This document shows, in pieces, positions 1 through 64,000 of a stretch of DNA of 64,000 nt. The stretch's first letter is position 1; the number at the start of each line of letters is the position of its first letter. The notes below the pieces were generated by a model. That model saw nothing but the letters and a program-made list of their open reading frames with translations. It made no database searches and was not told where the DNA came from. The position numbers and the translations under genes are program-made. Source of the DNA: Bacillota bacterium (GTDB lineage Bacteria > Bacillota > SHA-98 > UBA4971). The DNA is taken from positions 1-64,000 of the forward strand of contig JAAYXB010000047.1 of NCBI GenBank assembly GCA_012516125.1, written 5' to 3'.

Positions 1-660
1 ACCAGGTTGTCCGCGAGGCTGATCCCCTGGGGACCATCTGCATGCAAAACCTGGTCCCCTGGGGACCAGGGGTTTTTGGATATCTCGCAAGGTGGTTACG
101 CGGGGACCAGGTGACGGGCGAAGTTGGTCCCCAGGGGACCATGTTTGCGCGTAACCTGGTCACCAGAGGACCAGATCCGGCATCCTGGTCGCCCGAGCGC
201 CAGGAGGATGGGTTTCTGGTAACCAGGTTTCGCTCGAGGTTGATCCCCCAGGGACCACCCACACGCAAATCCTGGTCCTTTGAGGACCAGCCGCCCATGG
301 GCATCTGCGAAGGTGGTTACCTGGGGACCAGGTGGTGCTCGAACTTGGCTCCCTGGGGACCATCTCCGCGTGGGTCCTGGTCACCAGGGGACCAGGTCCG
401 GCATTCTACCGGCCGAACCGCGAGGAGGGTGGATCTCTGGGGACCAGATTTCGCTCGGGGTTGGTCCCGCAGCGACCACCCACGGAGGAGATCCTGGGAT
501 CCTAGGGATCACCCAGGGAGCATGCGTGGACCATCAAGGGACTACCCAGGAACTACCGAGGGATTGCAGAGGAACCGCTCACGGACCACCCAGCAACGAC
601 CGTGGGTAGGCACCACCCGCAGACCACCGGGGAACCGCCCAGGGACGAACACAGCCATAC
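1..660. repeat. Palindrome array 1: 221-bp tandem repeat of ~31-bp-spaced dyads
   Basis: Non-coding array of degenerate palindromes related to CTGGTCCCCTGGGGACCAG. Dyad centres lie near 28, 60, 101, 133, 165, 194, 221, 249, 281, 322, 354 and 386. The pattern repeats with a shift of 221 bp (28 to 249, 60 to 281, 101 to 322, 133 to 354, 165 to 386), so seven dyads make one higher-order unit. The motif decays after about 480, where only fragments such as GGACCACCC recur. The window starts inside the array, so it probably extends upstream. Because 221 is not a multiple of three, the repeat is not a protein repeat. Function is unknown. Confidence 0.8.
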
Positions 661-1046
661 AATGGTGAGGTTTTACGGAGGACCGGGTGCGAGCTAGTCA
701 CCCGGGGGTGATTTCATGGAGTGACCAAGGTCGAACCTAAACACCGCCTGAGGAGCCGGTCGTTGGCGACACACGGCTCGCTGGCAGAGCCTTCGTTCAA
801 CTTTGCACGTACCGTGTTTGCCCGGACGCCGCGCCGTCGAGCGTGCACGCGTCTTGCGAGTTCGAGCTTGGGCACCTACATAAGTACTCGATACTGTGGA
901 ATACTGCTTCCTCAGGTACGGAGCGACATCCGGCTGAGCGGCTCTGGTTGACGCATTTGGCCGGGAGATCTCTTCCACCAATGACCACCGGCGCCCCCGC
1001 TCGTGTTCGCGTCCATGATTCTGCCAGGAGACGGAGCGGACTCGCC
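661..1046. other. Intergenic stretch without recognisable gene
   Basis: Between palindrome array 1 and the promoter of the acyl-CoA dehydrogenase operon. Short open frames exist on both strands, but none has a convincing ribosome binding site or a familiar sequence. I see no RNA gene or repeat here. Confidence 0.5.
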
Positions 1047-1075
1047 TTGACAGCTCTGACTTCGCGTGCTACACT
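1047..1075 (+). promoter_or_regulatory. Sigma-A promoter of the acyl-CoA dehydrogenase/etf operon
   Basis: A perfect -35 TTGACA (1047-1052) and a -10 TACACT (1070-1075) are separated by 17 bp. Transcription would start near 1082, giving a leader of about 230 nt before the first gene at 1312. This is the only good promoter I see upstream of the operon. Confidence 0.65.
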
Positions 1076-1079
1076 GCGG

Positions 1080-1109
1080 TTAGCAGCTCCTATTAGGAGC
1101 AGGTGCTAA
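1080..1109 (+). promoter_or_regulatory. Palindrome at the transcription start (operator or attenuator)
   Basis: An inner perfect dyad GCTCCTA-T-TAGGAGC (1086-1100) is flanked by outer arms TTAGCA (1080-1085) and TGCTAA (1104-1109). It covers the predicted +1 of the promoter at 1047-1075, which is a usual position for a repressor such as a TetR-family fatty-acid regulator (inference). A T-rich tract (1110-1123) follows directly, so the hairpin could also act as an early terminator. The sequence does not decide between these. Confidence 0.5.
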
Positions 1110-1125
1110 TCATCTTCTTTTTTGC

Positions 1126-1297
1126 GGTATCGTATCGGATCGGATCGGGTCAGGTCGTATCGGGTCGTATCGGATTACATCGCGTTGCATTGCATGCATT
1201 GCATTGCGTCGCATGACAGCGCAGTACAGAGCAGCACGGCGCGTCGCGGCACCGCGCGTCGCGCGCGTCGTGCGCGTCGCAGCGCAGCGCGTCAGGG
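1126..1297 (+). repeat. Low-complexity leader of short CG-rich repeats
   Basis: Runs of GTATCGGATCGG-like, then GCATTGCATT-like, then CGCGTCGCGC-like short repeats fill the leader between the promoter and the Shine-Dalgarno of the acyl-CoA dehydrogenase. An open frame can be extended upstream through it in the frame of the gene, but its composition is unlike protein, so I treat it as untranslated. Confidence 0.55.
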
Positions 1298-1311
1298 AGG
1301 GGGCAGCGGCA

Positions 1312-2469
1312 ATGAATTACTTCCTCACGGAAGAGCAGCAAATGATCCGCGACCTTGCGAGGAAGATTGCGGAAGAAAAGGTGGCGCCGCGGGCGGCCGA
1401 GTTCGATGAGGCCGAGGAGTTCCCCTGGGACCTCATCAAAGTCCTGGCTGACGCGGGCCTTTTCGGTGTGTGGGTTCCCGAGGAGTATGGCGGCCTCGGG
1501 GGCGGCGTTTTTGAGCAGTGCCTCGTGGTCGAGGAACTTTCGCGGGCGTGCGGCGCCGTAGCCGTTTCGTACGCTGCAAGCGCCCTCGGAGGGTTCCCGA
1601 TCCTCCTCTTCGGCACCGACGACCAGAAGCGGAAGTACATGCCCGACATCGCCTCAGGCGCAAGGCTGGCGGCGTTTGCGCTGACGGAGCCGGACGCCGG
1701 GTCCGACGCATCAAACATTCGCACCACCGCAACGCGCGACGGCGACTATTACATACTGAACGGCACCAAGCAGTGGATCACCAACGGCGGGGAGGCCGAG
1801 ATATACACGGTCATCGCCACGGTCGATCCTTCCAAAGGCGCGCGTGGGATGACAGCGTTCATCGTCGAAAAGGGCACACCTGGGTTCGAGTTCGGCAAGA
1901 AGGAAAAGAAGATGGGCATAAGAGCCTCGGCCACGCGGGAGCTCATCTTCCGGGACTGCCGCGTGCCCGCCGCGAATATGCTCGACCGTGAAGGCAAGGG
2001 CTTCATAGTCGCCATGCGCACCTTCGACCGCACCCGGCCCGGCGTGGCGGCCCAGGCCGTCGGCATAGCCCAGGGCGCCCTCGACAGGGCGGCGCGGTAC
2101 GCCACGGAGCGCGTCCAGTTCGGCAAGAGAATCGCCGAGTTCCAGGCCATCGAGCACATGCTCGCGGACATGGCGACGCAGGTGGAGGCGGCCCGGGCGC
2201 TCGTATACGCTACGGCGCGTATGATAGACGCGGGCGATCGTGATTTCTCGAAAGAAGCGTCGATGGCAAAGGTCTTCGCGTCTGACGTTGCCATGCGCGT
2301 AACCACAGATGCCGTGCAGATCTTCGGAGGCTATGGCTACATGCGCGACTACCCTGTGGAGAAGATGATGCGCGACGCGAAGATAACGCAGATCTACGAG
2401 GGCACCAACCAGATCCAGCGCTCCATAATTGGAAGCGCCGTGATCAAGGAGGCTATGAGGCGGAAGTGA
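1312..2469 (+). CDS. Acyl-CoA dehydrogenase
   Basis: Flavoprotein of 385 residues, the normal length for short/medium-chain acyl-CoA dehydrogenases, oxidising acyl-CoA to enoyl-CoA (or the reverse when paired with a bifurcating ETF). Visible family motifs are FALTEPDAGSD (FAD/substrate region), QWITNGG, the arginine-containing RVQFGKRIAEFQ stretch, and near the C-terminus QIFGGYGYMRDYPVEKMMRDAK followed by QIYEGTNQIQR, whose Glu is the usual catalytic base. The start at 1312 is chosen because a GGGAGGGGGC Shine-Dalgarno lies just upstream and the protein begins like family members; upstream in-frame sequence is low complexity. It overlaps etfB by 4 nt (GTGA), indicating translational coupling. 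Chain-length specificity cannot be read from the sequence. Confidence 0.95.
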   Translation: MNYFLTEEQQMIRDLARKIAEEKVAPRAAEFDEAEEFPWDLIKVLADAGLFGVWVPEEYGGLGGGVFEQCLVVEELSRACGAVAVSYAASALGGFPILLFGTDDQKRKYMPDIASGARLAAFALTEPDAGSDASNIRTTATRDGDYYILNGTKQWITNGGEAEIYTVIATVDPSKGARGMTAFIVEKGTPGFEFGKKEKKMGIRASATRELIFRDCRVPAANMLDREGKGFIVAMRTFDRTRPGVAAQAVGIAQGALDRAARYATERVQFGKRIAEFQAIEHMLADMATQVEAARALVYATARMIDAGDRDFSKEASMAKVFASDVAMRVTTDAVQIFGGYGYMRDYPVEKMMRDAKITQIYEGTNQIQRSIIGSAVIKEAMRRK

Positions 2470-3296
2470 ACGTTGCCGTTCTCATCAAGCAGGTCCCCGA
2501 GACCACCGACGTGAAGATAAACCGGGAAACGAACACCCTCATGCGCGAAGGGGTTGCCTCCATCATAAACCCCTTCGACATGTACGCCATTGAAGAGGCG
2601 CTTCGCATCCGTGAACAGCACGGCGGCAAGGTGACCGTCATCACCATGGGACCCCCTCAGGCCGAAGAAGCGCTGCGCCAGGCGCTCGCCCTCGGGGCAG
2701 ACGAGGCCGTGCTCCTCTCGGACCGGGCGTTCGCCGGGGCGGACACCCTGGCCACGTCCTATACTCTGGCGAAGGCCATCGAGAAGCTGGGCGGGTTCGA
2801 CCTCGTCATATGCGGCAAGCAGGCCGCCGACGGCGACACCGCCCAGGTCGGCCCGGAGGTCGCGGAGAACCTGGACCTCCCCCATGTGACGTACGTCCGT
2901 AAGATCGAGGAGATCTCTCTCGGATCTCCCGACTCTGACGGCGGCGGCTCTCGAGGCGCCCCGGGTTTCATCCGGGTCCAGCGAATGACCGAGGAGGGCT
3001 ACGAGGTCATCGAGTCGCCCCTCCCCACTCTCATCACCGTGGTCAAGGAGATAAACGAGCCCAGGATGCCTTCAATAAAGGGCATGCTCAGGGCGAAGAA
3101 AGCTGCGATCACCTTGTGGACCGCACGAGACCTCGGCGTTGACGCAAGCCGCGTCGGCCTTGCAGGCTCGCCCACGCGCGTCATCCGGGTGTTCACTCCC
3201 GAGCAGAGGCGCCGCGGCGAGATCATAGAGGGCGCGACAGTCCAGGAAAAGGTGAGGACCCTCGTGGCAAAGCTGAAGGAAACCCACCTTGTGTAG
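2466..3296 (+). CDS. etfB: Electron transfer flavoprotein beta subunit
   Basis: A 276-residue EtfB. It begins MNVAVLIKQVPETTDVKINR and has the diagnostic FDLVICGKQAADGDTAQVGPEVAE segment that contacts AMP or FAD. It accepts electrons from the upstream acyl-CoA dehydrogenase together with EtfA. The GTG start overlaps the dehydrogenase stop. The region around residues 155-170 has a short Ser/Gly-rich insertion. Unusually, etfA does not follow immediately but 308 bp downstream. Confidence 0.95.
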   Translation: MNVAVLIKQVPETTDVKINRETNTLMREGVASIINPFDMYAIEEALRIREQHGGKVTVITMGPPQAEEALRQALALGADEAVLLSDRAFAGADTLATSYTLAKAIEKLGGFDLVICGKQAADGDTAQVGPEVAENLDLPHVTYVRKIEEISLGSPDSDGGGSRGAPGFIRVQRMTEEGYEVIESPLPTLITVVKEINEPRMPSIKGMLRAKKAAITLWTARDLGVDASRVGLAGSPTRVIRVFTPEQRRRGEIIEGATVQEKVRTLVAKLKETHLV

Positions 3297-3604
3297 TCGT
3301 GGCCTATAGTCTATAGCTGTGGCCCGGGTCGGCGGCGGCAGGGCCGCCCGTTGCTGTCGGGCTTTCTAAGTATCGAGTCATTGGTCTGCGCCGGCTCGCT
3401 GGTGGGTCGCGGGTTGGTCGCGGGTCGAGAGGGCCTGCACAGCGTGGCGTCACGACCCGACCACTTGCCAGTGGAGCCAGTGCCGCCGGGCGGCCGCGCG
3501 TGGGATGCTGCCAACCCGCGTGGGACGTCGTCAGCAGAGTGGAATGCCGCGAAAGCCCCCGGGAAGGCAGCGCCGCCTTTTGAACTCGGGTTTGGAGAGG
3601 AGCG
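3297..3604 (+). other. 308-bp gap between etfB and etfA
   Basis: etfB and etfA are normally adjacent, but here they are separated by GC-rich sequence with imperfect GGTCGCGGGT repeats near 3400-3430. No convincing small gene, clear terminator or promoter is visible. Open frames on the minus strand overlap the start of etfA and look like shadows. Confidence 0.5.
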
Positions 3605-4846
3605 GTGGAAGTGCCCGTTCGAGTTCTTTCTGATAGATGCACAGGATGTGAGGCGTGCGTGAGCACATGCCCGTACGGAGCCATTGCAGTAAGGGACGGC
3701 GTTGCCGTTCTCCTGGATAACTGCACGCACTGCGGGGCATGCGCAGGCGAATGCCCAGCCGAAGCCATTGCGATAGAAGAGGTGAAGGCGCAGGCCCGGC
3801 CCGAGGGTGCCGGAGAGGCCGAAGGTGCCACGGCACGACCCGAAGCCGGGGCCGACCGATGGCGCGGTGTTTGGGTATTCGCGGAGCAGCGCAGGGGAAA
3901 GCCCTCGAGCGTGGTCTACGAGCTTCTCGGCGAAGGACGCAAGCTCGCCGACGACCTGAGTGAGGAGCTATCGGCGGTGCTCCTCGGCCACAACGTGGAC
4001 GACGCCGCGAATGAGCTCATCGCGCACGGAGCGGAGAAGGTTTACGTGGTCGATGACCCCGCCCTCGCCGACTTCCAGGACGAGCCCTACGCGCAAGTGA
4101 TAACGGAGCTCGTCCAGGAGTATAAGCCCTCCATCTTTCTCCTCGGCGCGACGACCATCGGGAGGTCCCTCGGCCCGAGGGTCGCAGCGAGGCTCAGGAC
4201 CGGCCTCACGGCCGACTGCACAGGGCTTGCCATCGACAAAGAAAGGCGCCTGCTCCTGCAAACGCGGCCCGCTTTCGGCGGGAACATCATGGCCACCATC
4301 CTGTGTCCCGACAGGCGCCCGCAGATGGCCACGGTGAGACACAAGGTGATGAAGCGCGCAGCGCGCGACGACGCGCGACGCGGCGAGATCATCAGGCTGG
4401 TCAAGGAGATCCTGCCACCGAGGGCCAGGCTGGTCAGGGTGGTCGAGGAGACGCATCAGATGGTGAACCTTGCTGAGGCCGACATCATCGTCTCCGGAGG
4501 CCGGGGGCTCGGAAAGGCCGAGAATTTCAAGATCATCGAGGACCTCGCGCGCGTCCTAGGCGCCGCGGTGGGGGCCTCGCGCGCCGCCGTGGACGCTGGG
4601 TGGATACCGTACGCGCACCAAGTCGGGCAGACCGGCAAGACCGTGTGCCCGAAGATATACATCGCCTGCGGCATCTCCGGCGCCATCCAGCATCTTGCCG
4701 GTATGGGGTCCTCCGACATCATCGTCGCCATCAACAAGGACCCGTCCGCGCCCATATTCAACGTGGCGACCTACGGGATCGTGGGGGATCTCTTCGAGGT
4801 GGTCCCGGCACTCACTGCGGAGCTTCGCAAGAGCGCGGGCGGTTGA
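3605..4846 (+). CDS. etfA: Electron transfer flavoprotein alpha subunit with N-terminal ferredoxin domain
   Basis: A 413-residue protein. Residues 1-60 form a 2x[4Fe-4S] ferredoxin module with [12 protein letters not shown] (Cys 12, 15, 18, 22) and [12 protein letters not shown] (Cys 40, 43, 46, 50). After an Ala/Glu-rich linker comes a complete EtfA. Its FAD-binding C-terminal part shows [46 protein letters not shown] and [10 protein letters not shown]. The GTG start has GGAGAGGA just upstream. In other anaerobes such ferredoxin-fused EtfA proteins (for example CarE of the caffeyl-CoA reductase complex) belong to electron-bifurcating acyl-CoA dehydrogenase/ETF complexes. That role is inferred here. 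Confidence 0.95.
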
Positions 4847-4956
4847 GTGATCGCACCCCCCTGAACATGGGCTGAACCGAGCCCGGGCGCCTTCGCTGCA
4901 GACGAGATATCGACATCGCCAGACTACCGCGAGCGAGGTGACCTTCGCTACGTACT

Positions 4957-5763
4957 TCAAGTTCCTGTTCCCTGATAACAGCTCAATCCGGCCTTGAACA
5001 TCCGGATCGCTGCGTAGAACAGCGCAATTGCTACGAGCGGCGTCAAATATGATAAGGCGCTTGCGGTTCGCGGCAAGAAGGCTTGCGCAGGCCAGAAACC
5101 CACAAAGGCAAAAGGGACAAGCGTCGATAGGACCCACTGCAGGGAGCGACCGTATATCGTTAAAGGATACTGCCCGAGCGTTCCCAGCGTCCCCAAGAGA
5201 CTCATGAGAGCGTCGTTTTCAACGGTCCAAAACGACAGCGAGCTCGCCGCGAGGATGATCGCGGCATATACAAGCGCACCCGCAACGAGGTTGATTATCA
5301 ACAGAGGCGCCCGCACCCACCAATTGACTTGGAGGTTGATAGCTGCCGTGAATAGGAGAGCCGCACCAAGTATCAGTTCTCCCCACCCGTCCTCGTCCCA
5401 GCCATCGGCATATATCTGGAATAGGGGATCGAGGGGTCTGGTGAGAAACCTATCCAGCCTCCCGAGGCGGATGTACGCCGAGAGGTCCATGCCGTTGATC
5501 ATGAACACGTGCCAGAGTGATCTGGCAGTTGTAAAGAAGCCGTAGATCAGGACGATCTCCCAGAAGGTCCAGCCCCGCACCGAGGGTAGCTGTCTCATGA
5601 CGAATACTATGGTGGTAAGTCCCAGGCACTCCTGTATAAATACAGCCGTGAAACCAATAATGAAGTCCACCGGTGAAACAGTTATCCTTCTCCAGTTCAT
5701 AGCTGCAAAGTGAGCATATAGTACGATACCTCTTACGAATCCGCGAAAGACCTCACCCACCAA
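4957..5763 (-). CDS. ABC-2 type permease (second membrane subunit)
   Basis: A 268-residue integral membrane protein with about six hydrophobic segments. It resembles the COG3694-type ABC-2 permeases that pair with a COG4587-type partner and a COG4586-type ATPase, all three being encoded here in one run. It starts MVGEVFRGFVRG and overlaps the end of the preceding permease by 11 nt, so translation is coupled. As last gene of the cassette it converges with etfA. The likely role is export of the peptide made and modified by the upstream genes (inference from context; the substrate of this family is generally undefined). Confidence 0.85.
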   Translation of the reverse strand: MVGEVFRGFVRGIVLYAHFAAMNWRRITVSPVDFIIGFTAVFIQECLGLTTIVFVMRQLPSVRGWTFWEIVLIYGFFTTARSLWHVFMINGMDLSAYIRLGRLDRFLTRPLDPLFQIYADGWDEDGWGELILGAALLFTAAINLQVNWWVRAPLLIINLVAGALVYAAIILAASSLSFWTVENDALMSLLGTLGTLGQYPLTIYGRSLQWVLSTLVPFAFVGFWPAQAFLPRTASALSYLTPLVAIALFYAAIRMFKAGLSCYQGTGT

Positions 5764-6544
5764 ACAAGCTCAGCCTCCTTCGGGCTATCGTCCAGGCAAC
5801 GCGCGAGAGCAACAGCAAGGTGATGCACCAGAATGCCTGTAGGCCCAAAACTGGTAGCGCTTGCGGGAGCGAGGTCTTGCCCACATAGATGCTGAGCGGT
5901 AAATAGTAGGCCGACTGGAACGGCAAAGCCCTCGCCAGGCGCTCGAGACCAGGGGGAAAGAAGTCCAGGGGCACTATGGCGCCGGAAAAGAAAAGGACGA
6001 TAGCGTCCTTGAGCTTATCCGTGCCCCATCCGTACTGAGTGTATATCCCTGCTACTCCTGCTAGAAAGCCCAGGAGAAGCTGGAGCACAACGCCGAGGAG
6101 CCACGCCAGTAGAAATACACACCATGTGCCAGCAGACGCCGGCACCGTGATGCGGAATGCCACCCAGGAGATAAGAAACATCGGCACGGACACGAACAAG
6201 CTTGCCGAAAGGGAGCGTCCCAGGTCTTTTGCCCCCAGGTATGCCTGGAGATCGACAGGCAGGCAGAGGTCTTTGGTGATCTCCCCTGAACGGAACTTCT
6301 TCGTGAGTTCCAGGCCGCTTCTAACCACGGTTGCCCGCATAAGCGCCTGAGATACTATGACATACGTCACCGCTTCGGTCATGGTGAAACCGCCAAGAAC
6401 CGATCGTCGCGCATAGATGGCCGACCATACCACCGCTTGCAGCATGACGCCGATTAGCCCCGTAACCACGCGTAGGAGCATGTTTGTCCTGTATGCCTGG
6501 TAGTCACGGAAAGAAAGAGCGATCACCCCGACGTATGTCCGCAA
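5753..6544 (-). CDS. ABC-2 type permease (first membrane subunit)
   Basis: A 263-residue membrane protein of the COG4587 type. It has an N-terminal hydrophobic region near residues 25-50, several further membrane segments, and a conserved-looking stretch FFSGAIVPLDFFPPGLERLARALPF typical of ABC-2 permeases. It overlaps the upstream ATPase gene by 22 nt and the downstream permease by 11 nt. Together these two permeases and the ATPase would form a heterodimeric exporter. Confidence 0.85.
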   Translation of the reverse strand: MRTYVGVIALSFRDYQAYRTNMLLRVVTGLIGVMLQAVVWSAIYARRSVLGGFTMTEAVTYVIVSQALMRATVVRSGLELTKKFRSGEITKDLCLPVDLQAYLGAKDLGRSLSASLFVSVPMFLISWVAFRITVPASAGTWCVFLLAWLLGVVLQLLLGFLAGVAGIYTQYGWGTDKLKDAIVLFFSGAIVPLDFFPPGLERLARALPFQSAYYLPLSIYVGKTSLPQALPVLGLQAFWCITLLLLSRVAWTIARRRLSLFGG

Positions 6545-7527
6545 CTGCTTTGCCCTCCTGAAAGCCGGTCGTAGATGGAGCCGATCACGAACTCCAGGTC
6601 TGGAGCCTTGACAGATATGTCTACCACCTTGCCCAAGCTGAACAGGCGCTCCACGACTGAAACGGGAGGCTCGGTGCCTTTCCCATGGATTACGAACCGC
6701 CCGTTTGCCCCCGACACTTCCAGACCGAGCGCGTCGCTGAGGCTCCTGCCCTCAACACGGTCATCGGCGAACCGCACCTCGATATCGTGGCCGAACGAGG
6801 CTAATAGCTCCGACACCATCCCGTCAAGAACTATTCGGCCCTGGTGCACCATTATGAGCCGGTCGCATGTTGACTCGATGTCCCCCAGATCGTGGGTAGC
6901 CAGGAACACTGTGACACCTATCTTCTTGAGGTGCGCCAGGAACTGCCTTATTCGCCGCTTGCCGCTGAGGTCAACCCCCAGGGTCGGCTCGTCCAAGAGG
7001 AGGAGCCTGGGGCCGTGGAGAAGCACGCTTCCGAGTTCTGCACGCATCTTCTCTCCTAGGCTAAGAGTACGAGCCGGCCTGTGAAGAAGCTTCTCCAGCT
7101 CGAGAAGGTCGACCGCCATCTCCAATCTCTTATCAAGGTCTGACCGGGGCACACCATATATCTTAGCAATCATCCTGTAGGAATCGATAACCGGCAGTTC
7201 CCACCATAGTTGCGTCCGTTGTCCGAACACCACTCCTATATTGTGGGAGTTGTGGATTCTGTATCGAAACGGGTCGTGACCAAACACGCGGACGCTGCCT
7301 TCTGTAGGCCGAAGCACGCCAGCAAGAATCTTGATCGTGGTGGACTTGCCAGCACCGTTAGGGCCGACATAAGCCACCGCCTCGCCTGAATTCATAGAGA
7401 AGCTGACCTGTTGAAGGGCGGGGACCTCAGTCCACCGGAAACTAAGGAGGTCTGCGGGCCACTTACCCACCAACTTGCGCACCCTATACACCTTCCTGAG
7501 ATTATTCACGACTACCGCTTCGCCCAT
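6523..7527 (-). CDS. ABC transporter ATP-binding protein
   Basis: A 334-residue ATPase of the COG4586 type. Walker A GPNGAGKST lies near residues 55-63, the Q-loop region contains FGQRTQLWWELP, the signature is LSLGEKMR, Walker B is LLLLDEPTLGVD and the H-loop is LATHDLGD. A C-terminal extension of about 110 residues after the nucleotide-binding domain is normal for this group. Only 3 nt separate it from the radical SAM gene and it overlaps the next permease, so it belongs to the same transcript. Confidence 0.92.
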   Translation of the reverse strand: MGEAVVVNNLRKVYRVRKLVGKWPADLLSFRWTEVPALQQVSFSMNSGEAVAYVGPNGAGKSTTIKILAGVLRPTEGSVRVFGHDPFRYRIHNSHNIGVVFGQRTQLWWELPVIDSYRMIAKIYGVPRSDLDKRLEMAVDLLELEKLLHRPARTLSLGEKMRAELGSVLLHGPRLLLLDEPTLGVDLSGKRRIRQFLAHLKKIGVTVFLATHDLGDIESTCDRLIMVHQGRIVLDGMVSELLASFGHDIEVRFADDRVEGRSLSDALGLEVSGANGRFVIHGKGTEPPVSVVERLFSLGKVVDISVKAPDLEFVIGSIYDRLSGGQSSCGHTSG

Positions 7528-7530
7528 CAG

Positions 7531-9759
7531 TCATCTCTTGCCTCCTGATACTGGTCCGGACAACACCTGTCTCACTAAGGTCTGAGCATTATCCAAATAC
7601 GTCTCAAACAGGAGCTGATTCGGAGGGCACGCACAATCACGATTTGAAACCAACGACTTGAGCGCACAGCCCCCACCGCAAACTGTTACCCAGTCGCATA
7701 GTAGGCATGTCTCCCTCTCTCTTATACGGAGAGATCCCCATCTTTCTATCGCATCGGTGTCTGCCTTGTAAACGGGGTAGTATTGACCCACAGCAAAAGA
7801 CTGGTACCCAATTGTCTCAACACAGCAATACACCAGCCCATCAGAACCGAGCGCCCAGATCAATCCGTTGGTCGCATCACATCCGCTCAACTGGGGAAAT
7901 GGTATCAGAGACGGCGAGCCAAGAACTCTGCTGAGAAATTGTAACACGCCGATCTCTCCCGTTGGAACAGAGAACAAACTCACCTCATCAGGATGCTGAG
8001 ACAGCGTTTGCAGGTATGCCTCGATAAAACTCACGTCATCGGCATCTTGCATGTTGTACCGTGGCGGGGGGTTACACATTGGGAACATCACTTTTGCAGC
8101 AGCCAACTTACAGTTAGCTCGGTCCAACCACCCTTGGCTTCTCGCGTACCTCGCCAACCAGACAAGCGCTGGAATGGAAGCGGCATCCACAACTGCTTGC
8201 ACGGTCACCTTAAATTCTTTCTCCAGTAGCTGAGAGATACCTGCGTCTACGAGTGCAAACGTTCCCTTTCCGTCTTTGCACGGTCGCCGATTATTGTGAA
8301 CCTCAGGGGGGCCATCGACGGTTATAAGAAAGGACTTGACGACATCGCGGTACTTGTCAAATAGCTGGACAAAATCTGGAACATGCACACCATTTGTGAT
8401 TACACTTACTGTGTACCCGCGCTTCTTTGCTTCGTCGAGGATATTCTCCACGATTGCCATGTTAGCCGGCAGCAACGGCTCCCCGCCGTAGAGGTGAACC
8501 ATAGGTCGCTGTGGAACGCCGATAGTAGACCTATTCGCGAAGTCCTCCATAGCGCGGTCGAACATGTCAAACGCAGAGACAACCATAGCATGATGCATCT
8601 TGCAATTGTTGTTGAGGTCCCATTGATTGCAGTAGATGCACGAGAGGTTGCAGTCAAAGGAAGGGACTATGTAAAGCCTTGGCTGGCGTGGCTGGACGAC
8701 TCTGAACTTCTCCAACAGAGTAGACATTACCTGTACGCCAACCGCGTACCAGCACGGATGAATGTCGCCCGCCGGGTCAAACACAAGGATGCCTTTGCCT
8801 GCCCCGCAGCGCCGACAACGGGGTTTAAGTACTCCTGTTTCGAATAGGCGCTCCAACACATCTCCTCCAGGGAAGTAAGGCTTAAACCCGCTTTCAGTTA
8901 GCACCTCATTGCCACCCGCGAAGAGCACATCCTCACGATGAAGCCCCCCATCAGGGGGTCCCAATAGCGATCCGAATGACACCTTGACCCGTCCCAGAAG
9001 CTCAGCCTTCTTGAGTCCATCCAGGAAAGCTGGGATACGGTGCATCGTACTGAAGCCAAACACGGTCCGGACTTGAACACGGTGTCCAACGCTAATGGCT
9101 GCGCGGAGCCCCCGGACTACTTTGGGCGCGAGCGCACCCCCCTGAACATCGTGGCATGTTACCTCGATCCACTTAGTCCGCTCCTCGGGGAACGCCGGAA
9201 GGAATTCCTCAAGCCACCAACCATTGGTCGTCACTGCAACGTCACAGCCGAGTTCAAGTGCTCTGTTAGTAATCCAGGTAACCTGCGACTCGTTGACGGG
9301 CAGAAGAGGCTCTCCCCCATATAAGCTCACGAGCCCCGGGCCGTTATGTGCCACAAAGTCCATTACTGCCTCACACTGAGCGCGAGACATGGTCGCCTTT
9401 TCCGCTCTTACTACACGTGAAGACTGGTAACAGTAGCTACAGTCAAAGTTGCAGACGTACGTTATCAGCAGAGAATAGTGCGGCATTTGAGGAATACATA
9501 AGTCCTTTTCCCAGAGAAGTTGCAATAGAGCTGTTACCGCTCCCCCCCAAATCCAGTAACCTCGCGTTAGCAGCACTTCATCCAATTCTGGCCAGATCCC
9601 GGGTGTGCAACACTGGGCATACTCGGCCTCATCGTTAGAAACGAGGTCTGCCGTACCGTGAAGCGGGTTTATGAGCAATGTGTTCTCTCCAACTGCAATT
9701 GGCACCACGTAGGGGTTTAACTTGATACGATCAACGCCGGTCTTGTTGATGAATTCCAT
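7531..9759 (-). CDS. Double radical SAM/SPASM peptide maturase
   Basis: A 742-residue protein with two fused radical SAM domains. The first has CNFDCSYC (Cys 103, 107, 110) and LYGGEPLLP; it ends in a short Cys-containing tail (CRRCGAGKG, then HPCWYAVG near 336). The second has CNLSCIYC (Cys 370, 374, 377), again LYGGEPLLP, then a SPASM-like auxiliary cluster region with Cys near 685, 688, 694, 698, 709 and 711. The first ~90 residues may be a peptide-recognition domain. SPASM radical SAM enzymes with GGEP motifs commonly modify ribosomal peptides or act as sulfatase maturases. No sulfatase is nearby, whereas a small peptide gene lies 156 bp upstream and an exporter lies 3 nt downstream, favouring RiPP maturation (inference). 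Confidence 0.9.
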   Translation of the reverse strand: MEFINKTGVDRIKLNPYVVPIAVGENTLLINPLHGTADLVSNDEAEYAQCCTPGIWPELDEVLLTRGYWIWGGAVTALLQLLWEKDLCIPQMPHYSLLITYVCNFDCSYCYQSSRVVRAEKATMSRAQCEAVMDFVAHNGPGLVSLYGGEPLLPVNESQVTWITNRALELGCDVAVTTNGWWLEEFLPAFPEERTKWIEVTCHDVQGGALAPKVVRGLRAAISVGHRVQVRTVFGFSTMHRIPAFLDGLKKAELLGRVKVSFGSLLGPPDGGLHREDVLFAGGNEVLTESGFKPYFPGGDVLERLFETGVLKPRCRRCGAGKGILVFDPAGDIHPCWYAVGVQVMSTLLEKFRVVQPRQPRLYIVPSFDCNLSCIYCNQWDLNNNCKMHHAMVVSAFDMFDRAMEDFANRSTIGVPQRPMVHLYGGEPLLPANMAIVENILDEAKKRGYTVSVITNGVHVPDFVQLFDKYRDVVKSFLITVDGPPEVHNNRRPCKDGKGTFALVDAGISQLLEKEFKVTVQAVVDAASIPALVWLARYARSQGWLDRANCKLAAAKVMFPMCNPPPRYNMQDADDVSFIEAYLQTLSQHPDEVSLFSVPTGEIGVLQFLSRVLGSPSLIPFPQLSGCDATNGLIWALGSDGLVYCCVETIGYQSFAVGQYYPVYKADTDAIERWGSLRIRERETCLLCDWVTVCGGGCALKSLVSNRDCACPPNQLLFETYLDNAQTLVRQVLSGPVSGGKR

Positions 9760-9915
9760 ATTGCCTGTCCCCTTGCCTCACAGATCCGCTTCTGACTACG
9801 AGCGTAGAAGCTGCCCTCAAGGCATATGACTCCAGCCGGCCAAAACATGAAAAGGAAGTCCAGAATCAACTTCTGCAGCTCAAAAAGTAGCCACTTAGGA
9901 ACTGTGGCATAGACT
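9760..9915 (-). other. Leader between peptide gene and radical SAM gene
   Basis: This 156-bp spacer holds a Shine-Dalgarno-like AAGGGGAC upstream of the radical SAM start. An open frame reading KWLLFELQKLILDFLFMFWP crosses it on the minus strand, but it has no ATG with a ribosome binding site before that segment, and I do not call it. No clear terminator is seen, so read-through from the peptide gene is plausible. Confidence 0.4.
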
Positions 9916-10089
9916 CTAAGCCATTAGGGCCTTCGTCTCAATAGGTGGTGGTGGTAAAACTGGTCCACCAGCAACAATTGCAGTACGGGATGGTCGGCCA
10001 TCCTGTTCTTGTGACCACATTGGACTCGGAAGGGTGACCGCAAAGGTTACCAAGAGAAGGACCATGCTGAACCCCAATGTTCGCTCCAT
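9916..10089 (-). CDS. Small peptide, candidate radical-SAM substrate (RiPP precursor)
   Basis: A 57-residue open frame starting MERTLGFSMVLLLVTF and ending AGGPVLPPPPIETKALMA. The N-terminal third is hydrophobic like a signal or Phr/SHP-type leader; the middle is polar (SQEQDGRPSRTA); the tail has a GG followed by a proline run. No cysteine is present. A G-rich stretch (GGGGGGGG) sits 5 nt before the ATG. A good promoter lies 50 bp upstream (10139-10168) and the next gene in the same direction encodes a double radical SAM protein, then an exporter. I do not recognise the peptide family; the precursor role is inferred from position, size and tail composition. Confidence 0.65.
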   Translation of the reverse strand: MERTLGFSMVLLLVTFAVTLPSPMWSQEQDGRPSRTAIVAGGPVLPPPPIETKALMA

Positions 10090-10120
10090 GTCAACCCCCC
10101 CCAGTTATCCTCATCCCTGA

Positions 10121-10137
10121 TTCTGTTTATGTTAGAA
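10121..10137. promoter_or_regulatory. Candidate operator in the divergent intergenic region
   Basis: TTCTGTTTATGTTAGAA has outer arms TTCT/AGAA and straddles the predicted transcription start (~10132) of the small-peptide promoter. It lies between that gene and the divergent XRE-TPR regulator gene, so it is a reasonable but weak candidate for the regulator's binding site. Confidence 0.3.
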
Positions 10138-10138
10138 T

Positions 10139-10168
10139 ATTATTGAGTAATCGACGAGTTCCTGTCAA
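10139..10168 (-). promoter_or_regulatory. Sigma-A promoter of the peptide/radical SAM cassette
   Basis: Reading the minus strand, a perfect TTGACA (10163-10168) is followed after 18 bp by AATAAT (10139-10144), a near-consensus -10. Transcription would begin near 10132, about 43 nt before the peptide start codon. This promoter position independently supports the small ORF at 9916-10089 as the first gene of the cassette. Confidence 0.6.
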
Positions 10169-10265
10169 CTGTAGACCAGGATTTCAATTGAAGCCAGGCT
10201 TGCATTTGACCAGCGAGGTAGGCCGACCCTGGAGCGTCGCATGTATAGGAAGGAGCGGACCTGGT

Positions 10266-11576
10266 ATGGGAAGACTGGGGCAGCGCATCAGAAGCGCACG
10301 GGTCTCAAAAGGGATGTCGCTGAATGCCGTTGCAGGAACAGCGTGTACGAAAGCACACTTAAGCGCTATCGAGCTGGGAAAGGTTCGTCCAGCACCACGG
10401 CTTCTCATGCACATCTGCCGTGTGCTAGACTTGCCTCTTGACGAGTTAGCAGCAGAGTACGCGAGTGAAGTAAGCGATCCCGGTAGCATACGAGTGTTAT
10501 GCGAGTCATTGCGAGTTCAGGGTGAGGCTCAAAAGGTTCTACCCTTGCTGGAGGTATTACCCCAAAAGGCAAAGGGGACACTGTCAGAACCGGCGGTTTA
10601 CCTTGAACTCGGCCGCGTGTACACATGCCTCAATCGGTTTGCAGACGCCCAAAGGGAATTTGCCAACGCCATTGACGCAGCAAGCCATAGGGCTATGTGG
10701 GCAGTCGCAGCCGAAGCCTTGTTTGAACTTGGAGTTGCCTGTTGCTGCCAGGGCAGATACAAGGATGCAATTGAATCCCTAAGCCGGTCTGCTAGAACGG
10801 CTCTGAAAGGAGGCGCGGGCAGGAGTGTGCTCCTTACGAGGTTCTGTTTGGGTACTTGTTTCCTCCGTGCGGGAATGCATAAGACGGCTTTGGACTTGTA
10901 CGAAGGGGTGTGCAGTGAGAACGTGCCCGTAACCTACGACGGAACGCCGTTGCAGGCTCTGGCTTACCTCGGGCTGGGTGTTGCGCACTATAATAGGCAG
11001 GAATACGACAAGGCTTTACGGGCCAATGACCTGGTCATTAGAATGTTGCGTTCTTCAGCTTCCGAAGGCAAGTACCTTGCCGACGCTTTCAACAACCGAG
11101 CGGTGTACCTTCTTGACCTTGGCGAATGCGATGAGGCAGGGAGTAACCTGCTGCAGGCGCTCAAGCTCCGCCGTAATGAGGATAAGCAGTGGTCCGGCAA
11201 GAGGATTCTTCTGTCTGTTACTGAATTCGCTAGGCTTCATCTGCAGAGGAAGCGCCCACTCTTGGCGAAAAAGGCAGCCGAGCACGGACTAACCCTTGCT
11301 CAGCGTTACAGGGACGTGTTCGAACAGGGACGGTTGCACACACTTCTCATGGCGCTTTCCCCGAACGAGTCCGATCGTCACAAAGCCGCCATATCAAGGC
11401 TTGGAGGAGAGTTGGCCATGCCGGAGGAGCGAGTATACTTCTACTCTGCCATAGGACGCTTCCTACGAAACACCGAATTTGAGGCAGTTGGAACGCAGTT
11501 TCTCGACCAGGCAATACGAGAATCGGAGAACCTATCGGTTCTCAAAAGGAAATGGTCTCACGAGAAGGGCAGGTAA
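10266..11576 (+). CDS. XRE-family regulator with TPR repeats
   Basis: A 436-residue cytoplasmic regulator. Residues 1-65 form a helix-turn-helix of the XRE type (MGRLGQRIRSARVSKGMSLN, then ELGKVRPAPRLLMHICRVLDL), followed by about 350 residues of helical repeats with TPR-like patterns such as YLELGRVYTCLNRFADAQRE and ALAYLGLGVAHYNRQEYDKAL. The start at 10266 is preferred over an upstream in-frame ATG because AGGAAGGAG lies 9 nt before it and the HTH begins there. HTH plus TPR is the layout of Rgg/PlcR/Rap-like regulators that bind small peptides. Divergence from the peptide gene suggests that it controls the cassette, perhaps in response to the mature peptide (inference). Confidence 0.88.
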   Translation: MGRLGQRIRSARVSKGMSLNAVAGTACTKAHLSAIELGKVRPAPRLLMHICRVLDLPLDELAAEYASEVSDPGSIRVLCESLRVQGEAQKVLPLLEVLPQKAKGTLSEPAVYLELGRVYTCLNRFADAQREFANAIDAASHRAMWAVAAEALFELGVACCCQGRYKDAIESLSRSARTALKGGAGRSVLLTRFCLGTCFLRAGMHKTALDLYEGVCSENVPVTYDGTPLQALAYLGLGVAHYNRQEYDKALRANDLVIRMLRSSASEGKYLADAFNNRAVYLLDLGECDEAGSNLLQALKLRRNEDKQWSGKRILLSVTEFARLHLQRKRPLLAKKAAEHGLTLAQRYRDVFEQGRLHTLLMALSPNESDRHKAAISRLGGELAMPEERVYFYSAIGRFLRNTEFEAVGTQFLDQAIRESENLSVLKRKWSHEKGR

Positions 11577-12276
11577 GATCGCGTTCACGGGCGTTACCAC
11601 ATACTGACATATACGCAGTGAAGGAACCTTGCGGCAAGGGTTGAGCAGCCATGCTGGTCAGCGGGAAGGCATCAGTACTGCCAATTCAGTGCTACCGACC
11701 AAGACCACAATCTCGCCGGTCACTCGGGCCTTGGCTGTCGGCGCCGGCGCAAAATGACGTTGGTGTAGGCGGAATTGCCAGTTGGGGGCGGCGTAGGTCC
11801 CGGGTCTGCCGGGAGTCGACTACTTGGGTTTTCCTATTTTGGAGGAGAGGGTAGCGGTGGCCGACGCGGAATAAGGAGCGAGAATGAGAGCGAGAAGCCA
11901 CTCAGACCATTCCTTCATGCACCATCCCGGCATACGCCGGCACCATTCTTATATGTGACTGTCACCCTTTCTAGCGCCTGCGACGACATTCCACCCCGGT
12001 ACCTGTAGCACGTGACAGACGTCAGGTATTCAAGGGTCCACGAGCAGCGCAAGTCACCTGATACGCCAGTCGAGCTTTCGGGGTATTGACACTAACGACA
12101 CGAGTGTGCATGCCGCGAGCACAGCAATGTCTCTCCAGGGAAATCCTCGGCCGGTACCCATAACACTCCGAACCGCGCTCGCCGCGTAGGTAGTCGGCAG
12201 GATCAATGACGTCCCTTGCAGGATCTTCGACAGATGCTCTAAGTGCGGGTTCAGAAATCACCGCCACTTTTCCAGG
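11577..12276. other. Decayed intergenic region with a repeat remnant
   Basis: No credible gene: open frames are short and lack ribosome binding sites. On the minus strand, 11900-11975 is a diverged copy of sequence at 13650-13730 (shared stretch around CATTCCTTC-GCACCA-CCC-GCATACGC). Around 11750-11790 a GC-balanced stretch (AATGACGTTGGTGTAGGCGG, then AATTGCCAGTTGG) looks like an insertion-sequence relic, but I cannot name the family. Confidence 0.45.
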
Positions 12277-12385
12277 GGTTGCCGATGTTGCACTCCGGGG
12301 ACTGCGCGCTTGCGGCGCACCTCGTTAGATTTGGCAGTCAGGCTTGCCAAATCGAGAGCGCTCCGTCGTGCAAGCACCGGCAACC
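12277..12385 (-). repeat. Structured dispersed element, copy 1 (109 bp)
   Basis: Terminal inverted arms GGTTGCCGATGTTGCAC and GTGCAAGCACCGGCAACC enclose two hairpins: TGCGC/GCGCA (12303-12319) and GATTTGGCA/TGCCAAATC (12328-12353). It matches the element at 51589-51701 in ends, order of hairpins and size, although the second hairpin's stem sequence differs while staying paired. It begins exactly where similarity of the ABC permease pseudogene ends, so it was probably inserted into that gene. Confidence 0.7.
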
Positions 12386-12689
12386 CGAAAGCTTCTCCCA
12401 AACCGGCATGAATTCCTGAACTCGCACTTAGAGGCAAGAAGACAGGAGCAAAGAACACCAGAATCGTGGAAAGCACCTGAGTGCCCATACTGGCTGCTTC
12501 GGCTGTAGGACTGTAGAATCCAATCACAGCCCCCAAGCCAGACAGGGAATAGGCGCAGAGCAGCAGGACAGGTGCTATTGCCACGTCAATGGCGAGACCA
12601 AATACGAGTCTTCCGAACCCCAACACGATGACTGTAGACGGCAGTGCCAGTACTACGCCCCGTGTTGCGAGCGCAAAAACGTAGGACAT
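12386..12689 (-). pseudogene. ABC-2 permease fragment
   Basis: About 100 residues of a membrane protein (LVFGLAIDVAIAPVLLLCAYSLSGLGAVIGFYSPTAEAASM, then STILVFFAPVFLPLSA) match the C-terminal half of ABC-2 permeases. The N-terminal half is missing and the C-terminus is cut by the structured element at 12277-12385. It lies directly behind the broken ATPase, so the two are remnants of one transporter operon. Confidence 0.7.
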
Positions 12690-13386
12690 CCCATAGCCGA
12701 CGTCGGTTCATCGGGTCCAGATCATTGGTTGGCTCATCGAGGATGAGGACTGGAAGATCGCCCATGAATGCTGAAAGGCCCCCCGCTAACCGTCGCTCAC
12801 CGCCGCTGTAAAACGCGAGTGCACGCCTACCGGTATGCTCTAAACCGAACTGCTCCACGAGGTCTCGCGCTTGCTTCGCAGCATCCAATCGTGGCGAGCC
12901 CCGGAAAACGCCTGTACAGCTCGGTTTCCGCAGTAGAAACGTCTTCCCAGCTAAAGGACGCAATGGTCACCTGTCGCAAAACAGTTGGAGGACCCCGGCA
13001 ACTGGCCCTTCAGCAGGCCATTTGTCAATTTAGCCGCGCTCCCAATGCGGAAAATGCGTACAGTAGAGCGCTTCAAAGAATGTGTGGGCACGGAGAGCCG
13101 CTGGCCGCTGACCAGCATAGGCGACCGCATACGGAACCGCAGCAGGGTTTGTCACAACGTCGGTCCCTAGAAGCGAGATCCGGCCAGACGTGGGCTTGAG
13201 CAGTCCTGCCATCTGACGAACAAGCGTGGTCTTCCCCGCTCCATTCTGGCCGACGATTCCGAAGATCTCCCCACGACGGATATCAAAGGAGATACAATCG
13301 TTCGCCCTGAGTCCAGACGGACCGTAAACCTTCGTAAGCTGCTCAACCTCATACACGCGGCCATTGTGGATGGCCGCAGTCAACAT
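12680..13386 (-). pseudogene. Frameshifted ABC transporter ATPase
   Basis: The N-terminal part (start 13386 after GGGAGGGATT) has [18 protein letters not shown] and Walker [10 protein letters not shown], and stops at 13030. The rest continues in another frame from about 12960 with the signature YSGGERRLAGG and Walker B VLILDEPTNDLDP, then loses similarity before the H-loop. Both halves belong to the drug/peptide-type ABC-2 ATPases. It is unrelated in sequence to the intact ATPase at 6523-7527. At least one frameshift plus a deletion make it non-functional. Confidence 0.75.
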
Positions 13387-13958
13387 AATCCCTCCCGTCA
13401 GAATCCTATCCCTACAACGCCAGGATATGGAATAGCCCGGTCTGTAGTGTGGTTTCTTCAGCAAGGCTCTGATTCGTCTGAGCCGCCGGTCAACTGGCGC
13501 TTGCTCTCTTGGTCAACGTCGCCTCTGGATTTGACCAGCTAAGCAGGAGACTATGTTGGTTTGTCCATAGGAGGCAGTGATCCTGCTTGTCTAGGTCGGT
13601 GCAATCTGTCACCAAGGCGAGGCGATCATCCGGCTGGGGTGGCATAGGCCCGGCCATTCCTTCGCGCACCACCCCAGCATACGCAAGGGTCATCCTTATC
13701 CAACTGCCACTTTTCCCGGGACGTGCGACGGCGGCTTGTTCCGGCATCTTCAGGTGGCATCGCAGCTACTCTATCGGTCTGTATGTTGAGACGACGCCTA
13801 GCCCTATTTCGTCAGATACGAAATGCCATTCGGCCTCGCGGGCCTGGCGCGCTTATCTGGAAGGGTAGCCTGGCAGGCTTGTCTGGGGGAGCGACTGCTA
13901 GCCCTGGTGGCCCTCGACTTGACCCCGCGGTTCGCGCAAGACCGTTCCCGGAAGATCC
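13387..13958. other. Intergenic region with a repeat remnant
   Basis: Non-coding as far as I can see. Sequence at 13650-13730 is the better preserved partner of the remnant at 11900-11975, in the same orientation. On the minus strand it contains GGGAAAAGTGGCAGTTGG, related to TGGAAAAGTGGC next to structured-element copy 1, suggesting that all are relics of one mobile-element family (inference). Confidence 0.4.
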
Positions 13959-14490
13959 GTGATGTACGGAACGGGTGGGGAGGAAAGAGTGACGCGTAGC
14001 ACCGGTCCCCTTGCACGCGTGACACAGGGAACGGGTCAGGACCGGACCGGTGATGTACATCACTGGACGGCTCTCAAGCGTGACGTGCGCAACAGTTGGG
14101 GAAGGACCCGTGATGTACGTCACCCGTCCCGCCTCGACGGGTGACGTATGGAACACTTCGTGGGGGACCCGTAACGCAGGGAACGAATAGGGCGGCAGTG
14201 ATGATGCACGTCACGGATCAGGCGCGAATGCGTGACGTATGGAACTCTTCATGAGGAACCTGTGAAGGAGGGAACGGATAAGGCGGGAACGATGACGCAC
14301 GTCACCGATTGACTGCTTATGCGTGACGTGCGGAATGGCAAGAGCCCGACGAGTGACGCACGTCACGCGCCCCCTGGCACATGTGACGTCGGGAACGCGT
14401 ATGGCCGTGACGGGTGAGGTGCGTCACCTGATAGCTGTCAACGATGACGCGGGGAACGCTTAGCGAAACACGCGTGACCTACGTCAACCG
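13959..14490. repeat. Palindrome array 2: 18 dyad-like units spaced 30/30/31 bp
   Basis: Eighteen copies of a motif close to GTGACGTACGTCAC or GTGACGTRYGGAACG begin at 13959, 13989, 14019, 14050, 14080, 14110, 14141, 14171, 14201, 14232, 14262, 14292, 14323, 14353, 14383, 14414, 14444 and 14474. The spacing runs 30, 30, 31 without exception, giving six 91-bp groups of three. Groups starting at 14141 and 14232 are about 80 percent alike. Seven units are near-full palindromes (for example at 14050, 14110, 14353); the others end in GGAACG. Units are degenerate and intervening DNA is not unique-spacer-like, so it is not a CRISPR array. Confidence 0.85.
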
Positions 14491-14686
14491 TCAACTGAAG
14501 CGACTGAATAGTCAAGCAGCGGCAATACCGCGAGATGCATACATGACAGAGTAGTCGTCCATGCCAGGCGTTGACCGACACCATCGAAACGAGCCAGTGG
14601 CCAGAGCGCACCGTGTTACCAGGAGCTACCCGTGTACCGGCGGCAGCAACAGTAGTAATGAGGAGTATCTTCGGGGGTTATTCGCT

Positions 14687-15406
14687 TCATGCACCTGCAG
14701 AAGGCTCGGATGGGTTTGTTCGGCAGTCCTTTCCATGCAGGTCCAGGATGAGCTGCACCTCGCCGCGGCCGATCCCGACCCGTCTCGCAATCTCCGGCAC
14801 GGTGAGGCCCTGATCCGCAAGGCGGAACACGAGGGCGTGTTTCTCGGGAACCCCGCCCGTGCCAGGTGCTGCCCCGGCCCCTGCTCCCGCCTCCGCGCAG
14901 GTGGCCTCCACCTCCACACTGGCAGCTTCCGCGCTTGTAGTGACACCGGCAACGCCCGCGTTAAGCTGGTGAGCTTCAGGCCGTAGCGGTGCGTCCACCA
15001 CCTGAGGCCCCGGCGCTGGCCCTGGACCTTCGTGCTGCTCAGTTTCGCGCTCAAGGGCCCCCAGCACTTCCCTGAGCCGCACGATCCTGGACTCCGCCTC
15101 GTCAAGAAGCCTGGCAGCAGCGCCGGCTTTCGCCTCAAGGTCCTGGATGGCCCTTGCCGCGGCCGCCTCGATTGCGCGGGTCGCCTCAGAAACGGCGTTG
15201 CCAGCACCTGAGTCGCCCGCGCCTGGGTCGCTCGCGCGTTTGCCGCGCTCGCGCTTGTGGCCCTCACGTCCGTTCGAGATGGCTTGCGCGCGTCGCTCGC
15301 CGATCATCATCCCCACGGAAAATACTATGAACAAGATGCCGGCCACGATGACGACCACCGCGGCAAAGATGTCCCAGGGCACCTGAGATAGCACCGAATT
15401 ACCCAC
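14687..15406 (-). CDS. Membrane-anchored flagellar-operon protein with C-terminal HTH-like domain
   Basis: A 239-residue protein: an N-terminal membrane helix (residues ~10-35, IFAAVVVIVAGILFIVFSVGMMIG), a charged then coiled-coil-like middle (EATRAIEAAAARAIQDLEAK, ARLLDEAESRIVRLREVL), a Pro/Ala-rich linker and a C-terminal motif LTVPEIARRVGIGRGEVQLILDL. This layout matches the DUF6115/YlxL-like proteins found at the end of flagellar operons next to sigD. Its function is not established. It is the last gene of the flagellar run; palindrome array 2 begins about 200 bp beyond its stop. Confidence 0.75.
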   Translation of the reverse strand: MGNSVLSQVPWDIFAAVVVIVAGILFIVFSVGMMIGERRAQAISNGREGHKRERGKRASDPGAGDSGAGNAVSEATRAIEAAAARAIQDLEAKAGAAARLLDEAESRIVRLREVLGALERETEQHEGPGPAPGPQVVDAPLRPEAHQLNAGVAGVTTSAEAASVEVEATCAEAGAGAGAAPGTGGVPEKHALVFRLADQGLTVPEIARRVGIGRGEVQLILDLHGKDCRTNPSEPSAGA

Positions 15407-15409
15407 GCT

Positions 15410-15799
15410 CTAGACCTCCACATCGATTATGCGCCCGGGCATCGGGGATTCGCCGCCCGTCCCGGTCGGAGCGGTTCTAGCGGGAGCGGTTCCGGGTGCG
15501 CCGGTTCCGGCTGGCGCATCCGACGCGTCTCCGGTTCCACGCTCCCGTCGCGCCCCTGCCCGGCCGGAGCCGGCCTCCCCTGAACCCTTGCGACGCCGCT
15601 CTTTCTCGTCGCGGATTATCCCTTCTTCCGCCCTGGGCGACGATGTCACCTGAGAAGACCTCTCCTCGGCGCGCTTCGAAAGCTCCGCCGCAAACGCCTG
15701 TTGCCCCGTCGCACCCGCCTCATTCTGCACGCGTTGGACCCGCTCGGCCTCTGCGGCCCGTGCCACGGCGTTCTGGACGTCAACGGAGCGCACGGACAT
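15410..15799 (-). CDS. Conserved-type flagellar operon protein of unknown function
   Basis: A 129-residue protein starting MSVRSVDVQNAVARAAEAER, with a charged Arg/Glu/Gly-rich C-terminal half and the end GRIIDVEV. Small proteins with this layout sit between sigD and a DUF6115-type gene in other Clostridia-like flagellar operons, so I keep it as genuine. The start at 15799 is chosen because GGGGG lies 8 nt upstream; an ATG two codons earlier leaves no room for a ribosome binding site. Only 3 nt separate it from the next gene. Confidence 0.65.
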   Translation of the reverse strand: MSVRSVDVQNAVARAAEAERVQRVQNEAGATGQQAFAAELSKRAEERSSQVTSSPRAEEGIIRDEKERRRKGSGEAGSGRAGARRERGTGDASDAPAGTGAPGTAPARTAPTGTGGESPMPGRIIDVEV

Positions 15800-15912
15800 C
15801 CTCATCACCCCCTTCGGTCACGGGGTTGCAGCGTAGTTGCGGGCTTTGCGAAGACCCGGCCCGTCGGACAAGCGGCCGGGTTTTCGCGCCCCTCTTTGAC
15901 CCTCACCTGGCT

Positions 15913-16674
15913 CTATCCTCTCTCCTCACCCGGCGCCAGCCTAGATCTGAGCCTGAGCACCGCGCGGGTGTGGAGTTGCGAGACTCGTCCCTCCGAAACC
16001 CCCAGTATCTCCGCTATCTCCCTCACGGTCAGCTCATCGTAGTAGTGCAGGGTCACCACAAGCTTCTCCCGCTCGGGCAACTCATCGATGGCCCTGGCAA
16101 GCCGCTTCTTGAGATCCTCGGCCTCGCATACGGCAAGCGGGTCGGGGCTTTCCAGGTCCGGGACCGCATCCAGCAAGGTAACGTGGCGCCCGTCCTCGCT
16201 CATCTGTATCATCTCGTCAAGGGAGAGGACGGCACCGCGCGAAGCATCCGCCACCATCTTCTGGAACTCCTCTAGGCTCACCCCGATCTCCGCCGCGGCC
16301 TCCTCGTCGGTGGCGGGCCGTCCGAGCCGCCTCTCAAGGACCGCGTATGCGCGGGCGATCCGCCTGGCGTTTTGCCGCACAGACCTCGGGACCCAGTCCG
16401 CCTCCCTCATCCCGTCGGCCATTGCACCCTTAATCCGCGTCTTCGCATAAGTCTCGAATTTCACGCCCCTGCCGGGATCGAACTTCTCGATGGCCTCGAT
16501 GAGCCCGATGACCCCCCACCCTACCAGGTCTTCGTACCCGACCAAGGCGGACAGCTTCATTGCCATCCTCCCGGCAAGGACCGGAACCATCGGCAGGTAA
16601 CGGGCGATGAGTTCTTCTTTAGCTCCGGGGTCTCCCCCGAACTTATACTGGTTCCAAAGTTCCTCCGTAGCCAC
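15913..16674 (-). CDS. sigD: Flagellar sigma factor SigD/FliA (sigma-28)
   Basis: A 253-residue sigma-70-family factor of the FliA/WhiG group, directing RNA polymerase to late flagellar and chemotaxis promoters. Region 2 contains LVGYEDLVGWGVIGLIEAIEKFDPGRGVKFETYAKTRIKGAMADGMREADWVPRSVR; region 3 has GRPATDEEAAAEIGVSLEEFQKM; region 4 has LPEREKLVVTLHYYDELTVREIAEILGVSEGRVSQLHTRAV. The gene follows a PilZ protein by 4 nt in the flagellar operon. The anti-sigma factor FlgM is not in the window. Confidence 0.95.
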   Translation of the reverse strand: MATEELWNQYKFGGDPGAKEELIARYLPMVPVLAGRMAMKLSALVGYEDLVGWGVIGLIEAIEKFDPGRGVKFETYAKTRIKGAMADGMREADWVPRSVRQNARRIARAYAVLERRLGRPATDEEAAAEIGVSLEEFQKMVADASRGAVLSLDEMIQMSEDGRHVTLLDAVPDLESPDPLAVCEAEDLKKRLARAIDELPEREKLVVTLHYYDELTVREIAEILGVSEGRVSQLHTRAVLRLRSRLAPGEERG

Positions 16675-16678
16675 GGTG

Positions 16679-17344
16679 CTACAGCAACCCCTTGCGGCGC
16701 AGTTCGAGCTGCCGCTGCAGGACGTACCTGGCCAGCATGTCCCGCTGCTTCTCGTCGATGTCCTTGAACTCCACCGCTATCTGTTGAACTCTGCCCGTCT
16801 CGGTGCGCTCAACCGACATCCTCACCACCACGCCCTTGGCGGAAACCTTGCCGCACGGAAGCTCCAGCTCCACATCGACCTCGGAGCCGACCTCCAGGGC
16901 AGGCCTGGATTGCCAGGTCACGATGAGTGCGCCGCCACCCGACACGTTCGTGACCGTCCCCTTGTGCGGAACAAGCCGCCTTTTGCCGCTGCGGTCGAGG
17001 CAGCGGTACCGTGCCGGGAGCGACACGTCCACCCGCGCGTAGCGCCGTCTCTGGTCACGGACGATCTCTACAGGCCTCGCCAGCTGGAGCATGGGGAATG
17101 GATACATGATCATCGCCTCCACGACGGTGTCCAGCTTGTATACCCCGTCTTGCCGCACCACCTGGATGCGCACGGCATCGCCCTCGGCAAGCCTGAGTAC
17201 CGCGCCCTTGTGCGTCGGCGCTGCGACAACCACCGCGTCAAGCCCGATGTCTTCCACCCGACTCGGATAACTGCCTGCGTTACGCCCCTCCGGCACGACA
17301 AGCGTGATCTTCTGGTTTACTCTGAGCACGTCCTCGACTTCCAC
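16679..17344 (-). CDS. PilZ-domain flagellar brake protein (YcgR/YpfA/DgrA-like)
   Basis: A 221-residue two-domain protein: an N-terminal YcgR-like beta domain (residues 1-95) and a C-terminal PilZ domain with the c-di-GMP-binding RDQRRRYARVD arginine motif and NVSGGGALI. In the family this layout senses c-di-GMP and slows or stops the flagellar motor. Its place between flhG and sigD supports a motility role. All ligand-binding residues that I can check (RxxxR and the D/NxSxxG-type motif) are present. Confidence 0.88.
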   Translation of the reverse strand: MEVEDVLRVNQKITLVVPEGRNAGSYPSRVEDIGLDAVVVAAPTHKGAVLRLAEGDAVRIQVVRQDGVYKLDTVVEAMIMYPFPMLQLARPVEIVRDQRRRYARVDVSLPARYRCLDRSGKRRLVPHKGTVTNVSGGGALIVTWQSRPALEVGSEVDVELELPCGKVSAKGVVVRMSVERTETGRVQQIAVEFKDIDEKQRDMLARYVLQRQLELRRKGLL

Positions 17345-17387
17345 AACGGCTATCCCCCTGGGTTAATCTCCCTGCCGCAGCAAAGCT

Positions 17388-18302
17388 TCACGAGCGCGCA
17401 GCGATTTTCCCAAGGAATCCCGCGAGACCATGGCCGGCAAAGCCCTGGAACGAGGATCCCTCCCAGCGTCTGCCTTGTAGCCTCTCCGCAATCTCGCCCA
17501 CGGCCCGCGAAGCAGGGCACGACGGATATCGCACGACAAACGGCGCTTGCTGCATCACCGCCTTGGCTACAAATGGATCCCTCGGCACAAATCCCAAGAG
17601 CGTGAGGTCCACTGAGAGAAACCTCTTGGCGACGAGCGTGATCTTCTCGGCCGCATCTTCAGCCTCCTGCAGGTCTCTCGCCATGTTCACCACGAGCATC
17701 ACCGGGGCGGCGGGGTTCTCGTAAGACACCACCTTCACAGTGGCGTACGCGTCCGTGATGGAGGTCGGCTCAGGCGTTGTGACCACGATAACCTCCTCGA
17801 CGGCGGCGAGAAACCCGACCACGCCTGGCGAGAGCCCCGCCCCGGTATCGACGATGATGAAGTCCGCCTCGTGCTCAAGGGCGGTAAGGGCGGAGACGAG
17901 AACCGCCCGTTCTGACTCGGGGAGGCGCAACAGAGAGGTCACGCCGGACCCGCACGGGACTATCCTTATGCCCCCGGGGCCCAGGACCTCGATGTCGGCA
18001 AGGCTCACCTCTCCCGCTGCCACGTGGGCCAGGTTGTATCGGGGGACAATGCCCAGCATGACGTCGATGTTGCCGAGGCCCAGGTCGGCGTCGAGCACAA
18101 CCACTTTTGCGCCGCCTGAGGCGAGCGCGATGGAGGTGTTGAGCACGATGCTCGTTTTGCCGACCCCGCCCTTTCCGCTGGTGACCGCGATGACCCGCGG
18201 CGCGCCCGACGTCCCGCTAAGGCTCTCGAGCTTGAGGCTCCCGGGCTGCGCCCCGCCCCGTGCCATGCTGCGAAGGCCGCTCGCCTGGTCGTTCATGTTC
18301 AT
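17388..18302 (-). CDS. flhG: MinD-like ATPase FlhG (YlxH), flagellar number/placement
   Basis: A 304-residue P-loop ATPase with the deviant Walker A SGKGGVGKTSIVLN, VVLDADLGLGNIDVMLG and IIVDTGAGLSPGV. A variable N-terminal 40 residues precede the ATPase core. FlhG partners FlhF to set flagellum position and number. It overlaps flhF by 4 nt, so the two are translationally coupled, as is usual. Confidence 0.93.
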   Translation of the reverse strand: MNMNDQASGLRSMARGGAQPGSLKLESLSGTSGAPRVIAVTSGKGGVGKTSIVLNTSIALASGGAKVVVLDADLGLGNIDVMLGIVPRYNLAHVAAGEVSLADIEVLGPGGIRIVPCGSGVTSLLRLPESERAVLVSALTALEHEADFIIVDTGAGLSPGVVGFLAAVEEVIVVTTPEPTSITDAYATVKVVSYENPAAPVMLVVNMARDLQEAEDAAEKITLVAKRFLSVDLTLLGFVPRDPFVAKAVMQQAPFVVRYPSCPASRAVGEIAERLQGRRWEGSSFQGFAGHGLAGFLGKIAARS

Positions 18303-19780
18303 CTCCCACCCGTTCCCTTGAATCTGTCTCTCGCTGAAGCCGTGCCTGCGCCTACACCTGCGCCTGCGCCTGCGCCTGCACCGTCCCCGCTGGTCCTTAT
18401 GGTGCTCCCGTCACCTTCGACATCCTCGATTCCCCCGTCCAGAATCCACCTCGCGAGCTGGGCGGCGTCGGCCACCTCGATGTCATCCGGCACGTTCTGC
18501 CCGTATGTCACGTATGAGATCGGCACCTTCACCGCGCTCGTTACGCCGAGGATCGCTCCAAGGCGCGAGGTCTCGTCCAGCTTGGAAAAGATGAGCCTGT
18601 TGACGCCGCACGGGCTGAACCTTTCCACTATCTCAAGGAGGTCGCGAGGCCTTGTGGTCATGCTGAGGACGAGATGCGTCTCGTCTACCTGCGCCGCCTC
18701 GAGAAACGCCCGAAGTTCCGCCATGTGCATGCCGCTCCTCGGGCTTCTCCCGGCGGTGTCGATGAGCACGAGATCGCACCCACTATGGGAAGCAAGGGCC
18801 TGACGCATCTCGGCAGGCGTGTACACCACCTCGCACGGCACCCCGATTATCTCGGCGTATGTCCGAAGTTGCTCGACAGCAGCAATTCTGTAGGTATCCG
18901 CCGTGACAAACGCCACCTTCTTCTTCCCGAACAGCGCGGTCAGCGCGGCTATCTTCGCAAGAGTCGTGGTCTTCCCCACACCCGTGGGCCCCACCAGGGC
19001 GACCACCCTGCGTGAGCCCGGAGTGAGCGCGACTCCCCCCGCCACCGGAAGCATCGCAGTGACAAGGTCCAGCACCAGCTCATACGCGGACTTCCCCGCC
19101 ACCTGCGCCTCGCGCCACTTCATCTTCGCGGCCTGGATGAGCGCCTCCGCAAGGTCCGGATCAACGTCCATGTCCAGAAGCCGCTCGTGCATCTCCACAA
19201 GCCGCGCCGCCGGCGTAGTCTCATAGGCTCGCCCGGCAGCGCCCGCCGCGGGCTGAAGCCACCTGGCGCTCGCAGCTCGCCCGGCCACGTCTGCTTCCCG
19301 GACGGCTCCGGTCGGCTCTGCAGGACCACCGTCTCCGCCGCCGGCAGTGCAGTGCACCGCCTGGCCGCCCGCCACCCGCTCCTGTGCGGCTTCCTCACGC
19401 GGTGGCATGGCACGCGCATAGCCGTGGGCGACCCCGCCGGGCTGCACACGCAGGGGCCACGCGGCAGCGGTGGGGCCGGCGCCGGGCCGTGCCCCTGCGC
19501 CCGCACTCGCTCCTGTACCTGTGCCTGCACCTGCGCCTACGCGTGCCCTTGTGCCTGCGCCCCCGCCAGGCCCGGCGGTCGCGCGAGTCCTTCCGCCCGT
19601 TTCGGGAACGTTCACATCAAGCGCTGCGATGACCTCGAACCTCTCTCCCCCAAAAAGTCCGGCGAGCTTGCCTCTACGGGCCTTTCGCGTATGGAGTATC
19701 ACGGCGTCGGGTCCGAGGTCCTCACGCACTATGTCAAGGGCTTCCTGTATCGTGCGGGCCACGTACCGCTTAATCCTCAT
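18299..19780 (-). CDS. flhF: SRP-like GTPase FlhF
   Basis: A 493-residue FlhF. The N-terminal B domain begins MRIKRYVARTIQEALDIVREDLGPDAVILHTRKARRGKLAGLFGGERFEV. A long low-complexity Gly/Ala/Thr linker (about residues 65-110) follows, then the NG domain with GPTGVGKTTTLAKIAALTALFGKKKVAFVTADTYRIAAVEQL, DLVLIDTAGRSPRSG and IFSKLDETSRLGA. The C-terminus carries a second Gly/Ala repeat tract. It overlaps flhA by 11 nt. The simple-sequence tracts make it longer than typical FlhF proteins. Confidence 0.93.
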   Translation of the reverse strand: MRIKRYVARTIQEALDIVREDLGPDAVILHTRKARRGKLAGLFGGERFEVIAALDVNVPETGGRTRATAGPGGGAGTRARVGAGAGTGTGASAGAGARPGAGPTAAAWPLRVQPGGVAHGYARAMPPREEAAQERVAGGQAVHCTAGGGDGGPAEPTGAVREADVAGRAASARWLQPAAGAAGRAYETTPAARLVEMHERLLDMDVDPDLAEALIQAAKMKWREAQVAGKSAYELVLDLVTAMLPVAGGVALTPGSRRVVALVGPTGVGKTTTLAKIAALTALFGKKKVAFVTADTYRIAAVEQLRTYAEIIGVPCEVVYTPAEMRQALASHSGCDLVLIDTAGRSPRSGMHMAELRAFLEAAQVDETHLVLSMTTRPRDLLEIVERFSPCGVNRLIFSKLDETSRLGAILGVTSAVKVPISYVTYGQNVPDDIEVADAAQLARWILDGGIEDVEGDGSTIRTSGDGAGAGAGAGVGAGTASARDRFKGTGGR

Positions 19781-21848
19781 TCAGGCTCACCGTCCCGACC
19801 GACCTGACCTTCTGATCCCTGGTTATCTCGTTATATGAGAGAACCACCACGTCCGGCAACACCCGCTCCACGATCCTCCGAAGATACGGCCGCACTCCAG
19901 GCCTCGCCAGGAGGACCGGCTGGTATCCCTCGGACGCCATCTTTTCCACCGCGCGCGACACCGCGCGAACTATGGACTGCACAAGACCGGGCTCGAGCGC
20001 CGGCGCCTCGCCGGCGCCGCGCCCCTCCATGGATCTCGCTATCTCTTCCTCGATCTCCGGATCGACCGTGGCCACCACAAGCTCTCCGTCGGCATTGCGG
20101 TATTGCCTGCATATCACGCGAGCCAGGGCCGCTCTCGCGTGCTCGGTGAGCAGATCCACATCGCGCGTCTCCCGGGCGTGGTCGCCGAGGGCTTCCAGTA
20201 TCGTTGCCACGTTTCGGATGGACACCCCTTCGCGGAGGAGGTTCTGGAGCACCTTCTGGACCTCGCCCACTGTCATGAGGTTCGGGATGAGCTCCTCGAC
20301 CACAGCGGGCTCCGTTTTCTTCACGTTGTCTATGAGGTTTGCCGTGTCCTGCCTGCTGAGGATCTCCGCGGCATGCCTGCGGATGACCTCTGTAAGGTGG
20401 GTCACGATGACCGACGTAGGATCAACCACCGTGTAGCCCGCCATCTCGGCCCTCTCCCGATCCTGCTCGGGTATCCAGAGCGCAGGAAGCCCGAACGCAG
20501 GCTCGGTGGTCTCGATGCCAGGCACCGGCTCCACCACGATGCCGGGATTCATGGCGAGGTAATACCCCGTCATGACCTCGCCGCGAGCCACCTCGACGCC
20601 GCGGATCTTGATGGCGTATCCGGACGGCCGAAGCTGGATGTTGTCTCGGATGCGGATGTGGGGCAACACAAGCCCCAGGTCTACGGCAACTTGACGCCTC
20701 ACCATCGTAACCCGCTCGAGCAGGTTTCCGCCCTGGCTTTCGTCGGCGAGAGGAACGAGACCGTACCCGATCTCAAGCTCGAGAGGATCCACGGCAAGGA
20801 GCGACATGACGTTCTCCGGCTGCTTCGGGGCAGGCGGCGGCTTCTCGGCCTCCTCTTCGGCCTTCGCCCGCGCCCGCTCCGCACCAGTCATCGCGTACGA
20901 AAGCGCGCCCGCCGCGGCCGCTATCAAGAAGAACGGCACCTTCGGAAGGCCGGGCACCATTCCGAATAGCACCAGCATCCCCGCGGCGATGGCCACGGCC
21001 CTCGGCTGAGCGAGGAGCTGCGTCGTGACCTCCTGGCCGAAGTTTGACTGCGCCGCAGCCCGGGTCACGATGATGCCCGTCGCCGTCGATATGAGGAGCG
21101 CTGGGATCTGCGACACGAGACCGTCGCCCACGGTGAGGAGCGCGAAAGTCTGCAGGGCCTGCATGACGGGCATGCGCAGCTGGATCATTCCGATGATGAC
21201 GCCGCCCAGGATATTCACAAGGGTGATTATGATGCCTGCGATGGCGTCGCCCCGCACGAACTTGCTCGCGCCGTCCATCGCGCCGTAGAAGTCCGCCTCG
21301 AGCTCAATCGCCCGCCTCCTGGCCCTCGCCGTGTGCTCGTCGATAAGGCCGGCGTTGAGGTCGGCGTCGATGGACATCTGCTTGCCAGGCATGGCGTCCA
21401 GGGTAAACCTCGCCGCCACCTCGGCCACGCGCCCCGCGCCGTTCGTGATCACCACGAACTGGATGACCACCAGGATTATGAAGACGACCATGCCGACCAC
21501 GTAGTTGCCGCCGACGACGAAGTTGCCGAACGCCTCGATCACTTTTCCGGCGTACCCATGTAGCAAGATTAGCCGGGTCGACGAGACATTGAGGGCAAGG
21601 CGAAACAACGTGGCGACCAGGAGCAGCGACGGAAAAGACGAGAAGTCCAGGGCGTCGCGGGTGTACATGGTCACCAGGAGCACCACGAGCGAGAACGTGA
21701 TGTTGAGCGTGAGAAGCACGTCAAGAACGAACGTGGGCACCGGCACTATCATCATCACGAGGATGACGACCACCGCCACTGCCACCAGCACGTCGCTGTG
21801 CTTCGACAACCTGTCCATGCTCACGCCCTGAACCCGGCCTACCGCCAC
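19770..21848 (-). CDS. flhA: Flagellar export gate protein FlhA
   Basis: A 692-residue FlhA, full length. About eight N-terminal membrane helices contain the FHIPEP-family signature around FPSLLLVATLFRLALNVSSTRLIL, followed by a cytoplasmic domain of about 350 residues that receives export substrates (for example ALWIPEQDRERAEMAGYTVVDPTSVIVTHLTEVIRRHAAEILSRQDTANLID). The GTG start at 21848 has GGAG 4-5 nt upstream; a start at an internal ATG (MDRLSKHS) is possible. It lies 9 nt after flhB. Confidence 0.95.
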   Translation of the reverse strand: MAVGRVQGVSMDRLSKHSDVLVAVAVVVILVMMIVPVPTFVLDVLLTLNITFSLVVLLVTMYTRDALDFSSFPSLLLVATLFRLALNVSSTRLILLHGYAGKVIEAFGNFVVGGNYVVGMVVFIILVVIQFVVITNGAGRVAEVAARFTLDAMPGKQMSIDADLNAGLIDEHTARARRRAIELEADFYGAMDGASKFVRGDAIAGIIITLVNILGGVIIGMIQLRMPVMQALQTFALLTVGDGLVSQIPALLISTATGIIVTRAAAQSNFGQEVTTQLLAQPRAVAIAAGMLVLFGMVPGLPKVPFFLIAAAAGALSYAMTGAERARAKAEEEAEKPPPAPKQPENVMSLLAVDPLELEIGYGLVPLADESQGGNLLERVTMVRRQVAVDLGLVLPHIRIRDNIQLRPSGYAIKIRGVEVARGEVMTGYYLAMNPGIVVEPVPGIETTEPAFGLPALWIPEQDRERAEMAGYTVVDPTSVIVTHLTEVIRRHAAEILSRQDTANLIDNVKKTEPAVVEELIPNLMTVGEVQKVLQNLLREGVSIRNVATILEALGDHARETRDVDLLTEHARAALARVICRQYRNADGELVVATVDPEIEEEIARSMEGRGAGEAPALEPGLVQSIVRAVSRAVEKMASEGYQPVLLARPGVRPYLRRIVERVLPDVVVLSYNEITRDQKVRSVGTVSLNED

Positions 21849-21857
21849 TTAACTCCG

Positions 21858-22937
21858 TCACCTCCACCTGCCGGTGCGCCCGGCCCTCTTGTCGAGATAG
21901 TAAACGTATGCAAGGATCTCGGCAACCGCCTTGTAAAGATGCGCGGGGATCTCCCGGCCCACGTCCACTGCCTTGTACAGCGCTTGAGCGAGGGGCTTGT
22001 TCTCGACGATCGGGACATTGTTGGCAATTGCAAGGTCCCGGATCCTCTGGGCGAGCAGCCTCGCACCCTTGGCCACGACCTTCGGCGCCCTCATCGTGGC
22101 AGGGTCATACTTCAGCGCCACCGCAAGGTGCACGGGGTTGGTCACCACGACGTCCGCCTTCGGCACCTCCTGCATCATCCTGTGCATCGCAATCTGGCGC
22201 TGCCGCGCGCGGATCCTCGCGCGGAGCAGCGGGTCACCTTCGGTTTGCCGCAACTCCTCCTTTACCTCCTGCTTGGTCATCCTGATGCTCTTCTCGAATT
22301 CCCACCTCTGATATACGTAGTCCAGCGCCGCCAGCACCGCGAGGGCGATGCCCACCCGGAACCCCAGCCGCAGGGCGAGATTCCCCACGGTCGCGAGTAT
22401 CTGCCCAGGCTCCATGGCGCCGGTGGCAACGAGCGTCGGGTAGTCCTGTCGCAGCGTCACGTAGCCGTAGTATCCGACGATGAACACTTTGGCGCACGAC
22501 TTGACAAGTTCCGCGAGCGCCCGCCCTGAGAAAATCCGGGCCATCCCCGCGGCAGGATCGATCCGCGAGAGCCGCGGGGCAAGCGGCTCAAGAGACAGGA
22601 CCAGCCCCACCTGGGCGAGGTTGGTTGCGAGCCCCACCACGAAGCCGGTGGCGATGGCTGGCCCGGCGGCTTTTCCGATGGTGAGGAGCGCGTTCATCGC
22701 GAGGACATGAAGCCCCTGGTCCGAAAGGTCCGGGTGCGCCAGCGTATCGCCCAGGAGTTGCCTCATGAAGCCTCCGAGCCCGGCATACATGATCCCTCCT
22801 GACGCGCCAAGGACCCCGAGCGTCGCGAGGAGGATCGCGGCGGAGTTCACTTCAACGCTCCTCGCTACCTGTCCGCGCCTTCGCGCCTCCTGGCGCCGTC
22901 TTGGTGTTGCGGCCTCTGTGCGGTCGTCGCGCGGCAC
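21858..22937 (-). CDS. flhB: Flagellar export specificity switch FlhB
   Basis: A 359-residue FlhB starting MPRDDRTEAATPRRRQEARRRGQVARS, with four membrane helices and a cytoplasmic domain. The segment that contains the autocleavage site reads VVVTNPVHLAVALKYD (near residue 266), so the usual NPTH is NPVH here; Asn and Pro, between which the bond is cut, are kept. FlhB switches export from rod/hook proteins to filament proteins, together with FliK. It follows fliR by 3 nt. Confidence 0.94.
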   Translation of the reverse strand: MPRDDRTEAATPRRRQEARRRGQVARSVEVNSAAILLATLGVLGASGGIMYAGLGGFMRQLLGDTLAHPDLSDQGLHVLAMNALLTIGKAAGPAIATGFVVGLATNLAQVGLVLSLEPLAPRLSRIDPAAGMARIFSGRALAELVKSCAKVFIVGYYGYVTLRQDYPTLVATGAMEPGQILATVGNLALRLGFRVGIALAVLAALDYVYQRWEFEKSIRMTKQEVKEELRQTEGDPLLRARIRARQRQIAMHRMMQEVPKADVVVTNPVHLAVALKYDPATMRAPKVVAKGARLLAQRIRDLAIANNVPIVENKPLAQALYKAVDVGREIPAHLYKAVAEILAYVYYLDKRAGRTGRWR

Positions 22938-22940
22938 CGC

Positions 22941-23720
22941 TTATCTTACACCCCCAAACAGAGCAAGGATATCCCTCTCAAGCCCGCTGAACGTACCCCT
23001 GAGAATGAGGACGAACAGGGGCAGCGCAACCACCAGAGTGAGGAGCCCCACCCCGATCTTCAGCGGGAAGCCCACGATGAAGATGTTCATCTGCGGCACA
23101 GTCCTCGCGAGCACGGCCATGACCATGTCAGTCAGGAGCAGCGTACACGTCACCGGCGCGGCTATTTTGAAAGCCACGACCACGGTGTTACAGAACATCC
23201 TGACCACCCCGGCCTGCAGTTTCGCCGTAAGGGCAAAGCCTGAAACAGGCACAACGGCGTAGCTCTCCACGAGCCCTGCCAACACCATGTGGTGGCCATT
23301 GAACACGAGAAAAAGCAACATGGCGAGCAGGTACTGGAACTGGCCCATGACCGTCACCTGCCTGTTTGCCACGGGGTCCACCACGTTCACGAGACCGAAC
23401 CCGATCTGGATGTCCACGAGCTGCCCAGCAAGCTGCACCGCCACCATGAAAAGTGAAGCCACATAGCCGATAATGGCGCCCACCAGGATCTCGCGCCCCA
23501 CGCACACGGCATACGACACAATCTCACCCGGGTAGCCCGCTGAAGGCGCCTGCACCAGCGGGAACGTCACCAAGGCGAGCACAGCGGATATGCCGGCCTT
23601 AACCTGAAGCGGCACGTTGTAGCTCCCGAACACCGGCGCGAACCCGAAGACGCCGCCTATCCTCGCGAGGACGAGGAGGTAGGTTTGCACGTTCACAAGG
23701 GTGATGTCAACGAGACCCAC
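22941..23720 (-). CDS. fliR: Flagellar export gate protein FliR
   Basis: A 259-residue membrane protein with about six helices, starting at a GTG (MGLVDITLVNVQTYLLVLARIGGVF) that has GGAGGA 8 nt upstream; the open frame extends further but without a ribosome binding site and with low-complexity residues. FLAPVFGSYNVP-type and RVxP-type family features are visible as GFAPVFGSYNVPLQVKAG. It forms the FliPQR export pore. fliQ ends about 110 bp upstream. Confidence 0.92.
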   Translation of the reverse strand: MGLVDITLVNVQTYLLVLARIGGVFGFAPVFGSYNVPLQVKAGISAVLALVTFPLVQAPSAGYPGEIVSYAVCVGREILVGAIIGYVASLFMVAVQLAGQLVDIQIGFGLVNVVDPVANRQVTVMGQFQYLLAMLLFLVFNGHHMVLAGLVESYAVVPVSGFALTAKLQAGVVRMFCNTVVVAFKIAAPVTCTLLLTDMVMAVLARTVPQMNIFIVGFPLKIGVGLLTLVVALPLFVLILRGTFSGLERDILALFGGVR

Positions 23721-23831
23721 AGCCGCATTCCTCCAGGTCGGGGCCGAAGAGCAGCGCACCGTACAATGCCCTCCCGGGCCTGGTTCACTCGCGCCGCTCG
23801 CTCCGCGCCGGGCTTGCACGGCGCGCTCCGC

Positions 23832-24101
23832 CTACAGCACGTAGTTCGGCAGGTTCATGAAAAGCTCTCGTGTAAACTCTACGAGCGTCCGCATCATCCA
23901 CGGCCCGAAGACCACGAGCGCCACGATCACCGCCAGGATCTTGGGCACCAGGGCGAGAGTCATTTCCTGGATCTGGGTCACGGCCTGGAACACGCTAACG
24001 ACGAGGCCTGCCACAAGCGCAAACACAAGCACAGGCGCGGCAAGCTCCAAGGTTACGAATATGGCGCGCTGCCCGATCCCCGCTATAACCTCTTCCGTCA
24101 C
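23832..24101 (-). CDS. fliQ: Flagellar export gate protein FliQ
   Basis: An 89-residue protein with two membrane helices (LVFALVAGLVVSVFQAVTQIQE and VIVALVVFGPWMMRTLVEFTREL), the standard FliQ size and pattern. It builds the export gate with FliP and FliR and sits between them in the operon. Confidence 0.93.
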   Translation of the reverse strand: MTEEVIAGIGQRAIFVTLELAAPVLVFALVAGLVVSVFQAVTQIQEMTLALVPKILAVIVALVVFGPWMMRTLVEFTRELFMNLPNYVL

Positions 24102-24148
24102 TCGCGCTCACCCCACAAGAAAGTTGAAGAAACTTGCGAACTCATCAT

Positions 24149-25153
24149 TCAGTGAAAGCTCCGGAGCAGCGACCCGATAACCAGGTTCCATCCGTCAACC
24201 ATCACGAACAGCAACAACTTAAAAGGCAACGAGATCATCACGGGCGGCAGCATCAGCATGCCCATGGACATGAGGACGCTCGCCACCACCATGTCGATGA
24301 CGAGGAACGGCACGTATATCAGAAACCCGATCTCAAACGCCGTCTTGAGCTCGCTGATGGTGAACGCCGGTATGAGCACGACCATCGGCACCTCGGACGG
24401 GTTCGCTGGTCTTTTCGCCTTCGCAAGCGCTGTGAAGAGCGCGAGGTCTTTTTCCCGCGTCTGCTTGAGCATGAACTCGCGGAACGGCACCGCCGCCCGG
24501 TCGAGCGCCACCTGCTGGGAGATCTCGCCGCGCAGGTACGGCTGCAGCGCCTGCTCGTTGGCCGTCCCCAGCGCAGGTGCCATCACAAAGAACGTAAGGA
24601 AAAGGGCGAGGCCGATGAGGACCTGGTTCGGCGGCACCTGCTGGGAGCCCAGGGCGCTCCGGACGAACGAGAGCACGATGACGATCCTCGTGAACGAAGT
24701 GAGCATGATGAGAATGGCCGGCGCAAGGGTCAGCACGGTCAGGAGCGCGAGAATCTGGAGCGACACCGAGACATCCCTTGGGTTCCTGGCCGGCTCCACC
24801 CCGATGTCGATCCGGGGAAGCGGCAGCACTCCCCCAACGTCCACCGGGAGCGGTGGGGTCGCCGGGGCCGCGCCCTGGGCCTGGGCCTGCGCGGGCGCCG
24901 CCTGGGCGTGCGCCACCCCTTCGCCAAGGAGCGCCGATCCGGTGCCCGTGGCGAGAGCGACCGCGCCCAGTACCGCGCCCAGCGCCAGGATACGCGCCAG
25001 GACAAGTGCCAGGGCTACGGGCCGGGTCGCAACGGCCCCCTGAGCCGCACCCAGGCGCCGGTGGCCGCGGCCACCCTGACGGCTCGTTCCGTCGGCTTTC
25101 CCCCTCCCGCTATGTACGCCTGCTCTCTTACAAGTGGATACCCTCGTCATCCG
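24149..25153 (-). CDS. fliP: Flagellar export gate protein FliP
   Basis: A FliP of about 334 residues from the start chosen here. The conserved core runs from [60 protein letters not shown] to [29 protein letters not shown] at the C-terminus. The start at 25153 has GGGGAGAG 7 nt upstream and overlaps fliO by 26 nt; it gives a long Arg-rich then hydrophobic leader ([23 protein letters not shown]) that would be cleaved. An Ala/Gln-rich spacer precedes the core. The exact start is less certain than the gene itself. Confidence 0.9.
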
Positions 25154-25550
25154 TGTTCTCTCCCCGGGGCGTATCGTCTTCAAAGCGGCGCGTGTAGGCA
25201 TCCAGGATCTCGTCGAACCTCCGCCTCTCCTCCGGCACTGCCTGCACGGCGCGTTCCTGCCGCCCCGTGTCTTCCAGCGACCTCGCATCAACCTCTGCAA
25301 GCATGGAGATGTGCGTGCTCGTGGCCCCGAGCACAAGGAGCCTGTCCGCGACCCGCACCAGGTGCAGCGCCCTGCCCGGCCCCAGGGATAGCGACTCGCG
25401 TAGCTCCATGGCCGGCCGACCGTGCGCGCCGATCCGCCTCCGCTGCAAGGACCGGAGGGCCAGCCCGGTAAGGTATATGAGCACGATGACTACGGCAAGG
25501 CCCACTACAAGCCGGATTCCTGTCACGATCGGGTTCACGGCAGCCGCCAT
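25128..25550 (-). CDS. fliO: Flagellar biosynthesis protein FliO
   Basis: A 140-residue protein with one N-terminal membrane helix ([22 protein letters not shown]) and a cytoplasmic part with [37 protein letters not shown], the typical FliO core. FliO assists assembly of the FliP ring. It lies between fliN and fliP as expected. Confidence 0.85.
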
Positions 25551-25565
25551 CTCCTTTCAGCCTCT

Positions 25566-26060
25566 TCAACTCTTCGGACTGCTCAGCCTTTCTGCGGGGG
25601 CCACAATGTCCACGACGCGAACGCCGAAGTTCTCGTCGATGACCACCACTTCCCCTCTCGCTACCAGCTTGCCGTTGACCAGGATGTCCACCGGCTCGCC
25701 GGCCACCCTGTCAAGCTCCACCACAGAGCCCGGGCCGAGGTCGAGGATATCGCGTATGGTCATGCTGGTCCGCCCGAGCTCCACCGTGATGGGCAGGGGC
25801 ACATCGAGCAAGATGTCGATGTTGCTGTGGCCGCCCTGGCGGGGTTTCTCCCCGAACGGCGCGAACTCCGCCTTCTCAAAGGCTCTCTCGAAGCTCCGCC
25901 TGGATTCCTCGCTTGCAGAAGCAAGCCCTGGAGCGCTTCCAGCAGTGCCAGCGCCGGCGCCACCGCCAGCGCCAGCGCCAGTGCCGGGCGGATCCGCCGG
26001 CCCCAGCTCACCCGAGTTCGACCGGACATCCATGTCCCCACCATGGAGGTCATCGATCAT
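25566..26060 (-). CDS. fliN: Flagellar motor switch protein FliN
   Basis: A 164-residue protein. After a Gly/Ala-rich variable N-terminal 90 residues comes the SpoA/FliN domain: [72 protein letters not shown]. It forms the bottom of the C-ring with FliM. Many Bacillota have the longer FliY with CheC-like phosphatase domains at this place; those domains are absent, so this is a plain FliN. The start touches the fliM stop (1-nt overlap). Confidence 0.93.
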
Positions 26061-27055
26061 TACAAGATCCCTCCCCTGTCGTACAGCACGCGCGACACCT
26101 GAAACGCGAGCCTCTTCCCGATCACCCCGGGCCGCGCCAGGAACTTGGGCCCGCCACCGACCCGCACCACAAGGTCCTCACCGCGCCTGGAGTCCAGCCT
26201 GATGATATCCCCCTGCGCAAGGTCGAGGAAGTCGCCTACCATGATGCTGGCCTGACCCAGCTCCACGGTCACGGGCACCTGGACGGTTGCGAGGCGTTGC
26301 CTGATGGCCTCGGCCGACCCGGCCTCCCCTCCGCGCCCGACCTGCTTCTTGAACCACCGCGTGGCAGCAAGTCTCGGCAGCACGGGCTGCAGGATGGGGT
26401 ACGGGAAGCACAGACTCACATTGCCCGTGACTTCCCCGAAAGCGACCTCCAGGGACACAGCCCCGACCGTCTCGGTCTCCGCTGTGATCTGTGCAAACTG
26501 GGAGCTCGCAACGATGTTCTCCAGTCGCGCCGAAAAACCCGCCACGTCGGACCAGGCGCGAGTCAGTATATCCAGCACCTTCACCACAAGGTCTTGCATG
26601 AGCCGCTGCTCGATATCGGTAAGCTCGCGGGGCCTTCCCTTCGCCTGGCCGGGTCCACCCAGCACCCTGTCGAGCATAGCGAAGGCGAGAAGCGGCTCGA
26701 GCGCCAGGACAGCCTCACCGTCGGGCGGGCTGATGTTGAAGACCGCGATGACCCCAGGGGTCGGCAGAGATGACGAGAACTCGTCGAAGGATAGCTGCTC
26801 GCACGACGCCAGCGTCACCCTGACCGGCATCCTCAAGTACGTGGACATCCACGTCGAGAGCGACCTTGCAAAGGTCTCGTGGATCATCTCGATCGTGCGG
26901 AGCTGGTCTTTTGACAGCTTGTCGGGCCGGCGGAAATCGTACGGCCTCACCTGCTTCGTCTTGCCGCTCCCGCTTTTTACGGCATGCTCCTCTTCTTGCT
27001 TCGCGAACGAGGAGAGCAGCGCGTTTATCTCTTCCTGCGAAAGGATCTCGTCCAA
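26060..27055 (-). CDS. fliM: Flagellar motor switch protein FliM
   Basis: A 331-residue FliM. It starts [17 protein letters not shown], the CheY-P-binding N-terminal peptide, then has the CheC-like middle domain ([37 protein letters not shown]) and a C-terminal SpoA domain ([29 protein letters not shown]). With the N-terminal motif intact, the motor should respond to CheY, although no chemotaxis gene lies in this window. Confidence 0.95.
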
Positions 27056-27077
27056 GCTCCCGCCTCCGCATCACGGG

Positions 27078-27821
27078 TTACTGAATGACGAACTCGAGGA
27101 AGTACACGCCTCTCACACGATCCGGTCCCTTCCTGCCGCCGGAAATCGACTGCTCTATGGCGTCGGCCACCCGGTGTCGTATTGCGTCTCTTTTCGACAC
27201 ATCGGTCAGGTCCCCCAACTCGTACGCGGACAAGACCGCGAGGACAGCGTCCCTCACTTTGTACTCGGCCGCTGCAATGTCAGCGCTTGCCTTTCTGTCG
27301 GCGCATTCAACAGTGATCGACGCCTTCAGGTAGCGCGTGCCGTCGGTGCCCGCCACATTGACTATGAATGGTTCGAACGAGTAAACAGGACCCGGCCTGG
27401 GCGCCGGTTTCGGGGCCTCCGCGCCGCTCGACCCCGTCCCCGTCTGCCCGTGCAGGCTACGCGTATAGAAGAACGCTCCAGCGACCGCTGCGAGGCAGAA
27501 AGCCGCGAGACCGGCGACCACAAGCGGGGAAACCTTCCGTTTCCGGCCGGTTGCCCTTCCCTGTTGCTTCTGCATGGCGCGAAGGTCGCGCGCCGAGACC
27601 ACGGTCGCGGGCCGCTCGGGCACCTCCCAGCCGTCCCTCATCGGAGGCTGAGGCCCGACCGCGGCCGTCCCCGCCTGGCTTCGCGTTCCGGGGCCGGCTC
27701 TCCCCGGGTCCGTCGCACCACCGGCGACGCCCGTGGCGGGCGTGCGGCTCGGGATGCTGCCGGTCGTCGCTGGTCTCGCTCCAGATCCCTGATAGCCTGA
27801 GATACCTGTTGGCAAGCTCAT
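27078..27821 (-). CDS. fliL: Flagellar basal-body protein FliL
   Basis: A 247-residue protein. A disordered Gly/Ala/Pro-rich N-terminal ~100 residues precede a membrane helix (VVAGLAAFCLAAVAGAFFY) and the extracytoplasmic FliL domain (YSFEPFIVNVAGTDGTRYLKASITVEC, then RDAVLAVLSAYELGDLTDVSKRDAIRHRVADAI, ending VYFLEFVIQ). FliL surrounds the stator and supports torque. The cytoplasmic N-terminus is much longer than in typical FliL (~150 residues total). It lies 4 nt after motB. Confidence 0.88.
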   Translation of the reverse strand: MSLPTGISGYQGSGARPATTGSIPSRTPATGVAGGATDPGRAGPGTRSQAGTAAVGPQPPMRDGWEVPERPATVVSARDLRAMQKQQGRATGRKRKVSPLVVAGLAAFCLAAVAGAFFYTRSLHGQTGTGSSGAEAPKPAPRPGPVYSFEPFIVNVAGTDGTRYLKASITVECADRKASADIAAAEYKVRDAVLAVLSAYELGDLTDVSKRDAIRHRVADAIEQSISGGRKGPDRVRGVYFLEFVIQ

Positions 27822-27825
27822 CCCC

Positions 27826-28578
27826 CTATTCTCTGGCGTCCTCTCCCGGGAGCACGATCTTTTCTCTCTCCTTCAAGATGACAACGTCCACCCTGCGATT
27901 CAGGGCTCGGTTGGCCTCGCTCGTGTTGGGCACCTTCGGCCTGTACTCGCCGTACCCCATAGCGCTGAACCTCTCCGGGGCAAGGCCCGCAGTTTCGATG
28001 AAATATCTCAGCACCGTGCACGCCCTTGCTGTCGATAGCTCCCAGTTCGACGGGAACTTCGGCGTGCTTATCGGCAGGTCGCACGTGTGCCCCTCGATCC
28101 TGATGTCGTTCGGGATCTTGCGCAAGATGACCGCTACCTCCGAAAGGACGCGCCGCGCCTCGGGGCGCAGGTCGGCCTGCCCAAGGTCGAAAAGGACCTT
28201 GTCCATGAAGCTGACCACAAGGCCCCGCTCCGTCATCTCAAGGTGCACGTCGTTCGCTAGCGCCTGGTCCTTCAGGAAAGACTGGAATTCCTCCTTGACT
28301 CCCTCGAGCTCGACCTCGGACTTCCCCGAGGGCCGAAGGTCGGTCGGAGGCTTCGGGACCGGCATCTCACCCGGGTTTAGGAGCTGAGGCCCACCTGTGA
28401 GCACGCCGAGCGCGCCCTGAAGCGATATGACCGCCTGCCGGAACTTGATCGCGTCGATGGATGAGAACGCGAACAGGAGCACGAAGAAAGTCAGCAGCAG
28501 TTGGGTCATATCCGCGTATGACGTTATCCACGGGGCCGCCCCGGAAGGACCGTCTTCGTTTACCTTCTTGCGCCTCAT
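27826..28578 (-). CDS. motB: Flagellar stator protein MotB
   Basis: A 250-residue MotB. The single membrane helix carries the proton/sodium-carrying Asp in SYADMTQLLLTFFVLLFAFSS, and an OmpA-like peptidoglycan-binding domain follows (IRIEGHTCDLPISTPKFPSNWELSTARACTVLRYFIE, then FSAMGYGEYRP). It overlaps motA by 4 nt. Which ion is used cannot be decided from what I can see. Confidence 0.95.
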   Translation of the reverse strand: MRRKKVNEDGPSGAAPWITSYADMTQLLLTFFVLLFAFSSIDAIKFRQAVISLQGALGVLTGGPQLLNPGEMPVPKPPTDLRPSGKSEVELEGVKEEFQSFLKDQALANDVHLEMTERGLVVSFMDKVLFDLGQADLRPEARRVLSEVAVILRKIPNDIRIEGHTCDLPISTPKFPSNWELSTARACTVLRYFIETAGLAPERFSAMGYGEYRPKVPNTSEANRALNRRVDVVILKEREKIVLPGEDARE

Positions 28579-29435
28579 GTCTTCGCACCAGCCGTTTCCT
28601 TGGCGCCCGCGCCTCCGGCTCCCGCAGCCCCCACGGCCGCCGACGCCCCGGCCGCCGCCTGAGCTCCCTTCTTGTATGCCACCTTGGCCCGGATTGCAGG
28701 AGGCAAGAACGCTCTGAGCTTCTCCTCGACGATCCTCGGGTTATCTCCCGACTGAATCGCGAGAATGCCCTCGATGAGGATCTGCTTCTCCAGCGCCTCT
28801 TCGGACGCCCGCACCGCGAGCTTTCCCGAGATCGGAATGAACACGAGATACGCGAGAAGCGCCCCGTAAAACGTGGTGACGAGAGCCACCGCCATGCCCG
28901 GCCCGATGGCGCTGGGGTTATTTATGTTACGGAGCATCTGAATGAGCCCTATTAGCGTCCCGATCATCCCGAATGCTGGCGAGAAAAGCGCCATCTGGTC
29001 GAACAATTTCCGTCCCATCTTGTGGCGTTCCTCGATCGCGTCGAGGTCGGTCTCCAGAATCTCGCGTATCACCGTCGCGTCAACGCCGTCTACCACAAGC
29101 TGCAGGCCGTGTCTCAGGAAGTCGTCCTTGACCTTGTCAAGGCTGTTGTCGAGGGCGAGGAGACCCTCACGCCGCGCAAGCTCGGCCAGGGATATGATCT
29201 GCATGATGACGGCTGTGAGCTGCGGAGGGCGCCGCGTGAACGCGATCTTCGTGACGCGCAGCACGTTCTTGATGTCGTCTATCCGGAAGTTGATGAGCGT
29301 TGCAGCAATGGTGCCACCGATGGTGATCATGATTGATGGAATGTCGATGAAGCTCCGCACCGACCCGCCCATCTGGATGGCCGTACCGACAAGCGTTATT
29401 CCTGCAATGATCCCGACAAAAGTGGTAAGGTCCAT
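28575..29435 (-). CDS. motA: Flagellar stator protein MotA
   Basis: A 286-residue MotA starting MDLTTFVGIIAGITLVGTAIQMGGSVRSFIDIPSIMITIGGTIAATLI, with four membrane segments and the conserved FGMIGTLIGLIQMLRN and VALVTTFYGALLAYLVFIPIS loops. The start at 29435 follows GGGGGC at proper distance; the open frame extends upstream without support. A C-terminal Ala/Gly-rich tail of about 30 residues is unusual but harmless. It pairs with the overlapping motB. Confidence 0.95.
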   Translation of the reverse strand: MDLTTFVGIIAGITLVGTAIQMGGSVRSFIDIPSIMITIGGTIAATLINFRIDDIKNVLRVTKIAFTRRPPQLTAVIMQIISLAELARREGLLALDNSLDKVKDDFLRHGLQLVVDGVDATVIREILETDLDAIEERHKMGRKLFDQMALFSPAFGMIGTLIGLIQMLRNINNPSAIGPGMAVALVTTFYGALLAYLVFIPISGKLAVRASEEALEKQILIEGILAIQSGDNPRIVEEKLRAFLPPAIRAKVAYKKGAQAAAGASAAVGAAGAGGAGAKETAGAKT

Positions 29436-29700
29436 GTTATGCCCCCGCAAATCCCATGGCACCTGCGTCGCAGTGCCGTTGTGAGGGGCGGCGTTCACCC
29501 TGTGCGCCGTCCCGTGCCTGGTTGCGGCCTGTTATGCTCCACAGCCAGCCGATCCTGTAAGCGTGCCCCGGCAGATATCCTGGCGCGTCACACAGCAACT
29601 GAAATCCGTCTAGTTCTGACCGAAGTGAGGAGCGCGGTGCAACTCACGGTTGCAGCTACAGGGATGACTATAGCCACGGCCGCGCGGGCCTCACGCCGTC

Positions 29701-29922
29701 CTACGTGCCCCGTTCACCGCCGGCGGCAGGCATTTGGGGCCCGAGCACGATGGCCCTTTTATAGCCGACCACCGCCGCCACCACCTCATTCACAGTGTCC
29801 CTCACGACAAGCTTCTTGCCCGTGGTGAGCGTGATGATGGTGTCGGGCGTTGCCTCGACTGTCTCTATCAGGTCCGCGTTAACCACAAGTTCCGACCCGT
29901 CAAGCCGGTGCACCCTGATCAT
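29701..29922 (-). CDS. flbD: FlbD/SwrD-family flagellar protein
   Basis: A 73-residue protein starting MIRVHRLDGSELVVNADLIETVEATPDTIITLTTGKKLVVRDTVNEVV, a clear match to the small FlbD/SwrD family encoded after flgE in Bacillota. In B. subtilis SwrD raises swarming torque by supporting stator power. It lies between flgE and motA, with gaps of 237 bp (to flgE) and 265 bp (to motA) in which I see no further gene. Confidence 0.92.
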   Translation of the reverse strand: MIRVHRLDGSELVVNADLIETVEATPDTIITLTTGKKLVVRDTVNEVVAAVVGYKRAIVLGPQMPAAGGERGT

Positions 29923-30159
29923 CGCAAGCGCCGCCTTTCCTTCTCGCGAATGCCGTCTGCTCCCATGAGGCCACCCGCTCTGAATCTAGTCTCGCCACGA
30001 GCCGGCACCACCCGACTACAGTCTGCGCTCGCAGCTACCTCCGCCGTAACACGCCGCTCACTCGCACGATCATCTCACCACCCGCGAGCAGATACGCCCC
30101 GCGAGGCGGAGCCCGAGCCCGACCGGGAAGGGGCCAGGCGGACCCCGCCCCAGACTGCG

Positions 30160-31509
30160 TTAACGCTTGAGACTCAAGAGATCCTGCAACATCTCGTCCG
30201 CGGTGGTGATCACCCTCGAGTTCGCCTGAAACCCGCGCTGCGAGATGATCATGTCAGTGAACTGCTTGGCAAGGTCCACGTTGGACATCTCTATTGCGCC
30301 GCCGATGATCTTGCCCTTGCCGTCCTTCATCGGCTCACCGATTATCGGGGCGCCCGAGTTGGGCGACACCTGGTAGAACCCTCCACCCATGCGCAGGAGG
30401 CCGCCGGGGTTCGAGAAGTTCGCAAGCACCACCTGGGCCAGAGTGCGATACTGGCCGTTGGAGTAGATGCCCGTGATTATCCCATCCGCATCCACCGCAA
30501 ATGTCTCGAGAGTCCCGGCGGGGAAGCCGTCCTGGAAGCTCATGGACACCGACGAGGGCTCCGCGTACTGGGTGAGGCTTTCGAGATCCAGGTTGACGCT
30601 CTGCGGGGCAGACCCGTCAGTCGGCTCGATGTCGAACTTCGGTGGGTAGTCATACTCTGCCCCTGGATGCGCCGCATTGTACTTAACGCACGCAGCCTCG
30701 GTCGCGGCAGGATCGAACTTGCCGTTCTCAGTAAAGATGAGATAACCCTCCCCGACCGGGTTTTGCGACGCAAGAGGATCGCTTACTTCCCACCTCCAGG
30801 CCCGCTCGCCGATGTCGTCAGTAGGATCATTCGGGTCGCCGGGTAGCCCTGTAGCCGGATCCGTATTGGGATCGAGTTTCTCGAAGGTAATGGCCAGCTT
30901 GTGCAGAAGCCCGAGCGAGTCGTACACCTGGAGAAGGCCGCTGAAGGTATCCCCAGCAGCCGCCTGGGAATCGAGGTTCCCGCGCATGATGGTGTTCTTC
31001 GTGGCCGCAGCCTCCATGACCTGTCCTATTAGGATCTTGATGTCAGTAGGCGGCTGCGTCGTGTCGATCTCTCCCGTAGCAGGATCAACGGGCTTTCCCT
31101 GCACCCTGTAGCCCGTTGCGGGGCTTACGAGTACACCGTCAGCACCGATCTGGAAGCTGCCGTCGCGGGTGAAGTACGTCTTGAGCCCGTCGCTCAACAC
31201 GAAGAAGCCGATCCCGTCGATGGCCATGTCGCTAGGCACTTCAGTCACTTGGATGTTGCCCTGGGTGTGCCAGGTGTCTATGCTCCTCAGGCTTGTCCCA
31301 AGTCCGACCTGCATGGGGTTTATGCCTCCCCTTCCGCCCTTGACCGGGGCGCCGCCGCCACGTATCGTCTGCACCAGGAGTTCGTGGAACGTGACTCTGC
31401 CGGCTTTGTAGCCAGGGGTATTGATATTCGCGATGTTGTCACCGATCACGTCCATCCAGACTTGATGTGACCTCGAGCCGGATACTCCGGCGAACATTGA
31501 CCGTAGCAT
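30160..31509 (-). CDS. flgE: Flagellar hook protein FlgE
   Basis: A 449-residue FlgE. The N-terminal rod/hook motif is MLRSMFAGVSGSRSHQVWMDVIGDNIANINTPGYKAGRVTFHELL; the middle has the FlgE D2-type region around QVYDSLGLLHKLAITFEKLDPN; the C-terminal motif is IEMSNVDLAKQFTDMIISQRGFQANSRVITTADEMLQDLLSLKR. It is exported and builds the hook under control of FlgD (cap) and FliK (length), both encoded just upstream. Confidence 0.95.
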   Translation of the reverse strand: MLRSMFAGVSGSRSHQVWMDVIGDNIANINTPGYKAGRVTFHELLVQTIRGGGAPVKGGRGGINPMQVGLGTSLRSIDTWHTQGNIQVTEVPSDMAIDGIGFFVLSDGLKTYFTRDGSFQIGADGVLVSPATGYRVQGKPVDPATGEIDTTQPPTDIKILIGQVMEAAATKNTIMRGNLDSQAAAGDTFSGLLQVYDSLGLLHKLAITFEKLDPNTDPATGLPGDPNDPTDDIGERAWRWEVSDPLASQNPVGEGYLIFTENGKFDPAATEAACVKYNAAHPGAEYDYPPKFDIEPTDGSAPQSVNLDLESLTQYAEPSSVSMSFQDGFPAGTLETFAVDADGIITGIYSNGQYRTLAQVVLANFSNPGGLLRMGGGFYQVSPNSGAPIIGEPMKDGKGKIIGGAIEMSNVDLAKQFTDMIISQRGFQANSRVITTADEMLQDLLSLKR

Positions 31510-31609
31510 TGTTTCACTTGACCTCCTTCCTTCTATGGCCGCCGGTGTCGCCGGCGGTCCCGGGGCCCCCTCGGAAGAGGTCCAGCCCCATGGCGCGGTT
31601 TTGCCACTT

Positions 31610-32026
31610 TCACACGATCACCGCGCTATCGATGTTGGTGAACACGTTCTCCTTGATGTGCTCGCCGTCCACCGCCGTGATGACGGTGCGGTTCCTGATG
31701 CTCACCACGAGGGCGAGGTTATCCATGAGGATGAGCGACTCCCTCGCGCCCTTCGCCGAAGCCCTGTCGACCGCCTGGACTAGCTTCGCCATGTCGGCCT
31801 CGGATAGCGAGATGTTCCTGGTCCTCATGCGCATCTGCGCGTGGCCAGAGAACCTCACGCTCTGCCCTTCGATCTCCCTCCGGAGCACCTCCCCGAAGGA
31901 CGGGGCCGTCGCCGTCCTGGGGTCTCGAACGGCTTCGCTTCGGACCTTCTCCACGCGCCCGGCGGGCACTGACGCCCCGGCGGGCACCTGGAACTCTGGC
32001 GGTATCCTTTCAACCAAGGCGACCAC
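31610..32026 (-). CDS. Flagellar operon protein (TIGR02530-type)
   Basis: A 138-residue protein with the conserved block FSGHAQMRMRTRNISLSEADMAKLVQAVDRASAKGARESLILMDNLALVVSIRNRTVITAVD, typical of the small flagellar operon protein found between flgD and flgE in Bacillota (I recognise it as the TIGR02530 type). Its function is not established. Its place in the operon is the usual one. Confidence 0.85.
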   Translation of the reverse strand: MVALVERIPPEFQVPAGASVPAGRVEKVRSEAVRDPRTATAPSFGEVLRREIEGQSVRFSGHAQMRMRTRNISLSEADMAKLVQAVDRASAKGARESLILMDNLALVVSIRNRTVITAVDGEHIKENVFTNIDSAVIV

Positions 32027-32059
32027 TCCTCACCGCGACGTCTCCCCGGTCTCCCGGGC

Positions 32060-32470
32060 CTATGAAATCTCCGTCACATCGGTCACGAGGACCTCTTTCC
32101 CTTCGACAACAAGGTAAGCCACACCGTCCTTGAACTTCACGCCGGAGACGGTGCCGGTGATGACCTCGTCGCCCACCGTGGCGGTCACCTTCTTGCCGAT
32201 GAGCGCCGCGGCCTGCGTGGCGTGCTGCATCTTCGCGAGACCCTCCATGGCGAGGCTAAGGTTCTGCATCTGCTCCAGCGTGGAGAACTGGGCCATCTGG
32301 GCGATCATTTCCTTGTCGTCCACCGGTTTGAACGCATCCTGGTAGCGCAGCTCCGTGAGGAGCAGTTTCAGGAACGCGTCCTTGCCCAGTTCGGTCCTGT
32401 TGCTTTCCTGTGGAGGAGTCTCTTTTCGCGGATCGTACACCCGCGCGCTGGACGTCGCTGTGACGTTCAT
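32060..32470 (-). CDS. flgD: Hook cap protein FlgD
   Basis: A 136-residue FlgD with the core TELGKDAFLKLLLTELRYQDAFKPVDDKEMIAQMAQFSTLEQMQNL and a C-terminal beta region GKKVTATVGDEVITGTVSGVKFKDGVAYLVVEGKEVLVTDVTEI. The start at 32470 follows AAAGGGGGGATT; the longer upstream frame overlaps fliK and lacks support. It is a short FlgD without the large FnIII/tudor insertion of enterobacteria. Confidence 0.92.
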   Translation of the reverse strand: MNVTATSSARVYDPRKETPPQESNRTELGKDAFLKLLLTELRYQDAFKPVDDKEMIAQMAQFSTLEQMQNLSLAMEGLAKMQHATQAAALIGKKVTATVGDEVITGTVSGVKFKDGVAYLVVEGKEVLVTDVTEIS

Positions 32471-32562
32471 CGGGAATCCCCCCTTTCGTTTCGAAGATGA
32501 AGTGTTCGGTCGCAGCCCGCGCCTCTCGCGAGCGCGGAGGCAAGCGTTGCGTCGCTGCTCTA

Positions 32563-35397
32563 CTATGCCACGCAATCCACAAGGTGGACGCCCCCTGCGG
32601 ACGACCGTGTCGCGACGAACGAGGCCACCTGACGCACCGCGCCTGAGCCTCCGCCGGCCGGCGCGGCCCTCCGCGGACCATGCCCCGCATCGTCGTCGGA
32701 CCACCTCGATTTGGCCCCATTCCAGGCGACCCCGGCCCCGAAGCCGCCGGAGACGGCGATGGCCCCGAGGTCGAGTCCCCTGTCGGCAAGGGCGGCCTTC
32801 AGGTCACCAAGTCCTGCCTCGATGAGCTGCCTCGTCACTGCGCTCTCGGCCCTGATCTCGGCCACGACCCGCCCGGGCTCGGCAGTTATCCGAAGGTGCA
32901 CCCTGCCCAGAACGTCGGGCTTGAGATCTATGACCATCTCGGCTTCGGATCTTCCGAGGCGAAGCTGGGCCCGCTGCACTATCTGGTCGATGACGGTCCG
33001 CGCGGTGATGGGCGCCTGCCGCTCGTGCACCGCGCCGGCATCCGACGCCGTGGGTCTGTTCGCTCTCACTTCCTGTGAATCGGGCATGCTCGCGGCTGCC
33101 GGAGCAGGCCTGGCTGGCGTAAGTTCGGCGTCCTCGCGCCCCACCTCACGTCTGGCGGTCACGCCCGTTGGCTCCTCGCGGGACCAGCGCGGAGACCCGG
33201 CAGGATGCGAATGTGTAGGTTCCTCAACCCCCTCCACCTTGTTCCCAGAGACGCTCGCGGCATGCTCGACGGCGGGCTCCTCTGGGAGAGTATCGGTGTC
33301 AGTGGCTCGCGAGCGCCCGCCCTCCTTCCGGACCGCTGCTGTGTGCCTCTCGACCGCGGCCCCCAGGCTGCGCAGGTTTTCCCTGGCTTCGGCTTTTGCG
33401 GCGGCCTGCGTCTGCACCCCCGGCTGTGGGGCGACCTCCGCCAGCCGATACGCCGGCCGCACCTTTCCGCCCGGTTCCTCCGGTGCCTCGTGGGAGGCAG
33501 CCTTCACAGGGGTGTCGGGTCCGGCAGCCACCTTCGTCCGCCCTGCCAGGTCGTTCCTGCCGGCCTGCGCTTTTGCCTCCCCGTCCAGAACGGCATCCTC
33601 CGCTTGCGTCGCGGCCCCCACACGGCCTGAACCGGCCTCATTCTGTCTGTGTGCCGACATCGGCACGACGCGGACGTCCCGCGACCGCCCGGCGTCCACC
33701 GAATGCGCTTCGAGCAAGACAGGGCTACTCGTCCCGAACACCGCCCTATCCGGCTCTTCCATCCGGGTGTCCGGCATGGCTCCGTCTCCCGGGCGTGGTC
33801 CGGCAGCAGCATCAGTCCCGTCGTCGACCAAGACTGCGGGTGTGCCGCCGTCCTTTGGACCCGCGGCGCCGGATGAATGCAAGACGGAATCCCCCATCCG
33901 GCCCCGGGTTGGAGGCTCCGTTTCCCGAAACACCGTTGAAGCTGGTCTTTCCGGCGGCCAGCCCGGTGCAGCAGCTTTCGGGACCACTTCTGCGCGTGCA
34001 GGCGGCGCGGCATCCGTTTCACCGGACCCAGGTGCGCTCCGACCAGGCGGACCCGGAACGAGAGCGGGTTTTGAGTCCCTCGAGAAGATACCGGTCACTT
34101 CGCCTCTTCCTTGCTGCTCAGCCCGTGTCGATTGCGCGGAACCCTCGTTTCGAGGAACAATCTCGAACTGAACCCCGACCACCCGACTCCGACGGAGGCT
34201 CCCTTCCGAGTCGGTGCCGGTGCTCGGACTTGCCGCCACGGGGCTTTTCCAGACTGCGACCCGGTCGGTTGCTCTGCCTCTGTCCACAGGTGGAGCAGAC
34301 GTGGCACCATCGGCCCAGCCTGCGGACCTGCCGGTCTCCTCGCCTGTGAGCCTGTCGGCCGGGGCGGGCTTCGCCGCAGCATCGCTTCGCGCGGACTCCA
34401 GCTCTGTCCGTCCTACCCTGTCGTTCACGCCCACGCCGGCCTGCGCCAGCGTGGTCTCCGCAGGTGGAGGCGGCGTCCCATGGTCAGCCATTTCAACCCC
34501 ATCTCTGGGCTTGTCCGCAGCCGCGCCATCAATGGAATCGGCTCTTACAGAGGAAGCTCTTGCTGCTCGAGTCTCCAGGGTGCCATCTGCCGCTCGGCGC
34601 ACGTGCGCTTTCTCTGATACCGTCTCGCCGCTCTCATAGCCGCTCTCGACTTGCGTCGGTCCCGAGTGGCCGGCACCAGACGCTGGCACCGCTGCCGCGA
34701 CGGCGCGAGCAGGCATTCGCCACGCGGCCAGGTCCGCTCTGGTGCTTACGTCGTCTCCGACGGCGAAGGCTTCATCCTCCGCCTCGGGCGTCGCCACCGC
34801 GCACGAGCGGGCCACCAGCCCCGTGGCGCGGACCTCCTGGACCAGGCATTCAGGCGCTGCCTGGAGCGAGGGCTTCGCCTTCGAGGGCTCCGCCTTCGAA
34901 GGCTTTGCCTTCTCCGGGAGCCAGGCAGGGCACGCGTCGGCTGGCTCGCCTTCTGGAGCCAGCTGCTGACCTTCTGGCGCACCAAGCTTCGTTCGGAGGC
35001 TTCCCGCGGTCTCACCCGTCTCTATGGGGCTGACGTTCGCTTCGCGAGCCGGCACGGTGCTGACATTTGTGCCATCCGGGCAAGCGATGTCAGGGCCCGG
35101 CCGTCCGGTTCGTGTTCCAGGCTCCGGCCTCGTGACAGGCGAAACGGAAAGGGGGCCACCGTGCACGCCGCCGGCAAGCCTGGCTACAAGCTCGGACCAG
35201 AAGTCCCAAGGACCCTGGACCTGACCCTGGCCGGGGCCCCGGCCCTGGCCCAGGCCCTCACGGCTCGGTTCTATGGAGACCTCGCTCGTCCCCGGCGTCC
35301 CCGGACTTTTCGCGGCCGCAGTCCCCGTCGCGGTCTCAACTTTCGTCTGCGCGACGTCCAACCACACGGAAAGCGGTGTTTCCACCGAGTTCCTCAC
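32563..35397 (-). CDS. fliK: Very long flagellar hook-length control protein FliK
   Basis: A 944-residue protein between fliJ and flgD. Only the C-terminal ~150 residues are clearly FliK: IDQIVQRAQLRLGRSEAEMVIDLKPDVLGRVHLRITAEPGRVVAEIRAESAVTRQLIEAGLGDLKAALADRGLDLGAIAVSGG. The preceding ~780 residues are low-complexity Ala/Pro/Glu/Gly/Ser/Arg, with a local repeat of Lys-Pro-Ser-Lys-Ala near residues 160-175. FliK acts as a secreted molecular ruler and triggers the FlhB switch. Most FliK proteins are about 350-600 residues. The region has extreme GC bias, giving long open frames on both strands. Confidence 0.85.
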   Translation of the reverse strand: MRNSVETPLSVWLDVAQTKVETATGTAAAKSPGTPGTSEVSIEPSREGLGQGRGPGQGQVQGPWDFWSELVARLAGGVHGGPLSVSPVTRPEPGTRTGRPGPDIACPDGTNVSTVPAREANVSPIETGETAGSLRTKLGAPEGQQLAPEGEPADACPAWLPEKAKPSKAEPSKAKPSLQAAPECLVQEVRATGLVARSCAVATPEAEDEAFAVGDDVSTRADLAAWRMPARAVAAAVPASGAGHSGPTQVESGYESGETVSEKAHVRRAADGTLETRAARASSVRADSIDGAAADKPRDGVEMADHGTPPPPAETTLAQAGVGVNDRVGRTELESARSDAAAKPAPADRLTGEETGRSAGWADGATSAPPVDRGRATDRVAVWKSPVAASPSTGTDSEGSLRRSRVVGVQFEIVPRNEGSAQSTRAEQQGRGEVTGIFSRDSKPALVPGPPGRSAPGSGETDAAPPARAEVVPKAAAPGWPPERPASTVFRETEPPTRGRMGDSVLHSSGAAGPKDGGTPAVLVDDGTDAAAGPRPGDGAMPDTRMEEPDRAVFGTSSPVLLEAHSVDAGRSRDVRVVPMSAHRQNEAGSGRVGAATQAEDAVLDGEAKAQAGRNDLAGRTKVAAGPDTPVKAASHEAPEEPGGKVRPAYRLAEVAPQPGVQTQAAAKAEARENLRSLGAAVERHTAAVRKEGGRSRATDTDTLPEEPAVEHAASVSGNKVEGVEEPTHSHPAGSPRWSREEPTGVTARREVGREDAELTPARPAPAAASMPDSQEVRANRPTASDAGAVHERQAPITARTVIDQIVQRAQLRLGRSEAEMVIDLKPDVLGRVHLRITAEPGRVVAEIRAESAVTRQLIEAGLGDLKAALADRGLDLGAIAVSGGFGAGVAWNGAKSRWSDDDAGHGPRRAAPAGGGSGAVRQVASFVATRSSAGGVHLVDCVA

Positions 35398-35839
35398 CTC
35401 CTTTCCTTACATATCTCGTGGTGCCCACCTCATCGAGGAACGCCTGCTCCTCGCGGGCGACCTCCTCGCAGTAGCGGGCGTACGCCCGCTCCTTGAGCTT
35501 CTCGACCACCTTCCGCGCGCGTCGCGCGGCAATGAGCGCCTCCCTCTTCGCGGCCTCCTCCCGGGCCGCGCGGTCCACGACCGCTCGTTGTTCCTCGATG
35601 CGATGAGCCAGGAACCCAAGGTAACGGTGGTAAGCGGCGATCCACTGGACGTCCAGCGTGCCGCCGACGCTCGCCCGCAGTTCTTCAAGGGTCGCGCCGT
35701 GCGCGGCCCCAAGCCTCTCGAGGACGGCTTTCTCGCGCTGGAGCGCTTCCTGTGCCCGCGCAAGCTCCTGCCGGAGCGCGTCCTCTTTCAGCCGCCTCAC
35801 CTCGAGCAACTTCTGCAGGCGAAACCTGAACCTTCTCAC
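35336..35839 (-). CDS. fliJ: Flagellar export chaperone FliJ
   Basis: A 167-residue protein starting MRRFRFRLQKLLEVRRLKEDALRQELARAQEALQREK, helical and coiled-coil throughout as in FliJ (typically ~150 residues). It links the FliI ATPase ring to FlhA. It lies between fliI and fliK and overlaps the start of fliK by 62 nt, a larger overlap than elsewhere, so the fliK start may be slightly further downstream. Confidence 0.87.
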   Translation of the reverse strand: MRRFRFRLQKLLEVRRLKEDALRQELARAQEALQREKAVLERLGAAHGATLEELRASVGGTLDVQWIAAYHRYLGFLAHRIEEQRAVVDRAAREEAAKREALIAARRARKVVEKLKERAYARYCEEVAREEQAFLDEVGTTRYVRKGGEELGGNTAFRVVGRRADES

Positions 35840-35908
35840 TTAAGTCCCCTCGCCCCGGCCGCAAGCCGACCCCGCGTCCTCCCATTCTCAACTCGATCTT
35901 TCGGGACA

Positions 35909-37216
35909 TCAACATCCGAACATGCTTCGCAGCTTCGAGACCGTCTCCGCGAAGTCTGCCTTCTCGTTGATCCCCTGTTTGAGGAAGGCGTTTATGCCGT
36001 CGATCATCGTCCTGGCCCAGTCGATCTTCGGGTTGCTCCGTGGCACGTAAGCTCCAATGTTTATGAGGTCCGCCGCTTCCCTATAGATGCTGAGCGCCTC
36101 TCGCATCCTCGCGGCCGCCCTGATGTGTGCCTCGTCCGCGACGTCCACCATCACTCGGCTCACGCTCGCCAGCACGTCTATGGCCGGGTAGTGGTTCATG
36201 GTGGCAAGCTCCCGCGCAAGGACGATGTGGCCGTCGAGAATGCTCCGCGCAGCATCGGCCACCGGCTCGTTCATGTCGTCAGCCTCTACCAGCACCGCGT
36301 AGAGGCCTGTGATGCTGCCCAATGACGAGTTCCCCGCGCGTTCCAGCAATTTCGGCATCATGGAAAACACCGACGGTGTGTACCCCCGCGTCGTGGGCGG
36401 CTCGCCGATGGCGAGGCCCACCTCTCGCTGAGCCATGGCGAGGCGGGTCAGGGAGTCCATCATGAGCAGCACATCCCGCCCTGTATCGCGGAAGTACTCG
36501 GCGATAGCCGTCGCAAGAAAGGCCCCCTTGAGCCGCACGAGGCTCGCCTGGTCTGAGGTAGCCACGACCACGACCGATCGCTTGAGGCCCTCCGGGCCCA
36601 GGTCTTTCTCGATGAACTCGCGGACTTCACGGCCCCTCTCTCCAACCAGCGCTATCACGTTGACGTCGGCAGAGGTGTTCCTGGCGAACATTCCCAGCAG
36701 CGTGCTCTTGCCGACGCCGCTCCCCGCGAATATCCCGAGCCTCTGCCCCTTGCCGCAGGTTATCGCCGCGTCCACGGCCCGCACACCCAGCGCGAGAGGC
36801 TCCGAGATCCTAGCCCGCTCGAGCGGGGCGGGAGGCGCATTGAAAAGGGGGTACTCCCCTTCCGCCTCGATGGGGGGCTTGCCGTCAAGGGGCCGGCCGA
36901 GGCCGTCGATGACGCGCCCGAGAAGCCCCTCGCCCACCGGGGCCATGGCCTCGCGCCCGCTTGCCACGACCTCGCTCCCGGGCTCGATACCGTTTCTGTC
37001 GCCGAGCACCATCAGGAGGGTCTTGCCTTCCCGGAACCCCACGACCTCCGCCTGGATCGGCGTCCTCTGGCTCCGCGTGTATATGCGGCAGATCTCGCCC
37101 ACGTGCGCAGGTGGGCCCATCGACTCCACCACGAGCCCGATGACCTGCACCACCCTGCCGCTCATCCGCAGCGGGTCGCACGCCCTGATGGCGTTCTCGA
37201 ACCTCGATATGTCCAC
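35909..37216 (-). CDS. fliI: Flagellum-specific ATPase FliI
   Basis: A FliI of about 435 residues from the GTG at 37216 (VDISRFENAIRACDPLRMSGRVVQVIGLVVESMGP), which has GAGG 6 nt upstream. Walker A is FAGSGVGKSTLLG, Walker B LLMMDSLTRLAMAQREVGLAIGEPPTTRGYTPSVF. An in-frame ATG at 37289 (MAMPMPAE) inside the end of fliH is the alternative and would add 24 residues. The hexamer energises unfolding and delivery of export substrates with FliH and FliJ. Confidence 0.93.
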   Translation of the reverse strand: MDISRFENAIRACDPLRMSGRVVQVIGLVVESMGPPAHVGEICRIYTRSQRTPIQAEVVGFREGKTLLMVLGDRNGIEPGSEVVASGREAMAPVGEGLLGRVIDGLGRPLDGKPPIEAEGEYPLFNAPPAPLERARISEPLALGVRAVDAAITCGKGQRLGIFAGSGVGKSTLLGMFARNTSADVNVIALVGERGREVREFIEKDLGPEGLKRSVVVVATSDQASLVRLKGAFLATAIAEYFRDTGRDVLLMMDSLTRLAMAQREVGLAIGEPPTTRGYTPSVFSMMPKLLERAGNSSLGSITGLYAVLVEADDMNEPVADAARSILDGHIVLARELATMNHYPAIDVLASVSRVMVDVADEAHIRAAARMREALSIYREAADLINIGAYVPRSNPKIDWARTMIDGINAFLKQGINEKADFAETVSKLRSMFGC

Positions 37217-37265
37217 GCTCGTCCTCGCCCGCCCCTCACAGGGCGGGCGGCAGGGCGCAGCGGTT

Positions 37266-38009
37266 TCAGCCGGCATTGGCATCGCCATTACCAAAGAAAG
37301 CCCTCCTGATCTCACGCAGTTGCGTTCCGAGCCTTGCGTCCACCGACCCAAAGTCTGTCTCAACGATGCACCCGCCAGGCTCCACCCTGGGGTCCTCTAT
37401 GATCTCGATGGACGTGACGTCGTCAGCGATCCTCATGATCTCATCGTGAAAGTCCTTCACCCGGTCGAGGTCCCACGCGCTCACCCTGATCTTGATGGGC
37501 CCCGCGGCCTTTGCTTTCTCCACAGACTCCCGGACCATCTCCAGGACCACGGACCCATCGATCGACACCTCGTGCCTCAGGATCTTCTCTGCGATCTCGA
37601 TGGCGAGGCGCGCCACCGTGTCCTCCGCCGCCCTGACCGCGTTCTCCGCGGCCTGGGCCACTCCTTGCGCAAGGGTCTCCAGGTACTCCAGGAGGTCCCT
37701 TGCCTGCTCCATCACCTTCGCCGTGGCTTCCGCGCGTCCGTCCTCGTACCCCCTGTCGTAGGCCTCTTTGAGGACCCGGGCGCGTTCTCGCTCGGCCTCG
37801 TCCAGCCTGGCCCTGGCAGCCTGTTCCGCCTGCTCAATGAGAGAGCGAGCAAGCGCAGCCGGGTCAGCCCCTGCGTCCTCCGGTCTCCGTGCACCGCCTT
37901 GTGTTGGGGACGCGGACCCCGCCAGGGTAGCGAGAAAGGTTTCCAGCTTCCCGTCCCCCACAAGCGAGGGGTTCCTCCGTATCTCCTGTGCCTTGATGAC
38001 CCTAGACAA
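37266..38009 (-). CDS. fliH: Flagellar assembly protein FliH
   Basis: A 247-residue regulator of FliI starting at a TTG (MSRVIKAQEIRRNPSLV) that overlaps the fliG stop by 8 nt. A helical Ala/Glu/Arg-rich middle (AARARLDEAERERARVLKEAYDRGYEDGRAEATAKV) is followed by the conserved C-terminal domain (VARLAIEIAEKILRHEV, then VKDFHDEIMRIADDVTSIEIIEDPRVEPGGCIVETDFGSVDARLGTQLREIRRAF), typical of FliH/V-type ATPase subunit E. Confidence 0.92.
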   Translation of the reverse strand: MSRVIKAQEIRRNPSLVGDGKLETFLATLAGSASPTQGGARRPEDAGADPAALARSLIEQAEQAARARLDEAERERARVLKEAYDRGYEDGRAEATAKVMEQARDLLEYLETLAQGVAQAAENAVRAAEDTVARLAIEIAEKILRHEVSIDGSVVLEMVRESVEKAKAAGPIKIRVSAWDLDRVKDFHDEIMRIADDVTSIEIIEDPRVEPGGCIVETDFGSVDARLGTQLREIRRAFFGNGDANAG

Positions 38010-39009
38010 GCACCTCGTCCTCCGTCCCTCTGGCGATGACGATGTCGCCCGCCTCCTCGAGCCTGCGGATGACAGTGACTATTCGCTGCTGCGCCTCCTC
38101 CACCACTCGTAGGCGTACCGGCCCCATGAACTCCATGTCCTCGCGTAGCATCTCAGCGGCGCGCTCCGACATGTTACTGAAGATTCTCTTCTTGACCTCT
38201 TCGCTTGCGGCTTTCAGCGCAAGCGCGAGGTCCTTCGTGTCGATCTCCTTGAGGAAGGTCTGGATCGCCCGGTCGTCGAGGAGGGTGATGTCCTCGAACA
38301 CGAACATCAGGTTCTTGACCTCCTCGGCGAGCGCCGGGTTCTGCTCCTCCAGTTCCTCCAGAATGGTCTTCTCCGTTGCCCGATCCACGCGGTTCAACAC
38401 ATCCACGAGGGCTTTCGTGCCACCCGCGAAGTTGTAGTTCTGGCCGCCGATCGAATAGAGCCTGCTCTCGAGGACCTTCTCCACCTCGGCGACGACCTCC
38501 GGAGAAGTCCTGTCCATCTCGGCAAGCCGCACGGCCACCTCGGTCTGAAGCCCCTCAGGGAGGGCCGAGAGCACCGCCGCAGCCTGCTCGGGACGGAGGT
38601 AAGCCAGGATGAGCGCGATGGTTTGAGGGTGCTCGTTCTCGATGAAGTTCACAAGCTGGGCCGGATCCACCTGACGCGCGAAGCTGAACGGCTTCTCCTG
38701 GAGCGATGCCGTTATCTTCTCGATGATCTCGGCCGCGCGATGGGGGCCAAGCGCCCGCTCTAGGACCTGCCTCACGTACTCGATGCCACCCGCAGCGAAC
38801 TCCTGGGCCTCGCACTTCTCGTAGAATTCGTCCAGCACCTGCGTGCGGATCTCGGGCGGCACGTTGCCGAGGCTCGCGATCTCAAGGGTAAGTTGCTCGA
38901 TCTTTGCCTCGTCAAGGTACTTGAATACCTCTGCCGACATCTCCGATCCGAGAGCGACGAGAGCTATTGCCGCTTTCCTTTTTCCGCTGAGTTCAGTGGC
39001 TGACGCCAA
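38002..39009 (-). CDS. fliG: Flagellar motor switch protein FliG
   Basis: A 335-residue FliG of standard length. The start is MASATELSGKRKAAIALVALGSEMSAEVFKYLDEAKIEQLTLEIASL, the middle has ENEHPQTIALILAYLRPEQAAAVLSALPEGLQTEVAVRLAEMDRTSPEVV, and the C-terminal torque domain has MFVFEDITLLDDRAIQTFLKEIDTKDLALALKAASEEVKKRIFSNMSERAAEMLREDMEFMGPVRLRVVEEAQQRIV. The charged residues that face MotA are kept. It lies 6 nt after fliF. Confidence 0.96.
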   Translation of the reverse strand: MASATELSGKRKAAIALVALGSEMSAEVFKYLDEAKIEQLTLEIASLGNVPPEIRTQVLDEFYEKCEAQEFAAGGIEYVRQVLERALGPHRAAEIIEKITASLQEKPFSFARQVDPAQLVNFIENEHPQTIALILAYLRPEQAAAVLSALPEGLQTEVAVRLAEMDRTSPEVVAEVEKVLESRLYSIGGQNYNFAGGTKALVDVLNRVDRATEKTILEELEEQNPALAEEVKNLMFVFEDITLLDDRAIQTFLKEIDTKDLALALKAASEEVKKRIFSNMSERAAEMLREDMEFMGPVRLRVVEEAQQRIVTVIRRLEEAGDIVIARGTEDEVLV

Positions 39010-39015
39010 GGCCGG

Positions 39016-40857
39016 TCACCTCTTGTCCTCGTCCATCCATCCGGATATCACCCTTGCGGCCGTCTCAGCCGCAGGCGCGGGCCGCACAGGGATCTCCTTC
39101 GCCCGCCGGCTTGGCTGGCTCTGCCTTTCGCCCTCTCCTTCCTCGCCCGCCGCGGCCACCGGCGCTGCGGGCCCGGCTTCTCCAGCGCCGGGCACAGCGA
39201 TGGAAGGCGGCACGGGCGTAGGCACCACTACAGCCCGCGCAGGCGCTCTCTGGCGGACCACCGAGATCACGAGGCCCACAAGGAAGAGCGCGATTATCGC
39301 GGCGAGCACGTACTCTATATTGGCCATGAAGACTTCTCCGACGTTAAGAGGCCCTTTCGCCGCCCCCGCCCCGGTGACGGCTCCTGTCTCAGCTTCCGGC
39401 GTAAGCGGCGCCCCGAACTCCATGGCCTCGACGATGAGCGAATCGCCCCTGCCGGGGTCGATTCCGACAGCTGCCCCGACGGACCTGGTGATGGCTTGCA
39501 ACTGAGCGTCGCTCACAGGAGCCGCTACTATGGCCGCGACCGAAAGCCTCCTCACCTCGCCGGGAGCCTTGACCGTGCGCTCGACGACCCGGGATATCTC
39601 GTACCGGGTGGTCTCCTCGGACCTCTCCTCGCCGCTTATCTCGCCGGGGCGCTCTCCTGTGCGGTAAACGCCCCCTGCCCCCGCCCCCGCCTGGGCGGCC
39701 ACAGACATAACGCCCGCATCAGACGCGCCCGCCGCGCCCACGGTCGCGCCCCCCTCGGGAGCCCCGCCCGCGCCCGGAGCTTGAGCCTGCGTCTGGGCTT
39801 GAGCTTGAGCCTGAGCCTGAGCCTGAGCCTGAGTTTGAGTCTGAGTCTGAGCCATGCCGGCCGCGTTGCCAGGCGTGCCCGCCGCGTCCACGTTGGACGC
39901 GGTCCCAGGCACTCCGGCGGGCGGCGCAGATACCGTGGAGCGAACCTCATGCACTTTCGTCTGCTCTCGGATCACCCCGAGTCCTGTGGGCATGGGCTGG
40001 AAGACTTCGCTATTCTGCTCCCGGCGGTCGAAGTTGATCTCGGCGTTCACCCGCACCACGACTTTGCGGGGGCCGAGCACCTCCGTGAGCATGCTCTCAA
40101 CGCTTTTCTCAAGGTCTTTCTCATATGCCCTCTTCGCCTCGAGCTGGCTCACCGAAAGAGACGCCACCATTCCTGTCTCGGAATCGTCGCTCGCGGCGTA
40201 CAGAATGTTGCCATCCACATCGAGGACCGTCACGTTGCTGGGGCTCAGGCCTTCGACGCTCGATGAGACCAGCCGCACGATCCCCTGCACCTGTCCCTTG
40301 GTCAGGGTTGCTCCGCTGCGTAGCTTCACCATGACCGAGGCTGTGGGCGGCTTCTGCTCATCGGTGTATAACTCCGGCTCTGGTATGGCAATGTGAACCC
40401 GCGCGTCCTCGACCTCCCGAAGCTGCAGTATGGTGCGGGTAAGCTCGCCTTGAAGCGCCCGCCGGTAGTTCATTTTCTGGGTAAACTCGGTCACGCCGAA
40501 ACTCGTCTTGTCGAATATCTCGAACCCCACCGTGCCACCCTTCGGCAGGCCCTGGCTGGCCAGGTTCATGCGGGTCTCGTACACGTCAGGAAACGGCACC
40601 CTGATGGTCGTTCCGCCATCGGAGATTTCGTAAGGCACGCGCATCTCCCGCAGCTTGGCCACGATATCGGCCGCATCGCTCGCTGAAAGGTTGGTGTAGA
40701 GCGGCACCATCTCCGTCTTGCCCGCTCTGCTCAAAAGCAGCACCATGGCGACCACTCCGAGGGCGATCGACAGGAGGACCATGAGTTTCTGGCTTGCTGT
40801 CATCTGGTCCCACAGCGAGCGCGTCCGCCGCCCGAGTTCCTGCCCAATGGCTGCCAT
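39016..40857 (-). CDS. fliF: Flagellar MS-ring protein FliF
   Basis: A 613-residue FliF with two membrane helices (LMVLLSIALGVVAMVLLLSRAG near residue 25, and IEYVLAAIIALFLVGLVISVV near 510), ring-building motifs (MVPLYTNLSASDAADIVAKLREMRVPYEISDGGTTIRVP, then FTQKMNYRRALQGELTRTI) and a C-terminal FliG-binding tail. The periplasmic loop is enlarged by low-complexity sequence, including a (Gln-Ala/Thr)n stretch encoded by a near-perfect GCCTGA hexamer repeat at about 39785-39855. Confidence 0.95.
   Translation of the reverse strand: MAAIGQELGRRTRSLWDQMTASQKLMVLLSIALGVVAMVLLLSRAGKTEMVPLYTNLSASDAADIVAKLREMRVPYEISDGGTTIRVPFPDVYETRMNLASQGLPKGGTVGFEIFDKTSFGVTEFTQKMNYRRALQGELTRTILQLREVEDARVHIAIPEPELYTDEQKPPTASVMVKLRSGATLTKGQVQGIVRLVSSSVEGLSPSNVTVLDVDGNILYAASDDSETGMVASLSVSQLEAKRAYEKDLEKSVESMLTEVLGPRKVVVRVNAEINFDRREQNSEVFQPMPTGLGVIREQTKVHEVRSTVSAPPAGVPGTASNVDAAGTPGNAAGMAQTQTQTQAQAQAQAQAQAQTQAQAPGAGGAPEGGATVGAAGASDAGVMSVAAQAGAGAGGVYRTGERPGEISGEERSEETTRYEISRVVERTVKAPGEVRRLSVAAIVAAPVSDAQLQAITRSVGAAVGIDPGRGDSLIVEAMEFGAPLTPEAETGAVTGAGAAKGPLNVGEVFMANIEYVLAAIIALFLVGLVISVVRQRAPARAVVVPTPVPPSIAVPGAGEAGPAAPVAAAGEEGEGERQSQPSRRAKEIPVRPAPAAETAARVISGWMDEDKR
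39785..39855 (-). repeat. Hexamer microsatellite inside fliF
   Basis: About eleven units of (GCCTGA / GTCTGA / GCTTGA) on the plus strand encode alternating Gln-Ala or Gln-Thr in FliF. A six-base unit changes length without shifting frame, so copy-number change would alter the loop but not inactivate the protein. Confidence 0.75.
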
Positions 40858-40860
40858 GGC

Positions 40861-41163
40861 TTACACCTGCATCCTCATGACTTCCTGGTAAGCTTCGACG
40901 ATCTTGTTCCTTATCTGCATCGTGAGCTGTAGGGCGACGTTGACCTCCTCGACGGCGATCATGACCTGGTGCAAGTCCTTGAGCTCGCCGGTAGCAAGCT
41001 TCTGAGTAAGTTTGTCGGCGTTCCGCTGGAGGTCGTTCACGGTGTCGATGGCGTTGTCCAGCATCTCCTTGAAATCCTCCAGGGTTGCCTGCGCGCGCGT
41101 CGCATGTCTGCGGCTGAGTTCATCCAGGGTCTTCTGTAGCGTCGAGCTGATCTTGATGTCCAT
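40861..41163 (-). CDS. fliE: Flagellar hook-basal body protein FliE
   Basis: A 100-residue FliE with the typical C-terminal helix pair LKDLHQVMIAVEEVNVALQLTMQIRNKIVEAYQEVMRMQV. FliE joins the MS-ring to the rod. It lies 3 nt upstream of fliF in the conserved flgB-flgC-fliE-fliF order. Confidence 0.93.
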   Translation of the reverse strand: MDIKISSTLQKTLDELSRRHATRAQATLEDFKEMLDNAIDTVNDLQRNADKLTQKLATGELKDLHQVMIAVEEVNVALQLTMQIRNKIVEAYQEVMRMQV

Positions 41164-41251
41164 GACACCACCCCGTCCTTAGGGCTGACATTCCGCGTCG
41201 GGTTGCCGGTGCCGCGCCTCGCGGACGGCGCGTCTCACTTGCGCCTGTGCG

Positions 41252-41722
41252 CTATCCCCTACCAATGTCCAGTGCCCTCATGGCCATTGTCTTCGCCGCG
41301 TTGAGAGCGGTAACGTTCGCCTCGTAGGCCCGCGTAGCCGATATCATGTCCACAAGCTCCCTCACGGCGTCAACATTGGGCATCGCCACGTAGCCCCGGG
41401 CATCCGCATCCGGGTGGCTGGGATCGTATACCATGCGCGGCGGCGACGGGTCCTCCACTATGGCCGCCACCATGACCCCCCGGCCGGGCGCTTCAGAGGC
41501 TCCCAAGCCTGCACCGGCCGCGGCGCTTCTGTCCCCACCCCCACCACCGCCACCGGGCCGGGTCGTAAGCGCCTGGAACACCACCTGGCGCCTTCTGTAA
41601 GGGCGTCCGTCCTCCGTGCGTGTCGTATTAACGTTCGCGATGTTATTGGCAATTACATCCATTCTCAGGCGCTCAGCGGCGAGGCCGGTAGCGCTTATAC
41701 TGAAGGACGAGAATATCCCCAT
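41252..41722 (-). CDS. flgC: Proximal rod protein FlgC
   Basis: A 156-residue FlgC starting MGIFSSFSISATGLAAERLRMDVIANNIANVNTTRTEDGRPYRRRQVVF and ending VDAVRELVDMISATRAYEANVTALNAAKTMAMRALDIGRG. A Gly-rich insertion (GGGGGGG near residues 60-66) is unusual. It is the second gene of the operon, 3 nt after flgB. Confidence 0.95.
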   Translation of the reverse strand: MGIFSSFSISATGLAAERLRMDVIANNIANVNTTRTEDGRPYRRRQVVFQALTTRPGGGGGGGDRSAAAGAGLGASEAPGRGVMVAAIVEDPSPPRMVYDPSHPDADARGYVAMPNVDAVRELVDMISATRAYEANVTALNAAKTMAMRALDIGRG

Positions 41723-41725
41723 GTG

Positions 41726-42085
41726 TCATCGTCTCCCCTCGCTGATGACATACTTAAGTAAGCTGAAACGGTCGGACACCAGTCTGGAGATGGCGCTATA
41801 CATGATCGTGGTCTCAGCCAGGCGTGCCATCTCAAGGTCGATATCCACGCTGTTGCCATCGCGCCTCGTCGCGAGCCGGTCCTCTTCGATCACGGGCCGG
41901 CACGACCCGGGGTCGCCACGAGAGATGGCGGCTTTGAGCTGGTCCTCGAACCGCACGCGCCTGGCCTTGAACCCGGGCGTGTTGACGTTGGCGATGTTGT
42001 CCGCTATCACCTCGTGCCGAAGCGACAGCGCGTCGAGGGCTTTCGACAGCGCCACAAGCGTGCGATCCCCAAGAACGGCCTTCAT
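41726..42085 (-). CDS. flgB: Proximal rod protein FlgB
   Basis: A 119-residue FlgB, first gene of the operon. The start at 42085 (MKAVLGDRTLVALSKALDALSLRHEVIADNIANVNTPGFKARRVRFEDQLKAAI) follows GGAGGGGG; a longer upstream frame has no ribosome binding site. The ANNIANVNTPGFK rod signature is visible as ADNIANVNTPGFK. Confidence 0.95.
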   Translation of the reverse strand: MKAVLGDRTLVALSKALDALSLRHEVIADNIANVNTPGFKARRVRFEDQLKAAISRGDPGSCRPVIEEDRLATRRDGNSVDIDLEMARLAETTIMYSAISRLVSDRFSLLKYVISEGRR

Positions 42086-42159
42086 GATCCCCCTCCACTT
42101 TCCGGCTCTACGCGGCTGTGGGCGCGCGAAGAGACATGGACTCGTCTCTTGAGCTAGCA

Positions 42160-42187
42160 AGTGTAGTGCCAGTTGGAAAGAGGACAA
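42160..42187 (-). promoter_or_regulatory. Candidate promoter of the flagellar operon
   Basis: Reading the minus strand, TTGTCC (42182-42187) and TACACT (42160-42165) are 16 bp apart, about 75 nt upstream of flgB. Spacing and -35 are suboptimal, so this is a candidate only. Further upstream (42253-42268) a short dyad GAGAAAAATTTTCTC occurs, of unknown role. Confidence 0.4.
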
Positions 42188-42421
42188 CATTCGACAGGAA
42201 GCACGCAATGTGCGGGCATGCGTGAGCGCTGGGGCCGGTGACTCACGGCAGACGAGAAAAATTTTCTCAGGACCATGTATTTCTTTCGCCAAGCCTCAGG
42301 GAGGGGCTTTCCCGCAAGTTCAGCCGAGGCACTTCAATGAACGTGAGCGAAGGCGCTCGCTCCAGATAGACCCTAACATGCTCCGAATAGACCGGGGCAC
42401 ACTAATGTCGGAGGTGGAGCT

Positions 42422-42616
42422 ATGGGTCGAAACCGCAGCATTGTCTCGGATGAGGTGAAGTATGAGATCGCGCGGGAGCTCGGCTTCGCCGACAAGATCA
42501 ACGTGGACAATGGCGTGTACGACTATGGCAACATCACCACGCGGGAGGCCGGGCTCATAGTCCGAGGCCTCATCCAGAAGGCCGAGGAACTGATGGCCAG
42601 GCAGACCGGGAGATAG
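42422..42616 (+). CDS. sspF: Alpha/beta-type small acid-soluble spore protein, SspF-like
   Basis: A 64-residue protein starting MGRNRSIVSDEVKYEIAREL GFADKINVDNG, then NITTREAGLIVRGLIQKAEELM. This matches the minor SspF-type group (MGRRRG-MSDE-KYELAK pattern) of spore DNA-binding proteins, made in the forespore. GGAGGTGGAGC precedes the ATG. It diverges from the flagellar operon and is followed by a strong terminator. It is direct evidence of an endospore former. Confidence 0.93.
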   Translation: MGRNRSIVSDEVKYEIARELGFADKINVDNGVYDYGNITTREAGLIVRGLIQKAEELMARQTGR

Positions 42617-42643
42617 GGGCGAACGCCCCTATCTCCTCTTTTG
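42611..42643 (+). terminator. Intrinsic terminator of sspF
   Basis: AGATAGGGGC-GAAC-GCCCCTATCT (42611-42634) is a perfect 10-bp stem with a 4-nt loop, followed by CCTCTTTTG. It overlaps the sspF stop codon. Confidence 0.85.
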
Positions 42644-42775
42644 TTGCATCCATTCCTTTTCCATCAGGCTTTGACAAGCCAGGCCTGCGGTCTACCCTGC
42701 CACCCTACGCCCGGCAGCCCGGCAGGCCGGACGCAGGCCTCGCGCCATGGAAGGGTCCATATGCATGGATTACGA

Positions 42776-44413
42776 TTACGCCTTCACTGCCTCGTGCGGT
42801 ATCTCGCCGCGTGTGATCTTGCTCATGATCGTCCATACCTCCACAATCAGCCACACTTCGAGGAGAAGGACGATCGCGTCGATAACTGACAGGAGCCAGT
42901 TCCCAGCAGCCAGGTAGTTCCTTAGGTTACCTATCATACCCCACGTTGTAATCACGATCATAAAAACCATGGGGATCATAGTGTAACCGAGCGGCTTCTT
43001 CTGCCTCGCCAGATAGGCCGTGACCACCAGGAGCGCAAGCCCGGCAAGGAGCTGGTTTGTGGCACCAAAGAGAGGCCAAATGACGTTGGCGCTTCCCCTG
43101 AATGCGAGCAGGTATGCGGCCACCACAGCAACGAGCGTGGCTGCATGCCTGTTCGTAAGCCACTTCTGGCCGATGGACTCTCCAAACTCCGATATCACGT
43201 ACCGCTGCAGGCGCGTGGCGGTATCAATGGTCGTGCCCGCGAAGCTGATCATGAACACCGCCAGGATGTTGAGGGCCAGGGCCTTTGGAATGCCGATCGC
43301 TTCCACGATCCTCGCGCCACCCTCGGCAAACGTCGGGAGCGTCGGGACCTTGGCGAAATTCGCGTACGTAGCAAGCCAGGTCTCCCTGGAGACTCCCGTG
43401 GTAACAGCCAGGATGACGAGGGTTGCAAGCGCGGCCTCGAGCAGCATCCCGCCGTAACCTACCGTGACCGCGTTGGGTTCCTTATCGATCTGCTTTGAGC
43501 TCGTCCCGCTCGAGACCAGGCTGTGGAACCCGGAGATGGCGCCGCATGCTATTGTGATAAACAGGAACGGCACCATCGGTGGCGCCCCCGCCGGCGAGGC
43601 AACCACAGCCGGCGCAACGATAGGCTTCGGCGCGACGACTATTCCGAGTATCAGCAGAACCATGGCGATGCCGAGTTCAAGTGCGTTGATGTAGTCTCGC
43701 GGCTGCAGGAGGCGGTGGACAGGAAGTGTGGAGGCGAAGTAGATGTATACCATGATAATGACGATCCATGCCGCGCTGGTGAGCTTTATCGGGATGTAAA
43801 GCCCTATCCAGATAGTGAGGTACATCAACACTATCGCCACGATGGAACCCACAAGGAGGCTGCCCTTCTTGTTGAACAAGTACCACGAAAGCCCCATGGC
43901 GATGGGAATTTCGACCCAGATCGGGAACACCGACTCCGGGTACTTCACGAAAAGGCTCGCCATGAGAATGGCGAAGATGGCTATGACTATCCAGAGGCAG
44001 AAGAATATGATCGCAAAGAACAGCGTCCTCGCACGAGGATTCACGACGGGCCCTGTTATGTCTGCTATCGATTTCCCCTTGTGCCTCATGGAAACAACTA
44101 GCGCGCCGAGGTCGTGAACCGCGCCTGCGAAGATGGACCCAAGAACAACCCAAAGCAGCGCAGGAACCCACCCCCATATAACACCGAGAACCGGGCCTAC
44201 AATGGGACCGGTTCCTGCGATCGAAGTGAAATGGTGACCTGTGAGTATGATTCTGTTGGTCGGGACGTAGTCCACCCCGTCGTTGATCTGCTCCGCTGGA
44301 GTTAGATTCTTCGCGGCGAGCTCGAACAGCTTGTGCCCAAGCTTCTTACCATAGAGGTTATAGGCGAGGATATACAGGAGGAAGGTCACTACCATCACCA
44401 GCAGAGAATTCAT
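42776..44413 (-). CDS. cstA: Carbon starvation protein CstA family (pyruvate/peptide transporter)
   Basis: A 545-residue membrane protein with many helices, starting MNSLLVMVVTFLLYILAYNLYGKKLGHKLFEL (GGAGGTGG 5 nt upstream). Conserved CstA motifs are GVDYVPTNRIILTGHHFTSIAGTGPIVGPVLGVIWGWVPALLWVVLG and FHSLVSSGTSSKQIDKEPNAVTVGYGGMLLEA. CstA/BtsT proteins import pyruvate or peptides during nutrient limitation; the substrate here is not determined. It is of the short (~550-residue) type. Confidence 0.93.
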   Translation of the reverse strand: MNSLLVMVVTFLLYILAYNLYGKKLGHKLFELAAKNLTPAEQINDGVDYVPTNRIILTGHHFTSIAGTGPIVGPVLGVIWGWVPALLWVVLGSIFAGAVHDLGALVVSMRHKGKSIADITGPVVNPRARTLFFAIIFFCLWIVIAIFAILMASLFVKYPESVFPIWVEIPIAMGLSWYLFNKKGSLLVGSIVAIVLMYLTIWIGLYIPIKLTSAAWIVIIMVYIYFASTLPVHRLLQPRDYINALELGIAMVLLILGIVVAPKPIVAPAVVASPAGAPPMVPFLFITIACGAISGFHSLVSSGTSSKQIDKEPNAVTVGYGGMLLEAALATLVILAVTTGVSRETWLATYANFAKVPTLPTFAEGGARIVEAIGIPKALALNILAVFMISFAGTTIDTATRLQRYVISEFGESIGQKWLTNRHAATLVAVVAAYLLAFRGSANVIWPLFGATNQLLAGLALLVVTAYLARQKKPLGYTMIPMVFMIVITTWGMIGNLRNYLAAGNWLLSVIDAIVLLLEVWLIVEVWTIMSKITRGEIPHEAVKA

Positions 44414-44517
44414 CGCATCCACCTCCATACGAGAATTTGGAAGCGAACCCCCTCCATGGCGCGTCGAGTATACATTTCGCGGTAGCCTGTCCAATTCCTG
44501 CATGCGATATGGGCAAG

Positions 44518-44904
44518 CTATGTCTGGGATCTTCCTGGCTCTTCAGCCGCTGGAGATGGAGTAGTGGCGATGGACCCTATGTCTGCAAGAGGTTCTGCAA
44601 CAACCTGTTGAACCTGGGCAAACAGCCTGGCGAACGCGATTTCGGCATCCAGGAACTCTCTTATGTAGGGGTTGTAGGAGATAATCTCGAGAGACCGGTT
44701 GAACGCATCCAGCTTCTCCTCGGGGACTTTCTCACCTTTTCGGACAAGCGCTTCGATATCGCGTCTCATCTTCTCGAAATCCCGGAACATGATCCTTGCA
44801 GCTTCGTGACATTCGATCTCATTCCTGGCGTTGCGAACTCGCGCGAATTCGCTAGATTCTCTAAGTGCTTCGGCAAGCTCCTTCGCCTTCTCCATAACGG
44901 ACAT
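44518..44904 (-). CDS. YlbF/YmcA-family protein
   Basis: A 128-residue helical protein starting MSVMEKAKELAEALRESSEFARVRNARNEIECHEAARIMFRDFEKMRRDIEALVRKGEKVPEEKLDAFNRSLEIISYNPYIREFLDAEIAFARLFAQVQQ, the typical com_ylbF domain. In B. subtilis YlbF, YmcA and YaaT form a complex needed for competence, biofilm and sporulation and for RNase Y-dependent RNA processing. The start at 44904 follows GGAGGATC; upstream in-frame sequence is not supported. Confidence 0.88.
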   Translation of the reverse strand: MSVMEKAKELAEALRESSEFARVRNARNEIECHEAARIMFRDFEKMRRDIEALVRKGEKVPEEKLDAFNRSLEIISYNPYIREFLDAEIAFARLFAQVQQVVAEPLADIGSIATTPSPAAEEPGRSQT

Positions 44905-44987
44905 ACGTTGATCCTCCACCGCCATGCAACCGTGACGCACGCGTTTCGCCGGGGGTGACACCATGGACTATGCCCCCGCGGCAGGTG

Positions 44988-45548
44988 TCATCCGTTGAAC
45001 CTGTTCATAGTCTCGTCGATGCCGGAGGCAGCCCAGACTTCTATCGCATCGGCGGCGCGGCCGAACGCCTCCGACATCACAGGAAGCTCTTCACGGGTGA
45101 ACCACCCGAGCACGTAACTTACGGCGTCTTCCGCGGGGCCCGGCCTTCCGATGCCCACCCTCAGCCTGGGAAACTCCTCGCTATCGAGAAGCGTAATGAT
45201 GGACTTCAGGCCGTTGTGCCCGCCGTCGCTCCCTTTGGGCCGCACGCGTATGCGGCCGGGCTCGAGGGCCATGTCATCCACAACGACCAGGATGTCGGAA
45301 AGCCCGACCCCGTACCAGCCCGCGATGGCGCGGACGGCGTAGCCGCTACGATTCATGTAAGTGATGGGCTTCGCAAGCAGCACCTGTTCCCCCGAGATCT
45401 CGCCCTGCCCGAGGAGCGCGCGAAACCTCCTCTGCGCGACCCTGATACCCCTCCTCCTCGCGAGCAGGTCGATGACCATGAAACCAACGTTGTGCCTGGA
45501 TCCCTCATACTGGCTGCCCGGGTTGCCGAGCCCGACAACGAGCTTCAC
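44988..45548 (-). CDS. pth: Peptidyl-tRNA hydrolase
   Basis: A 186-residue Pth that recycles peptidyl-tRNA. Family motifs are MKLVVGLGNPGSQYEGSRHNVGFMVID (with the catalytic His), LLAKPITYMNRSG and GSDGGHNGLKSIITLL, all intact. It is in the common ctc-pth order, 23 nt after the bL25 gene. Confidence 0.96.
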   Translation of the reverse strand: MKLVVGLGNPGSQYEGSRHNVGFMVIDLLARRRGIRVAQRRFRALLGQGEISGEQVLLAKPITYMNRSGYAVRAIAGWYGVGLSDILVVVDDMALEPGRIRVRPKGSDGGHNGLKSIITLLDSEEFPRLRVGIGRPGPAEDAVSYVLGWFTREELPVMSEAFGRAADAIEVWAASGIDETMNRFNG

Positions 45549-45571
45549 GAGTCTACTCCGCCTTTTTCTCT

Positions 45572-46216
45572 TCAGCTTGCCTCGCCGGCCGCACCGGCCT
45601 CGCCGGCCTCGCCAGCCTCAGCCGCCGGCTTCTCCTCTTCCGCTGCCTTCGTGGGCGCCGCCACCGTCACCACGGTCTCGTCGCCGTGGGTAAGCGCCCG
45701 CACGCCCTCGGGCAACTCGAGGTCGGCCACCTTGATGGAATCGCCTATCCTCAGGCCAGACACATTAACTTCCACCCTGTCAGGCATATCAGCGGGCAGG
45801 GCATGAAGCTGGATCTCCCAGAGCAGGTGCTCGAGCACGCCGCCATCGTTCGGGCGCCTGTCCTCGCCCACCAGCACCACCGGGATCGTGGCGCTTATGG
45901 CTTCGGTCAGGGACACCTCCTGGAAGTCCGCATGAATTATATCTCCTCGTATGAAATCCCGCTGGACCTCCTTCAGGACGGCGGTTTTCTCGATACCGCT
46001 CTTCCCGTCGCCGCCGATGACCAGCTTGACCAGCTTGCCGGGCCCAAGCCCCGCCTGCAGGGCCCTGTAGAACTCCCGCTCGCTAAGGCTAATGGGAGTA
46101 GCGCCCTTCCCCTTTCCGTATATTACGGCAGGCACCCCGCCCCTGGCTCGCGCCTTGCGAGCGGCGCCCTTGCCGGTCTTCTGTCTCAGGTCTGCCTTGA
46201 CGATTACTTCTTTCAC
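45572..46216 (-). CDS. rplY: Ribosomal protein bL25, long CTC form
   Basis: A 214-residue 5S rRNA-binding protein of the general stress (CTC) type. The N-terminal L25 domain has LRQKTGKGAARKARARGGVPAVIYGKG and the C-terminal TL5 domain ADMPDRVEVNVSGLRIGDSIKVADLELPEGVRALTHGDETVVTVAAP, with an Ala/Glu-rich tail. It stands in the order glmU-prs-ctc-pth, as in Bacillus. Confidence 0.95.
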   Translation of the reverse strand: MKEVIVKADLRQKTGKGAARKARARGGVPAVIYGKGKGATPISLSEREFYRALQAGLGPGKLVKLVIGGDGKSGIEKTAVLKEVQRDFIRGDIIHADFQEVSLTEAISATIPVVLVGEDRRPNDGGVLEHLLWEIQLHALPADMPDRVEVNVSGLRIGDSIKVADLELPEGVRALTHGDETVVTVAAPTKAAEEEKPAAEAGEAGEAGAAGEAS

Positions 46217-46257
46217 TTCATGACCGCTCCTTCCGATCTTTGCTGACGCACCCTCGC

Positions 46258-47232
46258 TCAGTCAAAAAGGATGGACACCGAAAGCTCCTCGTATATGCGC
46301 CGAATGGCCTCGGCCAGAAGAGGCGCGACTGAAAGCACTTCCATTCTCTCCGGACGCCTGCTCTGGTCGATGGGTATCGTATCGGTCACGATGATTTTCT
46401 TGATCCTCGACTCCGTCAGGATGTCCCTGGCCGGTCCCGAGAGGAGGGCGTGGGTGCAGGCAGCGTACACCTCGCGAGCTCCGGCGTCATAAAGGGCATC
46501 GGCCGCCTGCACTATTGTACCGCCGGTGTCTATTATATCATCAACAAGGATGACGGTTCTCCCGTCCACATCGCCAATGATGTGCATTACCTCAGATACA
46601 TTTGGCTCAGGCCGCCTCTTGTCGATGACCACGAGGCCCGCATGGAGCTTTCCGGCCATCGCCCGCGCCCTCGCCACGCCTCCGATGTCGGGCGAGGCAA
46701 CGACGCAGTCCGTAAGCCCGGCATCCTGGATGTACCTGGCCAGGATCGGCATGGCGAGAAGCGGGTCCACCGGGATGTCGAAGAACCCCTGAACCTGCCC
46801 GGCATGCAGGTCCACCGTGACCATCCTGTCGCATCCCGCTGTCACCAGCAGGTTCGCCACCAGCTTGGCCGTTATCGGATCCCGGGCCTTCGTCTTCCTG
46901 TCCTGCCTTGCATAGCCGTAATACGGTATCACGGCGGTGACCGTCTTGGCCGAGGCGCGCCGCATGGCATCAATGATGATGAGGAGCTCCATGAGGTTCT
47001 CGTTGACGGGTGGGCAGGTGGGTTGGACCACAAAGACGTCGGTGCCGCGGACGCTTTCTTCTATCGCGACCCTTATCTCGCCGTCACGGAACCTGTCCAC
47101 CTTCATGGCGGCAAGGCCCACCCCGAGGTGGGCTGCTATCGCCTCCGCAAGGGCGGGATGAGCGCGCCCCGTGAAGACCTTCATCTTCTTGTAGGACGGC
47201 AGCATCATGTGGATTCCGCCTGCTTCACTCAT
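46258..47232 (-). CDS. prs: Ribose-phosphate pyrophosphokinase
   Basis: A 324-residue PRPP synthetase, starting MSEAGGIHMMLPSYKKMKVFTGRAHPALAEAIAAHLG, with AGGAGG upstream. Motifs are DVFVVQPTCPPVNENLMELLIIIDAMRRASAKTVTAVIPYYGYARQDRK and the PRPP-binding VILVDDIIDTGGTI. It makes PRPP for nucleotide, His and Trp synthesis. It overlaps glmU by 8 nt. Confidence 0.96.
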   Translation of the reverse strand: MSEAGGIHMMLPSYKKMKVFTGRAHPALAEAIAAHLGVGLAAMKVDRFRDGEIRVAIEESVRGTDVFVVQPTCPPVNENLMELLIIIDAMRRASAKTVTAVIPYYGYARQDRKTKARDPITAKLVANLLVTAGCDRMVTVDLHAGQVQGFFDIPVDPLLAMPILARYIQDAGLTDCVVASPDIGGVARARAMAGKLHAGLVVIDKRRPEPNVSEVMHIIGDVDGRTVILVDDIIDTGGTIVQAADALYDAGAREVYAACTHALLSGPARDILTESRIKKIIVTDTIPIDQSRRPERMEVLSVAPLLAEAIRRIYEELSVSILFD

Positions 47233-48673
47233 TACGCAAGCCTCCTGACTCTTTGCTGGAGTGGCCACCGTGGCCTTTCCCACCGCGCCCCTCCGCTTTA
47301 TTCCGCCGTTCGAGGCGCCTTTGCACCCAGCCTGGGATCTCTTTCTGAAGGCCGCGCGCGATGCCGAGCGCGCCTTCAGGCACATCCCTTGTGATGGTGG
47401 ACCCCGCCGCAACATACGCGCCCCTTCCGATCTTGACGGGAGCTACGAGGTTTGAGTTGCTGCCGATGAACACCCCGTCTTCAATTATCGTGGGATGCTT
47501 TTGCCACCCGTCGTAGTTGCACGTGATGGTGCCGGCGCCTATGTTGACCCCCTCGCCGACGGTGGCGTCCCCCAGGTATGTCTGGTGAGGCACCTTGCTG
47601 CCCTTTCCTATGGTGGACTTCTTGACCTCCACGAATGTGCCGACCTTGGCCCTTTCTTCGAGGACGGTCCCAGGGCGAAGGAAGCTGTATGGCCCCACGG
47701 TTGCGCCGGGGCCTATAGTGGACTCCACAACCACTGCGTTCGATACGGACGCCCCATCCGCCACTTGCGTGTCCACCATCCGTACGAACGGGCCGATAGT
47801 GCATCCGTCGCCGATGACCGTCTTGCCCTGCAGGAACGTGAACGGAAGGATGACAGTGTCCCGCCCGACTGTGACATCGGCGTCTATAAACGTGGACGGC
47901 GGGTCGATGAGCGTCACGCCTGACAGCATAAGGCGCTCGCGCACCCTATCGCGGAAGATACGCTCGGCCTCGGCGAGCTGCACGCGCGTGTTGATCCCCC
48001 GCGCCGACAGGGGATCGCGCGCCCTTACGACCCTTACACGAAGGCCCCTTCCTATCATGATGCCGATAACATCGGTAAGATAGTACTCGCCCTGGGCGTT
48101 GTCGGGGGCCACGTCGCGCAAGGCGTCAAAAAGGGAGCGAGCGGAAAAGCAGTATATGGAGCTGTTGACCTCGGTTATCGCTGCTTCCTCGGGAGATGCG
48201 TCTTTCTCCTCGACGATCTTCACTATCTCACCCTGTGTGCCCCGGATGATCCGGCCGTACCCGGTGGGATCATCCAGCACCGCGGAAAGCACCGTGGCGG
48301 CCGCCCCGCTCTCCTGGTGTCCATCCACGAGCGCGGCAAGGTCGTCCCCACTGAGGAAGGCCGCGTCACCCGCGACCACCGCAACCGTACCGTCGTAGTC
48401 GCCCAGGACGCTCTCAGCTTTCATCACGGCGTGCCCGGTGCCGAGCTGCTCGGCCTGGAGGACGCACTCCCCGCGCGACCCAACGGCCTGCTTCACGAGG
48501 TCGGCCCCGTGTCCGACGACGACGATGACCCTCGTAGCTCCGGCGGCCTCGACGGCGTCAAGCACATACGAGACCATGGGCCTTCCGCATATCTCATGCA
48601 TCACCTTGGGGATCCGGGACTTCATCCGGGTTCCAAGGCCTGCGGCAAGCACAATCGCGACGAACTCCTCCAT
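47225..48673 (-). CDS. glmU: Bifunctional UDP-GlcNAc pyrophosphorylase / GlcN-1-P acetyltransferase
   Basis: A 482-residue GlmU with an N-terminal uridyltransferase (VLAAGLGTRMKSRIPKVMHEICGRPMVSYV) and a C-terminal left-handed beta-helix acetyltransferase (FVEVKKSTIGKGSKVPHQTYLGDATVGEGVNIGAGTITCNYDGWQKHPTIIEDGVFIGSNSNLVAPVKIG). It makes UDP-GlcNAc for peptidoglycan. The start at 48673 has GGGGGAG upstream; the longer upstream frame lacks a ribosome binding site. A short charged tail (RGGKGHGGHSSKE) is extra. Confidence 0.96.
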   Translation of the reverse strand: MEEFVAIVLAAGLGTRMKSRIPKVMHEICGRPMVSYVLDAVEAAGATRVIVVVGHGADLVKQAVGSRGECVLQAEQLGTGHAVMKAESVLGDYDGTVAVVAGDAAFLSGDDLAALVDGHQESGAAATVLSAVLDDPTGYGRIIRGTQGEIVKIVEEKDASPEEAAITEVNSSIYCFSARSLFDALRDVAPDNAQGEYYLTDVIGIMIGRGLRVRVVRARDPLSARGINTRVQLAEAERIFRDRVRERLMLSGVTLIDPPSTFIDADVTVGRDTVILPFTFLQGKTVIGDGCTIGPFVRMVDTQVADGASVSNAVVVESTIGPGATVGPYSFLRPGTVLEERAKVGTFVEVKKSTIGKGSKVPHQTYLGDATVGEGVNIGAGTITCNYDGWQKHPTIIEDGVFIGSNSNLVAPVKIGRGAYVAAGSTITRDVPEGALGIARGLQKEIPGWVQRRLERRNKAEGRGGKGHGGHSSKESGGLRNE

Positions 48674-48944
48674 ATTCACTCCCCCGAGATCATTCCGCGC
48701 GGGCCGCAGGGCCCGCTCATGGCAGCCGGCTCCGCGGAACTCAGGACTTTTCGTATCCTGCCCGAGACTGCGGGTCCGGCCCGCAGAGATATTCAACGCT
48801 GATACGGGGTTTCCTCCCGAATCAGCACATAAAACGCGACGAGAGGAGTCGGCTTCCACCCCCCTCGCCTGCAAGCCACAACCCATAGAAGAAAGACAGA
48901 CAAGACGTGTGCTGAGGCCGCCGCTCTCAGCTGGCCCCTGTGGT

Positions 48945-49130
48945 TCAGTCCTCCGTGCCGTACTGCGTGCAGGGTTCCTTGACCTTCGCCGCGACGATCA
49001 CCCCGTTCTCCAGGCTGAAAGCTAGGTCATCGAAGGGCTGGAGCCCAAGATGCCTGCGCACCTCCTCCGGCAGGGTGATGGTGCCTCCCGGCAAGACACT
49101 CGTAACCACCCGCAACCCGCCATGGCTCAA
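48945..49130 (-). CDS. AbrB/SpoVT-type small DNA-binding protein
   Basis: A 61-residue protein (RVVTSVLPGGTITLPEEVRRHLGLQPFDDLAFSLENGVIVAA) with the swapped-hairpin AbrB fold pattern: a G-TITLP-EVR-LGL-P-D core where AbrB has GRVVIPIELR. A GGGAG Shine-Dalgarno lies 7 nt before the ATG. It could be a transition-state-type regulator or an antitoxin; no toxin gene lies next to it. It ends about 270 bp before glmU in the same direction. Confidence 0.75.
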   Translation of the reverse strand: MSHGGLRVVTSVLPGGTITLPEEVRRHLGLQPFDDLAFSLENGVIVAAKVKEPCTQYGTED

Positions 49131-49355
49131 CTCCCATCCCCCCCTTCCCTACCCGCGTATGGTATGAGTTGCCATTCCCATTCTATAACATTTCTGGGCA
49201 GAATTCAAGGCTATGCGATTGAAAATCTCGAAGAAGCTCGATTTCAGGCCCTATACGCACTGATTGCGCGGCTACGCGAGCGCGTGCGGGGCCGCGCGTA
49301 TATGTTTCCAGTGTCTTGACGGTTATCACGCTTATGCGTCAACTCCTCATTCAAA

Positions 49356-50525
49356 TTACTCAAACAGATACAGCCCTAGGGAGTCGTACGTGTCTGGGGT
49401 AACCACGCCGGTCACGCGCAGACCTCTTGACTCTTGAAACGCTTTCACCGCGTCGATCGTGGGCTGCTCGTACATTCCGTTCTCCGGCCCGGGGTCAAAC
49501 CCGAGCATCCGGAGGCGCCTCTGCGCCACCAGGACGTCGGTACCCCGTTCTCCGGGGCCTAGCTCGCGCCGGGGGTTGCGGAGGGGCCCGAAGGGGTTCC
49601 CACATATCACGACCGGCGTGCCGATCTGAACCCACTCGAAGATGAGCTCCACATCGTGATTGAACATTCTGATGCACCCGCCGCTCACCGCGTCTCCGAT
49701 ATACCAGGGCTTGTTGGTGCCGTGGATGCCGTACTTGCCCCAGGGCACGTCGAGGCCCATCCACCTTGTGCCGAACCCTCCGCTCCATGCGCCCTTCGAC
49801 ACAACCTTCCACTGCCCCTGCGGGGAGGGAGTCGTGGGTTTACCCACCGCGACGGGAAATTGCCTGTATGGTTTTCCGTCCGAGAGTATGGTTAGCGTCC
49901 GGTCTACCGTGTCTATGACGATCTCGACCCTCCCCGGCGGAGGAGGGACCGGCCCCTGCGCCACGGGAGATGCGGCAGTTTTTCCCAGCGCAATCCACGT
50001 GCGCGGCCCCAGGACGCCGTCTGGTTCGAGGCCCCTGCTCCTCTGAAACGCGGCCACCGCCGCGGCGGTTCGAGGACCGTACACGCCGTCCACAGGGCCC
50101 GGATCGAACCCGAAGGTTGCAAGATGCGTCTGTAGACCGGCGATATCGGCGCCGGATGGATACGGAAGGTCGGCCCGGATGACCCTGTCATGGTCGCAGG
50201 CGCATGAATACAGCATAGCGGTGGAATGCGGCGCAGCGACGGTCATCGCCTGTGTAGGCAGCGCCTCGGGCCCCTGAGCTCGAACCGAAAACCCGTGACC
50301 GTCCTCACCCTGCGGCGCGGCGGTGCGCACCGGCGTCGTCGCCGTGTTGCCAGGCGCGGCAGGCTCACCCGGCCGGTGGCCGCCACTTCCAACATGAGCG
50401 GAGAACGGCGCAGAAGGCCGACTGCCGTCCGGCGCCCGCCCGAGGCGCACGCCGATGACAAGGACGACAAAGACCAACGCCAGCATCGAAATTAGCACCA
50501 GCACCAGCCCGCGGCGGTGCATCAT
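49356..50525 (-). CDS. L,D-transpeptidase with two peptidoglycan-binding domains
   Basis: A 389-residue exported protein. A signal/anchor (MMHRRGLVLVLISMLALVFVVLVIGV) is followed by a Pro/Thr-rich linker, a PG_binding_1 domain (LQTHLATFGFDPGPVDGVYGPRTAAAVAAFQRSRGLEPDGVLGPRTW), a YkuD domain with HGTNKPWYIGDAVSGGCIRM carrying the catalytic Cys, and a second PG_binding_1 domain at the C-terminus. AGGAGGAAGG precedes the start. It would cross-link peptidoglycan, possibly in the spore cortex or coat (inference from the spore-forming host). Confidence 0.92.
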   Translation of the reverse strand: MMHRRGLVLVLISMLALVFVVLVIGVRLGRAPDGSRPSAPFSAHVGSGGHRPGEPAAPGNTATTPVRTAAPQGEDGHGFSVRAQGPEALPTQAMTVAAPHSTAMLYSCACDHDRVIRADLPYPSGADIAGLQTHLATFGFDPGPVDGVYGPRTAAAVAAFQRSRGLEPDGVLGPRTWIALGKTAASPVAQGPVPPPPGRVEIVIDTVDRTLTILSDGKPYRQFPVAVGKPTTPSPQGQWKVVSKGAWSGGFGTRWMGLDVPWGKYGIHGTNKPWYIGDAVSGGCIRMFNHDVELIFEWVQIGTPVVICGNPFGPLRNPRRELGPGERGTDVLVAQRRLRMLGFDPGPENGMYEQPTIDAVKAFQESRGLRVTGVVTPDTYDSLGLYLFE

Positions 50526-51588
50526 CGTCCTTCCTCCTGTCTGCGAGTCGGCCCTGGCAGAGGCAGAGCGCCGCAGGTTCCGCGCGAGCAGGACCCTGGA
50601 CGCCAAATGGCCGTGCGAGTCCGTCCTGGCGGCGGCGCTCCGTCCGGCAAGCCCGCACGCGGCGCCCGTCCGCCCCTACCCATGCGGCGCCCGTCCAAGC
50701 CGTACCCATTCATGCTGCCGTACCCATCCATCCTTTAGTATTTCCAGCCTGCGCTACGTCCTGTCGCCTTCGTAGCGCGGGCGGCGATAAGGTGGTCGGG
50801 TACGAAACCAATTTTAGCGCTGGGCTGGGCTGGGTTGCGAGCGACCATGCTCGCCGGTGACCTGGTCGCCTCTAGACCAGCCTCCCAGGCGACCACATGG
50901 CGTGGTGCCGCCGCTGCCGCTTGCGACGACGGCCTGACACGCCCCCGACGAGCAGGCTGCAATGGCCCCTGGGCGCCACAGCGGCTACATGCGCCCCTTA
51001 CCATCTCCCGATTGACGAGGTCTCAAGGGCCTGGGTATACTTTGGGTATAGTTTCAGTTGAGCCGCCGCGCCTCTATGCTTCTCCCGGCGTGCCGCCCAT
51101 GGGCACGCATCGGCAGGTCGTGCGGGAACGGTCCCGCTGTCGACAACCACCTAGAAGCGTGCTCCGAAACTCGGGCGCGACTCTAGCGACTGCAGGCTCA
51201 GCCCGCAAATCCGCAGCTAGGCGGCGTACCGATTGTCCCATGGGCGCGGCACGGGCGGTTTTGGAGCAGACTACTAGCACGCGAGAGCGACCGGGCGCGG
51301 CGCACACCCGGCGCACATAGGGGCTACAAGGATGCTCCAAGACGGGCCTTGCCGCGCACGCCAGCCGACCCTTACACTGCCAAGCTGGGAATTTGCGACC
51401 TAAGGGCGCTGGTGCCGGGCTTTGGTGCAGCTTTTGAAGCGCCTATTTTGAAGCACCTACTAGGAGGGAGGAGGCACCCGCCGTCGCGGCTGGACAGACG
51501 GCTGCACGGGTAGCTGCGCCTGCGCCTGCTTAACAACTGACGCACGGCACCAAGTGAGTATGTAGAAGTGCTCCCGACTCTTGGGAGG
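50526..51588. other. Long intergenic region without recognised genes
   Basis: GC-rich stretch between the divergently read L,D-transpeptidase gene and the structured element upstream of cca. Open frames on both strands are short, low complexity and lack ribosome binding sites. A tandem GGGTATACTTT / GGGTATAGTTT lies at about 51032-51053. Sequence at 51470-51490 and 51500-51530 is rich in short CGCCTG-like repeats. I cannot support a gene here. Confidence 0.45.
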
Positions 51589-51701
51589 GGTTGCCGGTGG
51601 TTGCACGAGGGGTGTCAAAACCCGGCCACTCGCCCGACGGGCCGGGTTTGGGGAAGCGCGCCCCGCTTGGGGCGCCGTCCCCCAGTGCAACACCGGCAAC
51701 C
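51589..51701 (+). repeat. Structured dispersed element, copy 2 (113 bp)
   Basis: Terminal inverted arms (GGTTGCCGGTGGTTGCAC at 51589-51606; GTGCAACACCGGCAACC at 51685-51701) enclose two perfect hairpins: AAACCCGGCC/GGCCGGGTTT (51618-51627 with 51640-51649) and GCGCCCC/GGGGCGC (51658-51664 with 51669-51675). The whole folds as a three-stem cruciform. It matches copy 1 at 12277-12385 in reverse orientation with paired substitutions in the hairpins. Sequence just outside its left end (CCGACTCTTGGGAGGGG) recurs near 58480-58497. It may be a mobile non-autonomous element or a structured RNA. Confidence 0.75.
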
Positions 51702-51804
51702 AGACATCCGCAGGAAAACCGGGAGAGATTAGCGAACGTTACTCAATGCGGCACTGGCGCCCGGCTGCATACAGCTGCATGCAGAGGAGCGGCTCAGCCT
51801 CGCG

Positions 51805-53184
51805 ATGACCATGAACCTGGGCTGCGAACGTATTGTCAACGTGAATATCGAAGTGCCCGAGCATGTCGCGCGCGTGGCCCGGGAGCTTGAGGCGCGGGGG
51901 CATCGCGCCTACGTGGTCGGCGGTGCCGTGCGGGACTCCCTCCTCGGCAGAACGCCAAAGGACTGGGACATCTGCACGTCGGCCACCCCCGATGAAGTTG
52001 AGGATATCTTCCGCGGGAACGCGGTGTCTACCGGTAAGCGCTACGGCACTATCACCGTCCTGTCGGGTCGCAACGCCGTGGAGGTCACGACATTCCGCCG
52101 CGATGGGACATACAGCGACGGGCGCAGGCCCGACGTGGTTGTGTTCTCATCCGATGTCAGGGACGACCTCGCCCGCCGGGACTTCACCGTAAACGCCATG
52201 GCCTACGACGTCGGGCGGAAGGCGGTGATCGATTGCTACAATGGCCTCTCTGACCTCGAGGCGCAGGTCATACGCACCGTCGGCGACCCCCGTGCCCGCT
52301 TTCAGGAGGATGCCCTGAGGATGCTCCGGGCGATTCGCCTCGGGGCGGAGCTTGGGTTCGCTGTCGCGCCCGAGACTCTCGTAGCTATCGAAACCAATCA
52401 CGGGCTCATTAGAAGAATCTCCTGGGAGAGGATTCGGGATGAGTTCTCCGCGATGATCGCTTCGCCCGGCGCGGGCGATGCGGTACGACTTACAGAGAGA
52501 ACCCGGCTGCTGGAGCACATCCTTCCCGAGCTTGAGGCGTGCGTCACCGTCCCGGCAGGTGGGCCCTGCGCCGGAACCGTGTTTGAGCACAGCCTTAAGG
52601 TGACGGACATCATAGAGCCTGCCCTGCACCTTCGCCTCGCGGCGCTCCTCCACGACATCGGAAAGCCCGCGACAATGGCACGTGACTCAAGCGGCGCAGT
52701 GAGGTTCTTCGGTCACGACAAGGTCGGGGCCACACTCGCGCGCCAGGCGCTCGAAAGGCTCCGGTACCCGGGCGAACTGGTTCGAAGAGTCGCGTTGCTC
52801 ATCGAGCGGCATATGTTCGCCTACGACCCGGCGACGAAGGACAAGGGCATTCGCCGTATCGTGGCGGCCCTCGGGATGGACGCCATCCGGGACCTCGTAA
52901 AGCTGCGCGAGGCCGACAGGACCGCCCTCGGCGCGGGGCCTGGGCCCGGCAGCAACATGGCGGCATTCCTTGCGAGGGTTGAGGACGTGATGGCAAAAGG
53001 CCCGGCGCTTTCAGTGCGCGACCTTGCGGTGAGTGGGCACGATGTCATAAGGGTGCTTGGCGTGCCCGAGGGACCGGAGGTCGGGAAGGCGCTTGCGAGG
53101 CTCCTCGATGCTGTGTTGGAGAACCCTGAACTCAACTCACGGGAAAAGCTCCTGCAACTCCTGCGGCAGATGAAGAGCAGATGA
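51805..53184 (+). CDS. cca: CCA tRNA nucleotidyltransferase / poly(A) polymerase family
   Basis: A 459-residue class II nucleotidyltransferase. The head has YVVGGAVRDSLLGRTPKDWDICTSATPDEVEDIF (catalytic GG and DxD), then VEVTTFRRDGTYSDGRRPDVVVFSSDVRDDLARRDFTVNAMAYD and the ATP-selecting EDALRMLRAIRLGAELGF. An HD domain follows (LAALLHDIGKPATMARD), as in many Bacillota CCA-adding enzymes. The start at 51805 has only a weak, distant Shine-Dalgarno; a GTG at 51841 is possible. A tRNA gene lies just downstream on the other strand. Confidence 0.94.
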   Translation: MTMNLGCERIVNVNIEVPEHVARVARELEARGHRAYVVGGAVRDSLLGRTPKDWDICTSATPDEVEDIFRGNAVSTGKRYGTITVLSGRNAVEVTTFRRDGTYSDGRRPDVVVFSSDVRDDLARRDFTVNAMAYDVGRKAVIDCYNGLSDLEAQVIRTVGDPRARFQEDALRMLRAIRLGAELGFAVAPETLVAIETNHGLIRRISWERIRDEFSAMIASPGAGDAVRLTERTRLLEHILPELEACVTVPAGGPCAGTVFEHSLKVTDIIEPALHLRLAALLHDIGKPATMARDSSGAVRFFGHDKVGATLARQALERLRYPGELVRRVALLIERHMFAYDPATKDKGIRRIVAALGMDAIRDLVKLREADRTALGAGPGPGSNMAAFLARVEDVMAKGPALSVRDLAVSGHDVIRVLGVPEGPEVGKALARLLDAVLENPELNSREKLLQLLRQMKSR

Positions 53185-53202
53185 GACGCTAAGTACACAA
53201 TC

Positions 53203-53277
53203 TGGCTGGGGCGGGAGGATTCGAACCTCCGAATGCAGGATCCAAAGTCCCGTGCCTTACCGCTTGGCTACGCCCCA
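53203..53277 (-). tRNA. tRNA-Gln (anticodon TTG)
   Basis: Reading the minus strand, acceptor TGGGGCG pairs with CGCCCCA, the D-stem is GCC/GGC, the anticodon stem CGGGA/TCCTG holds loop CTTTGGA with anticodon TTG, the T-arm is GGAGG-TTCGAAT-CCTCC, and a G discriminator is followed by an encoded CCA. All stems pair. Confidence 0.95.
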
Positions 53278-53845
53278 GCACGAACCGGCACAAACCCGCA
53301 AATTACTTGCCTTTTCGGCACCATGAGTATAGCAAAGGTGCCGAAGGACGTCAAGACGCCCCTGCGCTTTCCTCCGCTCCTGCGCTTCTGCGCCTCAGCG
53401 CCCCCGCTTAAGTTTAAGGCCGCGGGCCACTACCGGGGTCACGGCCCAGGGCAGCGGGGTGCGTATCACCCTGGAGTACGTATCACCCTGGCATGTGCGG
53501 CGCTCCGTCCGAGCGCGAGCGCCTCAGCAGCTGCGCCCGTCTACCGGCCCCAAGCAGGGCCTCGATGACCGCCTGGGCTTCTTGAGGAATCGCCGGCACA
53601 ATTCGAACCTGCGCGTCCGCGCCGCCGGCGCCCCACCCCCGAGTCCGGCACCGGCCAGCCTCTCCCTCTAGCAGCACCCTGCGAGAGCCGCCACGGATTC
53701 CCTGGAAGCCGGCTCCGAACCGAGCCACGCCACGCCAGGCCGTGCGTATCGGCCAACTCTTACGCCGCCAATCTGGGGCGTTACGCCCATGACGACGTTG
53801 CAGCTAGCCCCAGGCGCGCCCTTGAAGCACTCCTGTAGACCCTGC
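53278..53845. other. Intergenic region between tRNA-Gln and spoVG
   Basis: No gene supported. A 15-17-bp tandem duplication (GCGTATCACCCTGG / ACGTATCACCCTGG) lies at 53461-53492. The rest is GC-rich with no clear promoter for the tRNA that I can point to. Confidence 0.45.
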
Positions 53846-54121
53846 TCAGTTGGCCTCGGCCTGAGGGCTTGTTTGCGTTTGGTATGCCGCCATGACCGCC
53901 TTGTGGATTTCCGCCCGCGCCTCCTTCGTGATCGGGTGCGCGATATCCCTGTAACCGTTGGCCCCCACCTTGCGAGAGGGCATCGATACGAAGAGACCGG
54001 TGGGCCCTTCGATCACCTTGACTTCCTTGACAACGAATGCGTTGTCGAAGGTTATGGAAGCTATCGCCCGCGTCTTCCCGTCGCTCTTCACCGGCCTGAC
54101 CCGCACTTCCGTGATGTTCAA
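53846..54121 (-). CDS. spoVG: Septation/sporulation regulator SpoVG
   Basis: A 91-residue SpoVG: MNITEVRVRPVKSDGKTRAIASITFDNAFVVKEVKVIEGPTGLFVSMPSRKVGANGYRDIAHPITKEARAEIHKAVMAAY. The full conserved core is present. It starts at a TTG, with GGTGG about 10 nt upstream. SpoVG is a small nucleic-acid-binding regulator involved in asymmetric division and in regulating other genes. Here it is separated from glmU-prs, which it precedes in Bacillus. Confidence 0.96.
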   Translation of the reverse strand: MNITEVRVRPVKSDGKTRAIASITFDNAFVVKEVKVIEGPTGLFVSMPSRKVGANGYRDIAHPITKEARAEIHKAVMAAYQTQTSPQAEAN

Positions 54122-54267
54122 TTCCGGTCACCACCTTCCATACCAGGTACTCTTGTGGGTTGCATGAAGCGTATTCCACATCAACCCATAGATTCCTGCT
54201 TATGGAAGACCAAAATCTCCTCTTTTTTCCTCCGCGGGTGCCGGTCCCGGTCAGGCGAGGGAAGCCG

Positions 54268-55032
54268 TCAGGCCGGGGAGGCCACCAGCCTCCGAACAAG
54301 CTCGAGGTCGCTCGGCTTATCGACGTCCGCGGCGATCTCCGGGAACTCCGAGATGATCGCCACGCCCCGGACGCCTGCGATTTCCTGGAGGCGCCTCTCC
54401 ACGTCGTGGATGGACAGGCGTCTCAGGATGAACTTGACCGTGCATCGCGGACCAAGGAACGCCGCCATCATCCAGGGCTTCTTCCGTGTGGCCACGGCCT
54501 GCTCAAGAAGCCGGCCGCACGCCTCAAGCCCCGAAGGCGATGCCAGGATCACGTTGCCGCCGGTGAGCGTGCCCTCGGCCACAGTGAGGTACGTGCGCTT
54601 CATCCCCGGAAACTTTGCCTCATTTGTCTCCTTGCTGAGAAGCGGGTAATGAATCTCCGCCGGGTTCGCGTCCGCTTTCTGGAGGAAGTCCTCGAGCGCC
54701 TCGGTTGTGAGGAGAGGCAGGTCCGCGGTGACGATGAGCACCTTCCCCTGCGGTTCCAGGGCCTTGATGGCTGCCTTGAGGTTGTCGACGATGGAGCCGA
54801 CCCGCTCTACCAGGACGGCGTCGCCGGACGGGATAGCCTCCGCCAAAGCCTGCTTCGGCCCCACCACGACGACCCGTCCGATCCTCGAACACCCTTTCAC
54901 AGCACGTAATACGTAATGGATCATCGGCTTCCCAGCTATATCGATGAGCGCTTCATAACGCGCGCTGTCGCAGCTCGCAAGCCTCCCGTCGTTGTCCGCT
55001 CCTGCCAGGATCACGGCATCGACCACGCGCAC
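54268..55032 (-). CDS. MobA-like NTP transferase domain protein
   Basis: A 254-residue nucleotidyltransferase-fold protein. It starts MRVVDAVILAGADNDG, with KPMIHYVLRAVKGCSRIGRVVVVG, VLIVTADLPLLTTEALEDFL and DVDKPSDLELVRRL at the end. The signature LAGG-type loop is LAGADNDG. Proteins of this kind lie next to ispE in other Clostridia-like genomes. The substrate is unknown; it lacks the acetyltransferase half of GlmU and the MobA guanine-specific motifs cannot be confirmed by eye. Confidence 0.82.
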   Translation of the reverse strand: MRVVDAVILAGADNDGRLASCDSARYEALIDIAGKPMIHYVLRAVKGCSRIGRVVVVGPKQALAEAIPSGDAVLVERVGSIVDNLKAAIKALEPQGKVLIVTADLPLLTTEALEDFLQKADANPAEIHYPLLSKETNEAKFPGMKRTYLTVAEGTLTGGNVILASPSGLEACGRLLEQAVATRKKPWMMAAFLGPRCTVKFILRRLSIHDVERRLQEIAGVRGVAIISEFPEIAADVDKPSDLELVRRLVASPA

Positions 55033-55062
55033 CGTCTCCTTTCTAGTCGCAGCCCTCCACTT

Positions 55063-56031
55063 TTAGTTATAGCGCCTCCACTGCCGCACCGGAATGCGCT
55101 CGAGCCCTGTCGGGGCCGAACAGCACACGAACGTTGTGTCGTATGCTTCACGCACAACCCGTCTTATTTGCCTTGCCGCGTTCTCATCCTCGGCTATGCC
55201 GAACACCGCCGGACCAGAGCCGGACATCCCCACACCCAGGGCGCCCGCGTCAAGCAGCGCCTGCTTCGCCTTTTCTACCTCGGGAACCATGCTTGCCGCC
55301 GCCCGTCCGAGGTCGTTGGCGAGCCCGGCCGCCATACGCCGCACATCGCGCGTGGCCACCGCTTCCAGCATTCCGGGGGTGGCGCGCCCGGCGTCGCTGC
55401 GACCACCATCCGCCCCCTCCCCGGCAAGCCGGTCGTACACGGCGTAAGCCTCAGCGGTGCTTATCCTGTCTTCGGGGACGACCACGACGAACCAAAGGTT
55501 CTCCAGCGCAGGGAGATTCTCAACCTGCTCTCCCTTGCCCCGGATCACCCCGGTCCCTCCCGTAAGGCAAAACGGCACATCCGCCCCGACGGTCTCACCG
55601 ATCCTGGCAAGCTCTGCCTCGTCAAGGCCAAGCCCCCACAGCTCGTTGAGGCCCAGGAGCACTGCAGCCGCATCGGCGCTCCCCCCGCCGAGCCCCGCGC
55701 CCACCGGAATCCTCTTCTTTATGTCGACCCACACCGCTGCTCCGACGCCGGCAAACCGCGACAGGGCAAGCGCCGCCTTGAAGGCGAGGTTCTCGTGGCC
55801 GAGGGGGACAAGCGGGTCCTGGCAGGCCAGCGTAACGCCAAGTTCCCTGCCGCGCCCCGACACTGAATGCGCCGGCGTTGACCCGAGCGCTATACCATCG
55901 TACAGGTCGATGGACTGCACCACCGACTCGAGCTCGTGGTACCCGTCGGGCCGCCGACCGAGGATGTCGAGGGTAAGGTTGAGCTTCGCCCGGGCGACGA
56001 TCAGCAGCCTCTTGTCTTCTGTTCCAGCCAT
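55063..56031 (-). CDS. ispE: 4-(cytidine 5'-diphospho)-2-C-methyl-D-erythritol kinase
   Basis: A 322-residue GHMP kinase of the MEP isoprenoid pathway. The start MAGTEDKRLLIVARAKLNLTLDILGRRPDGYHELESVVQSIDLYD is typical; the ATP-binding loop is IPVGAGLGGGSADAAAVLLGL and the C-terminal motif GVGMSGSGPAVFGI. A longer upstream frame has no ribosome binding site. It lies 30 nt upstream of the NTP transferase gene. Confidence 0.95.
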   Translation of the reverse strand: MAGTEDKRLLIVARAKLNLTLDILGRRPDGYHELESVVQSIDLYDGIALGSTPAHSVSGRGRELGVTLACQDPLVPLGHENLAFKAALALSRFAGVGAAVWVDIKKRIPVGAGLGGGSADAAAVLLGLNELWGLGLDEAELARIGETVGADVPFCLTGGTGVIRGKGEQVENLPALENLWFVVVVPEDRISTAEAYAVYDRLAGEGADGGRSDAGRATPGMLEAVATRDVRRMAAGLANDLGRAAASMVPEVEKAKQALLDAGALGVGMSGSGPAVFGIAEDENAARQIRRVVREAYDTTFVCCSAPTGLERIPVRQWRRYN

Positions 56032-56207
56032 TGCGCTTAATAGATTATGCGAAATATCGGGAATTCCTGCTTCGGTCGAAGCTTGCCTGCAAAACGGGCG
56101 AGCCCAGCCCCGATCTCCCCAGGCGTGCCTGATAATCCGGATCGCCGGGCGCTTCGGTGTCGCGCGCAGCACGGGGGAGCCCCGCCCCGGGCCCGCGGCG
56201 AAACATC

Positions 56208-57431
56208 CTACCTGCCCAGTCCGAAAAGCCCCTGGAAGAAGTCGCGGATCGCACGCATGATGACGGTGAAAATGCTCGCCCTAGGCACGTCCTCCGTGGC
56301 AACAACGTCCACGCGAGCCAGCTCGCGACCATCGAGGGACGCCACAATGGCGCCGAGCTTCTCCCCTTTCCGAATGGGAGCGCGGCGCTCCGCTGATACG
56401 ATCGTCGTGTCGACAAGGTCCTTCTTGCCCTTCTCGACGAGCGCCACAAAGTCCGCGCTCGCGGCAGCGGGGACCTCCTCGCGCCGCCCGTTGGGCACCC
56501 GCACCTTGCCCACCACGTCGCCCTTCTTCGCCACGGCCACACGGTCGAACTCGCGGAAGCCGTAGTTCAGCAGCTTCATTGTGTCCTCAATGCGGTCCTC
56601 GTTGGCGGGAAGCCCCAAGACCACTGAGATGAGCCTCACGTCGTCCCGCTTCGCCGTGCCCGCGAGGCAGTAACCTGCCTCATCGGTCATCCCGGTCTTG
56701 AGCCCGTCCGCCCCCGGGTAGCGAAGTATTAGCTCGTTGGTGTTCCTGAGGAAGGACTCCTCCTGGCGCACCCTCGGACCTTTCCGCTCGAGAGTGTCGG
56801 TCCAGATGCTTGTCCACTCAAGGACCTTAGGATGTTTCGTGACCAGCTCGCGCGACATGATAGCGATATCCCGGGCCGTGCTGTAGTGGTTAGGAGCCGG
56901 GAGACCATCGGGGTTCTCGAAGTGCGTGTTCTTCATCCCCAGCTCTTTGGCTTTCTCGTTCATCTGGTTCACGAAGTCCTCTGCACTCCCGGCGATGAAC
57001 TCGGAGACCGCATGCGCGGCATCGTTCGCAGACACGATGGCGATGGCTTTCATCATGTCGCCGAGCTTCATCTGCTCGCCTTCTGCGAGCCAGATCTGAG
57101 AACCGCCGATCTGGCTCGCCTCGGTGCTGGTCGTGACCATATCATCAAGGCTGACCTTCTTCGAGTCCACGGCCTCCATGGTAAGGAGCATTGTCATGAC
57201 CTTGGTTATGCTCGCAGGCGCCACACGAAGGTCGGGCTCCTTCTCGTACAGGACCTGACCTGTCTCGGCGGTGATGAGCATGGCCGAGCGAGCCTTCAGC
57301 TCCGGTGGCGCGGCCGCCTGCACCGAAAGCGATGAAAGCGACGGCGCAACTGCCGCCACCAGCGCCACTGCGAGACTTGCGATGAAAAGCGCTCGACGCG
57401 CTCTCAGCCATGGACCCTTCGAAAACAACAT
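56208..57431 (-). CDS. dacF: D-alanyl-D-alanine carboxypeptidase (DacF/PBP5 type)
   Basis: A 407-residue exported serine peptidase. A signal peptide (ALFIASLAVALVAAVAPSLSSLSVQAAA) precedes the S11 domain with the SxxK motif SITK, the SxN motif SAN (VSANDAAHAV) and the KTG motif (ADGLKTGMTDEAGYCLAG). A PBP5-type beta domain follows, and a C-terminal amphipathic helix (FTVIMRAIRDFFQGLFGLGR) anchors it at the membrane. TTGGAGAG precedes the ATG. It trims peptidoglycan stem peptides; DacF-like proteins act in spore cortex formation. Confidence 0.93.
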   Translation of the reverse strand: MLFSKGPWLRARRALFIASLAVALVAAVAPSLSSLSVQAAAPPELKARSAMLITAETGQVLYEKEPDLRVAPASITKVMTMLLTMEAVDSKKVSLDDMVTTSTEASQIGGSQIWLAEGEQMKLGDMMKAIAIVSANDAAHAVSEFIAGSAEDFVNQMNEKAKELGMKNTHFENPDGLPAPNHYSTARDIAIMSRELVTKHPKVLEWTSIWTDTLERKGPRVRQEESFLRNTNELILRYPGADGLKTGMTDEAGYCLAGTAKRDDVRLISVVLGLPANEDRIEDTMKLLNYGFREFDRVAVAKKGDVVGKVRVPNGRREEVPAAASADFVALVEKGKKDLVDTTIVSAERRAPIRKGEKLGAIVASLDGRELARVDVVATEDVPRASIFTVIMRAIRDFFQGLFGLGR

Positions 57432-57443
57432 CTCTCCAACCAC

Positions 57444-57801
57444 CTCGCAAGAGCGCCCCTTTGCAGGTCAAACGCTTCCCCAGGAAGGAGCGCAGCTTTA
57501 TGGATTCTCCACTTATCCCCGCCTTCCTCTCCGAACCTGCGCGGTTTGTCCTTCCATAATATACCCATTCTGGACGGACTGTACACCCGGACAAGGGCCC
57601 ACCATGCCTTTGTCCCTGCCCTGCCTCTAACCCTGCCATGCCCCTGCTCGGTCCTACCCCTGCCCCTCTCTTGCCCTACTTGCTTCTGTCCTGCTTGGTT
57701 CTGCCCAGTCCCTGCCCGCACACTCGGGATTTTTCAAGAATGGAGGAAACACGCAGACGATAGCGTATATTCCTTATCAGGGCACGGAAGGAGGTGAGTT
57801 C
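57444..57801. other. Divergent intergenic region with pyrimidine-rich tract
   Basis: Upstream of both dacF (minus) and the RDD gene (plus). From about 57598 to 57720 the plus strand is a nearly uninterrupted CCTGCC/CTGCCC/CTTGCC-like pyrimidine-rich repeat. No gene is supported. AAGGAGGTG before 57802 is the Shine-Dalgarno of the RDD gene. Confidence 0.5.
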
Positions 57802-58269
57802 GTGAACTACCCCAAAGCTGACCTTGGAAAGCGATTTGTGGCCGCGCTCATCGACGGTGTCATCGCGGGGATCCTTACGGTAGTCATTCCAATTCTCGGC
57901 GGGTTGCTCGGGGCTGCGTATACCCTTACAAAGGATGCCCTCGTGTTTCAGTTGACGAAGGACGCTCAATGGAAGAACAGGAGCGTCGGCAAGAAAGTCA
58001 TGGGCCTGCAGGTGGTCAACTTGGGCGGCGGGGATGTCGACATGACGATATCGCTGAAGCGTAACGTCACCCTCGCGATCGGCTCGCTTCTGGCCGCGAT
58101 ACCTCTCCTGGGGCTTCTCGTGGCTCCGCTGGTTGGCGGTGTCCTGGGCCTCATCGAGATCGTGCTGGTTCTGACCGACGCTGCGGGACGGCGACTCGGT
58201 GACAAGTGGGCGAACACCCAGGTGATCGCCGTGGAAGAGCCCCAGCCTTCAGGCGGCACGAAGGGGTAA
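57802..58269 (+). CDS. RDD-family membrane protein
   Basis: A 155-residue protein starting at a GTG 5 nt after AAGGAGGTG (MNYPKADLGKRFVAALIDGVIAGILTVVIPILGGLLGAAYTL). The RDD features are the Arg in KRFVAALIDG, the pair of Asp around the first helix, and KNRSVGKKVMGLQVV, NVTLAIGSLLAAIPLLGLL and a final GRRLGDKWANTQVI. It has about three membrane helices. The function of the family is poorly known (some act in Na+/H+ exchange). Confidence 0.88.
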   Translation: MNYPKADLGKRFVAALIDGVIAGILTVVIPILGGLLGAAYTLTKDALVFQLTKDAQWKNRSVGKKVMGLQVVNLGGGDVDMTISLKRNVTLAIGSLLAAIPLLGLLVAPLVGGVLGLIEIVLVLTDAAGRRLGDKWANTQVIAVEEPQPSGGTKG

Positions 58270-58595
58270 CCAGAGGCCAACCTGCGAAATCCGACGTGTG
58301 TCCCAAAAGGAAGCGGCGAGAGGCTCTAGAACGGCTCGGCTCCACCGGCCGGTTCATTGCCCCTCGCCGCCTTACGTCGCTCTACTCCTGCTCTACTCCA
58401 ACTGAGGGTGCGTTGGTTCTTGCCCCTTTTCCAGTAGTTGCCGGTTGGCAACGTTACACTCTCCTTGAGTCACCTGCTACCCCTCCCAACAGTCGGAAAC
58501 ATTTCCTCACTCTCACCCAGCCAGGTAAGCACGCAGGCACGCAGCACGCAGGCGCGCAGGCACGCAGGCAGGCAAGCCGGTCTCCAGCTGCGCTC
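58270..58595. other. Convergent intergenic region with element relic and simple repeat
   Basis: Contains the shortened structured-element relic (58422-58520) and then a simple repeat of AGGCACGC/AGGCGCGC units (58528-58575) just before the stop of glnA. No gene is supported; I see no clear terminator for glnA or the RDD gene. Confidence 0.5.
58422..58520 (-). repeat. Structured dispersed element, deleted copy 3
   Basis: CTTTTCCAGTAGTTGCCGG (58425-58443) matches the outside and left arm of copy 1, and CCCCTCCCAACAGTCGG (58480-58496) matches the flank of copy 2. The middle hairpins are missing; instead a short dyad GTTGCC-GGTT-GGCAAC remains. It looks like a deletion derivative. Confidence 0.5.
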
Positions 58596-59927
58596 TCAGA
58601 ATACGTTCAGGTACTGCTCGATCTCCCACGGATGGACCTGTGTTCGGTAGATGTCCCACTCGATTTCCTTCGCCTCGATGAACCTGCTGACTATGTGGGG
58701 ACCGAGAGTGTCCATGATGACCTCATCGGCCTTGAGGCACTCGATGGCCTCCATGATGCTTCCCGGCAGGCTCTTTATGCCCATCGCTTCGCGCTCAGCA
58801 GGAGACAGCCCGTAGACGTTGAGGTTCACCGGGTCCGGCGGAAGGATCTTATTCTTGATTCCGTCGAGACCAGCCTTCAAGCTGACCGCAAGCGCGAGGT
58901 ACGGGTTGCATGACGGGTCAGGGCTTCGGAGCTCGATCCTGGTATGCTTGCCGCGCGCGGCCGGGACCCGGATGAGCGGGCTCCTGTTCCTTTCTGACCA
59001 GGCGATGTACACCGGCGCTTCGTATCCGGGCACAAGCCTCTTGTACGAATTGATGAGAGGGTTAGTAATCGCCGTGAAGCCTCTGGCGTGCTTCATGAGG
59101 CCACCGATGTAGTAAAGCGCGATGTCCGAGAGACCGTTCGGGGCGTCAGGATCGTAGAACGCATTCTCCTCGCCTCTGAAGAGGGACTGGTGTGTATGCA
59201 TTCCTGAGCCATTGATGCCGAACACCGGCTTCGGCATGAACGTCGCATGGAGGTTGTGAGCGAGGGCCACGGTCCGCACGACGAAACGGAACGTGGCGAC
59301 GTTGTCCGCCGTGGTGAGGCCGTACGTGTACTTGAAGTCGATCTCGTGCTGACCCGGCGCTACCTCGTGGTGGGACGCCTCGACCTCGAACCCCATCTTC
59401 TGCAGCATGACCACCATGTCCTGGCGCGCCCGCTCGCCGCGGTCGAGGGGAGCGAGATCAAAGTAGCTGGCCTGGTCGTGGGTCCTGGTCGTCGGCTTGC
59501 CCGCTTCATCCCTGGTAAACAGGAAGAACTCCGGCTCGGGCCCGGCAACGAACGTGAAGCCCATGCTCTCCGCCTCGGCCAGAACCTTCTTCAGAGTGTG
59601 CCTGGGACACCCCTCGAACGGCGTCCCGTCAGGGTTGTAGATGTCGCAGATGAGCCGTGCCGTCACCGCATCTTCGCCGTTCCATGGGAAGATCGCGAAT
59701 GTGGAAGGGTCCGGCCGCAGGTACATGTCGGATTCCTCGATGCGCACGAACCCCTCGATTGACGACCCGTCGAACATGATCTCGCCGTCCAGCGCCCTAT
59801 CGAGCTGCTCCACAGGAATCGCGACGTTCTTGATGACGCCGAGGATGTCGGTGAACTGAAGCTGCACGAACCTGACTTTGAGCTCTTCCGCTTTTCTCAG
59901 CACGTCTTCTTTCGTGAGACCTGGCAT
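58596..59927 (-). CDS. glnA: Glutamine synthetase type I
   Basis: A 443-residue GSI-alpha enzyme, assimilating ammonia into glutamine. Motifs are [74 protein letters not shown] and [28 protein letters not shown]. Length and the absence of an adenylylation insertion fit the Bacillus type that is regulated by feedback inhibition and GlnR. It lies 12 nt after the MerR-type gene. Confidence 0.96.
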
Positions 59928-59939
59928 TTTGTTTCCTCC

Positions 59940-60341
59940 TCATTCCTTCCCCGTAGGAGTTGGATTCCTGCGGGTGTCGATCGTCCGGAGAAGTTCCGGA
60001 CGGTTGGCAAGGGGGTACACGGACCTGAGGGAGACCGCCTCACCGAAGCGCATCGCGGCATCGCTTGACTTCATGAGGTCCTCGCGGCCTGCCGCCCGCG
60101 CGCGGCGCCGAAGGGCCAGTATCGCTCTCACCTCGTCGATCCGTCGTCCCTCTGCCAATAGATGCTTTATCTCTCTCAAGGCATCCACGTCAGCCTCGGA
60201 GTAAAGGCGCTGGTTCCCAGGGGTCCGCGCCGGCACAACGAGGCCTGTCTCGTCATAGTAGCGGATCTGTCGGTCCGTAAGACCGGTGAGGCGCCGCACC
60301 GCACCTATGGTGTAGACAGGCGCGTCCCGTGGGACATCCAC
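59940..60341 (-). CDS. glnR: GlnR-like MerR-family nitrogen regulator
   Basis: A 133-residue MerR-type regulator: VYTIGAVRRLTGLTDRQIRYYDETGLVVPARTPGNQRLYSEADVDALREIKHLLAEGRRIDEVRAIL. This is the GlnR/TnrA type of helix-turn-helix plus wing. It is first gene in a glnR-glnA operon and its own promoter carries a perfect GlnR-type box (60389-60405), implying autorepression when feedback-inhibited GlnA signals nitrogen excess (known for Bacillus; inferred here). Confidence 0.92.
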   Translation of the reverse strand: MDVPRDAPVYTIGAVRRLTGLTDRQIRYYDETGLVVPARTPGNQRLYSEADVDALREIKHLLAEGRRIDEVRAILALRRRARAAGREDLMKSSDAAMRFGEAVSLRSVYPLANRPELLRTIDTRRNPTPTGKE

Positions 60342-60388
60342 TTCTCATCACCCCCTTCGCGACGCCGCTCGGCCGCTCGCTCAATTCA

Positions 60389-60405
60389 TGTGAGGTTTCC
60401 TCACA
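60389..60405. promoter_or_regulatory. GlnR/TnrA operator
   Basis: TGTGAGGTTTCCTCACA is an exact match to the TGTNA-N7-TNACA consensus and a near-perfect dyad. It lies about 12-28 nt downstream of the predicted transcription start of glnR-glnA, a repressing position. Confidence 0.85.
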
Positions 60406-60423
60406 TGACCCATATTTGGGCTT

Positions 60424-60452
60424 ATTCTATAGCCCGGTAGATCCGCTGTCAA
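60424..60452 (-). promoter_or_regulatory. Sigma-A promoter of glnR-glnA
   Basis: On the minus strand TTGACA (60447-60452) and TAGAAT (60424-60429) are 17 bp apart, near consensus, followed by the GlnR box. Confidence 0.8.
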
Positions 60453-60603
60453 GTGGCCTGCCGGATTTTCTCGCGGAAAACCTCCGGCCCGCAGGACGGC
60501 GGAGGTCTTATCCAGGGAACTCGGGCATATATTATGAAAGGCCTGCCTATACTGGTAGCGGAAACCATCCAAGGAGAAGCCCCCCAGGGAAGGAGGTGGT
60601 ATC

Positions 60604-60762
60604 ATGACTCCTCTGCTGAAGCTTCGCGAGAAGGCGGGCATAAGCGCCAGGGAGCTTTCCCTGAGGACGGGGATACCTGTGGAAACCATCGTCAAGGCAG
60701 AGCTGGGCCTCATCAAGCTGCGCCCGCAGCAGCAAAAGCGGATTGTGGCAGCCCTTCGATGA
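60604..60762 (+). CDS. Tiny XRE-like helix-turn-helix protein
   Basis: A 52-residue protein starting MTPLLKLREKAGISARELSL, then RTGIPVETIVKAELGLIKLRPQQQKRIVAALR. This is a complete XRE-type HTH pattern (KLREKAGIS-ARELSLRTGIPVETIVKAE) and nothing else. GGAAGGAGG lies 7 nt before the ATG. The gene diverges from glnR and shares its upstream region. It could be a stand-alone repressor; no partner protein is adjacent. Confidence 0.78.
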   Translation: MTPLLKLREKAGISARELSLRTGIPVETIVKAELGLIKLRPQQQKRIVAALR

Positions 60763-60883
60763 GGGTCGGTTTAGATACAACCGCCGAAGATGTACGACAA
60801 CTGTCGGCCCAAGGGACGGTAACACCAGCAGATCCATACGCAACAGGGTACTATTAGCGGCGCGGCGGGCGTGGGCACGAGGG

Positions 60884-61315
60884 CTAGATCTGCGGGCCGA
60901 GGCTCACGAGGAACAGCCCGCACACGATGAGCACGGCGCCGATCACCTGGGCCCACGTAGCGGACTCCTGCAGGTACACCACGGCTATCAGCAGCGTGAA
61001 AAGAGGGGCGGTGGACATCACGAGCGTGACCTGGGCCGCCCCTCCCCATTTCAACGCCGCGTAGTACGCAAGGTCCCCCACCAACGTCGCGAGCACAGCC
61101 TCGAGGGCGATGAAGAGCCATGCCCTGCTTGACACCGTTTCCATCGCCCGCAGCCCCCCGCTGACCAGCAGCCAGCCTGCGACGATGCCGGACGCGATGA
61201 GGGTGCGAAGGCAGATCCCCGCGATAGGGTCAACCCTGGCGAGGCCCATCTTGCCGAAGATCGGCGCGATCCCCCAGCACAGGGCTCCAAACAGCGCTAC
61301 GAGCACAGTCCACAT
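60884..61315 (-). CDS. EamA-domain membrane protein (half-size DMT transporter)
   Basis: A 143-residue protein starting MWTVLVALFGALCWGIAPIFGKMGLARVDPIAGICLRTLIASGIVAGWLL, with about five helices and LKWGGAAQVTLVMSTAPLFTLLIAVVYLQESATWAQVIGAVLIVCGLFLVS at the end. This is one EamA domain; full transporters have two, so it would need to dimerise. GGGGGAC precedes the chosen ATG; longer upstream in-frame sequence has no support. The substrate is unknown. Confidence 0.85.
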   Translation of the reverse strand: MWTVLVALFGALCWGIAPIFGKMGLARVDPIAGICLRTLIASGIVAGWLLVSGGLRAMETVSSRAWLFIALEAVLATLVGDLAYYAALKWGGAAQVTLVMSTAPLFTLLIAVVYLQESATWAQVIGAVLIVCGLFLVSLGPQI

Positions 61316-61427
61316 GGCAGTTATGTCCCCCGTCAATCTCTTATTCGCAGCCCACCGGGCATATACATCAACAGAGATCCAAAGAGCGAGATCCAGGCGA
61401 GGGACCCGGGCAGGGGAAGGTGTGCGC

Positions 61428-62669
61428 ATGAGACTTTACGTCCTGAGCCGCAAGCGCGTCATGGTGTGTCTTCTCGCAGTGGTGGCGTGTGCGTCCGCGG
61501 CCGCTTCCATGCTGGTCGAAACCGTCGGCGGCCCATCGATGGTGCTTGACAGGGAACTCATAACAAGGCTCAACATGATCTTCTCCGACCGGGCCGAGTC
61601 GGTCATCCATGGCGATGACGAAGCCCTTACCACCCATTACGATCTGGAGTCCAGGTACGGACGGTGGGCCCTCGATCGCGAGCAGCGTCGGATTAAATAC
61701 GTTGAGGCGTGGAGCAAGGCGCGGGGAGTACGGTTTGTCGGCACGGCTGTGGAGATCAGAGTGGACTCCGCTGAGGTCAAGGGTGACACGGCGTGGCTTC
61801 GGCTCAGGCAAAGCGCCGATTTCGCGTACGTTTACGAGGCTGACCCGATGGCTCCGCCCGATCACTTCGGTATCGGCACCCGCCACTTCGTAGAGCTTGT
61901 GCGGCGGGACGGCGCGTGGGCCATAAGGCGCGACTGGTACACCGATCCCCTCGATGAGGACTCCGTCGTAGGAATCGTGAGACCAGCCCTCACCCCGGAT
62001 GGGGTCTTTCCTGCAACGATGGTCCGCAGAGACGAGCAGGGCCGCAAGCCCGACAGCCGGCCCGTTCCGGCCGGCACGGGCGCATCGCCCGGGGAGCCCC
62101 AGGGCACGACTCATCCCTCAGTGCCGACTTACAACAGGGAGAAGGCAGTGGCCTACGCCGATGAGTACTGCGGGTCTGCCTGGGGCTGCGGCAATAACCG
62201 TGAGTATAACCCCAGGTACAAGGACTTCACAGGTCTCGGAGGTGACTGCACCAACTTCGTGTCTCAGGTACTTGGGGACCCTGATGCCGGGGGCCTGCCC
62301 ATGGACTGGACATGGCGCTACACCTTCAGGGGCTCCGGAGCAGGCGCGAGCCGCGCCTGGGCCCAAGCGGAGGCGCTCGTCGGGTTCCTCATCAACAGCG
62401 GGCGCGCCGTAAGAATCGCCCGGGGCACGTACCCCGACGTGGTCACGCCCTCAGAGAAATTCCCGTACGGACCCATCGGCGCCCTCCACCCGGGTGACGT
62501 GATGGCGTACGAGGAACGCGGACGCATCGAGCACCTGGCCGTCGTGACCGGGACCGATTCCCACGGTTACGTCGTGGTCAACTCTCACACCGCTGACCGC
62601 TATCATGTGCCGTGGGACCTCGGCTGGGACCGCGGCACCGTGTTCTGGCTGCTCAACGTCGCCTGGTAG
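61428..62669 (+). CDS. Secreted protein with C-terminal amidase (amidase_6-type) domain
   Basis: A 413-residue protein with an N-terminal signal/anchor (VMVCLLAVVACASAAASM). The first half (residues ~35-190) is a lumenal domain of the kind found before such amidases (TRLNMIFSDRAESVIHGDDEALTTHYD, RWALDREQRRIKYVEAWSKARGVRFVGTAVEI). The C-terminal ~150 residues contain YNREKAVAYADEYCGSAWGCGNNREYNPRYKDFTGLGGDCTNFVSQVL with the likely catalytic Cys in GDCTNFVSQ, and LHPGDVMAYEERGRIEHLAVVTG with the His. It is a putative cell-wall or spore hydrolase of the CHAP/NlpC-like fold. GGGGAAGG precedes the start. Confidence 0.87.
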   Translation: MRLYVLSRKRVMVCLLAVVACASAAASMLVETVGGPSMVLDRELITRLNMIFSDRAESVIHGDDEALTTHYDLESRYGRWALDREQRRIKYVEAWSKARGVRFVGTAVEIRVDSAEVKGDTAWLRLRQSADFAYVYEADPMAPPDHFGIGTRHFVELVRRDGAWAIRRDWYTDPLDEDSVVGIVRPALTPDGVFPATMVRRDEQGRKPDSRPVPAGTGASPGEPQGTTHPSVPTYNREKAVAYADEYCGSAWGCGNNREYNPRYKDFTGLGGDCTNFVSQVLGDPDAGGLPMDWTWRYTFRGSGAGASRAWAQAEALVGFLINSGRAVRIARGTYPDVVTPSEKFPYGPIGALHPGDVMAYEERGRIEHLAVVTGTDSHGYVVVNSHTADRYHVPWDLGWDRGTVFWLLNVAW

Positions 62670-62770
62670 CTGGGGATAGGCGCGGCCGGCCATGTCAAAA
62701 AAAGACCCCGCAAATCCTTCCAATAAGGCAGGATTCCGTGAACGCACGGCGAACTACTCATACACGTGTG

Positions 62771-62786
62771 GTGCAACCGGTTGCAC
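62771..62786. promoter_or_regulatory. LacI/GalR-type operator 1
   Basis: GTGCAACCGGTTGCAC is a perfect 16-bp dyad with the central CG typical of LacI/GalR-family operators (TGCAA-CCGG-TTGCA). It lies about 270 bp upstream of the sugar ABC permease start. Confidence 0.7.
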
Positions 62787-62850
62787 ATCACGAGGTTAAC
62801 CGAGTGTTAGCATCGTTATACGCCGTTGTGGCTTGCCACGGCACGTCTTA

Positions 62851-62864
62851 TGCAACCGTTTGCA
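62851..62864. promoter_or_regulatory. LacI/GalR-type operator 2
   Basis: TGCAACCGTTTGCA is an imperfect copy of operator 1, with centres 79 bp apart. Two such sites could be bridged by a tetrameric or dimeric LacI-family repressor controlling the downstream sugar transporter genes. Confidence 0.6.
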
Positions 62865-63055
62865 CGACGTGGCACTACTCCGAGTGGATTCCGACGGTGT
62901 AGCTCATCCGGCGTCTTCGTGATCACATGGGAGAGCGTGGCGATGCCCCCACAAAGGCGCGGCCCTTCGCCCGGCCGCGCCCGTGCCGGATGTGCCTGGG
63001 GGAGCCGGAGGCGTGCCTACCTAACGTTCCACGGGCGAGGAGAGGAGCTCTGAAC

Positions 63056-63931
63056 ATGAGAGAGAGGTTACTCCGCCCTATTTTCTTTGTGCCAGCCCTG
63101 GTGTTGCTCGCCGCCTTCGTGGTTTACCCCGTGGTGAACACCGTTTGGCTGAGTTTCCTCTCACCGAATGGCGATTTCGTTGGTCTCGACAACTATGCCG
63201 AGGTCCTGAGCCAGCCCGAGATGGTGGACCCGAGGGGCTTCCAGAGGGGGTTTCCGTATGGGGCGCTCATCCACAACTTCCTGTGGCTCATCATTCACCT
63301 TCCATTGACGGTGCTTCTGGGCCTCGCTCTCGCGGTCGTCCTGAGGGGCGTCAGGGGCGGATCGGTAATCAAGTCCGTAGTGTTTCTCGGCATGGTCACG
63401 CCAATGATAGTGGGCGGGATCATCCTGCGCTTCATGTTCGATGGCAGCATAGGGATAGTGCCCGGCATTGTGCGGTTACTTGGTGGGACTCCGCACACGC
63501 TCACAGCATACCCGGAGACCGCCCTTCTCTCGCTCATCCTGGGATCCCTGTGGCTCTGGGTCCCTTTCGGGATGGTGCTGTATTCGGCAGGGCTGGAGAC
63601 GATCCCCTCAGAAGTGTATGAGGCGGCAATGATAGACGGGGCATCGCCCCTTTCCATGTTCTTCAGGATAACCTTCCCGCTCCTCAAACCCATTACCGAG
63701 GTCGTCGTGACGATGACCTTTCTGTGGGACCTGAAGATATTTGACGTGGTGTACGCCGCAACCATGGGAGGTCCTGGTGGAGCCTCCAACGTGCTCGCGC
63801 TTCAGATGTACTTCTATGCGTTCCGCGAGTTCAACTCCAATAGCGCGGCGGTTGTCGCGTGCGTTCTGATGCTGCTCACCACCCTTGTCGCCGCTCCCAT
63901 GATGATAAGGTCCGCGCGGGAAGCGAGGTGA
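63056..63931 (+). CDS. Sugar ABC transporter permease (MalF/UgpA type)
   Basis: A 291-residue membrane protein with six helices, starting MRERLLRPIFFVPALVLLAAFVVYPVVNTVWLSFLSPNG. The EAA loop that contacts the ATPase reads EAAMIDGASPLSMFFRITFPLLKPI. GAGGAGC precedes the ATG; an open frame further upstream is Arg/Pro-rich and unsupported. In related operons a solute-binding protein gene often comes first; here the permease is first and no binding protein is seen before it. Two LacI-type operators lie upstream. Confidence 0.92.
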   Translation: MRERLLRPIFFVPALVLLAAFVVYPVVNTVWLSFLSPNGDFVGLDNYAEVLSQPEMVDPRGFQRGFPYGALIHNFLWLIIHLPLTVLLGLALAVVLRGVRGGSVIKSVVFLGMVTPMIVGGIILRFMFDGSIGIVPGIVRLLGGTPHTLTAYPETALLSLILGSLWLWVPFGMVLYSAGLETIPSEVYEAAMIDGASPLSMFFRITFPLLKPITEVVVTMTFLWDLKIFDVVYAATMGGPGGASNVLALQMYFYAFREFNSNSAAVVACVLMLLTTLVAAPMMIRSAREAR

Positions 63932-64000
63932 GCGGGAACATGCGAAGGAAAACCCTGACAGCGCTGTCCAGAGATGCGGTCGCGTGGATCATTGGGCTGG
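63928..64000 (+). CDS. Sugar ABC transporter permease, second subunit (partial, runs off the window)
   Basis: An open frame begins at GTG 63928 (overlapping the first permease stop by 4 nt) or, more likely from its distance to GAGG, at ATG 63940: MRRKTLTALSRDAVAWIIGL. The position and hydrophobic start fit a MalG-type partner. Only the first residues are in the window. Confidence 0.6.
   Translation, partial: MSGNMRRKTLTALSRDAVAWIIGL

Follow-up and report, generated by a model that had tools for sequence, protein, structure and literature searches.

A 57-codon open reading frame lies between an operon for a radical SAM enzyme with two radical SAM cores and a divergently transcribed HTH-TPR regulator, in the 64,000-nucleotide stretch of Bacillota DNA analysed here (the window). 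In a sequence-only reading it had been proposed as a gene for a secreted signalling peptide or a RiPP precursor. The locus raises the question whether the frame is translated and, if so, whether its product is a signal, a substrate of the neighbouring enzyme, or both. We consider it probable that the 57-mer is an RRNPP-type (NprR/Qsr-like) propeptide paired with the HTH-TPR receptor, with the radical SAM/ABC operon as the probable output. The features concerned, and the loci with which they were compared, are collected in Table 1.

Table 1. Features of the locus (positions in the window) and sets of loci used for comparison.
Feature	Position or loci	Strand	Description or basis
57-aa propeptide gene, MERTLGFSMVLLLVTFAVTLPSPMWSQEQDGRPSRTAIVAGGPVLPPPPIETKALMA	9916-10089	-	ORF and translation, Shine-Dalgarno, shuffle test
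Residues 1-26 of the 57-mer	10012-10089	-	Arg3, then uncharged hydrophobic core; Sec-signal-like by hydropathy
Residues 40-57, AGGPVLPPPPIETKALMA	9919-9972	-	Proline-rich tail, presumed to hold the mature signal; sequence, tails beside HTH-TPR homologues
G8 run	10095-10102	-	Shine-Dalgarno-like, with wobble pairing
TTGACA-N18-AATAAT	10139-10168	-	Promoter-like, 11/12 match
HTH-TPR regulator, 436 aa	10266-11576	+	HTH (HTH_3/HTH_31) and TPR; presumed receptor of the pheromone, encoded divergently from the peptide gene
Double radical SAM protein, 742 aa	7531-9759	-	N-domain, rSAM1 (CNFDCSYC), rSAM2 (CNLSCIYC) with SPASM
ABC transporter ATPase	6523-7527	-	DrrA-like
ABC-2 permease	5753-6544	-	PF06182
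ABC-2 permease	4957-5763	-	PF06182
Accessory island, ~9.9 kb	4850-14726		Flanked by an ETF/ferredoxin gene and by a cluster of flagellar genes
Variable-site loci	L155, L156, L157, L158, L159		Compared with window 4850-14726
Cassette loci	L036-L040, L073, L075, L079, L092, L094, L095		...AQCCSKSSKVVAGCHD peptide and maturase

Translation signals and layout of the peptide

The frame starts with ATG, has the translation given in the sequence-only reading and is not antisense to any other gene. The bases 5' of the start (GATAACTGGGGGGGGTTGAC-ATG) include the proposed G-rich Shine-Dalgarno, a run of eight G whose pairing with the anti-Shine-Dalgarno requires G-U wobble and whose score of 17 is within the range for pheromone genes of relatives. 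The same-strand promoter was borne out as well: the ATG lies 49 nt 3' of the TTGACA-N18-AATAAT site (10168-10139), the sole such site in the window, where 0.05 would be expected by chance with at most one mismatch. Chance was also evaluated with 3000 dinucleotide shuffles of positions 9760-10265. A signal-peptide-like frame with any Shine-Dalgarno arose in 34 of them, one with a Shine-Dalgarno as strong as that of the window in a single shuffle, and the combination with an equally strong Shine-Dalgarno and a promoter-like site of at least 10/12 in none (0/3000).

The synonymous codon choice of the frame is not gene-like: it scores lower than any of the gene windows and lower than every spurious ORF tested. 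Low values were also obtained for clear pheromone genes in relatives (-0.05 for a gene encoding GPIIEPY repeats), so the codon test is weak for this class of peptides. A search of 398 genomes of the phylum revealed no homologue of the 57-mer, which makes a selection test impossible; five matches beyond its own (E 0.001-0.01) were rejected as chance, their frames being broken or overlapping other genes.

The N-terminal hydrophobic core reaches a mean Kyte-Doolittle (KD) value of 2.74 over its best 12 residues, and no clear signal-peptidase AXA site was recognized by inspection of the sequence. No Cys occurs anywhere in the translation, in agreement with the sequence-only reading, and the tail is also free of Tyr and Trp.

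The divergent regulator

The start codons of the 57-mer and of the regulator are 176 bp apart. The regulator contains HTH_3 (PF01381, 5.3e-7, residues 8-61) and TPR_12 (7.9e-15) domains, and its best natural sequence match in the PDB is NprR (E = 1e-4). With a six-member family profile, PlcR was matched across HTH and TPR (1e-15) and Rap was matched as well (2e-17). A two-sequence AF2 model (mean pLDDT 87), which superseded a poor single-sequence model, shows the HTH followed by approximately nine TPR hairpins. A fold search with this model returned TPR superhelices in general, with Rap among the first 50 matches and NprR outside the top 50; for this reason the fold alone is no proof of RRNPP membership.

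In the regulator tree the window regulator forms a long branch of unsettled placement. Its nearest relative, and the only close one among the genome contigs searched, is that of UBA3570 (G287; ~25-27% identity over the full length). A 64-aa signal-peptide ORF is located 5 bp downstream of the UBA3570 regulator, with a tail containing GPIDPPDYPPG and ending ...GPNDGPIDPPDYPPGSGDGDSG. No direct or inverted repeats that might form an operator were found in the intergenic region of the window. Downstream of the window regulator, a 24-codon His-rich ORF (MRARSHSDHSFMHHPGIRRHHSYM, 11884-11958, plus strand) with a good AAGGAG site may be due to chance, and an apparently decayed ABC-2 transporter (12258-13464, minus strand) is left as an ATPase broken in two and part of a permease.

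Small secreted peptides beside homologous regulators

The regulator profile found a match in 100 of 329 genomes. From these searches, 44 loci with clear regulator homologues (window included) were compared with 128 other genes as controls, scoring ORFs of 30-100 aa at most 450 bp away with an early basic residue, an uncharged hydrophobic core, a polar tail and a Shine-Dalgarno. Such an ORF adjoined 12 of the 44 regulators (11/43 with the window left out) and none of the 128 controls (Fisher 2e-8, an optimistic p-value because the criteria were set after some loci had been inspected). When the Shine-Dalgarno requirement was dropped, the counts were 12/44 and 4/128.

Several tails beside HTH-TPR homologues contain proline (WDPPKP, NDPCP..LPPP, EWP, (GPIIEPY)x6), and within one regulator family tails are conserved among homologues. 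The WDPPKP tail is common to G033, G148 and G295 (with the forms VVVVLWDPPKP, AVLVQWDPPKP and LIVEWDPPKPE), and a NDPCP..LPPP..KSLP tail is found in both G148 and G225. A tail with NLPIFTPPPI upstream of the regulator in G099 and G133 was discarded, being antisense to a conserved gene. The window tail resembles the tails of these peptides, as judged by its proline-rich sequence, while the likeness between its GPVLPPP and the GPIIEPY unit is suggestive only. The latter unit is repeated six times in a 76-aa secreted peptide of G060 (L115:965-1195), encoded divergently to an HTH-TPR gene, which is likely to be a multi-copy pheromone; multi-copy pheromones with repeated mature peptides are known (PMC9765709).

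The radical SAM operon and the precursors of related maturases

The double radical SAM gene lies 156 bp downstream of the 57-mer on the same strand. The N-domain and the C-terminal core of its product align with SPASM maturases of 450-480 aa (24-30% identity); the two are separated by the insertion of another radical SAM core. No relative with this double architecture was found among 398 genomes of the phylum, plasmids, phages and viral contigs. The proposal to look for the conserved tail next to double radical SAM genes therefore pointed to the wrong place.

Most maturase relatives have a Cys-rich, leader-type precursor without signal peptide just upstream, typically ...AQCCSKSSKVVAGCHD; other Cys-containing peptides, which also lack a signal sequence, occur in this role as well. 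The 57-mer occupies the same position and so sits as a precursor would, yet, being Cys-free and provided with a Sec-like signal sequence, it looks unlike one. A Cys-rich precursor of the relatives' common type was not detected in this genome, a weak negative given the short query. The pairing of a ~40-aa ...AQCCSKSSKVVAGCHD peptide with a SPASM maturase just downstream recurs as a cassette in distant Bacillota, and no NCBIfam model was found for the peptide (one sequence tested). In G004, a genome of the same genus, the small peptide MEQITKETWLQKETTSGRIGVTCGMICSPYCVKSTPS, which contains Cys, is encoded ahead of a related maturase of 467 aa (L034:7179-8819), in a stretch that also holds transposase-like and integrase-like ORFs.

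Island character of the cluster and its insertion site

The G+C content of the cluster is ~0.54-0.55, compared to ~0.63-0.64 outside. In G004, window positions 4849 and 14727 are only 234 bp apart, between flanks that are 95% and 88% identical, and the flank on the flagellar side is a flagellar sigma-factor cluster. At the same insertion site, G003 has no island, G005 has a larger gap and G002 carries oligopeptide ABC transporter genes. With the island missing or replaced in relatives, the site is variable and the cluster counts as accessory. A 91-bp tandem repeat of about two copies is located near the island end (14141-14329). The suggested check for a conserved ORF in relatives found none but carries no information: the close relative G004 lacks the ~9.9-kb island altogether, so that conservation of the ORF cannot be judged from close relatives.

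A probable pheromone and its alternatives

In the published RRNPP signature, a receptor of 250-500 aa with TPRs is accompanied by a propeptide of 10-100 aa, located at -60 to 400 bp and carrying a secretion signal (PMC10075063). The locus largely matches this signature: the regulator has 436 aa and TPRs far below the E < 1e-5 threshold (7.9e-15), its HTH_3 corresponds to the HTH of transcription-factor members, and a 57-aa peptide is encoded divergently at 176 bp. As to a secretion signal on this peptide, hydropathy shows a basic residue and a hydrophobic core, and no clear AXA site was seen. Under the pheromone reading, the N-terminal signal sequence would direct export of the 57-mer, and processing would release a short peptide, rich in proline, from ...GGPVLPPPPIETKALMA. 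This peptide may be re-imported by an oligopeptide permease (at least eight oligopeptide-binding proteins are encoded in the genome) and may then bind to the regulator through its TPR domain; in its peptide-bound form the regulator would control the shared intergenic promoter region. The promoter-like site would drive the genes for the propeptide, the double radical SAM enzyme and the ABC exporter, presumably as one transcript, and cell density would determine whether a modified product is made and exported. Counted against the pheromone reading are the missing peptide homologue, the odd codon choice, the unclear AXA site, the long branch of the regulator, the general nature of its TPR fold matches, the post hoc criteria and the lack of an inverted-repeat operator.

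We regard it as unlikely that the 57-mer is instead a RiPP precursor, bound by the N-domain of the enzyme, modified in its Cys-free tail by both radical SAM centres and exported as product by the ABC transporter. No other small ORF upstream of the enzyme is credible, the 57-mer stands where maturase relatives keep their precursors, no precursor of their Cys-rich type turned up in the genome, and the N-domain retains all six residues (N31, G35, D38, R66, G67 and Y68) that are invariant in 13 aligned sequences, from which leader binding may be supposed. However, relatives' precursors have a hydrophilic leader rather than a Sec-like signal sequence, the tail lacks the common radical SAM targets Cys, Tyr and Trp, and a PDB sequence search gave no match of the N-domain to a solved leader-binding domain. 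Similar secreted peptides also adjoin HTH-TPR genes with no maturase or other radical SAM gene noted nearby, in an unsystematic look at their contexts. The signalling half of the sequence-only reading is thus better supported than its RiPP-precursor half: the former fits both the HTH-TPR gene encoded divergently and the finding that such regulators, across their class, pair with small ORFs that resemble signal peptides and contain proline. As no Cys-rich precursor was found, the 57-mer may also be an enzyme substrate. A peptide that is both, modified by the radical SAM enzyme before export and read in its modified form by the HTH-TPR receptor, is decidedly improbable; the pheromone itself would then be a RiPP within an RRNPP circuit.

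It is quite unlikely that the frame is untranslated and open by chance, with the promoter yielding a leader transcript of the radical SAM operon. Codon usage and the lack of homologues speak for this, whereas the rarity of such ORFs in shuffles, their absence beside all 128 control genes and the position next to an HTH-TPR gene speak against it. Many small membrane peptides consist of one hydrophobic segment and a short tail, as hydropathy indicates for the 57-mer, so that it could be another small secreted or membrane peptide, such as a toxin or immunity peptide, under HTH-TPR control and without a signalling role. This is very improbable in view of the proline-rich, extracytoplasmic tail and because such peptides turn up repeatedly beside homologous regulators, one of them with repeated signal units. 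The RRNPP-type propeptide is for these reasons the reading preferred here.

Comparison with known systems

RRNPP systems adjoining RiPP clusters have been documented (PMC10075063, PMC8092268). The SPASM maturases of the TIGR04463, NF038107 and PapB-like groups share with the window enzyme the N-domain, a CX3CX2C core and SPASM, with all matches below curated cut-offs; the enzyme differs by its extra radical SAM domain between N-domain and main core, and no Cys-rich precursor was found for it. In Streptococcus mutans, the SHP/Rgg (PdrA) system with the wgk RaS-RiPP operon (tryglysin) resembles the window in having a pheromone divergent to a TPR-type receptor and an adjoining radical SAM peptide operon (PMC8092268). 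That system has a short SHP and a separate precursor, WgkA, whereas in the window the propeptide is Sec-like and a precursor distinct from it was not found. For this reason, radical SAM modification of a quorum-sensing pheromone is directly testable here. RRNPP_detector candidates in 196 biosynthetic clusters share the signature and the kind of neighbourhood (PMC10075063), the window being a separate, island-borne case as far as the published description, rather than the tables, sets it apart.

The NprR-NprX and Qsr-Qsp systems of Bacillus and Clostridium are similar in their receptor of ~430 aa with HTH and ~9 TPRs and in the adjoining small secreted propeptide with proline in its tail (PMC7376267, PMC12700828). 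Their propeptide genes lie downstream of the receptor, whereas that of the window is divergent, and the window tail has no Trp, one of the three conserved residues (Leu, Pro and Trp) of clostridial Qsp tails, of which AEPTWGW is active (PMC7376267). The window receptor also stands apart by its low identity even to its nearest relative. In addition, the window pair adjoins a biosynthetic operon, while nine-TPR receptors have mainly been tied to dormancy and five-TPR receptors to biosynthetic clusters (PMC12700828). The pair most likely adds another case to a type of signalling between bacterial cells that is already known. If so, it would be a distinct, island-borne peptide-receptor pair, distant in sequence from validated RRNPP receptors and linked to a peptide-modifying operon with an unusual double radical SAM enzyme; a receptor of the nine-TPR type would adjoin a biosynthetic operon against the reported trend (PMC12700828), and synthetic tail peptides would offer a concrete way to activate a silent cluster.
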